This document shows positions 1 through 38,531 of a DNA stretch of 38,531 bases, piece after piece. Both the position numbers and the translations under genes were made by a program. How positions within the stretch are numbered: the stretch's first letter is position 1; the number at the start of each line of letters is the position of its first letter. The notes below the pieces were generated by a model. It saw only the letters and a list, made by a program, of their open reading frames with translations, searched no databases and had not been told where the DNA came from. Source of the DNA: a virus; IMG/VR virus record IMGVR_UViG_3300026484_000097, positions 1-38,531 of that record; one strand, 5' to 3'.

Positions 1-151
1 TAGCTTCATAGAGTCTGTTTGTGTCTCCGTTCACTTGTACTGTGTCTTTAGTGTTATAAGCAGTATCATTATCATAAACAGCTATTCCGTTTTCAACTTG
101 GTCGATATTTGTATCAAGTATATTTGCCTCTGTCCTCGGTGCAATTATCAT
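1..151 (-). CDS. Partial virion/tail protein downstream of tape measure (5' end only)
   Basis: The first 50 codons of a gene that runs off the left edge. Its ATG (151-149) overlaps the tape-measure stop in an ATGA arrangement, so it is translationally coupled and belongs to the late operon. The N-terminus contains a Y-D-N-D-T-A-Y-N-T-K-D-T-V pattern followed by R-L-Y-E-A, reminiscent of short repeated segments in phage virion and fibre proteins. By position it should be a distal tail or tail-tip component. Too little is present to assign a family. Confidence 0.7.
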   Translation of the reverse strand, partial: MIIAPRTEANILDTNIDQVENGIAVYDNDTAYNTKDTVQVNGDTNRLYEA

Positions 152-3100
152 GTTATTTTCTCCTCTATATCAAGTAGAGTCAATAACTGGTCTTCACTTA
201 ATTTTCTACTCTCTCTACCATCTTCTGCTTGTTGCAACACAATAGCTGTCAAGTCTTTTATTGCACTAACTAGCTCTTTCGTTTGAAGTGGATCGTTTGA
301 GTCTTTAAGTGGGATAACTGCTTCGTTATACCCTGCTTCACCGATTAATCCTAAAGTCGGTGCAGTTACTATCCCCCCCTCTGCAAATTTAGCAACAACT
401 TTATGATTGAGATTTTCTTCCGCTGCTTTTTTAATTGTCGCTTCTAAATCTGATACACTTAATGCTCCTGTTTTTATTTGCGTGTTCCAATAATTATAAC
501 CGCTATCATCTGTTTGATATTGGTCTAAATCATATTTTTGATATATTCCATGAACTAGAGCATCTGTACTAGAAGTAGCCTGTGGAGTTGCAGTATTAGC
601 TAAATAATCTATAGCATTACTTTTGCTCTCATTTATAACACTCTGTGTAACACCTGTACTAGAACCGTCACCGCTATAAGCAATAGCACTTTGGGCTATT
701 GTTGAATTTAAGTTGTCCGCAGTTATATTCCCACTACTTAACTGGTTACTCCAATAGTTAGCTCCAGCAGCTTCCGCATCTCTACCAAGTACTTCATTGT
801 AAGCAGTATCAACAACTATTGCGTTAGATGCTGTGTATTGTTTATTTATATCATCTGATAATGCTTGTAGCATAGCAATTAAGTGTGCATTACTTTCTCT
901 TGTATTTGCCTCAATATATTTTAAATAATCTATTTGAGTAACTGACACGTCTTGAATACTTTCAAACTGTTTAGCAGCCATAAGTTGTGCGAACTGCTGG
1001 TCTTTAATTGTTTGATAATTGTTTACATCAAATAACACGCTTGATTTACTAATCGCATCATTAACAAGGTCTTGATATGCCTTAGCGTCTGTTAAATCAG
1101 CTCTCATTGCACGACTCATTGCGTCATAATACTGTTGCATAGTGTAGGATGAGCCAAGCACCGAACCATATAACTTATCTAATGTGCTTTGCACTGAGTC
1201 TATAACGGATGCTAAAGTGTCTATGCTTTCATCATATTTTGCAATAATGTCGTCAAATGAACCGATTAAATCTTTATTTGCAGTTAAAAAGTCGAGTTCT
1301 TTATCAGTTAATCCACCGATACCACCACTTAACGTGCTGAATAAAGATACTAATTCATTTGTAGTTGTAGCAACTGATACTTCAAGCTTACGGGCTTTAT
1401 CTGCTGTTAATTGTTCGTCTGTTTTAAAACTATCAATAAAATCTTTTTGATTTTGTTTGGATTGTGCCATTGCTTCTGAAACTGCTTTGATGCTGTCTAT
1501 GTAATCAAGAGCCTCTTTAGCACCTTTTTTAAAAACATGTCCTGTTACTTCACCAAACTCTTTTAGCAAATCAGTTTGCGCTTCGATGTCTTCAGGATTT
1601 TTGCTGAGTAGTAAGTTAAATCTATCGTCAGTTAAAAACTCATTTGTGGATTGTATTGAATATACGAGATCTGACAAATAATCAGGTAATGTACTGTCTC
1701 CTCTTAATTTATCAATTTGTTCAAATGAGTCTTTTAATTTTCTATCAGCATAATATGTGCTATCAGTTAAACTGTCAAAAGCATCTTTAAAATCATCCGC
1801 AGCATCAGATAGATTATTCATAGTGTCTATTGATGATAAAGCCCAATCATTAATTTTACCTTGCAACTCACTTACCATTTTGTCAAGCCATGCTAATTGG
1901 TCTGACTGGTCGCCCTCATTTCCTACTGCATTTTGTCCAAGAGTACCTGCATAGGCTTTGCTATTAATAAGATTAGTCAGAACATCAAGTAATCTATCAT
2001 CTTCTACAAGAGAGTTTGTATCAAGTTGTATTTCGTTCCCATAATGGAGAGTCGGCTCTCTTGAATCATCATATCCACCATAACCATCCCATACATTGCT
2101 AGTATAATAATCACCAACTCTATCAAAAACATTAAAACCTAATGAATTTTCCCACGTATCTACATTATCCCACCCTTCTCTGTCTAGGTATGATGGTTGT
2201 GGAGCTAAAAGTGAGCCTGAGAATACATCTTGTTTCCATAGTGCATAATCTCTTTCAAAACTTAATGCGGCAGAGTTGGTTTTTAGTGCAGCTGAACTAC
2301 CTTGACGATTAATTGCATCAAGTAATGCTATCTGTTGGTCTAGTCTGTTTGTGATAGGTTCATAAGACAACTCAATATCAGCTTTATTCTGTTTGATTTG
2401 TGACTGATATCCTGCCTCAGCAGATGCTCCGCCGCCTGAACCACCACTACCACCTAATGAAGCCAAAGTCCCGATAATAGGCGCAACTTGCCCTGCAACT
2501 AATGCACCTAAAGCTATCCCGACTGGTGCTGGTGGTGTTGCCATTGCATTTGTAATTGCTGTATAGGCATTTATAATACCTAATGTGGCTTGAATAACAC
2601 CAAAAGCTTTTGCACCTTTACTACCTTCTTCAAACATATTCCCCATAGCACCTGCTAAACTTGAATATCCTGCTATTTCGGCACTAAGGATAGCTTGTTT
2701 ATTAGCAGCTATTTCTTGTGCTTGTTTATTACCTAAATTAGTAACTTCATTTTGTTCTTCTATGGTAAGTATTTTTTTCTTACCATATTTTTCAAACTCT
2801 TTAGTATATTTCTTATCTATTTTTGCTTCGTTTTTCTTACCTTTAAGAGAAGCAACATATACTTGGTTAATAGTTTTAGATACGTTAGCTATTTTACCTG
2901 CTACACCCTCTAAATTATTACCCCAATCCATAGCACTTTCTGCTAATTCAATTTGGTAATCAATCATAGATGTATAGCTATCAGACATTAAGTCCTTATA
3001 TTCTTTCTCTTCAGCAAGGCGATTAGCTCTAATCGCTTGTTTAGCTTCTTCAAGCCTAACAAGGTCAGCTTGTTTATCTTTTTCACTCTCCTCAATAGCT

Positions 3101-5640
3101 AAGATTTCTTCCATCTTTTCTTTTTCTAATTCTAAACTATCAGACTTAGCTAAATCAGGAGTATCTAATTTAGTGTATTTAAGTTCTATTTCTCGTTTTT
3201 TAGCTTCAGCAGCAAGTTGTAGTTTTTTATCTTCTCTCTTTTCAAAATCTGCTATTTCTTTATCATTTAAATTACTAAGCTCTTGTTGATACCATTTATC
3301 TATGAGTAATAAATTCTCTTTATTACCCTTAGCTAATTTAGTAAAGTTTTCATATTTTGCAACAAGTGCGTCATACTCAGGTGATTTAGTTTCACTTTTA
3401 GTTATTAAGGTCTCTAATTTTTTATGTAAATTTATTTGTTCATGTTTTAGTCTATTTAATTCTGATTGGATTTTAATCTGAAGTTGTAATTTCTTAATTA
3501 CATCATCTGTTTTTAGATTCTCTTTACTTGTGATATTTTCAAGTTCTTTTCTGAGCGTTGCTAATTTATTCTCAGGAATATCATCTTTAAGTAATTTTAA
3601 TTGTAGTCGCAGTTTCTCGATTCGTTCAATTGTTTTAGCGCTAATTATTTCATTACCATCTGTACCAAAAAACTTCTTATCATTAAGTTTTTTGTAGGCT
3701 TTTGTTAATTCCTCAATATGTCTTCTTGATTTTTTTAACTTGTTATTATAAGCATCTATATGCTTATTATATTCTTCGAGTTTTTCTTTAGCTTTATCTG
3801 CTTGTGCAGTACCAGAAACAAAAGAGCTTTCTAAATATGTTTTATTGGCTTTTTCAAAAGTATCTTTAAGTTTAATATATTGTTCTAATCTCTCTTTAGA
3901 TAATTTTTTTATTTTATTCTCTACATCAATCTGCTTCTTCAAACCTTCTATTGTATCTGCTGGTTTAAATGTACTTTCTATGTCTCTTTTCTCACCTAAT
4001 AACTTATTTAAATCAGCAAGTGCTATGTTATAAGCTTCTGTACCTTGTTTAAGGTTTTTTAGTACTTCAACTTGTCGTTGAATTTCATCTCTGTTTGTAA
4101 AAAAGTTTGCCATTTTAGTAGCAAATGTAGAGGCAGCTTTATCAATAGATGCAATAGCAGAGTTCCACATACCTTCTATAGATAATGCTTGAATACGTGA
4201 TTGTGCCTCTAACATATCACCTGATTTTTTAAGGTTCTCTAAATGCTCTTTTAAAGACCCTGATGTAAGTCTTAAACTGTCTAGTAACTGCTTAGTCAAA
4301 ATAGGCAAACCAGAAACAGCTGATTCGTATGCTTCATCTGACATTTTAGAAACATTCTCAGCTAATTTTATAAACTCTTGATTACTTTCTTCTCCGCCTT
4401 TTCTAAGTGTATGGGCAACATGTGATTGTGTTTGAATTACTTTATCACCTGCTTTTTTACTTATTTCTTCTAAAACAGAGAAAAATTGTTTAGATGCTTT
4501 ACTTTCTTCACGTAAAAGTTTTCCGAACTTACGCATCTGTGTACCAATGGTACTAGCATTAACACCTATATTAGAGAACGCAGCAGAGAAAGCAAGTACA
4601 GCTTCTTTAGTAAGACCTAATGCTTTTGCACCAGATAAGGCGTAGTTTGCCATTGTGCCTAAGTCTTCAATAGATAACTTAGACGCATTAGCAGTGTAAG
4701 CAAGCTCTGAACCTAGAGCATGTACTTCTTCTGAAGCTAAGCCGAACGCTACAGTAAATGTAGATACTACTTTAGCTGAGTCATCAAGTGTATCACCTGT
4801 TATTCTAGCTAACTGGGTAGTTACTTTAGTTGCCTCTGCTAAGTTGCTATAGCTAACACCTGCACGACCTAAAGTTAATGATGCTTTTTGTATCTCTTCA
4901 ACCACAGCACCATAGGATATCGCAATACCATAGTTAGCAGAAGCGAGTTTAGCTGCTTCCTCATTATTTAAATCTAGAACAGCCATACTTTGATAAAGTG
5001 CGTTGTCATACTTAACAGACATAGCAATTAAGTCCGCAAGCCCTTGTGTAAGTAATTGTTGTGCTTTATATGCAGCAAGATATTCAGCTGTAGTTACAAA
5101 CTTATGCCCGAATGTTGTACCGTGTTCACGAGATAGTGCACCTGCTGCACTTCTAGCAAACTCTCGTTCTTTTATTTTAGCTTCTTCTTTGATTTTCTTA
5201 ACATGATAAGCATATTCACGTTCAGCTTGTTTATGTCGTAACGCAGCTAGACGCTTATTTTCACGTTCTTCAAGTTTTGAGCGTTCAAGAATAGCTTGTT
5301 TTATTTTACGGAGTTCTTTATCACGCTCTTTAGCAGAGAATCTATTAGCAGATATAGCAGTACGCTCTTTAGCAGCAAGAATTTCTTTCTCAATACGCTT
5401 ATTAGCGGCAAGTGCGTCTTTAGTGGATTGTTGTTTTAATTTACGTTGATACTTATCAGCATCATCTATTGATTTAAGTAATTGTTTAGCGTAAGTCTTA
5501 CGCTCAGGTATAGAAAACCCTGCGTCGAGTTTTCCATTTACCATATCTAATTGCTCAACTAGACGAGCGAATTTTCTTAAATCAGTTTTTGCATTTTCTA
5601 AGTCCACTCCGACGGAGAGAATTATATCGTCATTTTCCAT
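148..5640 (-). CDS. Tail tape measure protein with TP901-type core and DUF4214-like repeats
   Basis: Sets tail length and lies inside the tail tube until DNA ejection. Of 1830 residues, about 60-165 are highly charged coiled coil. Residues about 205-375 resemble the TP901 core tape-measure domain. Long helical stretches follow, then a hydrophobic Ala/Gly/Ile-rich segment around 1010-1065 that could insert in the host membrane. Near the C-terminus (about 1610-1655 and 1695-1745) are two Y-W-containing segments resembling DUF4214, the first reading V-L-G-R-D-A. Residues from 1752 show the common tape-measure ending F-A-E-G-G-I followed by G-E-A-G-Y-N-E-A-V-I-P-L. Such a length predicts a very long, non-contractile tail. 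The start follows an AGGAG site 8 bases upstream and lies after the frameshifted chaperone, the classic gene order. Confidence 0.95.
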   Translation of the reverse strand: MENDDIILSVGVDLENAKTDLRKFARLVEQLDMVNGKLDAGFSIPERKTYAKQLLKSIDDADKYQRKLKQQSTKDALAANKRIEKEILAAKERTAISANRFSAKERDKELRKIKQAILERSKLEERENKRLAALRHKQAEREYAYHVKKIKEEAKIKEREFARSAAGALSREHGTTFGHKFVTTAEYLAAYKAQQLLTQGLADLIAMSVKYDNALYQSMAVLDLNNEEAAKLASANYGIAISYGAVVEEIQKASLTLGRAGVSYSNLAEATKVTTQLARITGDTLDDSAKVVSTFTVAFGLASEEVHALGSELAYTANASKLSIEDLGTMANYALSGAKALGLTKEAVLAFSAAFSNIGVNASTIGTQMRKFGKLLREESKASKQFFSVLEEISKKAGDKVIQTQSHVAHTLRKGGEESNQEFIKLAENVSKMSDEAYESAVSGLPILTKQLLDSLRLTSGSLKEHLENLKKSGDMLEAQSRIQALSIEGMWNSAIASIDKAASTFATKMANFFTNRDEIQRQVEVLKNLKQGTEAYNIALADLNKLLGEKRDIESTFKPADTIEGLKKQIDVENKIKKLSKERLEQYIKLKDTFEKANKTYLESSFVSGTAQADKAKEKLEEYNKHIDAYNNKLKKSRRHIEELTKAYKKLNDKKFFGTDGNEIISAKTIERIEKLRLQLKLLKDDIPENKLATLRKELENITSKENLKTDDVIKKLQLQIKIQSELNRLKHEQINLHKKLETLITKSETKSPEYDALVAKYENFTKLAKGNKENLLLIDKWYQQELSNLNDKEIADFEKREDKKLQLAAEAKKREIELKYTKLDTPDLAKSDSLELEKEKMEEILAIEESEKDKQADLVRLEEAKQAIRANRLAEEKEYKDLMSDSYTSMIDYQIELAESAMDWGNNLEGVAGKIANVSKTINQVYVASLKGKKNEAKIDKKYTKEFEKYGKKKILTIEEQNEVTNLGNKQAQEIAANKQAILSAEIAGYSSLAGAMGNMFEEGSKGAKAFGVIQATLGIINAYTAITNAMATPPAPVGIALGALVAGQVAPIIGTLASLGGSGGSGGGASAEAGYQSQIKQNKADIELSYEPITNRLDQQIALLDAINRQGSSAALKTNSAALSFERDYALWKQDVFSGSLLAPQPSYLDREGWDNVDTWENSLGFNVFDRVGDYYTSNVWDGYGGYDDSREPTLHYGNEIQLDTNSLVEDDRLLDVLTNLINSKAYAGTLGQNAVGNEGDQSDQLAWLDKMVSELQGKINDWALSSIDTMNNLSDAADDFKDAFDSLTDSTYYADRKLKDSFEQIDKLRGDSTLPDYLSDLVYSIQSTNEFLTDDRFNLLLSKNPEDIEAQTDLLKEFGEVTGHVFKKGAKEALDYIDSIKAVSEAMAQSKQNQKDFIDSFKTDEQLTADKARKLEVSVATTTNELVSLFSTLSGGIGGLTDKELDFLTANKDLIGSFDDIIAKYDESIDTLASVIDSVQSTLDKLYGSVLGSSYTMQQYYDAMSRAMRADLTDAKAYQDLVNDAISKSSVLFDVNNYQTIKDQQFAQLMAAKQFESIQDVSVTQIDYLKYIEANTRESNAHLIAMLQALSDDINKQYTASNAIVVDTAYNEVLGRDAEAAGANYWSNQLSSGNITADNLNSTIAQSAIAYSGDGSSTGVTQSVINESKSNAIDYLANTATPQATSSTDALVHGIYQKYDLDQYQTDDSGYNYWNTQIKTGALSVSDLEATIKKAAEENLNHKVVAKFAEGGIVTAPTLGLIGEAGYNEAVIPLKDSNDPLQTKELVSAIKDLTAIVLQQAEDGRESRKLSEDQLLTLLDIEEKIT

Positions 5641-5692
5641 CTTTGTGGTCTCCTAATACAATATTTAAGAAACATTATATCAGAAAATTGAC

Positions 5693-6342
5693 TTACTTTG
5701 CAATAGCTAAAGTTGAGAATATAGACTTAACTGAGTTTTCATTTAAAAACTCTTCAGTTTCTTGTTTTTCAGGTTTATAGGCTGTTAATAAGTAATCATT
5801 TATAGTACTATTTTTAGTACCCATAGAGATAGCTTTTAATTGTGCCATTAAAGCCAGTTGAACTTCTATCGAATTGTGAGGTTCTATTTGAAAATAGGCA
5901 CCCCACTCATTTATTTCAGCAGCGCTGAACGTAAACTCAATTTCTCTAACACTTTTATTTAAAGTCCTTGCAACCCTAAATAAAAGCAGTCTATCGGTAT
6001 TAAACTCACCGCTTTCGGTTAGTTTCCCTCGTTACTTAACTCATCAATTGCATCAGATATCTCACTAATAGCGTTTCCAGCTTTAGCAGATAACCCTTGT
6101 AACTCTTCCATAGTCATTTTAGGTTCAATCATAGCCTCTGCAACTTTTTCAAGTTTAACTTTAACGATTTCCCCTGTGTTTAATACAGGTTTACCTTCAC
6201 CATCTAACTTAGAGAATAATCTACCGTAGTAATCATTAGACTTACCAACACTTAACTCTTGAATTGTAACTTTAGCATCATTTAATGCTTTAACTTTAAT
6301 CTCTTTTGTTTTAAGAGTATATTTTGAGAATGGATTTGCCAT
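5693..6342 (-). CDS. Tail assembly chaperone, frameshifted G-T fusion (-1 PRF)
   Basis: A 216-residue product made by slipping back one base at GGGAAAC (6028-6022), the codon before the G stop. The first 107 residues equal the G protein. The next 109 codons (6022 to 5696, stop TAA at 5695-5693) are open and read L-T-E-S-G-E-F-N-T, then E-W-G-A-Y-F-Q-I-E and L-M-A-Q-L-K-A-I, ending S-T-L-A-I-A-K. The T frame lacks its own ATG near the junction and sits exactly between the G gene and the tape measure, as in lambda G/GT and many siphoviruses. Its W-G-A-Y-F-Q segment resembles T-domain tail chaperones. The fusion is expected to bind the tape measure while G recruits tail-tube subunits. The frameshift is inferred from sequence. 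Confidence 0.88.
6019..6342 (-). CDS. Tail assembly chaperone, unshifted G form
   Basis: A 107-residue protein from ordinary termination at TAA (6021-6019). It begins M-A-N-P-F-S-K-Y, a typical start for siphovirus tail chaperones, and is mainly helical and charged towards the C-terminus (E-E-L-Q-G-L-S then S-D-A-I-D-E-L-S). It should be made in excess over the GT fusion and help polymerise tail tube around the tape measure. Its ribosome binding site AAAAGGAAA lies just before the ATG at 6342. The gene is separated from the tail tube gene by a large inverted repeat. Confidence 0.85.
   Translation of the reverse strand: MANPFSKYTLKTKEIKVKALNDAKVTIQELSVGKSNDYYGRLFSKLDGEGKPVLNTGEIVKVKLEKVAEAMIEPKMTMEELQGLSAKAGNAISEISDAIDELSNEGN
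6022..6028 (-). other. Programmed -1 frameshift slippery heptamer GGGAAAC
   Basis: The zero frame reads GAG GGA AAC TAA, so the heptamer is in the required X-XXY-YYZ phase. Both tRNAs can re-pair on GGG AAA. Two bases downstream is a 4-bp hairpin, ACCG-AAAG-CGGT (6019-6008 on the minus strand), a possible stimulator. The heptamer lies one codon before the stop, in the position expected from lambda G/GT. Confidence 0.85.
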
Positions 6343-6359
6343 TATGTTTTCCTTTTAAT

Positions 6360-6453
6360 TACGAATTTTATTTGAGTTGTTACACTCTAGAAAGTGTTAG
6401 TCAAAAAGGAAAAATTCGTAAAATCAATCGACTAACACTTTCTAAAGTGTAAC
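6360..6453 (-). repeat. Long inverted repeat with an overlapping second pairing
   Basis: Arms of 24 bases (6379-6402 and 6430-6453) are complementary except for one position, and that one could be a G-U pair in RNA. The loop is 27 bases. A second perfect 10-base pairing joins 6360-6369 (TACGAATTTT) with 6411-6420 (AAAATTCGTA), the latter inside the first loop. The two pairings would be alternatives or a pseudoknot. It lies between the tail tube gene and the chaperone gene, both leftward. No U-tract follows either arm, so it is not a normal intrinsic terminator. Possible roles: RNase III site, transcription attenuator, mRNA stabiliser, or a remnant of a small mobile element. Confidence 0.8.
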
Positions 6454-6470
6454 ACCCCTAAAGGATGTTA

Positions 6471-6959
6471 CTACGCTTTTGCTATTTCGCTAATAGCTGA
6501 AGCAATTTCAACAGTAGATGTAATCATCACTGCATTATCTTTTTGAATTGCAATATCCTGATTAGATACACCAGCTTCAAAAGTAAATGATGTTGGATTT
6601 GTATTATCATCGTCATTATAAACACCATCGTTTAATACAACAATTGCAATACGATTTGTGTTTTCAGCAAACATTTTCTTTAGTTCAGCTTGCCCCGCTG
6701 CATCTGCACTGTCAAATAGCATACCAACAGTAAAGTTACCATAACTTACAGAACCGAACGCTTTAGATACATCATCCGTATCTAAACAAGAATAATTTTG
6801 AACATTACGACTTGCACCGAGTGAACCTAAATCTTGAATACATCCTACTTCTCTGGCATCAGCACCTGTGATGGCAGTATTTACATCGTCAGCAGTTGCA
6901 ACAGCTGTTCCTAGTGGTACGAAGAATAACTTTGTACCTTGTGAATTTGTTAAAGCCAT
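6471..6959 (-). CDS. Major tail tube protein
   Basis: A 162-residue protein with features of siphovirus tail tube subunits. It has a Gly/Ala/Asp-rich beta composition, an early T-K-L-F-F-V-P-L strand, and a C-Q/I-x-D-L-G-S-L turn near residue 40. It is placed between the tail terminator and the G/GT chaperone genes, which is the conserved order. AGGAG precedes the ATG with normal spacing. An 18-bp perfect palindrome lies in its leader. Family assignment rests on order plus composition; there is no single diagnostic motif. Confidence 0.8.
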   Translation of the reverse strand: MALTNSQGTKLFFVPLGTAVATADDVNTAITGADAREVGCIQDLGSLGASRNVQNYSCLDTDDVSKAFGSVSYGNFTVGMLFDSADAAGQAELKKMFAENTNRIAIVVLNDGVYNDDDNTNPTSFTFEAGVSNQDIAIQKDNAVMITSTVEIASAISEIAKA

Positions 6960-6980
6960 ATTAGACTCCTATGTTTTATT

Positions 6981-6998
6981 AATCTTTAGCTAAAGATT
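6981..6998. promoter_or_regulatory. Perfect 18-bp palindrome upstream of tail tube gene
   Basis: AATCTTTAG followed directly by CTAAAGATT, with no central spacer, 22 bases before the tail tube start. A zero-spacer palindrome is more typical of a dimeric protein's DNA site than of an RNA hairpin. A TATACT box lies just upstream on the minus strand but lacks a convincing -35. An operator for late tail genes or chance in AT-rich DNA are both possible. Confidence 0.4.
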
Positions 6999-7021
6999 TA
7001 CTGTAAGTATAACATAATTAC

Positions 7022-7399
7022 CTAATGTTTAAAAACTAAGCTTAAATCAAGATAATTAAAGTCGCCAACTGTTGTTTTAAGTATTGATGAGTTATCTACA
7101 TCAATAGATGTTAATACTAAATCACTTATCTGATTCTCTCCTAGCATTTCTCTAAGTTTATCATACATATCTGCTAACAATAACTCACTATTAGCATATA
7201 AAATACAGTCGACTACAACTTCTTCATTGTAGATACCGTTATTTGATATCGACTTAGGAGTTGCAGTTGATTGGTTGAATTTAAAGAATATCCAACTATC
7301 TAATCCATTAATATCTAAGTCATGGCCACTCCAGTGAATAGGTGTTGTAGTCCACATATCATTAAAAAATGTACTAAACTCTATTTTATACTGCTTCAT
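7022..7399 (-). CDS. Tail terminator / tail completion protein
   Basis: A 125-residue protein in the tail-terminator slot, the last connector before the tail tube. It would cap the finished tail tube and join it to the head. Its start overlaps the previous stop as ATGA (7399-7396). The alternating beta/alpha pattern and small size fit the lambda gpU-like family, but no diagnostic motif is visible. Assignment is mainly by order. Confidence 0.6.
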   Translation of the reverse strand: MKQYKIEFSTFFNDMWTTTPIHWSGHDLDINGLDSWIFFKFNQSTATPKSISNNGIYNEEVVVDCILYANSELLLADMYDKLREMLGENQISDLVLTSIDVDNSSILKTTVGDFNYLDLSLVFKH

Positions 7400-7779
7400 A
7401 ATTCGCCTTTTATTATAGTTTTAAGTTTTCTACGCTGTGTTTTAACAAAATCAGTCCATTGTTTCTTAGTGAGTTGAGGTGAATGATAAGGCTCACCTTT
7501 TAAATATTTAACATAGTGTTGCTTTGAGTTATTAAGAGCATCATTACGATAGACATACCTCAATTTACCTTTACTCGGTTTATATTTACGCCACTGTGAC
7601 ACTGAGTGTTCATAATTCTGGTCTTTTCTTCTGTTGTAATCATAAGCCCAAATACCGCCTTTTTTAGCAGGGTGTGATAGTTGTTTCATCAATTGTCTAT
7701 TGAACTTGTCCAATCTAGATGATAAGCGTTTAGTCAATCTATCAACTATCTTACCTGAGTTTACGGTTACCTGTCCCAT
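7396..7779 (-). CDS. HK97 gp10-like neck / head-tail joining protein
   Basis: A 127-residue, very basic protein rich in Lys, Arg and Tyr, with helices around R-L-T-K-R-L-S-S-R-L-D-K at the start. It sits in the position of HK97 gp10-type tail completion proteins, between the head-closure gene and the tail terminator. The ATG overlaps the upstream stop (TAATG) and the 3' end overlaps the next ATG, so three genes here form one coupled translation unit. Confidence 0.55.
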   Translation of the reverse strand: MGQVTVNSGKIVDRLTKRLSSRLDKFNRQLMKQLSHPAKKGGIWAYDYNRRKDQNYEHSVSQWRKYKPSKGKLRYVYRNDALNNSKQHYVKYLKGEPYHSPQLTKKQWTDFVKTQRRKLKTIIKGEL

Positions 7780-8096
7780 TAGATATAAATATCCATCACA
7801 ACAACTTTATTTTGCAACTTAATAGGTTCTATAGATATAATTGCATTACCATCTAACTTAAAATCAGTTGTTATCCTTGCGTCATAGGGTATTTTTACAA
7901 TCTTACTAACAGACTTGTCATCGTTAAATGACGGTTTACGATATACACCTTTTGTGGCAATGTATACTGTATTTGTATCATAACTATCTGTTACAGGGTC
8001 ATATGTACCACTCTCTTCATCTAAACTAAAAACAACATCATTACCATATTTTGTAATTAAAGTTAAGGCTGTGACACTAAGTTTATCTGCTAACAT
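7779..8096 (-). CDS. Head closure (stopper) protein
   Basis: A 105-residue, beta-rich protein with Y-D-P-V-T-D-S-Y-D near residue 30, typical of small stopper proteins of the SPP1 gp16 or lambda FII type that plug the connector. Start and stop both overlap neighbours as TAATG. The assignment comes from size, beta pattern and order between the adaptor and the gp10-like gene. Confidence 0.55.
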   Translation of the reverse strand: MLADKLSVTALTLITKYGNDVVFSLDEESGTYDPVTDSYDTNTVYIATKGVYRKPSFNDDKSVSKIVKIPYDARITTDFKLDGNAIISIEPIKLQNKVVVMDIYI

Positions 8097-8536
8097 TATG
8101 ATTTACCTAAAGTTGTTTGACATGATGAGAATTTAGCACCATATTTACTTAGACAATTTTTAATCTCTAAGTTATAAATTGACGGTTTATTTAGATTAGA
8201 GCGATATTGCTTATAGTTAATCTCAACATCACCAACTTTTTCTTTAGTTACAAGCCCGTTATTTCTATCTAAAGTAATTGAAATTTCATTAATAACATCA
8301 TTAAATGCCATAATCGCATTACTTTCTGCTAAACATTCAGATGTTGCAGGGAGTAGTGACTGGTCAATAGTATTTAGAATAGTGTTACAATGGAGTCGTA
8401 GGTAAACCTCTTTCTCCTCATCTGTTAATACAGTCCATTTAGAGGCAAGAGGGTAGCGAGATGTAATAAGCGTATTAGCATCATCTAATCCAATAAAGGT
8501 GTCATAGTCTGTTGTAGGGTACACTGTTAATGCCAT
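8096..8536 (-). CDS. Head-tail adaptor, DnaT-like connector family
   Basis: A 146-residue protein beginning M-A-L-T-V-Y-P-T-T-D-Y-D-T-F-I. This opening, followed by a D-A-N-T-L-I-T-S-R helix, is typical of the phage connector family often labelled putative DnaT-like protein. Such proteins dock below the portal and begin the head-tail interface; the DnaT label is historical. It follows the capsid module and a terminator-like hairpin, marking the switch from head to connector genes. Confidence 0.7.
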   Translation of the reverse strand: MALTVYPTTDYDTFIGLDDANTLITSRYPLASKWTVLTDEEKEVYLRLHCNTILNTIDQSLLPATSECLAESNAIMAFNDVINEISITLDRNNGLVTKEKVGDVEINYKQYRSNLNKPSIYNLEIKNCLSKYGAKFSSCQTTLGKS

Positions 8537-8565
8537 AGTTAAGTCCTTAATATAAACATAAAATC

Positions 8566-8597
8566 AAAAGCACTAGGATTACTCCTTAGTGCTTTTT
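8566..8597 (-). terminator. Stem-loop terminator after capsid genes
   Basis: AAAAGCACT pairs with AGTGCTTTT. After one bulged base, AGGA pairs with TCCT around a 4-base loop. On the minus transcript the stem is followed by an interrupted U tract, and the stop codon of the 64-aa gene lies inside the hairpin. The T-rich flank on both strands makes it nearly bidirectional. It probably works as a partial terminator that lowers connector and tail expression relative to capsid. Confidence 0.7.
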
Positions 8598-8773
8598 GTT
8601 CTACGTTTCTTAGGTGCTGTTAGAGGTCTAACTTCAACACCCACAGCTTCATAATTAGCTTTAATCTCTGCATCATCAGTGTAAACTAATGTAGCACCTC
8701 TTATTGCATTTTTAAAGACAGGGTTACATCTAACCCCATCCTTTACATCCTTATCACCGTAAACATAAATCAT
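8579..8773 (-). CDS. Small basic protein after major capsid gene
   Basis: A 64-residue protein, 9 bases after the capsid stop. It has a central hydrophobic strand (A-T-L-V-Y-T-D-D) and a strongly basic end, K-K-R-R-T-K-S-T-K. Genes in this slot often encode head decoration or accessory proteins, but nothing here proves that. The ribosome binding site is weak, so translation may depend on the capsid gene. The stop lies within the terminator hairpin. Confidence 0.6.
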   Translation of the reverse strand: MIYVYGDKDVKDGVRCNPVFKNAIRGATLVYTDDAEIKANYEAVGVEVRPLTAPKKRRTKSTKE

Positions 8774-8782
8774 AGCAAGCTA

Positions 8783-9748
8783 CTATTTAACGTTAATTAG
8801 AACACCAGCAGTTGATTTAACATCAGTCGCAATCTGCGTCCAGTTGGCACCATCAGCAAGTACAGCATCGTCAGGGTTAGCTGTTGATGTGTATTTATAA
8901 CCATCAACACCGAGTAGCATTGAACTCTCTGCTTGAATACGGTATTTCAAGTTTTCTTTACCTGTAATAATTTCAGAATAGAACTCACGAGCTTCAGACT
9001 CAACAATTTTTAATGCGCCACGAGTAAGACCTAGTACAGCATTTGAATCTTTAACATTATCTGCATCATCAGTAGATTTAATGTTAAGACCTGTAGCATC
9101 TGTTACATAAACAGGACGACCGAGCGTACCAACAGACTCTGTATAAAGAACACCATTTGCAGTTACATCACCTGCTACAGCAATATCTAATTGATTACCA
9201 ACAAGGTCATTAAATACAACACCATTCATAATCCATGCAACGATATTATCACGAGCATCACCAAACGGTTTAAGTGAAGTATTAAGAAGTTGTGCTGTAA
9301 TAGTAGCAGTACCATCACCTGTAACAACAGTTGAGTTACCATTAATTGCACCTACACCAGCAGAAATAATCTTGTTAAGCATATAGTTAGTGATACCAAT
9401 ACCAATTTGCTCACCGATAGCTTGTGAGAACGCAACCGAGTTGCTACCATAACGTTTAGCATCAACAAGTTTGAACTCAATCGCACCAGTAGAGAAGTAA
9501 ACTTTAACATCGTTACCATCGATAGATGACAATGTCTTAACCGCTGCATCAGCATCACTAGAGATATCTCTACGTCCGATAATGTTAGCAATCTCACCAA
9601 GCATTGAGAATTCTTCAAAATCCCCTTGAATCATCTCAGAACCTAGTGTAATCGCACCAGACGTACCTTGCTCAAATCCATATACGTTTTGCATCAAAAC
9701 TTCTGTTGCAGAAGAATGGACTACTTTGTTATCAATCTTTAAACTCAT
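8783..9748 (-). CDS. Major capsid protein
   Basis: A 321-residue capsid subunit directly after the scaffold gene. Features: an N-terminal arm ending near residue 30, I-I-G-R-R-D-I-S near residue 58, a long middle with I-G-I-G-I-T-N-Y-M-L-N, and a mature-looking P-V-Y-V-T-D beta segment near residue 213 that resembles HK97-fold phage coat proteins. Codon use is the most regular in the window, as expected for the most expressed gene. A good AGGTAA site precedes the ATG. I cannot place it in a specific capsid subfamily. Confidence 0.88.
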   Translation of the reverse strand: MSLKIDNKVVHSSATEVLMQNVYGFEQGTSGAITLGSEMIQGDFEEFSMLGEIANIIGRRDISSDADAAVKTLSSIDGNDVKVYFSTGAIEFKLVDAKRYGSNSVAFSQAIGEQIGIGITNYMLNKIISAGVGAINGNSTVVTGDGTATITAQLLNTSLKPFGDARDNIVAWIMNGVVFNDLVGNQLDIAVAGDVTANGVLYTESVGTLGRPVYVTDATGLNIKSTDDADNVKDSNAVLGLTRGALKIVESEAREFYSEIITGKENLKYRIQAESSMLLGVDGYKYTSTANPDDAVLADGANWTQIATDVKSTAGVLINVK

Positions 9749-9750
9749 AA

Positions 9751-10482
9751 TTATTTACCTTTTAAACTTTTTCTAACCAGTTCCTGATACTCACTAGGTG
9801 ATAATTCAGACATCAGCTTAGCTTTCTCAGCACGAGTCAGTTTAGATAGGTCTTTTACACCATATCCGTTAGGAGTATCTCCACCTTGTTTACCACCACC
9901 CTTTTTAGTAGGGAAAAACACTTGATAATCTGGATTATCATAAAGTGATTTAACCTTATCTGTAACAGAGAGTGGTTTACCATCATCACCGTAAACGGTA
10001 GTTCCATTTGAATCTTGATAAACGATATTACCATTTTCATCGAGTGTTGCACCATTTCTTAACTCATCAAGTAATGCCTTTTTGCCAATATTAGACTTAA
10101 CACCGTCTAGCACACCAGTTTCTAACAAGTGGAGGTTTAATTCCTTATCAGAAAGTTTTTGTTCGTAAGTTTTGATTTGTTCTTCATAAGCACTCTTTGT
10201 AGAATGCAACATATCTTGTAACTTACTAACATCAGGGTTATCAATAACTGCTTTTAATGACTCCTCATTAATCTCCTCAACACCAAGTGTTGATTTTACA
10301 GTATTTTTAAGTGCATCACGCTTTTCAATAGCTTTTCGTAAATCACTCTCATATACACTTGCTTTCTGTTTTAGTCCGTTAATACTCTGCTCTGTAGAAG
10401 TTGCAACTTCTTTAAGCTTAGTAACAAACTCCTCATTAGCAAATGTAGAGGCTGATTCAATTAGTTCTTCAAACATATCCAT
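9751..10482 (-). CDS. Capsid scaffold protein (GP20-like)
   Basis: A 243-residue acidic helical protein with coiled-coil potential across residues 15-125. It ends in a flexible Gly/Lys-rich linker (K-K-G-G-G-K-Q-G-G) and a basic C-terminal helix, L-V-R-K-S-L-K-G-K. This layout matches phage minor structural GP20-type scaffolds, whose basic tail contacts the capsid protein. It lies 2 bases before the capsid gene and just after the portal gene. No prohead protease gene is visible, so the scaffold may leave without cleavage or be cut by something outside the window. Confidence 0.82.
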   Translation of the reverse strand: MDMFEELIESASTFANEEFVTKLKEVATSTEQSINGLKQKASVYESDLRKAIEKRDALKNTVKSTLGVEEINEESLKAVIDNPDVSKLQDMLHSTKSAYEEQIKTYEQKLSDKELNLHLLETGVLDGVKSNIGKKALLDELRNGATLDENGNIVYQDSNGTTVYGDDGKPLSVTDKVKSLYDNPDYQVFFPTKKGGGKQGGDTPNGYGVKDLSKLTRAEKAKLMSELSPSEYQELVRKSLKGK

Positions 10483-10544
10483 GTCCTTTTTCCGTTGGTT
10501 TTATGACAGCATCCACTATCATTTAATGTAATTGTACCATAAGT

Positions 10545-11924
10545 TTACTCCTTAGGTACAACTGTGTTATCTGTATTCTTATGTAAATCAGCTGGTGGTA
10601 CCTTAGAAACAGGTTTAAAAGAGTCCTTCTCAATACGCTTAACCTCATCACTAGGGTTGCCCACATTAATCATCTCATACTGTTCTAGTGAACTGTACAG
10701 CGTCTCTATAGATAACGCACCACCTAAGTACATCTCCCACAGTAAACGAACTTGACCTGAATCTGAAGCGAGAGCATTGTAGTCCTTGTTGATTGTAACC
10801 ATACCAATAGTCGGTTTAGGCTCGTTGAGGTAGTCAACGAGCATATCAATACCCTTGTTAAGACTATACTCAATGATGTTAGCAATGACTGTAACTCTGT
10901 TAGACGCCTCAGCTGATTCATAGTACGCTTGTGTAGCAGTCTTTATCGTCTGTGAGTCCGACTGTGATGCTCTAATGACACCACTAGTGATATCCTTCTC
11001 AATAACAAGTAAATCTTTTTGCAACTCATTAATAGATGTCCCTTGTAACTCCCTCCACTGAAAGTCGCACTCATCTTTAGTACCGTTGAATATGAACGCC
11101 TCATCAACACCGATAACCAGTGCAGGCTTAGCAGTAGATGGTGAACCATCATCCTCATCAATATCTGCACCCCATATAACAGGTACTGGACATGCTGACA
11201 TATCAAGATATCTATCTTTAGATGATGTACGATTAGCATGCTTCAGATTGAGTAGAGCGATATCATAGAGTGGCGGTATCTTAGATAAACTCAACTCTAC
11301 TATCGGTACATAATCCAAGTCCGTGTAAATAACATCATAAATATAAAAATCACCATCTGCTAAACGATAGAGTGTTACAGTACCATCATCCCGCAGCACA
11401 CGATACTGCTCTATCTGTTCTGTGGCAAACTCATCAACTGGCTCATCAACTTCCTCTTTGATTACTATAAGTGTGAAGTTCCCTGTTTCGTTCTTACGCC
11501 AGTTAATAACAGCCGACCGCTTGATATTAACAAGATAAGGGTCTCCTCCCTCTACGGGAGACTCAGCCATAAGATATGTCACACCATCAAGTGTGAGATT
11601 AGTGGCAAGTGTTCTTGCAAACTGATTTAGCGACACCTCAGTATCAATCTTCTTAAACAACTCATTAACACGATTAGAATAACCAGATGTTGATATAGGT
11701 TTTCTAAAAATCATACCTACAAATGCTTCAGTAGCCCGTTTAACAAAGTTCTTAAGTGCTACATTGGATTTTCTTTCTTCAAAAGAACTATCAATCTCCT
11801 GTGGAAACTGCTTAATATACCCTTTAATAAAATCTGTACCGCTAAACACATTATTAACAACCTGTACTTGTTGCAAGTGAGTCTTATACTCACTATGTTC
11901 AAAACCTACATTAACACTACTCAT
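10545..11924 (-). CDS. Portal protein (DUF4055 family)
   Basis: A 459-residue ring-forming channel for DNA entry and exit. The N-terminal part contains Y-I-K-Q-F-P-Q-E, then F-V-G-M-I-F-R-K-P, and L-D-G-V-T-Y-L-M-A, a pattern I recognise from DUF4055 portals. The acidic C-terminal region would project into the head. It lies directly after TerL with a CGGAGG site. No separate minor head protein (gp7-like) follows, which is somewhat compact for this portal type. Confidence 0.85.
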   Translation of the reverse strand: MSSVNVGFEHSEYKTHLQQVQVVNNVFSGTDFIKGYIKQFPQEIDSSFEERKSNVALKNFVKRATEAFVGMIFRKPISTSGYSNRVNELFKKIDTEVSLNQFARTLATNLTLDGVTYLMAESPVEGGDPYLVNIKRSAVINWRKNETGNFTLIVIKEEVDEPVDEFATEQIEQYRVLRDDGTVTLYRLADGDFYIYDVIYTDLDYVPIVELSLSKIPPLYDIALLNLKHANRTSSKDRYLDMSACPVPVIWGADIDEDDGSPSTAKPALVIGVDEAFIFNGTKDECDFQWRELQGTSINELQKDLLVIEKDITSGVIRASQSDSQTIKTATQAYYESAEASNRVTVIANIIEYSLNKGIDMLVDYLNEPKPTIGMVTINKDYNALASDSGQVRLLWEMYLGGALSIETLYSSLEQYEMINVGNPSDEVKRIEKDSFKPVSKVPPADLHKNTDNTVVPKE

Positions 11925-11944
11925 ATCATACCTCCGTTGTGAAA

Positions 11945-13219
11945 TTATAACCTAAATCTTGACACTTTCGCACTCGAACGAGATATGCCGAGTAAATTGT
12001 GCGTCACATAACCAAAGGCATCATTCATGTGGTCAGTCCCGTGACTCTTATCTGGTGAACCGTCTTTAAGGTACGACTGCTCAATTAAGTTAGATGTCAG
12101 TGTTGGACACTTATCTGTATTGATGAGCACCCTACGATAACCTAGTGAGTTACATAGAGCTGAGTTCACTGAAACTATCCTATCTCTGACTGGCGGATTC
12201 TTCTTTGGCGCTCTAATACCGAATCCTGCTTCTCGCAGCAACCCTATATCTGACTTAGACGCATCAACTGATTTAGATGAGCGACCACTAGCATCTGGAT
12301 ATATCATTATCTTACGACCTGTGTCGTACCTATCCTTGATAATGTCAATCATAGCAGGTGTATCTCTTACATCACTAATCTCATCCAAGACAAGTAACTT
12401 ATCATACTCCTTGTACGCAACTACTGCACTCATATGGTTAACATTAAAATCCATACCTATATGTAAGGTCTTTAAGTCCATCTTAATAGTCTCGAAGCTC
12501 CTGTTCTTATCAGGGTCAAAGTTAGGATATACAGTACCTGAGTTAAGATTAACAAACTTCCCGTTAAGATAAGCATCAATAAGCTGCTCAGGATAAGACT
12601 CTTTAAGGTTAATAATATACTCTTTTGGCAAAAACGGGTTATCATATGTAGATGCTTGAATAAGTTCATAACCATTACGACTCTCTTTCTTCCATCGATT
12701 ATAGACAAACCGATAACCCTCAGGTGTAGTATAGACACTAGCTGAGTTTTTAACCATAGCAGTGGCAGTCTTAGGTATAATCTTCTTTCGATTACGACCT
12801 AAGAGTTTCTGCCACACCATCTCAGCCTTATCGACTTCCAATGTATCTAATTCATCCACATGGGAGTGATGCACCTCATAACCAATGATACGGTCTGGAT
12901 TTTCTAATGACCTGAATAACACAGTACCCACATTAGGTATATCAATAATTCCATCAGTCTTATTTAATGTATAAACTAACCCTGCATTTGATAATATCTC
13001 TTCAAAACGAGGGTACATAATCTTTTTAATAAGGTCTACAGTCGGTTCGTAAATAGCAATCTGTGCATTCTCTATCTCGAACATCTGTTTTAAGGCTTTC
13101 ATAACCATAGTTTCTGACTTACCACCACCAAATCCTGATACTAAAGCTGGAAAAGATGCTTGCGAATTAATCATCTTCATCTGATGTGGCAACATCTTTC
13201 GTCTTAGTACACCACCCAT
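11945..13219 (-). CDS. terL: Terminase large subunit (TerL)
   Basis: DNA packaging motor and headful nuclease, 424 residues. The ATPase has a Walker A at 29-35 (G-F-G-G-G-K-S) and a Walker B-like V-D-E-L-D at 121-125. The RNase H-like nuclease shows D257 in H-I-G-M-D-F-N, D309 in M-I-Y-P-D-A-S, and D397/D400 in G-T-D-H-M-N-D-A. The start overlaps the stop of the upstream RHH gene. The missing sequence at the window ends and the absence of obvious cos features fit headful packaging, but this is inference. Confidence 0.95.
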   Translation of the reverse strand: MGGVLRRKMLPHQMKMINSQASFPALVSGFGGGKSETMVMKALKQMFEIENAQIAIYEPTVDLIKKIMYPRFEEILSNAGLVYTLNKTDGIIDIPNVGTVLFRSLENPDRIIGYEVHHSHVDELDTLEVDKAEMVWQKLLGRNRKKIIPKTATAMVKNSASVYTTPEGYRFVYNRWKKESRNGYELIQASTYDNPFLPKEYIINLKESYPEQLIDAYLNGKFVNLNSGTVYPNFDPDKNRSFETIKMDLKTLHIGMDFNVNHMSAVVAYKEYDKLLVLDEISDVRDTPAMIDIIKDRYDTGRKIMIYPDASGRSSKSVDASKSDIGLLREAGFGIRAPKKNPPVRDRIVSVNSALCNSLGYRRVLINTDKCPTLTSNLIEQSYLKDGSPDKSHGTDHMNDAFGYVTHNLLGISRSSAKVSRFRL

Positions 13220-13422
13220 TAATTATCCTTAGTGGTAGCAGCAAGGGCAACGAACTGAACTAAACTTCTAATCGTTTCATCAATACTCTTAAGCCCGTTA
13301 GCTTCTTTAATATCTCTAAGTATATAATAGGTGTCTCTGTTAAGTCTAGTGCCTATATACTTTTTTGAACCTGCTTTATCTCTTGTTAGGTCTTTATCTG
13401 TAGGTATCTTACTCGCTTTCAA
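13219..13422 (-). CDS. Ribbon-helix-helix (CopG-like) small protein
   Basis: A 67-residue protein with a TTG start at 13422, chosen because GGAGGAG (13433-13427) lies just before it. A longer ATG start at 13458 would overlap the upstream gene by 50 bases without a ribosome binding site. Residues about 20-58 read I-G-T-R-L-N-R-D-T-Y-Y, then D-I-K-E-A-N-G-L-K and S-I-D-E-T-I-R-S-L, the strand-helix-helix pattern of RHH DNA-binding proteins. Lying between the TerS candidate and TerL, it could be a regulator of the divergent region or a packaging DNA-recognition protein. Confidence 0.7.
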   Translation of the reverse strand: MKASKIPTDKDLTRDKAGSKKYIGTRLNRDTYYILRDIKEANGLKSIDETIRSLVQFVALAATTKDN

Positions 13423-13720
13423 TAAACTCCTCCGTTGCAGTAATTTGCTTAATATCATCTGTAGTCATTTCAATAAACTCAAAACCGTTGATAGCGTTAA
13501 TCTGTATGTTAGTCTGAGACTCTTTAGGAGATAATCCAACTATCTTAGCCGCAGATTCAATAACATTAATAGACTCTTTAAGTGATTTTGAATCACTAGC
13601 TGTGTTAATAAACTCAGATGCTTTCTCAACAGCTGCGTAGGTAGCGTCTTTGATAATATCAGCAAGTTGCACATTACCAGAGCGAAGATTATCTATAGCT
13701 TTTTGTTGTTCATCTGTCAT
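13409..13720 (-). CDS. Putative terminase small subunit
   Basis: A 103-residue helical protein, first gene of the leftward late operon. The ATG at 13720 is preferred over 13726 because AAGGA (13730-13726) has correct spacing only for it. The middle reads N-V-I-E-S-A-A-K-I-V-G-L-S-P-K-E, then I-N-A-I-N-G-F-E-F, resembling the C-terminal half of small phage TerS proteins. TerS recognises the packaging site, often located in or beside its own gene, which fits the repeats just upstream. The call rests mainly on position and helical content. Confidence 0.55.
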   Translation of the reverse strand: MTDEQQKAIDNLRSGNVQLADIIKDATYAAVEKASEFINTASDSKSLKESINVIESAAKIVGLSPKESQTNIQINAINGFEFIEMTTDDIKQITATEEFIESE

Positions 13721-13741
13721 ATTCATCCTTATTTATATGTT

Positions 13742-13770
13742 ATTGTAGCAAAATGTATGTAAAGTAGCAA
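13742..13770 (-). promoter_or_regulatory. Promoter for leftward late operon
   Basis: On the minus strand: -35 TTGCTA (13770-13765), a 17-base spacer, -10 TACAAT (13747-13742), with TTTGC before the -10 acting as an extended element. Transcription would start about 13735, 15 bases before the TerS candidate's ATG. The TTTGCTACAAT block is identical to that of the rightward promoter at 20238-20266, supporting a shared sigma factor. Confidence 0.75.
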
Positions 13771-13801
13771 GGTTTGTCCTATTAACTTAAGGTTTATTAA
13801 C

Positions 13802-13917
13802 TAACACTCTAAAAATTGTTTCCAGTTTGTTAGCTTAACCAAACTTAAGTAACACTCTAAAAATTGTTTCCAGTAGCTTAATCAAACTTAAGTGTAGTAT
13901 CATTTTTTGTTCCCAGT
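13802..13917. repeat. Three tandem 48-base-type repeats beside the late promoter
   Basis: Two identical 25-base units (13802-13826 and 13850-13874) begin TAACACTCTAAAA and end TTGTTTCCAGT. A diverged third copy ends TTTTGTTCCCAGT at 13917. Between them runs a second repeated block, GCTTAAyCAAACTTAAG. The spacing is 48 then 43 bases. They lie 32 bases or more upstream of the late promoter -35. Such iterated sites could bind a regulator of the late operon or TerS (pac site). Confidence 0.8.
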
Positions 13918-14334
13918 TTATTGGTGGTCACCATCACCTTATCCCCCTATACTTTACTCCCCCTACCCCTTATACATTTATAGTTAATAGATGTTATATA
14001 GTAGTATAGTGAAAATTTAAAATAGTGAAAATTTAAAATGTTAGACTTAGAGTGTAAAAGTGCTATACATAATAACTATTTAATACATAATAACTATTTA
14101 GTACATAATAGCTATTTAGTTAGTACATAATCAAATAACCCTACCAAATAACCCTATTAATATAACTAATAGTTAATCCTACTATATAAGAAGATACAGT
14201 ATTTGTACATTGTATGTAAGAAATAAATCTAATGATACAATTAGCAAAAAGAATTTATAAATTTACAAACGCCTATAAATAGGGCTTTAAAGCGTGTTTT
14301 ACCTCTTAATCATACAATTAACTTAATAAAACCC
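13918..14334. other. AT-rich divergent intergenic region with minor tandem repeats
   Basis: No gene is seen here. It contains GGTGGTCACC (13923-13932), a C-rich run about 13940-13972, two tandem copies of ATAGTGAAAATTTAAA (14006-14037), three tandem copies of an 18-mer beginning TACATAATAACTATTTA (14066-14119) with a partial fourth at 14124, and two copies of CAAATAACCCTA (from 14132 and 14145). The AT-rich repeats could be a DNA unwinding element or regulatory sites. Confidence 0.6.
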
Positions 14335-14363
14335 TTGACATGCTTACGTAAATATGTCATAAT
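14335..14363 (+). promoter_or_regulatory. Rightward early promoter with embedded dyad operator
   Basis: -35 TTGACA (14335-14340), a 17-base spacer, -10 CATAAT (14358-14363). The spacer is occupied by a dyad at 14336-14359: TGACAT and ATGTCA arms flank a central TTACGTAA palindrome, with 20 of 24 positions symmetric. A dimer bound here would block both promoter boxes, so this looks like a repressed early promoter. Confidence 0.8.
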
Positions 14364-14416
14364 ACGACTATCAAAACAAAATGAGTGACACAAAACACTC
14401 TCAAAAAGGATATAAA

Positions 14417-14902
14417 ATGGAAACATTACATAACATCAACACTGAGATATCAAACAGTAGTCATACGATTAAAACTGAGAAACAAAACAGAACTGAGTTA
14501 GTTGCAACACTTATAGATACAATGGTATCTAAATCCAAAGAGTATAAAGAAGTGTATAACCTATCTAACAAAAGAGCATATGAGATCGCTTTTGAACTTG
14601 AAGACACTAAGCAACTTGATACATATACAAAAAGAGCATTTAAAGTAGCTAAGGCTATCATTAAAGACGGTTACAAAATTAATTATAAGTTATTATCGCT
14701 TAGTCAGTGCGAACAATTGACTAAGTTCAATAAGAACTTAGTTAATAAGCTTATAGTTGAAATCAGAGAACTTGGTGAAGACGCAACTCAAGACGCAAAA
14801 AACGACTTGTATATTGAACTTGTAAAAGAGTTGATAGATAAAGGTAAAGTAACTAAAACGACAAAAGTGTTCAGTGCTAAGGTTGCAAGTGAGGCGGAAT
14901 AA
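14417..14902 (+). CDS. Helical early protein of unknown function
   Basis: A 161-residue protein. The start at 14417 is chosen because AAGGA lies 6 bases upstream; an in-frame ATG at 14381 has no such site. It is charged and almost entirely helical, with N-K-R-A-Y-E-I-A-F-E-L and Y-T-K-R-A-F-K-V-A-K-A-I, and no Cys clusters or membrane segments. It is alone on its transcript between a dyad-controlled promoter and the structured non-coding region. A self-regulating early regulator or host-takeover protein is possible, but I do not recognise the family. Confidence 0.85.
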   Translation: METLHNINTEISNSSHTIKTEKQNRTELVATLIDTMVSKSKEYKEVYNLSNKRAYEIAFELEDTKQLDTYTKRAFKVAKAIIKDGYKINYKLLSLSQCEQLTKFNKNLVNKLIVEIRELGEDATQDAKNDLYIELVKELIDKGKVTKTTKVFSAKVASEAE

Positions 14903-14914
14903 AACCGTCTCACT
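14888..14914 (+). terminator. Stem-loop at the end of the first early gene
   Basis: AGTGAGGCGG pairs with CCGTCTCACT (one G-U) around a 7-base loop that contains the gene's TAA stop. No U-tract follows directly; AAAAATACTTTTA comes next. It is therefore a weak terminator, a 3'-end stabiliser, or the first helix of the structured region that follows. Confidence 0.5.
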
Positions 14915-14928
14915 AAAAATACTTTTAT

Positions 14929-14972
14929 AAAGCCTTATGACGTTACAAAATAGTAACCTCTCATAAAGCTTT
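14929..14972 (+). ncRNA. Stem-loop 1 of a paired hairpin motif
   Basis: AAAGC/GCTTT, then TTATGA/TCATAA, then an asymmetric internal loop (C opposite CTC), then GTTAC/GTAAC closing an AAAATA loop. All 16 canonical pairs are Watson-Crick. The internal loop and top stem recur in the second hairpin at 14989. It reads as an RNA fold, or as a DNA cruciform or protein site. Confidence 0.7.
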
Positions 14973-14988
14973 TAGAATTATTTTTTAA

Positions 14989-15017
14989 ACGACGTTACAC
15001 ATTTAGTAACCTCTCGT
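14989..15017 (+). ncRNA. Stem-loop 2 with compensatory lower stem
   Basis: ACGA/TCGT, the same C-versus-CTC internal loop, and the same GTTAC/GTAAC top stem closing ACATTTA. Compared with stem-loop 1, the lower stem sequence has changed on both sides while staying paired, and the internal loop is conserved. That pattern suggests selection on structure. Confidence 0.7.
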
Positions 15018-15021
15018 CTAA

Positions 15022-15264
15022 TCGGCTTAATCTATTGTAGCAACACCCAGCGTTTGGAATAGTTGCAGAGAGTTAAATACAAATTGAAATAAGGGAACAA
15101 ATTCCCGCCTACTGTTGAAAAACCTCTTTTACGACTCACAGAAAAAACTGTGCCTTGATGAAATAGTTACTTTAAAGTTGCAAGGGTGTAGCAAAAGAGG
15201 TCGGTGCGCTGAATAAAGCGCTTAATACCCGTAAAGTGAGAATAGTAGCTCACTATGTAACTAT
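15022..15264 (+). ncRNA. Candidate large structured RNA
   Basis: A 240-base non-coding block with many stems: GCAAC/GTTGC (15040-15044/15062-15066), GGGAA/TTCCC (15093-15097/15102-15106), a 9-bp long-range stem ACCTCTTTT/AAAAGAGGT (15122-15130/15193-15201) enclosing CACAG/CTGTG (15137-15141/15148-15152), GCGCT/AGCGC (15206-15210/15217-15221) and AGTGAG/CTCACT (15235-15240/15249-15254). Two more perfect matches cross these: ACACCC/GGGTGT (15043-15048/15184-15189) and ATAGTTAC/GTAACTAT (15163-15170/15257-15264), possible pseudoknots. It has more GC than its flanks and no open frame. It does not contain the tmRNA or RNase P signature sequences I know. Phages are known to carry large ornate RNAs (GOLLD, ROOL), but I cannot match this to them. 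Confidence 0.6.
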
Positions 15265-15276
15265 ATTTTTAGCTGT

Positions 15277-15408
15277 AAAATAATCGTAAAAAATAAAATA
15301 ATCGTAAAAAAAATAAAATAATCGTAAAAAAATAAAATAATCGTAGCAAGCGGATTTTTATTTTTATTTTTATTTTTATTTTTATTTTTATTTTTATTTT
15401 TATTTTTA
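15277..15408 (+). repeat. A-rich 18-20-base repeats followed by (TTTTTA)9
   Basis: Four copies of AATAATCGTA (15279, 15297, 15317, 15336) are joined by A-rich spacers. After GCAAGCGGA come nine perfect TTTTTA hexamers (15355-15408). In RNA the A-rich and U-rich arms could pair into a long imperfect hairpin directly after the structured block. The hexamer array is likely to change length by slippage. Confidence 0.85.
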
Positions 15409-15446
15409 CATTATAAAAATTTTTACATCATAGAGATTTTTACATA

Positions 15447-15513
15447 AAACGGTTGAAATACTGTATTAATTATAGAAAACGGTTGAAATCCTGCATTATT
15501 TTGAAATTCTGTA
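15447..15513 (+). repeat. Direct repeats of the GTTGAAATnCTG motif
   Basis: AAAACGGTTGAAATACTG (15447) and AAAACGGTTGAAATCCTG (15477) are spaced exactly 30 bases apart. A degenerate third, TTTTGAAATTCTG, starts about 15499. Three copies of TTTTTACAT precede them (15403, 15420, 15437). The 15-mer GTTGAAATCCTGCAT reappears inverted at 19900-19914, so the family flanks the cassette of small early genes. Confidence 0.8.
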
Positions 15514-15526
15514 AATAAAAAATAAT

Positions 15527-15619
15527 ATTAATTAATTAATTAATTAGGTAGCAAATATTTTTAGTTTAATTAAGCCTCCATTTATGGCGGTTTATAAAAT
15601 TAAAATAGGAGATGAAATT
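15527..15619 (+). other. Leader of small-gene operon: ATTA repeats and hairpin
   Basis: A run of ATTA tetranucleotides at 15527-15546, a GTAGCAA motif at 15549, and a hairpin AAGCC-T-CCAT / ATGG-C-GGTTT (15572-15593, one mismatch, 2-base loop). The ribosome binding site AGGAG (15607-15611) follows. No convincing -35/-10 pair is seen, so the promoter for the downstream operon may lie upstream or be of a -10-only type. Confidence 0.5.
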
Positions 15620-15754
15620 ATGCTTATAATCTCATACCAACAAAAAAATGGTGTTATTACTACAATTAACACTAAAAATAAAAATAAAAAAGATGCAATA
15701 CTTAATTTATTAAGTACATTAAATTACAAAATTATAGAAATAGAGGAGAAATAA
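15620..15754 (+). CDS. Small protein, 44 aa
   Basis: A short gene with AGGAG 8 bases upstream of ATG 15620. It reads M-L-I-I-S-Y-Q-Q-K-N-G-V-I-T-T-I-N-T, has an Asn/Lys-rich middle, and ends Y-K-I-I-E-I-E-E-K. The pattern suggests two short beta strands and a helix. Its final codons contain the GAGGAG ribosome binding site of the next gene one base away, so the pair is coupled. Function unknown. Confidence 0.7.
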   Translation: MLIISYQQKNGVITTINTKNKNKKDAILNLLSTLNYKIIEIEEK

Positions 15755-15755
15755 A

Positions 15756-15995
15756 ATGGTATTTACATATATTGAAAATAAAGATTTATTGAATATTGAA
15801 GATTTATGGTTTAAAGAATTAGATTTAGATTATCAATTCGGTTTAATTCGCAGGTTACACAATTTGGGTGATGAACAAGAGGGTAAATCTGTAGCGCAAC
15901 ACAATAGGAAAGCCAAACCTTATCATGATAAAGCTGAGCATTTAAAAAGTATATCTAAAATTATGAAAATACGACCTAAAGGAGAAATAAAATGA
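15756..15995 (+). CDS. Small early protein, 79 aa
   Basis: It follows the 44-aa gene by 1 base with a GAGGAG site. Acidic N-terminal half (I-E-D-L-W-F-K-E-L-D-L-D-Y) and basic C-terminal half (H-N-R-K-A-K-P-Y-H-D-K-A). Predicted helical. The stop overlaps the next ATG (ATGA at 15992-15995). No recognised family. Confidence 0.8.
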   Translation: MVFTYIENKDLLNIEDLWFKELDLDYQFGLIRRLHNLGDEQEGKSVAQHNRKAKPYHDKAEHLKSISKIMKIRPKGEIK

Positions 15996-16237
15996 AAAAT
16001 GAAATAAGAAACAAAATAAACAAAATAAATTTAAGCTATCTTAATTATAGCGACAAAGCGTTAAAAAGTGTAAAAGATAAATTATTTGAACACCTTTTAA
16101 CGCTTAAACCTGAATATATTGATTGTACAATTAATGAATTCAGTGGAATTGAACCTTATGAGTGGGAAGAATTAAAGGACGATTGGGAAGTAATATTTAA
16201 AAATAATTACCATTATTTTATAATACCAAAATGGTAA
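15992..16237 (+). CDS. Small early protein, 81 aa
   Basis: ATGA-coupled to the previous gene. A basic N-terminal helix precedes an acidic, Trp- and Tyr-rich C-terminal half with Y-E-W-E-E-L-K-D-D-W-E-V-I-F. Small, charged early proteins of this type often act on host proteins, but there is no direct evidence for that here. Confidence 0.8.
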   Translation: MKNEIRNKINKINLSYLNYSDKALKSVKDKLFEHLLTLKPEYIDCTINEFSGIEPYEWEELKDDWEVIFKNNYHYFIIPKW

Positions 16238-16250
16238 AAGGAGAAATAAA

Positions 16251-16352
16251 ATGATATTAGAGTATACAGATTATGAAATAACAGTATGGGACGCAATGGA
16301 TGAATTTGAAATAATTCATAACTTTATATTTCAATCAGGGGAGATGCTATGA
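16251..16352 (+). CDS. Very small acidic protein, 33 aa
   Basis: AAGGAG lies 8 bases before ATG 16251, and the stop overlaps the next start as ATGA (16349-16352). It reads M-I-L-E-Y-T-D-Y-E-I-T-V-W-D-A and ends S-G-E-M-L. It could also be a leader peptide that sets translation of the following gene. Acidic overall. Confidence 0.65.
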   Translation: MILEYTDYEITVWDAMDEFEIIHNFIFQSGEML

Positions 16353-16609
16353 AAATTAGACAAATAGCAAATAATCAATTTATGGTCAATACAGAGAAAG
16401 GTATATATTTTCAAAGTTACGATAGCGTGGTATGTTTTAAACCTTATGATGGAGGTAAAATACTTTTAAGTACACACTGGAGCTACAGCCGAACTACTAT
16501 GAAATATTTAGGGCAATTTTTAAATGGTGCCAAAAAACCTGATATTTTAAAGTTGATTAAAAGCGGTAAAGCTGAGGTTATAGGAACTGACAGCTTACCG
16601 ATAAAATAA
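16349..16609 (+). CDS. Conserved phage protein (DUF8033-like)
   Basis: An 86-residue protein with Y-F-Q-S-Y-D-S-V near residue 20 and W-S-Y-S-R-T-T-M-K-Y-L near residue 45. This pair of motifs is shared by a widespread phage family of unknown function, which I associate with DUF8033. The fold looks like beta strands then a helix. It ends the small-gene run and is followed by a stem-loop. Confidence 0.75.
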   Translation: MKIRQIANNQFMVNTEKGIYFQSYDSVVCFKPYDGGKILLSTHWSYSRTTMKYLGQFLNGAKKPDILKLIKSGKAEVIGTDSLPIK

Positions 16610-16610
16610 A

Positions 16611-16643
16611 CACTTAAAGGGCTTTTAGAAGTCCTTTATAGTG
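16611..16643 (+). terminator. Stem-loop between small-gene run and ATPase operon
   Basis: AAAGGGC pairs with GTCCTTT (one G-U), with a further CACT/AGTG pairing outside. No strong U-tract follows (ATAGTGCTTATTT), so it is probably a weak terminator or processing site separating the small genes from the AAA+ gene. Confidence 0.45.
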
Positions 16644-16680
16644 CTTATTTATAAGTACAAATAACTATAAGGAGTCATTA

Positions 16681-17688
16681 ATGGCTGGATTAACATTAGA
16701 TTTAAGCGGAGTGGTAAATTCTGCAATAGATGAGAAGATGAAAAGCTTTGATATTGAGGGTCAAATTAAAGAATTATTAGGTGATGTTGCGAAATCTGCA
16801 TCTAAAATTCTTGAAGTTAAATTAAAAGGCGATGAAAAAGGTACTAAATTACCTTTGATTCATAAACAATTTGAACAATTACTCAAAGTCGCTCAACTAA
16901 AAGGTGTAAATATACTTTTAACGGGTGGAGCTGGACTTAGTAAAAGTACAGCGATTGAGCAAGTTGCGGCTGCTTTTAAACTTGAACTGGCGTCAATATC
17001 CTTTAGTAATCAGACGACAAAAACTGACTTATTAGGTTTTATAGATGCTAACGGTGTTTATAGAATGAGCAGCTTTGTAGATGCTTTCAAAAATGGCAAA
17101 ATATTTCTAGCGGATGAAATGGACGCGTGTTCCTCAAATGTACTGGTGTTATTAAATAGTGCAATAGCGAACGGGAGATTAGAACTGCCTAATAATGAAG
17201 TATTATTTGCCCACGATAACTTTAGATTTATTGCAACAGCAAATACAAACTTAAGAGGTGGTAAAAATGGATTTACTGCAAGAAATAAACTAGATGCTGC
17301 AACTATTGACAGATTTGTAGTTATAGACTGGGAATTAGATGAAGATTTGGAACAAAAGCTCACTAATAATGATGCTTGGCTAAAAATAGTAAGAAAATGT
17401 AGAGCAGTTGCAGAAGACAGTTTAGATGGTGTTGTTATAACACCTAGAAGTAGCTATGACGGTGCAAAACTACTTAAGATGGGTATTGATATAGACTTTG
17501 TAATTAAGAGTACTATAATCAAAGCTATAGGTATTGATGAAGAGAAAATACTCTTAAAAGCAATTACAGAAAATATGAAAAAAGAAGCTACTAAAAATAC
17601 TAAAGTGGATGAAGTAAAACCTAAAATTCCAGAAGATGATGAAATAGATGAAATTTCAGAAGATGATGTAGATGATTTTAGTTGGTAA
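16681..17688 (+). CDS. MoxR/CobS-type AAA+ ATPase
   Basis: A 335-residue ATPase probably remodelling a protein partner. Walker A at 82-89 reads G-G-A-G-L-S-K-S, with Ser at the usual Gly before Lys. Walker B at 142-146 is F-L-A-D-E, sensor 1 is A-T-A-N-T near 186-189, and the arginine finger is probably R211 in T-I-D-R-F. An N-terminal helical region (1-60) precedes the core, and an acidic tail ends D-D-V-D-D-F-S-W. AAGGAG precedes the ATG. It is 9 bases from the DUF7192-like gene, in the same order as MoxR-VWA and CobS-CobT pairs. Its target in a phage is unknown. Confidence 0.88.
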   Translation: MAGLTLDLSGVVNSAIDEKMKSFDIEGQIKELLGDVAKSASKILEVKLKGDEKGTKLPLIHKQFEQLLKVAQLKGVNILLTGGAGLSKSTAIEQVAAAFKLELASISFSNQTTKTDLLGFIDANGVYRMSSFVDAFKNGKIFLADEMDACSSNVLVLLNSAIANGRLELPNNEVLFAHDNFRFIATANTNLRGGKNGFTARNKLDAATIDRFVVIDWELDEDLEQKLTNNDAWLKIVRKCRAVAEDSLDGVVITPRSSYDGAKLLKMGIDIDFVIKSTIIKAIGIDEEKILLKAITENMKKEATKNTKVDEVKPKIPEDDEIDEISEDDVDDFSW

Positions 17689-17697
17689 GGAGATATT

Positions 17698-18543
17698 ATG
17701 GAGATGATAGATAAACCTGAATTACATGAAGATTTTAAAGTCTTAATGAAAAAACCTGAGTGGTTTAAAGATAAAAAACCTAAACAAATGCTTTATTTGC
17801 GTTCGAGATCTTTAGACTCTTGGGGCAATTATATGCTTACAAACAAAAATACCAAGAAATCTAGTATGCGTAATGATTATGAAAAATGGTCTGGGTGTAC
17901 TACTTGGAAAGAGTATCTTGAAATACTTGAAAATGGTGATGAAGATATAGTAAAAAAAGTTAAAGTAGCTACTCAAAAGGCTACTAAAAAACTTGAAAAA
18001 GAACATGAGAAAATAATTGTAGGTTATAAATTTGATGTGACAGGTGAACAATTTGATATCGGTCTTGTTTTGAGTGGTGTTCCTGAAGTATGGTTAGAAC
18101 CTGAGGAAATAGATAAAGAGATACCTAAAGTTACTATTAGACTTAATTTAACATACTCAGCAACCACAGAGACAGATTCTGTGGTTGAAAACGCTAGTAA
18201 AATATTAGCGATAACTAAAGTGCTTGATGAAATGGGTATATTAGTTAGATTAGAGGGCTATAACATGGCATATAACTATGATGCCATACACCGTAGGAGA
18301 GTTATTATTATAGAGAACACTATAAAGAATTTTGACGAGCCTTTAAACTTTGCAAAAATAAGTGCTTTCATAAGCCCAGCTCAATTTAGACGAGGTTGTT
18401 TTTATTTACTTGAAACTTGTGCGGAAAAATTAGAAGGAGGTTACGGTAAAGCTTTTGAACATAAAGGCATATTAAATATTTCAAATGAATTAGAAATTAA
18501 AGACTTTGAAAAAAGTCTCTTTAAAGGATTTGAAAATGGATAG
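17698..18543 (+). CDS. DUF7192-like partner of the AAA+ ATPase
   Basis: A 281-residue protein. Residues about 57-70 (Y-E-K-W-S-G-C-T-T-W-K-E-Y) and 105-135 (F-D-V-T-G-E-Q-F-D-I-G, then L-S-G-V-P-E-V-W-L) match the pattern I associate with DUF7192, a VWA-like phage family usually next to a MoxR-type ATPase. Then comes an alternating strand-helix region with R-L-N-L-T-Y-S-A-T-T and L-D-E-M-G-I-L-V-R-L-E-G. A canonical MIDAS D-x-S-x-S is not evident, so metal binding is doubtful. By analogy with CobT-like partners it could be a substrate adaptor. Confidence 0.65.
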   Translation: MEMIDKPELHEDFKVLMKKPEWFKDKKPKQMLYLRSRSLDSWGNYMLTNKNTKKSSMRNDYEKWSGCTTWKEYLEILENGDEDIVKKVKVATQKATKKLEKEHEKIIVGYKFDVTGEQFDIGLVLSGVPEVWLEPEEIDKEIPKVTIRLNLTYSATTETDSVVENASKILAITKVLDEMGILVRLEGYNMAYNYDAIHRRRVIIIENTIKNFDEPLNFAKISAFISPAQFRRGCFYLLETCAEKLEGGYGKAFEHKGILNISNELEIKDFEKSLFKGFENG

Positions 18544-18805
18544 ATTTGAAAAAGGTAAAGTTTACTTTGTAAAAACAGGTGATGGTTTTTACTTGGTGCA
18601 ACAAAAAAGTTATAGAGGATGGGTAGCAATCAACTTTACTCACCCTAACGTAAATTTTAATAAGTTAGTGATAGAGAAGAATGGTAAAGATTTATTCAAA
18701 TATTTTGAAACATTTGATAATGTTGAATATAAATCTTATAGTATAAATAACATTCCAGAGTATAGACGTGAAATGTTTACAATACTTAAAATAGGAGAAT
18801 TTTGA
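18536..18805 (+). CDS. Small early protein, 89 aa
   Basis: The start at 18536 is chosen for AAAGGA just upstream; an ATG at 18506 lies deep in the previous gene without a site. It overlaps the previous stop by 8 bases. It opens F-E-K-G-K-V-Y-F-V-K-T-G-D-G-F-Y-L-V, a strand-turn-strand layout like small SH3-like barrels, and continues Y-R-G-W-V-A-I-N-F. Function unknown. Confidence 0.75.
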   Translation: MDRFEKGKVYFVKTGDGFYLVQQKSYRGWVAINFTHPNVNFNKLVIEKNGKDLFKYFETFDNVEYKSYSINNIPEYRREMFTILKIGEF

Positions 18806-19041
18806 TGATACAAATATGGAAAGATAAAAAAGGTACTTTGGTACTAACATACACAAAAGGTTTCCACCATAGCCTTTATATGCACGATTTAGGGTATATA
18901 AAGGCTGGTGAGCTGCAATGCTCATGGGATAAAGTTAATATAAAAGCTGAATGTATTAAAAATACAGCTCAGCTTGAAAAATGGTTATTAAAAAATGAAA
19001 GTAAAATAAGAAAGGGTTTGAGATGGTTAAAGCTTATTTAA
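18802..19041 (+). CDS. Small basic early protein, 79 aa
   Basis: ATGA-coupled to the previous gene (18802-18805). Several Trp residues (W-K-D-K-K-G, C-S-W-D, E-K-W-L-L) and a basic end, K-I-R-K-G-L-R-W-L-K-L-I. Strands first, helix last. The 3' end overlaps the next gene by 19 bases. Function unknown. Confidence 0.75.
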   Translation: MMIQIWKDKKGTLVLTYTKGFHHSLYMHDLGYIKAGELQCSWDKVNIKAECIKNTAQLEKWLLKNESKIRKGLRWLKLI

Positions 19042-19361
19042 TTAGCAATACTTGTGATGTATTTACAAGTATTGCTAAAGTAACAATACATAATTGGAGA
19101 GATTATTCAAAATTACTTGATTGTGATTTATTTGATGTTGTAAGAGTTGAGTGGGGTGGTAAAGACATCTCACTCTATGTAGATGATGAGGGTATGTTAA
19201 AAGAAAACTATGGACGACGTGTTGAGGGTTATCCAGAGCCTCTATTTGGTAATATCATTGTGACAGGCGGTGTAGATAGTGAAGGGAACACATTAAGTAT
19301 TCCTGATGATATTATAGTGTCTGAACATATTGGACAAATTGAATATAAAATAAAAGGCTAA
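19023..19361 (+). CDS. DUF3846 family protein
   Basis: A 112-residue protein. The segment about 50-85 (L-Y-V-D-D-E-G-M-L-K, then P-E-P-L-F-G-N-I-I-V-T-G) is the pattern of DUF3846, a phage and plasmid family with no known function. An early first strand, then a helical D-Y-S-K-L-L-D-C-D-L-F-D-V-V segment, precede it. The end, S-I-P-D-D-I-I-V-S-E-H-I-G, also fits. The start overlaps the previous gene, so translation is probably coupled. Confidence 0.75.
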   Translation: MVKAYLISNTCDVFTSIAKVTIHNWRDYSKLLDCDLFDVVRVEWGGKDISLYVDDEGMLKENYGRRVEGYPEPLFGNIIVTGGVDSEGNTLSIPDDIIVSEHIGQIEYKIKG

Positions 19362-19364
19362 AAG

Positions 19365-19607
19365 ATGAAATTAAAAGAGATAAAAGAAGCAGTAGGGAAT
19401 GCAAAATGCAGTACACGAAAACCAGATAAAGTTCTAGTTAAACTTGATGATTTAGATTTAATGATTGATTACATAGAGTCATTAGAATACTTTATGAAGA
19501 AGTTAAATACTGAAAAAGATGACCTTACATCAAAGGTTATCCAGCTAGAAAAAGATTTAAACTTAGCACTAACCAACCATTGTGTTGAGTTAGATACTTA
19601 CATTTAA
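19365..19607 (+). CDS. Small coiled-coil protein, 80 aa
   Basis: It follows the DUF3846 gene by 3 bases. The N-terminus is basic (K-L-K-E-I-K-E-A-V-G-N-A-K-C). From about residue 25 it is acidic and helical with heptad spacing (Y-I-E-S-L-E-Y-F-M-K-K-L). Function unknown; probably oligomeric. Confidence 0.75.
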   Translation: MKLKEIKEAVGNAKCSTRKPDKVLVKLDDLDLMIDYIESLEYFMKKLNTEKDDLTSKVIQLEKDLNLALTNHCVELDTYI

Positions 19608-19617
19608 AGGCTATAAA

Positions 19618-19890
19618 ATGACTAAATCATATCAAGGTAATGAAGAATATAGTGTGTATTTCTTCTCAACAGGTAGAGCAATTACGTTAAAAGAGAGTGA
19701 AATTGAAGCAATTAATGAGGAGCAAATTAGCAAAAACATAGAATTAGAAAAGGAATTAGAAAAGGGAAATGAGAAGTTTCAAAATGAAATTGATGAGTTA
19801 GAAGACGAAATTTCAGATTTAAAAGATGAAATTTCAGATTTAACTAAACAAATTATTGAAAAAGAAAATGTCGAAATCCTACATTCTTAA
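19618..19890 (+). CDS. Acidic coiled-coil protein with internal repeat, 90 aa
   Basis: Residues from about 38 form a strong coiled coil. It contains a tandem L-K-D-E-I-S-D-L type repeat (D-E-I-S-D-L-K then D-E-I-S-D-L-T). The N-terminus reads Y-S-V-Y-F-F-S-T-G-R-A-I, strand-like. It is the last gene before the GnnGTCA region. Function unknown. Confidence 0.75.
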   Translation: MTKSYQGNEEYSVYFFSTGRAITLKESEIEAINEEQISKNIELEKELEKGNEKFQNEIDELEDEISDLKDEISDLTKQIIEKENVEILHS

Positions 19891-19922
19891 AATAAACTTA
19901 TGCAGGATTTCAACATTCTTAA
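19871..19922 (+). repeat. Inverted pair of the GTTGAAATCCTGCAT motif
   Basis: GTCGAAATCCTACAT (19870-19884) and its inverse ATGCAGGATTTCAAC (19900-19914) could pair as an 8-bp plus 3-bp stem with one mismatch. ACATTCTTAA is directly repeated at 19881 and 19913. The right arm is the exact reverse complement of 15482-15496, over 4 kb away. It could act as a 3'-end hairpin for the small-gene operon or as a protein site. Confidence 0.75.
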
Positions 19923-19940
19923 CTGAACCTTAAATAAAGT

Positions 19941-20226
19941 GTGGTCAAAATTGGTGAAGTCAATTTTTTGGCGTCACTTTTGACCACGCCTTAAACCTCG
20001 TGTGGCAGGGGGTTGCAGCGGTTGAGAAGTCAATGTGGTCAAAAAATTTACACTGAGACCCTATATACATATTTTTTTTACTAATAAAAAAATAAAATAT
20101 ATATCACATATAGGGTATATATTAGTGACTACATTGACTACAAGTGCTGTTTACCCCTATTTTAGGGAGTTTTAGCGTATGCAAAAGTGTAGTCAAATGC
20201 GTAGTCACTAATTTAATCGTGACTAC
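19941..20226. promoter_or_regulatory. Array of ten GnnGTCA motifs (candidate origin or operator region)
   Basis: Plus-strand copies start at 19941, 19956, 20026, 20035, 20189 and 20201. Minus-strand copies lie at 19981-19987, 20126-20132, 20135-20141 and 20220-20226. Eight are GT(G/A)GTCA and two GAAGTCA. Pairs build larger dyads: GTGGTCAAAA/TTTTGACCAC (19941-19950/19978-19987) and ATTAGTGACTAC/GTAGTCACTAAT (20121-20132/20201-20212). A 9-bp ACCCTATAT/ATATAGGGT inverted repeat (20058-20066/20108-20116) encloses a very AT-rich stretch. It lies just before the primase-polymerase promoter. Iterons plus AT-rich DNA beside the replication gene suggest an origin, or an operator array. Confidence 0.75.
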
Positions 20227-20237
20227 ACAGCTAAAAC

Positions 20238-20266
20238 TTGACATAACAAGAACCCTTTGCTACAAT
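20238..20266 (+). promoter_or_regulatory. Strong promoter for the replication operon
   Basis: -35 TTGACA (20238-20243), a 17-base spacer ending TTTGC, -10 TACAAT (20261-20266). The expected start is about 20273. It is the best match to the sigma-70 consensus in the window and shares TTTGCTACAAT with the leftward late promoter. The last GnnGTCA copy ends 12 bases before the -35, so a regulator bound there could contact the polymerase. Confidence 0.85.
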
Positions 20267-20281
20267 ACCGCATACAAAATT

Positions 20282-20405
20282 CAACAAGCCGTCCAAACAG
20301 CTACAAGACAACTTCGGTTGGCTTGTTGAGTCTTGTAATTACAAGAAGCTGTTTGGACGGCAACTTCTTGAAGACTTTTATATTTTAGTCCCAAAGGAGT
20401 TATAC
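20282..20405 (+). ncRNA. Folded leader RNA of primase-polymerase
   Basis: The 5' untranslated region holds a perfect 14-bp stem, CCGTCCAAACAGCT (20289-20302) with AGCTGTTTGGACGG (20347-20360). ACAAGAC/GTCTTGT (20303-20309/20330-20336) stacks directly on it, and inside is CAAC-UUCG-GUUG (20309-20320). Competing or pseudoknotted pairings are CAACAAGCC/GGCTTGTTG (20282-20290/20320-20328), CAAGAAG/CTTCTTG (20342-20348/20364-20370), and TTTGGAC (20352-20358) with GTCCcAAA (20389-20395) next to the AAAGGAG site (20393-20399). This looks like a switch over translation, or an RNA with its own role. Confidence 0.75.
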
Positions 20406-22784
20406 ATGAACGAAAAGTTAAAAGACGCTTATGAACAATATCGTTCATTAGGGTTTATACTTCAGCAATCTGCTAAGAACCAAAAACACGCACACCGAAA
20501 AGGTTCGTATCAAGACAGAGACAATGAACCTTACACACCATCTGCTACAGGTTACGTAGCAATTATCCCTAAGAACATCATTATCGTCGATAACGACAGT
20601 TACAAAGATGACGGTGCCTCATTCTCAAAACTTTGCAACGATTTAGGTTATATTCCTGAAGCTTTCGCAATTACACCGAGTGGTGGCGAGCATTATGCTT
20701 TTGAAAATAAAAAACCTGATTTTGTAATCGGTAAAACAATCGACAAATACCCTGCTCTTGATATCTATGCAGGTTATCAATCAGTTATTCCGATAGTTGG
20801 AACAACAGTTCTCAATAAGCAAGGGAAATTAGCTTCTTACGAATGGGCTAGTTTTGATGACACGCTTGTCGTGAACGAGTGGGATGATAACTTCACAGAG
20901 TTATTTAACATGCGAGAAAGAAGTGAACGCAATCAAACCGCTGAGTATGATGACCTTGACATAGCTCTCAAAGCTGAGGATATGCCACTTGAAGAAGTTG
21001 AGCAGTTAATCTCCGAATTACCTGAGAATTTAGACTATGACACTTGGCTTGAAATCGGTATGGCAATTTATGACCGTTTTGGAGGCAGTGAGGAGGGGTA
21101 CAAATACTTCAACAAATTCAGTGCAAAATCATCTACAAAATATGATGAAAATCTCACATTCATAAAATGGCATGAGGGACATTTAATACCCAACTCGATA
21201 ACTTATAAGCGGTTACGCCTTTTCGTGGCTTCTACCCACCTTAAAATGATTGAGAACAGCATATCTGATATGAAATCAGATGACAATCTGCAAGAAATCA
21301 TTGAAAAAGTCAAAAATACACCTAAATTCAACACAGTTGAACTACCAGATAATAAGGTCAGAGAAAAGCTTGCTAACCAACTAAATTCAAAGTTAAAAAA
21401 GCTTAAAAAAGATAACCCAGAAATTAAGATTATTCAAGCAAGAACTTTGGTTAAAGAGTTGAGTCCTGAGAAAGATGTTGCAGATATCACAGACAATTCT
21501 AGTTTTGCTTTGTATCGCTTAGATAATAAATATTTACTGAGAGTGGGTAATACTGTAATTGAAAATATAACCGCTGGTATGTTAAGTGAAACTATGAATA
21601 GTCAAGGTATCAAAATCAGTAAAGATGAATTAAGTACTTTAAAATATTCAACACCGACCATAAGTAATTATACACAAGTAGCAGACTATTTACTGCAACA
21701 AGAGTCAAAATTTACATTAGAGCAAACAACGCAATATACACCTCCCAAACTTGTTTTAAGGACAAACCCTATTTATGGTCTTGATTTAGGTGAGATAGAT
21801 GAAGAAGTGTATCATGATTTTAACCATAATGTATGGGGTGGTAAATTAGAGGATATGATACGATTAATAGCTCTCACAATTAAATTTAAAGAGAGTAAAT
21901 TAAATCGTTTGATGGTCATTGCTCCATCAAATTCAGGTAAATCTGAAATATTTACAATGCTCGATTTTCAAAAAGTCACAATGCCTAGATTATTAGCAGG
22001 TATGAGAGGTGATAAAGGTGTCGGAGAGCCTGTAATACGGGGTATTCGTAAAACAGGGTTATTGCTTATAGATGAAGCAAATAAAGCACTCCCTGCTGAA
22101 ATTAAAGATATGGATAAAGAGTTACATATTGACCAGTTTGGTAGTAATGGTACACAAATATTACCTTTACACTTTACAGCATTAACTTCTACCCATAAGG
22201 AAGCTACCCGTAATAATTCAGATGAGATTTACAATCGCTTTTTGCAAGTAGAATTACTTGCAAGTGAGATGAAGTATCAAATTATACAGAGTCCTTTGTT
22301 TTTAAAGAACGGAGAGCATTATAGTTCGAACATCAAAAAAGCTATATTTCGATTATTCAAAGAAACAATAGACAGTGATGCAGATATTAATGAGTTAAGA
22401 GCCTTACAAGCTGAGTATAGAGTGCCACTTAATACAGACCTTAATGATTTATTACTAGAAATATCTTATGATTATATAAATCACATTAAGATTAATTCTA
22501 AACCTTTTGGTGACATTGTAGAAAGAGTAGGTGAATATTTCATTAAGCGTAAAAAAGATGCTAAGGATTATTTTGATGATAGATTAAGTGAGATAAAAGA
22601 ACTTGATGTACCAAAGTATAGCGAACTCTTACTTAACCACTTTATACCTAGTGAAAACAGGAACTCTATTCGCATTGATGGTAAACCAATTAGGTATTAC
22701 AAACTAGAGTTGTCACCTTATACAGATGATGAGGAAGAAAAACTAATATCTGAATTTGATAATTTAGAGTTAGATGAATTTTAG
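20406..22784 (+). CDS. Primase-polymerase / SF3-like helicase fusion
   Basis: A 792-residue replication initiator. The N-terminal archaeo-eukaryotic-type primase-polymerase shows V-D-N-D-S at 61-65 (metal-binding acidic motif) and P-S-G-G-E-H-Y-A-F at 91-99 (the conserved S-G-G-x-H). A PriCT-like helical region follows about 190-270 (W-L-E-I-G-M-A-I-Y, F-I-K-W-H). The C-terminal ATPase has Walker A A-P-S-N-S-G-K-S at 506-513 and Walker B L-L-L-I-D-E-A-N with D556-E557. The fusion should make primers and unwind DNA. It is the first gene after the candidate origin and strong promoter. The AAAGGAG site 6 bases before the ATG may be masked by the leader fold. Confidence 0.92.
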   Translation: MNEKLKDAYEQYRSLGFILQQSAKNQKHAHRKGSYQDRDNEPYTPSATGYVAIIPKNIIIVDNDSYKDDGASFSKLCNDLGYIPEAFAITPSGGEHYAFENKKPDFVIGKTIDKYPALDIYAGYQSVIPIVGTTVLNKQGKLASYEWASFDDTLVVNEWDDNFTELFNMRERSERNQTAEYDDLDIALKAEDMPLEEVEQLISELPENLDYDTWLEIGMAIYDRFGGSEEGYKYFNKFSAKSSTKYDENLTFIKWHEGHLIPNSITYKRLRLFVASTHLKMIENSISDMKSDDNLQEIIEKVKNTPKFNTVELPDNKVREKLANQLNSKLKKLKKDNPEIKIIQARTLVKELSPEKDVADITDNSSFALYRLDNKYLLRVGNTVIENITAGMLSETMNSQGIKISKDELSTLKYSTPTISNYTQVADYLLQQESKFTLEQTTQYTPPKLVLRTNPIYGLDLGEIDEEVYHDFNHNVWGGKLEDMIRLIALTIKFKESKLNRLMVIAPSNSGKSEIFTMLDFQKVTMPRLLAGMRGDKGVGEPVIRGIRKTGLLLIDEANKALPAEIKDMDKELHIDQFGSNGTQILPLHFTALTSTHKEATRNNSDEIYNRFLQVELLASEMKYQIIQSPLFLKNGEHYSSNIKKAIFRLFKETIDSDADINELRALQAEYRVPLNTDLNDLLLEISYDYINHIKINSKPFGDIVERVGEYFIKRKKDAKDYFDDRLSEIKELDVPKYSELLLNHFIPSENRNSIRIDGKPIRYYKLELSPYTDDEEEKLISEFDNLELDEF

Positions 22785-22810
22785 TATAACTTAAGTCTTC
22801 TTAAGTTATA
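22785..22810 (+). repeat. Perfect 11-bp hairpin with 4-base loop
   Basis: TATAACTTAAG, loop TCTT, CTTAAGTTATA, starting at the base after the helicase stop codon. No U-tract follows, so it is not a classic terminator. ACTTAAG also occurs in the repeats beside the late promoter. RNA 3'-end protection, RNase III processing, or a dyad protein site are possible. Confidence 0.75.
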
Positions 22811-22836
22811 GTACACAAAAACAAAAGGAAAATAAA

Positions 22837-23178
22837 ATGAAAATTACAATCGACACAACAGAGACATTAAGTCAAAAAGACAGAGAGATTTTAAACTTAC
22901 TGTTAAATGAAACACCAAAAGTAGAGAAAAAAGCAGCTGAGATTAAAGCTAAAGCACCTGCACGACCTAAAACAGAGAAAAAGGTAGAAACACCAACTCC
23001 AGCACCTGAAAAAGCTTCAGCGGTAACTATAGACGATTTAAAAAATGAAGCTAAAGAAGCAACTAAGCGTACTGATAGATTGACAGTTAAAAAAGCTATT
23101 GGTAAATATGCAGATAAACTTGTTGATGTGAAAGTTGATGACTATGAGGCATTGCTTGCAGATTTGAAAGGATTATAA
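22837..23178 (+). CDS. Small protein with Pro/Ala/Lys linker
   Basis: A 113-residue protein. An acidic helical N-terminus is joined by a flexible K/A/P-rich linker (about 30-65) to a C-terminal helical domain with V-K-K-A-I-G-K-Y-A-D-K-L and D-D-Y-E-A-L-L-A-D-L. The C-terminal pattern occurs in small proteins beside phage recombination and replication genes, with no established function I know. It could bind the nuclease or ssDNA-binding proteins encoded next to it. Confidence 0.75.
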   Translation: MKITIDTTETLSQKDREILNLLLNETPKVEKKAAEIKAKAPARPKTEKKVETPTPAPEKASAVTIDDLKNEAKEATKRTDRLTVKKAIGKYADKLVDVKVDDYEALLADLKGL

Positions 23179-23179
23179 G

Positions 23180-23368
23180 ATGAGAGATTTAGATAAAGAG
23201 TTTAAAACAGTTAGTAAAAAAGTGTATAAATTAAAAGTAGAGTTGTTTACCAAACTACTAGGAGATGCTGAGAAAATTAAAAACCTTAAAAAAGTTCAGG
23301 ATGAATTTCAATTACTTAGCGGTTTAACTTATTTGTTAGATGTAATTGAAACTGGAGAGGTTAAATAA
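23180..23368 (+). CDS. Small helical protein, 62 aa
   Basis: Starts 1 base after the previous stop. Two charged amphipathic helices (V-S-K-K-V-Y-K-L-K-V-E-L-F and K-V-Q-D-E-F-Q-L-L-S-G-L-T-Y-L-L). Its C-terminal codons carry the GGAGAGG site used by the DUF2800 gene. Function unknown. Confidence 0.75.
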   Translation: MRDLDKEFKTVSKKVYKLKVELFTKLLGDAEKIKNLKKVQDEFQLLSGLTYLLDVIETGEVK

Positions 23369-24496
23369 ATGCAGCATGCTAGATTGAGCCCTAGCGGCTC
23401 GGCTAGATGGTTACAGTGTACTAAGTCAGTTGAAATGGAGAGTGCTTATGGTAATGGCACAAACTCCGCAGCTGAATGGGGTACAAACGTTCACCACATA
23501 GGAGAGTTACTACTTAAAGGTGAGAATATAGTTATCGGAGATACGCTGCAAGAACGAGGTGGTGAGTCATTTATCGTAGATGATGAGATGTTAACTTGCG
23601 CATTAGATTATGCCAACTATGTTAGAGGCTTTATAGATGATAAAAGTACAGTTTTAATAGAGGAAACTTTTGATTTATCTTTTATAGCTCCTGATACTTT
23701 TGGTACATCTGATGCGACTGTAGTAAATGATACAACACTACATGTAATGGATTTAAAGACAGGTAGAAATCTTGTATATGCTGAGAATAATACACAGCTA
23801 ATGCTGTATGCTCTAGGTGCGTTACATAAAGTTGAGAGTGAGCATTATATTGATGAAGTAGTTTTACATATCGTTCAAAGTAGAGTTGGTCATGTTGATA
23901 CATGGACTACTGATGTGGATGCTTTATTAGGATTTGAAAAGTTTGCTAAAGAACAAGCTAATAGTATCATTAGTGGTAATACAAGTTACAAACCTACTGC
24001 TAAAGGGTGTATGTGGTGTAAACATAAGGCACACTGTGATGCACTTAGAACTTATACTGAGAATATCATCAAAGGTGATTTTGATAACTTGGAAGATTTA
24101 GATGCTAATGTTGCAAATAACACGCATATTAAACAAATACTTGATAATAAAGACCTAATAATCGGATTTATCAACGCTGTTGAGGAAGTCGCTCTAGAGA
24201 AGTTGCAACAAGGCGAAGATATCGATGGTTATAAAATTGTTGAGAGTAGAACTAATCGCAGATGGGATAAGGAGAACGAAGATAAAATTGAAAAATACCT
24301 CGTTAGGAAACTTAAAACTTCTGGAGCATATAAACAAACGCTAATAGCTCCAACACAAGCGATTAAAAAACTTGATGAGACAGGTAAAAAATATGTTGAG
24401 AAGCTTATTGTTAAACCAAAAGGTAAACCAACTATCGTTCCGATTACTGATAAAAGACAATCAGTTTCAGTAGCTGAGGGTTTTGATAAATGTTAA
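23369..24496 (+). CDS. DUF2800 nuclease, Fe-S PD-(D/E)XK type
   Basis: A 375-residue Cas4/AddB-like nuclease. The N-terminus (L-S-P-S-G-S-A-R-W-L-Q-C) is the hallmark of DUF2800, with C17 as first cluster ligand. C214-x2-C217-x5-C223 supplies the rest, the spacing of 4Fe-4S nucleases. The catalytic D128-L-K130 lies in V-M-D-L-K-T-G, with an acidic E-E-T-F-D region near 95. Together with the adjacent DUF2815 protein it resembles phage recombination or end-processing modules. Confidence 0.88.
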   Translation: MQHARLSPSGSARWLQCTKSVEMESAYGNGTNSAAEWGTNVHHIGELLLKGENIVIGDTLQERGGESFIVDDEMLTCALDYANYVRGFIDDKSTVLIEETFDLSFIAPDTFGTSDATVVNDTTLHVMDLKTGRNLVYAENNTQLMLYALGALHKVESEHYIDEVVLHIVQSRVGHVDTWTTDVDALLGFEKFAKEQANSIISGNTSYKPTAKGCMWCKHKAHCDALRTYTENIIKGDFDNLEDLDANVANNTHIKQILDNKDLIIGFINAVEEVALEKLQQGEDIDGYKIVESRTNRRWDKENEDKIEKYLVRKLKTSGAYKQTLIAPTQAIKKLDETGKKYVEKLIVKPKGKPTIVPITDKRQSVSVAEGFDKC

Positions 24497-24503
24497 GCGA
24501 GGT

Positions 24504-24528
24504 GTAAGTTTACAAATGTTAAACTTAC
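24504..24528 (+). repeat. Hairpin GTAAGTTT/AAACTTAC after DUF2800 gene
   Basis: A perfect 8-bp stem with a 9-base loop, 7 bases after the nuclease stop. No U-tract follows. It is one of several such hairpins placed directly after stop codons in the replication operon, suggesting mRNA 3'-end definition or processing. Confidence 0.65.
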
Positions 24529-24604
24529 GAATACTTACTCCCTGATAGTGTTCAAAGTAGTAAAATGTTAAAAGATAGCCAAATAGGGCAAAGGAAAACA
24601 CAAA

Positions 24605-25177
24605 ATGAAAATTACAAATATAAAAGAGATTACAGACTTCAACGGAAATATGGCGATTGAATGTTTAATTAAAAACGCAGAGATAAAATGGGCTTTTCTA
24701 GCAGAACCTAGTGATATGTCAGGTAAGTATGAAGTTACAATAGAGCTTGACAATGAAGTAGAAGCTGAGTATATTTCACTATGTAATAAAGTATGGAACA
24801 CCTATAAAACAGCTAAAAAGCTTAAAACTAAACCACAAGCAGTCGGTTTTGGTGAAGTTAAAGATGAAGATGGTAATGAGACAGGCATTAAAAAACTTGT
24901 TGCAAAAGCTATTCATACAAGTAGAAAAGGTAAAGTATTACCTCCACCTCTTGTGATTGATACCAGTAAACAAAAAATTGATTTGAAAGAATACCCTACA
25001 ATAGGTAATGGTACTGTTGCAAATGTTAAAGTGGCTATTCAAGCGTACGAGTTTAATAAACAACATGGAGTAAGTGTTAAATTATTGGCATTACAAATTG
25101 TAAAACTTGTTGAGTATTCTGGTAGCTCAGTTAATACTGATGATTTTGATGAAATTGAAGACGACGAAGAGTTTTAA
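24605..25177 (+). CDS. DUF2815 single-stranded DNA-binding protein
   Basis: A 190-residue OB-fold-type protein. W-A-F-L-A-E-P-S-D-M-S-G-K-Y-E-V-T-I-E-L near residue 30-50 and N-V-K-V-A-I-Q-A-Y-E-F near 140 match DUF2815, the ssDNA-binding family related in role to T7 gp2.5. It ends in the acidic tail typical of ssDNA-binding proteins (D-F-D-E-I-E-D-D-E-E-F), used to contact polymerase and nucleases. AAAGGA precedes the ATG. It sits between the nuclease and the DNA polymerase. Confidence 0.88.
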   Translation: MKITNIKEITDFNGNMAIECLIKNAEIKWAFLAEPSDMSGKYEVTIELDNEVEAEYISLCNKVWNTYKTAKKLKTKPQAVGFGEVKDEDGNETGIKKLVAKAIHTSRKGKVLPPPLVIDTSKQKIDLKEYPTIGNGTVANVKVAIQAYEFNKQHGVSVKLLALQIVKLVEYSGSSVNTDDFDEIEDDEEF

Positions 25178-25186
25178 TCATTCTTT

Positions 25187-25358
25187 CCTCGAATAGATAA
25201 CGAGGTTGGTTTACCATACCCAACATGATAAGTAAATCCCGTAAAACAACACGGTTGGGTACCTCCTTAGAAATGATACGTGTGTTCTTACTGCTCTCTT
25301 AAGCGAGGGCAGTATAGAGTATATGACTCTAAAACTATCATAAGTGATATAAACACTT
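25187..25358 (+). ncRNA. Structured leader upstream of DNA polymerase
   Basis: A chain of hairpins in a 196-base gap: CCTCG/CGAGG (25187-25191/25201-25205), TACCCAAC/GTTGGGTA (25217-25224/25254-25261) containing CCGT/ACGG, a 10-bp stem TACTGCTCTC/GAGGGCAGTA (25289-25298/25305-25314, one G-U), AGAGT/ACTCT (25316-25320/25326-25330) and AAGTG/CACTT (25342-25346/25354-25358). CCAAC can instead pair with GTTGG at 25205-25209, and GAGGT (25202-25206) can pair with ACCTC (25261-25265), so two folds compete. There is no open frame. It probably controls polymerase expression. Confidence 0.65.
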
Positions 25359-25373
25359 TAAAAAAGGAAAAAT

Positions 25374-27164
25374 ATGAAAACATTAAGCGCACTTGACATA
25401 GAGGTGCTACCAAACTACTTTTTACTTGTTTTGAAAAGTACACGAACAGGTAAAATAAAACAATATGAGTTATTTGGAGAAAATAAAAGATTTTCCAAAG
25501 ATGAGATTAGAAGTATTAAATCGCTTCTTACTAAATACACTTCATTCGGTTTCAATTCAATCAATTACGACATGCCATTAATAAATTACGTTTTAATGGG
25601 TGCAACACCTCAACAGCTTTATAAAGTTTCTAAAGACATAATTGAAAATAGAAAAAAGGCATACTTTATTTATACTGAGTATGAAATTACTAAAAATAAT
25701 TTTGACCATTTTGATTTAATTGAACCGTCCCCTGCTGTGATGGTATCTTTAAAAACTTATGGTACTAGACTAGGTAGCAAGAAGCTTAAAGAGTTTTATT
25801 TAGACCCTCACGAGCCAATTAATGAGGCTATGCTTGATGAGTTTAGAGCTTATTGTGTTAATGATGTTGACACAACAATAGACCTTTATAATGCAATTAA
25901 AGATAGAATATCTTTGCGTGAGGATATGATGCAACAGTATGATGGTATAGTTGATTTAAGAAGTAAATCAGACCCTCAGGTGGCTGAAGCTATATTTAAA
26001 TATAAGCTTAATTTACGTTCAGCAAAGCCTGATAAAGTTCCAACTTCAATAACTTATAAAGCTCCTGATTATATTACATTTAGAAATCCAGAACTTAATA
26101 AGCTTAAAGAGTTAATGGAAACTCATCCAATACCTGTAAATCAAAATAATGGTCAGCCTAAATTACCTACTGAATGGAATAAATATTTAAAACCTAAAAT
26201 AGGGAACACTGTTTATAAAATAGGTTTAGGTGGTATCCATTCACAAGAGAAACAGTTAGTGGTTGAGGCAAATAATAATTATGTGCTTAGAAATGCAGAT
26301 ATTGCGTCTATGTACCCATCTATTATTTTAGAACTTGGTTTATATCCTAAATCACTTGGTAAAAAGTTTCTTAATGTGTATCGTGACATTTATAACACAC
26401 GACTTGAAGCTAAACATAATGGTGATAAAGCTACAAATGCAGGTTTAAAAATTGCATTAAATGGTAGCTACGGTAAGTTTGGTTCTAAATATAGCTTTCT
26501 GTATGCCCCTCACTTAATGCTATCTGTAACATTAACTGGTCAATTAATGATGTTAATGTTAATTGAAGAGTTAGAGGATAGAGGTTTTAGTGTTGTTTCT
26601 TCTAATACTGATGGTATTGAAGTCTATTGTGAAAGAGATAGAGAATCTGAATTTGAAACAATAGTGTTTGATTGGGAATTAACAACTGGTATGAATATGG
26701 AGCATGGCTCATATCTTGGTTTATACGCAAGAGATGTTAATAACTATGTTGCTAAATACGATGGGTATGTTAAAGCCAAAGGAGCTTACACTGAAACATC
26801 ATTAATGAAAGGTCGTTCTACACCAATTGTTGCAACTGCTGTTAGAGAATTTATTAATAGTGGTAAATCTATGGAAGATACAATTAAAGAGTGTAAAGAT
26901 GTTAATGAGTTTATAGCTGCTAGAAATGTTAAAGGTGGCGGATGTTATAAAGATAAACATATTGGTAAAACTGTACGTTGGTATTACTCACTTGATGGAG
27001 ATACTATTAACTATTGTAGCAATGGTAATAAAGTAGCTAAAACAGGTGAAGGCAATGGTGTAAAACCTATTATGGATTTATTTGATGCAATACCTGATGA
27101 CTTAGATTATCAGTGGTATTTTGATGAAGCTGTTAAACTGTTAAATGATTTAGGAGTTAAGTAA
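25374..27164 (+). CDS. Family B-type DNA polymerase with 3'-5' exonuclease
   Basis: The replicative polymerase, 596 residues. Exonuclease: D8-I-E10 (Exo I), N-S-I-N-Y-D66 (Exo II), Y160-C-V-N-D164 (Exo III). Polymerase: G-G-I-H-S near 286-290, motif A D309-I-A-S-M-Y-P-S, motif B K359-I-A-L-N-G-S-Y-G, motif C S-N411-T-D413-G. Motif C differs from the usual Y-x-D-T-D-S, with Asn at the first Asp; the essential second Asp is kept. It is shorter than T4-type enzymes, with no obvious terminal-protein-primed insertions. The TAA overlaps the next ATG. Confidence 0.92.
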   Translation: MKTLSALDIEVLPNYFLLVLKSTRTGKIKQYELFGENKRFSKDEIRSIKSLLTKYTSFGFNSINYDMPLINYVLMGATPQQLYKVSKDIIENRKKAYFIYTEYEITKNNFDHFDLIEPSPAVMVSLKTYGTRLGSKKLKEFYLDPHEPINEAMLDEFRAYCVNDVDTTIDLYNAIKDRISLREDMMQQYDGIVDLRSKSDPQVAEAIFKYKLNLRSAKPDKVPTSITYKAPDYITFRNPELNKLKELMETHPIPVNQNNGQPKLPTEWNKYLKPKIGNTVYKIGLGGIHSQEKQLVVEANNNYVLRNADIASMYPSIILELGLYPKSLGKKFLNVYRDIYNTRLEAKHNGDKATNAGLKIALNGSYGKFGSKYSFLYAPHLMLSVTLTGQLMMLMLIEELEDRGFSVVSSNTDGIEVYCERDRESEFETIVFDWELTTGMNMEHGSYLGLYARDVNNYVAKYDGYVKAKGAYTETSLMKGRSTPIVATAVREFINSGKSMEDTIKECKDVNEFIAARNVKGGGCYKDKHIGKTVRWYYSLDGDTINYCSNGNKVAKTGEGNGVKPIMDLFDAIPDDLDYQWYFDEAVKLLNDLGVK

Positions 27165-27472
27165 TGGATTTTACAAGGGAGGATTTAATAAAATATTGTG
27201 GCAAGCAGCGGGGTTCATCTACATTTATAGCTTTACGTAGAGCTAATCTAGGCTACTGGAAAATGGTTACAAGAGGTAAGTATGATAAACGATTTGGAAA
27301 ACATACAAATACCTCATCTACAGTGCATTTTGCACCTGATGAGGTTATATCATTCTTTACATCTCGTATAAAGAAAGCTAAGAAAAATGCTTATATGTCT
27401 CCTAATCCTATGTGGATTATGAACTGGGAAGCGATGATTAAATTAGCAAAACATTTTAAGGATATAAAATGA
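27164..27472 (+). CDS. Small basic protein after DNA polymerase, 102 aa
   Basis: TAATG-coupled to the polymerase stop (27162-27166). Strongly basic (K-Y-D-K-R-F-G-K-H, S-R-I-K-K-A-K-K-N), with a central V-H-F-A-P-D-E-V-I-S-F-F and Trp residues near the end. It could be a DNA-binding accessory of the polymerase. No recognised family. Confidence 0.8.
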   Translation: MDFTREDLIKYCGKQRGSSTFIALRRANLGYWKMVTRGKYDKRFGKHTNTSSTVHFAPDEVISFFTSRIKKAKKNAYMSPNPMWIMNWEAMIKLAKHFKDIK

Positions 27473-27511
27473 GATTCACTATTTCAGACATTAAAGAAAG
27501 GATTATGTAAT
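27470..27511 (+). pseudogene. 13-codon truncated copy of the 27710 gene start
   Basis: It reads M-R-F-T-I-S-D-I-K-E-R-I-M then TAA, matching the first ten residues of the gene at 27710 except I for M at position 5. It starts by ATGA overlap with the previous gene. It is either a decayed copy or a functional leader peptide; its stop overlaps the next ATG (TAATG at 27509-27513). Confidence 0.6.
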
Positions 27512-27713
27512 GAAAGATTGTGATAATTTAATAGTTACTGGATTAATTGTTGGAATACTTGTTGGCAGTGTTATCGGTGTATATTCAGTTATAGCAATGA
27601 CATATGATAAAAAGAATATGAATACATTACTTATTAAAGAACAATGTGCTGAATATAATAAAGATACAGGTGAATTTATTATTCACAACTTATTAAAAAA
27701 GGACATAAAATGA
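27510..27713 (+). CDS. Small single-span membrane protein, 67 aa
   Basis: One membrane segment, about residues 8-30 (L-I-V-T-G-L-I-V-G-I-L-V-G-S-V-I-G), then a soluble tail with C-A-E-Y-N-K-D-T-G-E-F. The tail motif recurs in small phage membrane proteins. It is placed between direct repeats, so it may be a later acquisition. Superinfection exclusion or a host envelope role are speculative. Confidence 0.75.
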   Translation: MKDCDNLIVTGLIVGILVGSVIGVYSVIAMTYDKKNMNTLLIKEQCAEYNKDTGEFIIHNLLKKDIK

Positions 27714-27979
27714 GATTCACTATGTCAGACATTAAAGAGGTTACTAACAAAGAGGTAGCATGTAAGTTAACAGCTACATTAGCTAATAAAGTTAATTATA
27801 TTGTTAAACCAAGGAAAGGGGATTTTAACCAAACTCGTTGGTATGATTTAGATGAAGCAATAGTTTATTTTAGTAGAACTTTAGAAGGGAATAACAGCAG
27901 GTACAATCGAATTAGACAACAGTATTTGCAAATACTTTTTAAAGTAAGAGAAAATTTAGATTATGCAAAAGGAGAATAA
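27710..27979 (+). CDS. Small basic protein, 89 aa
   Basis: ATGA-coupled to the membrane protein gene. Basic, with K-P-R-K-G-D-F-N-Q-T-R-W-Y-D-L-D-E-A and helical ends. The W-Y-D-L-D-E-A-I-V-Y-F segment recalls MerR/excisionase-type wing-helix edges, but there is no clear helix-turn-helix. Function unknown. Its 5' end is duplicated upstream at 27458. Confidence 0.75.
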   Translation: MRFTMSDIKEVTNKEVACKLTATLANKVNYIVKPRKGDFNQTRWYDLDEAIVYFSRTLEGNNSRYNRIRQQYLQILFKVRENLDYAKGE

Positions 27980-28432
27980 ATGAAAAAATATACAGTAGAA
28001 TTAACAAAAGAACAGTTGCAACAGCTAGGAATTGTAGTAGAGCCTGAGTTTACATATCCGTTATTTAAAAGATGGAAAGATTCAGGAGAAATTGTAAAAT
28101 TTACTTCTATGTCAGAAGGTGTTGTTGTATGGAAAGGTACTGGGATTGAAAAAGTAGGAAATGTATCAGACACTTTTATAAATCATACCGATACTGGATG
28201 GGAAGATGTAGTTTATGATTCTGAAAGAGATTTGTGGGATGGGCAACCTATAGAATGTTGGAGCAATGGAGGTACCCACAGAAGATATATTAAATTTTAT
28301 GATGCTAAAAACAGATGTTCTTTTAATTATGCTGGTAAAAGAGGTGGTTTAACTTATGATAACTATAAAGCACTCTCGCCAGATAGATATGATGAGTGGA
28401 TATTAGAAGCTTATAAAACATTGGAGAAATAA
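27980..28432 (+). CDS. Trp-rich phage protein, 150 aa
   Basis: AAAGGAG site 5 bases before the ATG. Opens with a helix (E-L-T-K-E-Q-L-Q-Q-L-G-I) followed by strands rich in Trp, Gly and Asp (G-V-V-V-W-K-G-T-G, W-D-G-Q-P-I-E-C-W-S-N-G-G). The W-D-G-Q-P-x-x-C-W pattern is shared by several small proteins in phage early regions. Likely compact beta protein of unknown role. Confidence 0.75.
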   Translation: MKKYTVELTKEQLQQLGIVVEPEFTYPLFKRWKDSGEIVKFTSMSEGVVVWKGTGIEKVGNVSDTFINHTDTGWEDVVYDSERDLWDGQPIECWSNGGTHRRYIKFYDAKNRCSFNYAGKRGGLTYDNYKALSPDRYDEWILEAYKTLEK

Positions 28433-28433
28433 A

Positions 28434-28961
28434 ATGACTAATGAAGAATTAGTAAGCGAATTTAAAAGATGGTTAAATGCAGATAGACCAAAAGTATATA
28501 TAAGAAGTATAAGTCATTTTAAAGAAGATATATGGGAATTTACACATACTCCTAGATGGGCATCAAACACATATTATATAGTAGATAATGCACATGCAGA
28601 ATTTAGAAAACTGCAAATAGAGAAACCAGACATTCAATTTCAATTATTACAATACCAAGAAGCAGGTTTAGACAGTAATGGTGAGCCTAAAGTAAAAGCT
28701 GTATGGGTAGATTGTAAACCTGATTGGAACTTGAATGAAAAATACAGAATTAAACCACTTGAATGGTATGAAGACCCAAATATGAAAAATAAACCTGTAT
28801 GGTGTAAAAGTTATATAGACAATGAATGGGAAATAGATATCTTTTTAAGCTACCATAAAAACGATAGATTACCTTTTAATTGTTTAAACGATTGCTGGAA
28901 ATATGCTGAACCTGTAAAACCAGAAGATTTGTATCAAGGAGAACAAAATGATACTAACTAA
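28434..28961 (+). CDS. Trp-rich phage protein, 175 aa
   Basis: 1 base after the previous stop. Contains repeated short aromatic motifs (W-V-D-C-K-P-D-W, Y-R-I-K-P-L-E-W-Y-E-D-P, W-K-Y-A-E-P) common in phage proteins of unknown function that accept short modular segments. The W-N-L-N-E-K-Y-R-I-K-P piece occurs widely in early phage genes. It overlaps the next gene by 14 bases. Confidence 0.75.
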   Translation: MTNEELVSEFKRWLNADRPKVYIRSISHFKEDIWEFTHTPRWASNTYYIVDNAHAEFRKLQIEKPDIQFQLLQYQEAGLDSNGEPKVKAVWVDCKPDWNLNEKYRIKPLEWYEDPNMKNKPVWCKSYIDNEWEIDIFLSYHKNDRLPFNCLNDCWKYAEPVKPEDLYQGEQNDTN

Positions 28962-29550
28962 AAGAGAATTAACACAAAGATTATTAAATGGTGAAAAATT
29001 AACACCTAAGAATTATGCTACAAGTTGCTACTGTTGTTATGATGAAACATATGATTATCCTTTTCGTTATATTAATATTTTTTCAGAAAATATTCCAATG
29101 AATGGTTCATGGAATGAAACAGAATGGGAGGTATATCAAGAGACACCAGAATGGTGGGAGCCAAAAGACGGTGAAAAAGCTTATTATATTGATGTAAATA
29201 ATAGTTATGCAGAAAGTAAAAAGTGGTTTACTGAAGTCGATAAAAATGTCATTAAACAAGGTAATGTATTTAAAACAAGAGAAGAAGCAGAAAAAGAGGT
29301 AAAACTTCGTGCTGCTAAATATAGAGTTAAGAAGCGTATCTGGGAACTAAACGGTGGAGAGTTTGTTGGATTTGAAAAGAATTTACCTAGCTGCTCTTTT
29401 ATCTTAAGAAAGGGTAATACAAAAGTTGAAGCTGAAAATTGGTTCGCTATTAAGTTCTTTCCTAACTGGCAATACCTTAAATCAAAAGAAGTAACAAAAC
29501 AGCTTATTGATGAACTGTATGATGATTTATTACTCATCAGAAGTGAGTAA
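28948..29550 (+). CDS. Phage early protein with GNVFKTREEAE motif, 200 aa
   Basis: A cysteine cluster near residue 27-30 (C-Y-C-C) and aromatic P-E-W-W-E-P-K-D-G-E-K-A-Y-Y-I-D precede Q-G-N-V-F-K-T-R-E-E-A-E-K-E-V, which is frequent in phage proteins adjacent to tail and replication genes and of unknown function. The C-terminal third is basic then helical. AAGGAG precedes the ATG. Confidence 0.78.
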   Translation: MILTKRELTQRLLNGEKLTPKNYATSCYCCYDETYDYPFRYINIFSENIPMNGSWNETEWEVYQETPEWWEPKDGEKAYYIDVNNSYAESKKWFTEVDKNVIKQGNVFKTREEAEKEVKLRAAKYRVKKRIWELNGGEFVGFEKNLPSCSFILRKGNTKVEAENWFAIKFFPNWQYLKSKEVTKQLIDELYDDLLLIRSE

Positions 29551-29555
29551 TAAAG

Positions 29556-29726
29556 ATGGGTATGAAGATATCAGATAAAATTGCTATGTACTTTGAACTA
29601 GGTTTTGTTATAAGTGATGTAGAGCAAAGAAAGCATAATAGTATTTTAAAACGAGTGCTCACAAGACGTAAAAAGTATATAAAATATCATGCAAAGAGAA
29701 TCTCAAAACGATTAAAGGAGGAGTAA
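29556..29726 (+). CDS. Small very basic protein, 56 aa
   Basis: A short gene; a second in-frame ATG at 29562 is equally possible, as neither has a strong ribosome binding site. The C-terminal half is extremely basic (L-K-R-V-L-T-R-R-K-K-Y-I-K-Y-H-A-K-R-I-S-K-R) and helical, so nucleic-acid binding is likely. Its last codons form the GGAGGAG site for the next gene. Confidence 0.65.
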   Translation: MGMKISDKIAMYFELGFVISDVEQRKHNSILKRVLTRRKKYIKYHAKRISKRLKEE

Positions 29727-29891
29727 ATGATTAATTTAGAGTTAGTAGGACAAATACTTGCAAACATTGAAGCAGAGGTAATATCAGCACTTCAAGATGC
29801 AGCGAACACACAAAGCCCTCAGGAACTAATATTGAAACCTGAGTTGCTTGATTTAATCAGTAAATATAAAATTGAAAAAGAAACAATCTAA
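29727..29891 (+). CDS. Small acidic helical protein, 54 aa
   Basis: AGGAGGAG lies just upstream of ATG 29727, and the stop overlaps the next ATG (TAATG at 29889-29893). Two helices: L-V-G-Q-I-L-A-N-I-E-A-E-V-I-S-A-L-Q-D and P-E-L-L-D-L-I-S-K-Y. Acidic, next to a very basic small protein, so the two might pair. Function unknown. Confidence 0.75.
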   Translation: MINLELVGQILANIEAEVISALQDAANTQSPQELILKPELLDLISKYKIEKETI

Positions 29892-30145
29892 TGAATTTCA
29901 GAAAACGCTATTTATATTTTGGTATTTTTAGGATAGATACATATCCATTTAAAAATTGGGTAGTTAATACATTTAAACCAAAATATAAATGGAATATGTA
30001 TACTTATTTGTATTGGAACAAAGGTAAAGTTTTTAGAATAAATGAAAGTAATTACTTTTCGGAAAATTATAGTGATTTTTCTTGTATCGGAAGATATAAC
30101 AATATCTTTTATTTCAGAAAACCAAAAATTGAAAAGGAAAAATAA
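29891..30145 (+). CDS. Small basic aromatic protein, 84 aa
   Basis: Rich in Tyr, Phe, Trp, Lys and Arg (R-K-R-Y-L-Y-F-G-I-F-R-I, Y-K-W-N-M-Y-T-Y-L-Y-W). Probably all-beta; no Cys. TAATG overlaps at both ends tie it to the previous gene and to dut. Function unknown. Confidence 0.75.
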   Translation: MNFRKRYLYFGIFRIDTYPFKNWVVNTFKPKYKWNMYTYLYWNKGKVFRINESNYFSENYSDFSCIGRYNNIFYFRKPKIEKEK

Positions 30146-30687
30146 TGTTTAAAAAAGTAACAGAAGATGCGATACTACCAACAAAAGGTACCAAATACTC
30201 TGCGTGTGTGGATGTTTATGCAAATGAGGATGTAACTATTGAAGCTGGAGGAACTAAGCTTGTAGGGCTTGGTATTGCGATTGATTTTGATTTTATAAAA
30301 AGAAACATACCAAAAAAATATACACCTAGCACTGATTTTACAGAAAATGTTATGGAGCAAATAGATATAAATAAATTTCTAAAATCCAATTACATACAAC
30401 TAATGATAAGAAGCTCGTTATCTGTTAAAGGCTTAATGCTTGCTAATGGTGTCGGAGTGATAGACCTTGATTACAAAGGTGAGATTAAGATGAATATTTA
30501 TAATCCTATATGTGATTTTATTGACAATATGATAGAAAATACTGTTGGGTGTAATTCATCATATTCATATAAAATCAAAAAAGGTGAGAGAATAGGTCAA
30601 TTAATCCTACTAGAACACAAGTCAAGCCTCTTTGGAATTGAAAGTGAAGAAGAGCGTAATGGTGGCTTTGGGAGTACGGGCAAATGA
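30145..30687 (+). CDS. dut: dUTPase (trimeric type) with two insertions
   Basis: Hydrolyses dUTP to dUMP, preventing uracil in DNA and feeding ThyX. All five motifs are present: I (S-A-C-V-D-V-Y-A, 19-26), II (R-S-S-L-S-V-K-G, 89-96), III (N-G-V-G-V-I-D-L-D-Y-K-G-E, 101-113, catalytic D107), IV (G-E-R-I-G-Q-L-I-L, 147-155), V (R-N-G-G-F-G-S-T-G, 171-179). It has 180 residues; about 140-150 is usual. Extra material lies between I and II (about 52-80) and between III and IV (about 121-143). Confidence 0.93.
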   Translation: MFKKVTEDAILPTKGTKYSACVDVYANEDVTIEAGGTKLVGLGIAIDFDFIKRNIPKKYTPSTDFTENVMEQIDINKFLKSNYIQLMIRSSLSVKGLMLANGVGVIDLDYKGEIKMNIYNPICDFIDNMIENTVGCNSSYSYKIKKGERIGQLILLEHKSSLFGIESEEERNGGFGSTGK

Positions 30688-30770
30688 TTGAACCATTGAT
30701 TTTAGTAGGGGTTTGGAGTAATTTTGCATTGCAACTTATCTGGTATTTAGAAAGTAAAGATAAACATTAA
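30684..30770 (+). CDS. Micro-membrane peptide, 28 aa
   Basis: ATGA-coupled to the dut stop (30684-30687). One hydrophobic segment covers most of it (P-L-I-L-V-G-V-W-S-N-F-A-L-Q-L-I-W-Y-L) and the end is charged (E-S-K-D-K-H). It could be a membrane peptide or a spacer that couples translation to the helicase gene, whose AAAGGA site follows. Confidence 0.55.
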   Translation: MIEPLILVGVWSNFALQLIWYLESKDKH

Positions 30771-30780
30771 AGGAAATAAA

Positions 30781-32112
30781 ATGCTTGTAAAATCAATGCT
30801 CCATCAGTATCAAAAACGTGCAATAGATTTTATTATAAATAAACGAAATGTAGCTCTATTTCTAGATATGGGTTTAGGTAAAACTATATCAACATTAACC
30901 GCTATAGAAGATTTGAAATATAATCATTTTGCAGTCTCAAAGGTGTTAGTTATTGCACCTTTGAGAGTTTGTAACAGTGTATGGGAGCAAGAAGCACAGA
31001 AGTGGGAGCATACTAAGATTTTAGACTTTGTTAATCTCTCAGGTGGTAAAACTAATATGATTAAAGGTCTTGCAAAAGATGCAGATGTTTATCTTATAAA
31101 TAGAGAAAATGTTACAGCGCTTGTTGAACATTTAGGTAAAAACTGGTGCTTTGATATGATGGTTATAGATGAGAGTTCATCATTTAAATCTCCTTCATCA
31201 AAAAGATTTAAAGCTTTAAAAAAGGTTATAACTAAAATCAATTATACTGTATTATTAACTGGTACACCTTCTCCGAACGGTTATATGGATTTATGGTCGC
31301 AAATATACCTACTTGATATGGGTGCTAGGTTAGGTATGAATATTACAGCATATCGTAATAGATACTTTAATCGTGATTTTATGGGTTATTCTTATGAATT
31401 ACGATACGGTGCAGTTGAAAATATTCAAAGTAAAATCAAAGATGTTGTTCTTAGTATGAGTGCTGAGGATTATTTAGATTTACCTGAAGTAATTACTACA
31501 GTACAGTATCAAGATATGCCTAGAAAGCTTTTAGATGACTATAAAAAGTTTAAAAACAGTATGGTGTTAAGTCTTAAAAATGAAGATAAAATAACAGCTA
31601 TGAGTGCAGGTGTTTTAACAAATAAGTTGCTACAGTTTTGCAGTGGAAATATGTATGATGAAAATAATAAAGTTCATAAGATACACACTTTGAAAATTGA
31701 TATGTTAAAAGAAATCCTAGAAGATAACCCATCTGAAACTTTCTTAGTTGCTTATAATTACAAACATGAATTAGAAGATTTACAAGAGCATTTTAAAGAG
31801 GTAGTTGTACTCGATAAGAAAGCATCTACAGTCGATAAATGGAACAGAGGTGAAATAAGAATGTTGTTAGTTCATCCAGCTTCTGCTGGACATGGTTTAA
31901 ATTTACAGCATGGTGGTAATAATATAGTTTGGTATGGTTTTACATGGTCGTTAGAGCTGTATCAACAGCTTAATGCTAGATTGAATAGACAAGGTCAGAC
32001 TAAACCTGTAACGATTACACACTTAGCTGTAGGTGATGTTGAGAAAACACTTATGCAAACTTTAGCTAAAAAGGATGTAAGTCAGGCTGACTTATTAAGG
32101 TCGTTAAAGTAA
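30781..32112 (+). CDS. SNF2-family DEAD/DEAH helicase
   Basis: A 443-residue SF2 translocase. Q-like L-H-Q-Y-Q-K-R-A near residue 7; motif I F-L-D-M-G-L-G-K-T (28-35); motif Ia A-P-L-R-V; motif II D130-E-S-S; motif III L-T-G-T-P; motif V near H-P-A-S-A-G-H-G-L-N-L-Q; motif VI Q-Q-L-N-A-R-L-N-R-Q-G-Q. The C-terminal lobe is complete. In phages this family is typically followed by a VRR-NUC nuclease, as here. Suggested roles are recombination-dependent replication or branch processing, from context only. Confidence 0.92.
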   Translation: MLVKSMLHQYQKRAIDFIINKRNVALFLDMGLGKTISTLTAIEDLKYNHFAVSKVLVIAPLRVCNSVWEQEAQKWEHTKILDFVNLSGGKTNMIKGLAKDADVYLINRENVTALVEHLGKNWCFDMMVIDESSSFKSPSSKRFKALKKVITKINYTVLLTGTPSPNGYMDLWSQIYLLDMGARLGMNITAYRNRYFNRDFMGYSYELRYGAVENIQSKIKDVVLSMSAEDYLDLPEVITTVQYQDMPRKLLDDYKKFKNSMVLSLKNEDKITAMSAGVLTNKLLQFCSGNMYDENNKVHKIHTLKIDMLKEILEDNPSETFLVAYNYKHELEDLQEHFKEVVVLDKKASTVDKWNRGEIRMLLVHPASAGHGLNLQHGGNNIVWYGFTWSLELYQQLNARLNRQGQTKPVTITHLAVGDVEKTLMQTLAKKDVSQADLLRSLK

Positions 32113-32138
32113 AGCTTAACAATAAAGGAGGTATAATT

Positions 32139-32405
32139 ATGAGTGAAAGTAAAATACAAAAGGAAATAATCGATTATTTAGAAGATAGCGGTTATTATGT
32201 TGTCAAAGTTATTAAGGCTAACAAAAGCGGGGTACCTGATATCCTGTTTTGTAAAGATGGTAAATTTTGTGCTATAGAAGTAAAAGCCAAAGGCAAAAAA
32301 TCAAATGTAAGTGAGTTGCAAAAGATACACTTACATTTGATAGCTGCAAGTGGTGGAAAAGCTATAGTTGCAGATAATCTATTTGACGTTATAGAGGAGT
32401 TTTAA
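32139..32405 (+). CDS. VRR-NUC nuclease
   Basis: An 88-residue PD-(D/E)XK nuclease, typical phage minimal form. Q7 near the start, G31-V-P-D34, E47-V-K49, and Q61 make the complete active site of VRR-NUC enzymes, known as structure-selective (Holliday-junction-type) nucleases. A perfect AAAGGAGGT site precedes the ATG. It probably works with the adjacent SNF2 translocase. Confidence 0.9.
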   Translation: MSESKIQKEIIDYLEDSGYYVVKVIKANKSGVPDILFCKDGKFCAIEVKAKGKKSNVSELQKIHLHLIAASGGKAIVADNLFDVIEEF

Positions 32406-32836
32406 TGACTAAGACAGAAGAAGCAAAGAGCGTTATAATACTATCGTTTATAGTATTTTTTATTGATAATTATGTTGATGAAAAAACAAAAGGTAGTGTT
32501 ATACGAGTTAAACAAGCTATACTAAGTAAGATTAAAAACAAAAAGTATAATACCTATATTATGTTATCTAATGATGTTTTTAGCAACTTAGTTAAAGAGT
32601 ACGAGGGTAGAGATATAGAGGTTTATGCTTGGGATTTAATTGATATGATATATTCAAGTGAACATAAAGTAATCAATAAATTTCTAGGTTATGACTTTTA
32701 TACTATTCTAGGTACTATGATATACAAAATAACACCTGATGTTTACGACACTGAGGTGCTTAAAACTTCTAGAGCTGTAACAAAGAGCTTAATAGATACA
32801 ACCAGAAAAATTATATTTGATAAAGGACAAAGATGA
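32405..32836 (+). CDS. Unknown helical protein, 143 aa
   Basis: TAATG-coupled to the VRR-NUC gene, with GAGGAG inside the end of that gene. The N-terminus has a hydrophobic stretch S-V-I-I-L-S-F-I-V-F-F-I-D that looks buried rather than membrane-spanning, then basic R-V-K-Q-A-I-L-S-K-I-K-N-K-K. No Cys and no known motif. The stop is ATGA-coupled to an RHH gene. Confidence 0.8.
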   Translation: MTKTEEAKSVIILSFIVFFIDNYVDEKTKGSVIRVKQAILSKIKNKKYNTYIMLSNDVFSNLVKEYEGRDIEVYAWDLIDMIYSSEHKVINKFLGYDFYTILGTMIYKITPDVYDTEVLKTSRAVTKSLIDTTRKIIFDKGQR

Positions 32837-32991
32837 GTAAGAGAAATAGAGATAATGAAACGCATATAATGTGTGATGTTGCAACTAAAGAGATGTTAAA
32901 AGAGATAGCTAAACATGAAGAACGTAATCTCAAAACTACATTAGGTAGATTAGTTAGATTAGCTCATGAAAAAATGAAGAATGAAAAATAA
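32833..32991 (+). CDS. Small RHH-like (Arc-type) protein, 52 aa
   Basis: A short gene with ATGA start. M-S-K-R-N-R-D-N-E-T-H-I-M-C-D-V-A opens like the N-terminal strand of RHH proteins. A helix K-E-M-L-K-E-I-A-K-H-E-E-R, the loop N-L-K-T-T, and a second helix L-G-R-L-V-R-L-A-H follow. As a probable DNA-binding dimer it is a candidate to bind the dyads seen in the control regions. The overlap with the next gene is 11 bases. Confidence 0.65.
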   Translation: MSKRNRDNETHIMCDVATKEMLKEIAKHEERNLKTTLGRLVRLAHEKMKNEK

Positions 32992-33175
32992 CTATTATCT
33001 GTATGGAGATGCTACAGTACCTGAAATTCCTAAAGAGGTGGTTAAGGTACGAATTGAGTTACTAAAAAGCAACCTTGCTACTGTACTAGCTGTTAGTTAT
33101 GCGATTAGGGATAGTAACAGGGTTAACGATATAGTTAAGGCTATTAAGTTTTGGGAGAATATTAATGAAAGTTAA
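32981..33175 (+). CDS. Small protein before thyX, 64 aa
   Basis: It overlaps the RHH gene by 11 bases and thyX by 11 bases. Y-Y-L-Y-G-D-A-T-V-P-E-I-P-K-E-V-V then two helices (V-R-I-E-L-L-K-S-N-L-A-T-V and D-I-V-K-A-I-K-F-W-E-N). Not a recognised family. Confidence 0.7.
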   Translation: MKNNYYLYGDATVPEIPKEVVKVRIELLKSNLATVLAVSYAIRDSNRVNDIVKAIKFWENINES

Positions 33176-33719
33176 ATTGTTGCACACAAATGGATTAGAG
33201 TTTGCAGATAGTGCTATAGGTTTGTGTTATGATAAAGGTTGTTACACAGATACTGAAAAGCGGGATAAGCGTATAAGTAAGGTGGCACTTAAAAATAAAC
33301 ACAGTTCCACTATAGAATTTGTTACTTTTATTTTTGAGATTGAAGCATCTACTAAAGTATTGCTGGAGATGAGTCGTCACAGAGTAGCGTCTTACGCTTG
33401 TAAGTCTAGTAGATATACACTTAACAAGGGTGAGGTCATATTTGAATCTACTGGAGATGAAGATATAGATGATGTTTTATCATATTGGAAGGATATTGTG
33501 GAGTATATGATATCTAAAGGTAAATCAAATGAGATAACGTCTCTGATGTTGCCACAAGCATACCAGTATCGTTGGCAGGTGCAATTTAATGCTAGAAGCT
33601 TACTTAACTTCTTAACTCTCCGTAGAGCTAAATCAGCACATTTTCAAATAAGAGAAGTTGCAGACGCTATGTATGATTGCATCCCTGACGATATGAAATA
33701 TTTATTTGAGGAAGCATAA
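33165..33719 (+). CDS. thyX: Flavin-dependent thymidylate synthase (ThyX)
   Basis: Makes dTMP from dUMP using FAD, NADPH and methylene-tetrahydrofolate. The diagnostic R-H-R-x7-S is R71-H-R73 with S81 (R-H-R-V-A-S-Y-A-C-K-S-S-R). H46-S-S-T-I-E-F lies before it, with F where His is common. N-A-R-S-L-L-N-F-L near residue 145 and A-K-S-A-H-F-Q-I-R-E near 158-167 complete the C-terminal signature. At 184 residues it is a short ThyX but appears complete. With Dut and NrdB it supplies dTTP during replication. Confidence 0.92.
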   Translation: MKVKLLHTNGLEFADSAIGLCYDKGCYTDTEKRDKRISKVALKNKHSSTIEFVTFIFEIEASTKVLLEMSRHRVASYACKSSRYTLNKGEVIFESTGDEDIDDVLSYWKDIVEYMISKGKSNEITSLMLPQAYQYRWQVQFNARSLLNFLTLRRAKSAHFQIREVADAMYDCIPDDMKYLFEEA

Positions 33720-33856
33720 TGGAAATACATATTAAACGCAATATCAGTGGCAAGTATGAGTTGTGGATTGACGGAGTGTTGATAAGCGATAAATACACCA
33801 CTTGCGAAAAAGCCGCATCTAAAGCTAAACAATACGCAAAAGGACAAAACAAATGA
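33719..33856 (+). CDS. Small protein, 45 aa
   Basis: TAATG overlap with thyX (33717-33721) and ATGA overlap with the DUF3310 gene (33853-33856). Begins with two strands (M-E-I-H-I-K-R-N-I-S-G-K-Y-E-L-W-I-D-G) and ends in an Ala/Lys helix (E-K-A-A-S-K-A-K-Q-Y-A-K). The strand-turn-strand-helix looks like a mini dsRBD/AP2-like module, tentative. Confidence 0.7.
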   Translation: MEIHIKRNISGKYELWIDGVLISDKYTTCEKAASKAKQYAKGQNK

Positions 33857-34113
33857 GTAGTGCAATAGAGCCTAAACATTATACAGAAATGAAAATATCA
33901 CCGCTTGAATATATAGAAGCGAATGGTAATGAGTTTACATGGAGTATTGCTAATGTAATAAAATACGTTAGTAGATATAAACGTAAAAATGGTTTAGAAG
34001 ATTTAAAAAAGGCTAGATGGTATTTGAACCACGAAATTGAAAATCTAGAAAAAAGTATTGCAGAAAACTCCATATCAGAATTTGCAAGGAGAATACATGA
34101 AAAAAATATATAA
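33853..34113 (+). CDS. DUF3310 family protein
   Basis: An 86-residue protein. P-K-H-Y at 7-10, P-L-E-Y-I-E-A-N near 17, the N-V-I-K-Y-V-S-R-Y-K-R-K-N-G segment near 38-50, and D-L-K-K-A-R-W-Y-L are the DUF3310 pattern. This family is often called a nucleotide kinase-like phage protein without proof of activity. It overlaps the nrdB start by 17 bases, in a nucleotide-metabolism neighbourhood. Confidence 0.88.
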   Translation: MSSAIEPKHYTEMKISPLEYIEANGNEFTWSIANVIKYVSRYKRKNGLEDLKKARWYLNHEIENLEKSIAENSISEFARRIHEKNI

Positions 34114-35095
34114 CCCTAAATCTGATGAGGTTATTAATACAATAGTTAATGGTAACCCTACAGGTATTGCTAACTTTGTTACCCCATCAAGACCAATATA
34201 CAAAACAATATTTGAAACAATGTTAGCAAACTTTTGGAACCCTGCTACAGTAAACATTACAGAAGATAAAAAAGCTGTTAAATTGTTAAGTGAAGATGAG
34301 TACAGAGCTTATGAATTGACTTTTGGTAAGCTTATTTTTAATGATAGTATTGTTACTAATAGGCTTATGGATAATGTTAATCCTATTATTACAGACCCTA
34401 TTGGTAATGCGTGCATAGCTTTACAATCAGGTCAAGAGGCAACTCACAGTTACTCTTATGCGTTTATCGGTGATGATATATTAGGTAGTACTAATATTTA
34501 TAATCTATTTAAAACAGATGAGAAGCTACTGCATCTTACTCAACGTATTAATTCAAGATATTCAGTGTTTGATACAAATGAGGAGATACCTGATAGTTCA
34601 AAATCATTAGTTGCTATAGCCAATTTAATTTTAGAAGGTGTAAGTTTTCCAGCAGGTTTTGTTGTCGTATGGTCACTTGGTAATAAGATGCAAGGTAGTG
34701 CTAATATGATAACTGAGATTAGTCGTGACGAATTAAACACTCACTTACCTTTATATGTGAATATTTACAAACATATAAAAGAAGATACAGGTGTTAATTT
34801 TGATGATGTTGCAAAGAAATGGATTGAGCAAGCAGTTGAAGATGAGATAGAGTTTTTAGAATACTCTACTACGGGTGTTATGGGATTTAATACTACAAGT
34901 ATTAAGGACTTTATGTACTGGATTGGTGATAATCGTTTGAGAGAGTTAGGTATTAAATCTGATTATATTTATAATAAAAACGATGGTTTGATTAAATTGT
35001 TTAAATCCTATAGTGAGCATAACTCAACTAAAGGTAATTTCTTTGAAACTAATGTTTCTGCATATTCTAAACAAGCTTTAGATATGGATTTTTAG
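34097..35095 (+). CDS. nrdB: Ribonucleotide reductase small subunit (class I R2)
   Basis: A 332-residue radical-generating subunit. The start at 34097 is chosen for CAAGGAG upstream; an ATG at 34058 lies in the previous gene. E. coli R2 equivalents: W48 = W47, D84 = D83 in F-N-D-S-I, E115 = E114, H118 = H117, radical Tyr122 = Y121 (E-A-T-H-S-Y-S-Y), E204 = E180, E238 = E212. The last His ligand is displaced: E-L-N-T-H has one extra residue compared with the usual E-x-x-H. The acidic C-terminus (A-L-D-M-D-F) would dock on a large subunit, but no nrdA is in the window. Confidence 0.92.
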   Translation: MKKIYNPKSDEVINTIVNGNPTGIANFVTPSRPIYKTIFETMLANFWNPATVNITEDKKAVKLLSEDEYRAYELTFGKLIFNDSIVTNRLMDNVNPIITDPIGNACIALQSGQEATHSYSYAFIGDDILGSTNIYNLFKTDEKLLHLTQRINSRYSVFDTNEEIPDSSKSLVAIANLILEGVSFPAGFVVVWSLGNKMQGSANMITEISRDELNTHLPLYVNIYKHIKEDTGVNFDDVAKKWIEQAVEDEIEFLEYSTTGVMGFNTTSIKDFMYWIGDNRLRELGIKSDYIYNKNDGLIKLFKSYSEHNSTKGNFFETNVSAYSKQALDMDF

Positions 35096-35117
35096 AGAGT
35101 TAAACACTCTCTAAAAA
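35089..35117. terminator. Perfect 12-bp hairpin at convergent gene junction
   Basis: TTTTTAGAGAGT, loop TAAAC, ACTCTCTAAAAA. The nrdB TAG stop lies inside. Position between converging operons suggests a bidirectional terminator, but the U run lies on the 5' side of the stem and the A run on the 3' side, opposite to normal intrinsic terminators on both strands. It may block transcription by structure alone or protect mRNA ends. Confidence 0.5.
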
Positions 35118-35161
35118 TCTTACAGTCACCATTTAATATCTTTTATCAATATATTAATGTT

Positions 35162-35569
35162 TTACTTATAAAACAAAACCAATTCATCCTCATTTCTTAC
35201 ATCAATATGTAACCAACTAACACCTAGCTCAATACCTTTAATGTGAGGAAACAAATTTTGATTTTCAATTATATATTGTCCAACTTCTTCAGCATTATAA
35301 TTACTAAACACAATATCAAACGCACTGCTATAACTATGCTGAGAACCATAACTGTAGTAAGGGCTATCAGGAGTTCTTATTCCACTCCATTCTCTGCCAC
35401 CTCCCCAGAAATAATTATTAATTGTCATTGTTCCTAGATTGAAATGTTCTTTCAACTTATCAATACTTTCTATTAATCTTGGATCCACATATCTCCAAGC
35501 AGCTTCACCATATTTCTCATACATCTTTTTTGGTACTAACTCATGAATTTTAAAATACTTAGACTTCAT
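35162..35569 (-). CDS. M15-family peptidoglycan endopeptidase (endolysin)
   Basis: A 135-residue zinc peptidase expected to cut peptidoglycan cross-bridges at lysis. S-Q-H78-S-Y-S-S-A-F-D85 and W119-L-H121-I-D123 form the metal site of the M15 (D-Ala-D-Ala carboxypeptidase/L-Ala-D-Glu peptidase-like) family. There is no signal peptide, so it would need the holin to reach the wall. It is the last gene of the leftward late operon in this region, 3 bases after the holin-like gene. Confidence 0.9.
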   Translation of the reverse strand: MKSKYFKIHELVPKKMYEKYGEAAWRYVDPRLIESIDKLKEHFNLGTMTINNYFWGGGREWSGIRTPDSPYYSYGSQHSYSSAFDIVFSNYNAEEVGQYIIENQNLFPHIKGIELGVSWLHIDVRNEDELVLFYK

Positions 35570-35572
35570 TTC

Positions 35573-35959
35573 TTATTTTCCTTTTACTGTATTTAAACCG
35601 TTGATTCCAAACGAAGCAGTTACTATCGTAGCCCATGACGCTGTTATAGGAGTAAAGAGGTCTGTCATTAGTTTAGATGCTAGTTTAGCTCCATCAACAT
35701 CTCCTAGCTTAAAAGCTACTACAAAGATAAGAATTGATGTTACAAACAAATAATACCCGTACGCCCAGCTAGCAAATGTTGCTAAGTTTCTTCTCATTCT
35801 GCCATTTGGATCCAGTGTCTTAATAAACAGAGACTTAGCCTCAGCATCAATATGTCCTGCTTTTGCTTTTTCTAAGTCTGTGTCAATCCACTCTTTAGCA
35901 ATATTTTCAACTGCTTTAGTTGCACCTCCTGTAAATATGCTTGCTATTGTCCCCCACAT
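35573..35959 (-). CDS. Holin-like membrane protein
   Basis: A 128-residue protein with an amphipathic start (G-T-I-A-S-I-F-T-G-G-A-T-K-A-V), a conserved-looking D-P-N-G-R-M-R-R-N-L segment near residue 50, a strong membrane segment about 62-84 (Y-L-F-V-T-S-I-L-I-F-V-V-A-F), and a weaker one about 100-122. This resembles the 3TM gene-transfer-agent-type holin family. Directly beside the endolysin gene and ATG-coupled to the coiled-coil gene before it. Confidence 0.75.
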   Translation of the reverse strand: MWGTIASIFTGGATKAVENIAKEWIDTDLEKAKAGHIDAEAKSLFIKTLDPNGRMRRNLATFASWAYGYYLFVTSILIFVVAFKLGDVDGAKLASKLMTDLFTPITASWATIVTASFGINGLNTVKGK

Positions 35960-36570
35960 TATTTATCCTTTCTGTGCATAAGTTCTATAGTATCTCTTAT
36001 ATTTCTTTCTAAAAGTACAGTTATTCTTGAATTTATTGCATCTACTTTACTAAATGCCTGAACCACATAAGTTCCAAATGATATAGAATACAATATAGTT
36101 AATCCAACTGCCCATCTAATTGTAGTTGGTGAAACTTTACTACTATCATTTTTATCTAATCGTTCTATGCTCATCCTATGTTCTTCTGTTATTCCGACAA
36201 GACGTGTAACATCTTTAGTAAGAGAATCTACATCTTTATGCAATAAACGAACACTATTACATCCATTCTCTGATTTTTGTAATACATCCATCTCATCTAT
36301 ACGCACATGGATTCTTTTAGTTTTTTCTACTAATTCTTTGTCACGCCTTTCAAATGATTCTTTTATTTCCCTATCTATAGTTTCAAGCTTGTTGCTAAAT
36401 ATTGCCTGCTTAGCTAAGTATTTACTAATATCTTTTAACTGCTCATTGGTTTCTGTCTGAGCACTTACTAGATGTTCAACGCTCACAACTAGTGCTTTAA
36501 TAGTTGTGTCTTGTTTAATTATTGCATCATCATGTCGTGTTAGCAAGTCTTTCATTGTTTCATCTGTCAT
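35959..36570 (-). CDS. Coiled-coil membrane-anchored protein in lysis cassette
   Basis: A 203-residue protein. Residues 1-150 are long charged coiled coil. A single membrane helix lies about 152-172 (W-A-V-G-L-T-I-L-Y-S-I-S-F-G-T-Y-V-V). A 30-residue basic helical tail follows. This layout recalls XhlA-like lysis accessory proteins, or a spanin with reversed topology, but no lipobox is seen. The start is ATGA-coupled to the upstream peptidase and the end overlaps the holin start. Confidence 0.7.
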   Translation of the reverse strand: MTDETMKDLLTRHDDAIIKQDTTIKALVVSVEHLVSAQTETNEQLKDISKYLAKQAIFSNKLETIDREIKESFERRDKELVEKTKRIHVRIDEMDVLQKSENGCNSVRLLHKDVDSLTKDVTRLVGITEEHRMSIERLDKNDSSKVSPTTIRWAVGLTILYSISFGTYVVQAFSKVDAINSRITVLLERNIRDTIELMHRKDK

Positions 36571-37055
36571 GGTATCTCTTTGAGTATATTTGAAATGTAT
36601 TCTTCTAGTCTCTTAGGGTTCAAATTATTTATTTTGCTTAATTCTCTACCTACCCCACACAACAATAATATTCTAGCTACACTTTCATCACAAGTCAATT
36701 TGTTTTTTGCACCTATATCTAATTTTAGTCCATCAGAAAATATTATATTAGCCCAGTCATACTGCATACCTAAGAAACTTCTAGCTTTTGCTATCATTGC
36801 ATCAGATTCTTCTTTTGATATTTCAAAACCATACAATCTCCATTTATCTTGATTAAGTTGCATAATCTTTTTTCTAAATACACCATTACGTGTAGAAGCT
36901 GACCACCAGCTAACTTTATCAAAACTGATTTCTACATGACTTGGAATTAATTCCCATTTACCATTAAACTTGTCTTTAAAGTCAGCAGTCCACCAACTGA
37001 TAAATTTATCAATCGTGGATCCACCTCCTATATAAAATGCTACTGTTGCAGTCAT
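36567..37055 (-). CDS. Permuted papain-fold (YiiX/NlpC-P60-like) peptidase
   Basis: A 162-residue cysteine peptidase or amidase candidate. His comes first (S-H40-V-E42-I) and Cys later (L-T-C122-D-E-S-V-A-R), the order of circularly permuted NlpC/P60 and LRAT-like enzymes. The G-M-Q-Y-D-W-A-N segment near 96-103 is typical of this fold before the Cys helix. Placed ahead of the holin and endolysin genes, it could be a second wall hydrolase or a virion-associated one. Confidence 0.8.
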   Translation of the reverse strand: MTATVAFYIGGGSTIDKFISWWTADFKDKFNGKWELIPSHVEISFDKVSWWSASTRNGVFRKKIMQLNQDKWRLYGFEISKEESDAMIAKARSFLGMQYDWANIIFSDGLKLDIGAKNKLTCDESVARILLLCGVGRELSKINNLNPKRLEEYISNILKEIP

Positions 37056-37057
37056 TT

Positions 37058-37594
37058 TTATAAACCTATTTTACCAAGCAACTTTTTTTGTGCAACTTGT
37101 TTATCACTAAGTGCTTTTGCACTTAACTTCGTGAACTGAGCAACATTGTCAAGAACTGCTGTTGCAAGGCTATCAATAGTAATACCTTTCGCATCTGCTA
37201 AACTTTTTAGAAACGGAGTATCAGCATCATTATCTGCTTTATATGCAAGTGCTTCCTCTTTTTGAATAGCCCAAGTCTCACGCTCTTCTTGTGGATATTT
37301 TGTCTTAATATCTTGCAATGCAAGTGCAAGTTTTGCAGAGGCTACATCTAAGATTCTTTTAACTTGTGAACTGCTTGAAACAAGCACTTTAAACTCATCT
37401 TGTGTAATCTCTTCACAATTGATTTCACTTGCTTGTGCATCAATCAATGTGTCAATATCAGCTTCATTTTCAGCTTCAACACTAACAGCACTAACACCAG
37501 TAAAATAATTCACTTTTACAGTATCATCACCACCTCTAAATTCTAAAACTGTTGTCGCAGTTTCTACTTTTGTATATTTTATGTGTTTAAACAT
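37058..37594 (-). CDS. Tail fibre assembly-like protein (DUF4376-like end)
   Basis: A 178-residue protein. The N-terminal half is beta-rich; the C-terminal half contains Y-P-Q-E-E-R-E-T-W-A-I-Q-K-E-E-A, then A-Y-K-A-D-N-D-A-D-T-P-F-L, and L-A-D-A-K-G-I, the pattern of phage DUF4376/tail-fibre-assembly C-termini. Such chaperones usually follow the fibre gene they fold. Here the neighbour upstream is an HNH endonuclease cut by the edge, so the fibre gene is probably just beyond it. Confidence 0.75.
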   Translation of the reverse strand: MFKHIKYTKVETATTVLEFRGGDDTVKVNYFTGVSAVSVEAENEADIDTLIDAQASEINCEEITQDEFKVLVSSSSQVKRILDVASAKLALALQDIKTKYPQEERETWAIQKEEALAYKADNDADTPFLKSLADAKGITIDSLATAVLDNVAQFTKLSAKALSDKQVAQKKLLGKIGL

Positions 37595-37615
37595 TTTTTA
37601 TCCTTTTTAATGTAT

Positions 37616-38531
37616 TTAGCAAAAGTCTAGTACTAGACTAAGGCTAAGATTTTTCTTTCCATATTTTTTATGGAATTTCCTGTGACATTTTTCGCAAAAA
37701 GTCACTCCATTATTGACATTGAAAATCAAATCTTTGTGATTAGAAAATTCTTGAACATGGTGGGCATTTAATGTTCCACCAACTTTGTTGCATTTCTTAC
37801 AAGTGTAATTATCTCTTATAAATACATCTTTCCTCCATTCTTTATACTCTTTTGAAGTTCTTAAAAGATTGTTTTCTTCAGATATTCCACCTTTCCAATT
37901 AGGATGATTTTCTTTCTTATGATTTTGCATTCGTTGAACTTTTTGCATTGTCTCTTTTTTTAGACATCCACATGATTTTGTTTTGCCTGATTTAAATGAA
38001 AAATTGTCAATTTCTTTAACATTTCCACAGTCACATAAACACAACGAGCGACCGCTTTTCTCTCCTGCACACAGAACAGTAAGTCTATTATTTTTAGTTC
38101 CTACTTCCAATGTTTTTGTAAGTTTAGTTTTCAATGTACATGTTTGACACTCAAAATTACCTGTATTAAACAAAATCTCTGCGTACCTTTCAAAACCTAT
38201 TTCACAAGTAGGGCAAAACATTTTTATTTTTATTTTGCTTGTTGGCTTTAGTTTTTCTATTTTTTTAGATATACCTCTAAAAGTTATAGAAACTTCATAT
38301 ATTTTATGTTTCATTTCAAAAAATACCTTTCTGTGTTGTATCTTATTTATCCAAGACCCTATCATTTTTCCTATTTCATCAATTATTTTAGAAATAGCTA
38401 AAAATCTATGTTCTGGTCTTGCATCTTTAACATTTTTTCTTGAATCTTTAAATGCAAAATATCCTAGCTCATTTGCTAAGATTATCTGCATTCGTAATTT
38501 TTCGTGTTCTATATCTAAAAGAGTCAAAGTT
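37616..38531 (-). CDS. HNH homing endonuclease with zinc ribbons (partial at window edge)
   Basis: The frame stays open to the edge, so the 5' end is probably missing; the first in-window TTG (38527) need not be the start. Layout: a basic N-terminal region, a zinc ribbon (C-P-T-C and C-Q-T-C), a C-L-C-D-C-G-N-V / S-C-G-C-L-K-K-E module often attached to homing enzymes, a N-H-P-N-W-K-G-G-I (NUMOD3-like) segment, then HNH: C-K-K-C, H-H-V-Q-E-F, N-N-G-V, C-E-K-C-H. It probably sits between tail genes as a free-standing homing gene. Base composition resembles its neighbours. Confidence 0.85.
   Translation of the reverse strand, partial: TLTLLDIEHEKLRMQIILANELGYFAFKDSRKNVKDARPEHRFLAISKIIDEIGKMIGSWINKIQHRKVFFEMKHKIYEVSITFRGISKKIEKLKPTSKIKIKMFCPTCEIGFERYAEILFNTGNFECQTCTLKTKLTKTLEVGTKNNRLTVLCAGEKSGRSLCLCDCGNVKEIDNFSFKSGKTKSCGCLKKETMQKVQRMQNHKKENHPNWKGGISEENNLLRTSKEYKEWRKDVFIRDNYTCKKCNKVGGTLNAHHVQEFSNHKDLIFNVNNGVTFCEKCHRKFHKKYGKKNLSLSLVLDFC

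Follow-up and report, generated by a model that had tools for sequence, protein, structure and literature searches.

A structured RNA behind the first early gene of an uncultured virus is conserved in structure rather than sequence

Does the gene-free interval that follows the first early gene of this virus encode a structured RNA, or is it an ordinary intergenic spacer? The window analysed here is the whole 38,531-nucleotide stretch of IMG/VR record IMGVR_UViG_3300026484_000097, a 38.5 kb uncultured virus with two divergent gene blocks. The late block (terminase, portal) occupies the minus strand up to 13726, and the early/replication block (14381-35095, plus strand) encodes an AAA ATPase, a primase, an exonuclease, a DNA polymerase and a helicase. 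The divergent intergenic region at 13782-14156 holds tandem repeats (48-nt, 18-nt x3, 16-nt x2 and 12-nt x2) and adjoins the minimum of the GC skew. The interval in question is bounded by the first early gene on one side and the next small ORFs on the other, in the following setting.

14335-14363, plus strand: sigma70-like early promoter, TTGACA-17-CATAAT with an extended -10 (a consensus match, not a mapped start)
14417-14902, plus strand: first early gene, for a helical protein of ~161 aa, with the SD AAGGAT at its start
15022-15264, plus strand: core RNA, the stretch that prompted the original proposal of a possibly new large structured RNA, followed here by pairings, energy and covariance match
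15276-15408, plus strand: AT-rich block of four copies of TAAAATAATCGTA and then a TTTTTA array, between the core and the next gene in this phage only
15560-15604, plus strand: hairpin directly 5' of the SD of the next small ORF (z -2.84), containing TATGGCGGTTT

The sequence features on which the original prediction was built proved accurate. No ORF longer than 35 aa lies inside 15022-15264, its GC content (0.387) exceeds that of the 200 bp upstream (0.32) and the 200 bp downstream (0.145), and all of the proposed perfect pairings, including the inner hairpins, are present at their positions. Among them are pairings of 9 bp (15122-15130/15193-15201), 8 bp (15163-15170/15257-15264) and 6 bp (15043-15048/15184-15189). 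Judged against chance alone these pairings are just mildly unusual; a 9-bp perfect stem occurs in 9.75% of shuffles, and the MFE of 15022-15264 alone is unremarkable (z -1.34), with 20 of 200 shuffles equally good. The possibility that shuffled sequences fold as well is thus nearly realized for this stretch alone but not for the full element, since 14903-15270, which adds the upstream tandem hairpins to the core, has a z of -3.1 and none of 100 shuffles was as good. The boundary shifts likewise: the core does lie inside the stretch first named, but the true start of the element is at about 14929, 5' of the start first given. An RNA from the minus strand was also considered and folds about equally (z -1.86); the plus strand was preferred because it is the operon strand and because the hairpins of relatives lie over plus-strand SDs. 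The energy of 15022-15264 alone is close to that of shuffled sequence; support for the RNA is comparative more than energetic.

Relatives were gathered from IMG/VR and three MAG contigs with alignments of the first early protein and the AAA protein; one of the MAG contigs carries the label Helicobacteraceae, which is a contig label and not a host assignment. Neither a DNA-level search of GenBank phages nor the first small gene as lone query gave a match, and the first-gene alignment, searched against 399 genomes from the order to which L050 belongs, returned the L050 contig and one weak partial match only. Two pattern scans of viral contigs yielded chance matches, mostly in coding sequence, or already-known loci. 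Homologues of the first early gene were found in L018, L024, L025, L026, L028, L029, L040, L041, L045 and L050, and its product represents a helical protein family of at least 11 phages without a Pfam or PHROGs family or a PDB relative. An AF2 model of this protein reached a pLDDT of 75, and Foldseek found no significant match for it, the chance-level matches including several ParB/Noc DNA-binding domains (E ~1).

The position between the first early gene and the AAA-ATPase gene is occupied by a structured RNA in at least 10 further related phages. In nearly all relatives read in detail, the first gene is followed, towards the AAA gene, by a noncoding interval of ~350-550 nt, L029 being an exception in that one extra gene precedes the interval. 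Two of the relatives, L023 and L049, carry the core of the window at the same place, and the elements of this core are listed below.

15108-15125, plus strand: single-stranded motif CCTACTGTTGAAAAACCT before the long-range stem, with counterparts at 5610 in L023 and 1299 in L049
15122-15201, plus strand: H1, the 9-bp long-range stem, ACCTCTTTT (15122-15130) with AAAAGAGGT (15193-15201)
15137-15152, plus strand: H2, hairpin CACAG-AAAAAA-CTGTG within H1, with 2 double changes and an invariant A6 loop
15153-15185, plus strand: H3, stem CCTTG (15153-15157) with CAAGG (15181-15185), with 3 double changes
15163-15264, plus strand: pseudoknot, ATAGTTAC (15163-15170) with GTAACTAT (15257-15264), paired 8/8 in three phages
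15206-15221, plus strand: H4, hairpin GCGC-TGAATAAA-GCGC, its terminal pair being C-G, G-C or A-U in a three-phage hand alignment
15235-15254, plus strand: H5, hairpin AGTGAG-AATAGTAG-CTCACT just 5' of the pseudoknot strand, matched by hand

The order of these elements is common to the window, L023 and L049: the motif CCTAYTGT-RAAAA, the 9-bp stem, the A6-loop hairpin and the second stem are followed by the motif AAATAGWTACTT, the closing strands, a GCG-hairpin, a second hairpin and a strand that can pair with ATAGWTAC. A covariance model made from L023 and L049 alone, without the pseudoknot, recognized 15107-15264 of the window at 56.8 bits (E 2e-9), the next best match scoring 10.7 bits. A sequence-only model from the same alignment gave no match in the window up to E 10. 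It is the structure of the core, rather than its sequence, that these related phages have in common. Once the pseudoknot is included, the three-way alignment has 99.2% paired cells and 16 double-changed pairs (7 of them in the long-range stem, 1 in the pseudoknot), counts that rest largely on one contrast and have modest formal power because the alignable core is confined to three phages, two of which are 91% alike. Controls in which the partners were slid by 1-3 columns had 29-48% of cells paired and at most 4 double-changed pairs, and shuffles averaged 5.6. The alignment made with this covariance model leans towards the structure that the model encodes, but the pseudoknot formed no part of it, and L023 and L049 were located through neighbouring proteins and not through structure.

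The proposed 9-bp long-range stem is borne out, with 7 of its 9 pairs changed on both sides yet still paired in the register of the model. The proposed 8-bp pseudoknot also holds, since all 8 pairs form in the window, L023 and L049, with one compensatory change (U-A for A-U); when the 92 nt downstream were shuffled, its strand appeared by chance with a probability of 0.006. The proposed 6-bp pseudoknot (ACACCC/GGGTGT) was rejected, as it overlaps H3 and on inspection has no counterpart in L023 or L049. H5 has counterparts with changed pairs in both relatives; the model left it unaligned, and it was therefore matched by hand in the window. On the other relatives the covariance model found nothing above noise, so their cores are either too diverged or different; these phages have the same plan without an alignable core.

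Upstream of the core, the element begins with two similar hairpins.

14929-14972, plus strand: tandem hairpin 1, with an outer stem, the inner stem CGTTAC-AAAATA-GTAA and the 3' bulge CCTC
14989-15017, plus strand: tandem hairpin 2, on the plan of hairpin 1, CGTTAC-ACATTTA-GTAACCTC

Hairpin 2 repeats hairpin 1 at the sequence level, and the stretch that holds both (14921-15021) has a z of -6.4. Their plan, which consists of an inner stem, an AGUG/AAUG loop, a 3' bulge and an outer stem, covaries across 14 copies, and a model of this bulged hairpin finds tandem copies in L018, L024, L025, L028, L040, L041 and L044. When the window sequence was left out of the model and 3 kb were searched with filters off, hairpin 1 was the top match (15.9 bits, E 0.0065) and hairpin 2 was matched weakly (14985-15021, 7.8 bits); with default filters across the whole 38 kb, neither was reported. 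In L024 and L025 the SD of the next gene, AAAGAGG, could pair with the 3' bulge/stem ACCTCTTT seen in the tandem hairpins of L024, L025, L040 and L041. This pairing was set aside, being absent in L044 and possibly due to chance.

Comparable evidence comes from the wider family. The group of L024, L025 and L044 shows 35 double-changed pairs by RNAalifold, and a GUGUU-loop hairpin with a covarying stem, represented by 8 distinct sequences, is present in nine phages. Each of the 14 intervals is more stable than the mean of its shuffles (z -1.2 to -7.6), and in 12 of the 14, with L045 and L050 the exceptions, none of 100 shuffles was as good. Chance folding of an ordinary intergenic spacer, to which the energy of 15022-15264 alone (z -1.3) would lend itself, is contradicted by the covariation, and the structure-only recognition and the low energies in relatives also speak against it; it is very improbable. 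Compensatory changes occur in the core, in the group of L024, L025 and L044 and in the hairpin families, so that the lack of covariation which would have told against the proposal is clearly not what the homologues show; they have the covariation-supported helices expected of a conserved structured RNA. The structured RNA itself is almost certainly real.

The RNA does not fall into a known Rfam class at the thresholds used. Rfam at gathering score gave no match in the window or 12 relatives (ROOL, GOLLD, RNase P, group I and II introns and others), and at a relaxed threshold there was none in 14900-15620 of the window or in the L049 and L025 stretches. No tmRNA or RNase P signature had been seen in the original prediction; in agreement with this, ARAGORN and Rfam placed no tRNA or tmRNA at the element (tRNAs appeared only elsewhere, in L024) and the Rfam gathering-score search for RNase P was negative. 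At curated thresholds, this rules out ROOL, GOLLD, tmRNA and RNase P. The L024 tRNAs lie at 3681-3839, near the late/early boundary, and comprise tRNA-Trp and tRNA-Asn genes and a third, weaker tRNA-like match. GOLLD and ROOL are large structured phage RNAs with pseudoknots and of unknown function (PMC12286853), and the present element resembles them only in kind, being unrelated at Rfam thresholds. Unlike them, it is shorter (~340 nt in the window), lies in an early operon rather than near tRNA islands, and shows no sign of multimers. With its place in the early gene block, its conservation at the level of structure and the lack of an Rfam match, the element supports the original proposal.

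The position of the element bears on what it may do. The promoter at 14335-14363 is the best sigma70-like promoter of the area, with the element ~0.6 kb downstream, and good TTGACA/TATAAT-type sites lie 5' of the same gene in L026, L029, L045 and L050. No intrinsic terminator was found within any of the 14 intervals. Given such promoters upstream in the window and several relatives and the lack of intrinsic terminators, the interval is probably part of the early mRNA.

A possible model is offered by the put RNAs of HK022, which are ~70-nt two-stem elements downstream of early promoters, one of them ~270 nt from the start site (PMC9378689). Like putL and putR (PMC9378689), the element would place two adjacent bulged stem-loops in an early transcript, with a long early gene block downstream; this holds for most phages examined, and in the window the early block extends 20 kb on a single strand. 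By analogy, early-transcribed tandem hairpins might bind RNA polymerase and cause pauses and terminators to be ignored along the early operon. Compared by architecture, however, the hairpins here follow the first gene, are larger, vary in stem length and sequence, and precede a conserved pseudoknotted core that has no counterpart in put. Moreover, the plus strand of the early operon has no intrinsic terminator in 16.7-35.2 kb. Two more strong sigma70-like promoters (20238-20266 and 24747-24775, 11/12 matches) inside the early block suggest more than one early/middle transcript. These two observations weaken simple antitermination; a put-like action, the most specific form of cis control considered, is conceivable but rather unlikely.

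The 3' end of the element in five relatives also bears on control in cis. In L023 (5783-5850), L049 (1470-1540), L024 (5605-5695), L025 (5690-5755) and L044 (6808-6872), a long hairpin with the conserved tip GTTGTGAG-YTATGGGAG-TTTYRCAAAA continues from this end and pairs the SD of the next gene, which is a sign of cis control; the window hairpin at 15560-15604 is a possible counterpart. In this hairpin and in its cis position the element is like structured leaders and intercistronic regulators, such as riboswitches and autoregulatory leaders; it differs from them in that Rfam gave no riboswitch match and that the next gene is a tiny ORF without conservation. The case for control of a ribosome-binding site is weakened in the window by the AT-rich block of ~300 bp that parts the core from the next gene and by the lack of conservation of the tiny ORFs beyond. 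As a form of cis action, control of the translation or processing of the next gene is rather doubtful.

The non-conserved ORFs would suit a noncoding RNA that is cut out of the early mRNA and acts in trans by binding or titrating a host factor or a defence system. The ornate structure would suit it too: its stems change fast while the loops AGUG, GUGUU and A6 are kept, a pattern of stand-alone phage RNAs. Nevertheless, no promoter or terminator of its own was found for the element, the mRNA context is always the same, and in five relatives the RNA merges with the SD hairpin of the next gene. Such an RNA in trans appears rather unlikely.

The AT-rich block raises the further possibility of a replication primer or origin RNA, in the manner of ColE1 RNA II, in which a structured transcript would set up initiation at nearby AT-rich repeats. 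The minimum of the cumulative GC skew falls at 14-15 kb, and four 13-bp repeats and the TTTTTA array lie 3' of the RNA (15276-15408); the TAAAATAATCGTA copies and this array are possible origin iterons or protein-binding sites. The AT-rich repeats of relatives, however, lie upstream of the first gene and not 3' of the RNA (similar repeats, AATAATCG, are found 5' of the first gene in L018), and the skew switches where early and late transcription diverge. An origin function is therefore improbable.

A cis-acting RNA of the early operon is favoured by the lack of an intrinsic terminator between the RNA and the downstream genes, and the element probably acts in cis within the early mRNA on the genes behind it. 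What the computation shows is the fold, its conservation, the fixed place and strand, and that no intrinsic terminator precedes the next gene; transcription, cis action and any partner are what we infer. A transcript from the early promoter would pass the first small gene and form the two tandem bulged hairpins, then the core, in which the 9-bp long-range stem would enclose a hairpin and a second stem, with two hairpins following and the 8-bp pseudoknot tying the interior of the core to its 3' end. The tandem hairpins may serve for docking, with RNA polymerase or a protein of phage or host as the partner, and the core with its pseudoknot may set the state of the downstream mRNA, so that expression of the downstream early genes would be affected in cis during transcription. 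Beyond put-like antitermination and control of translation or processing, the remaining likelihood of cis action falls to unspecified mechanisms. More speculatively, the element could be a two-part nascent RNA machine of a new class, in phages unrelated to HK022, that reprograms host polymerase or ribosomes as infection starts, possibly with the first early protein as partner.

The finding adds a covariation-supported family of structured RNA, absent from Rfam 15, in phages known from metagenomes only, and illustrates how a fold barely distinct from shuffles in energy becomes demonstrable with two homologues. The RNA is located where phages seize host gene expression, which makes it a compact and testable candidate for an RNA-based takeover early in infection.
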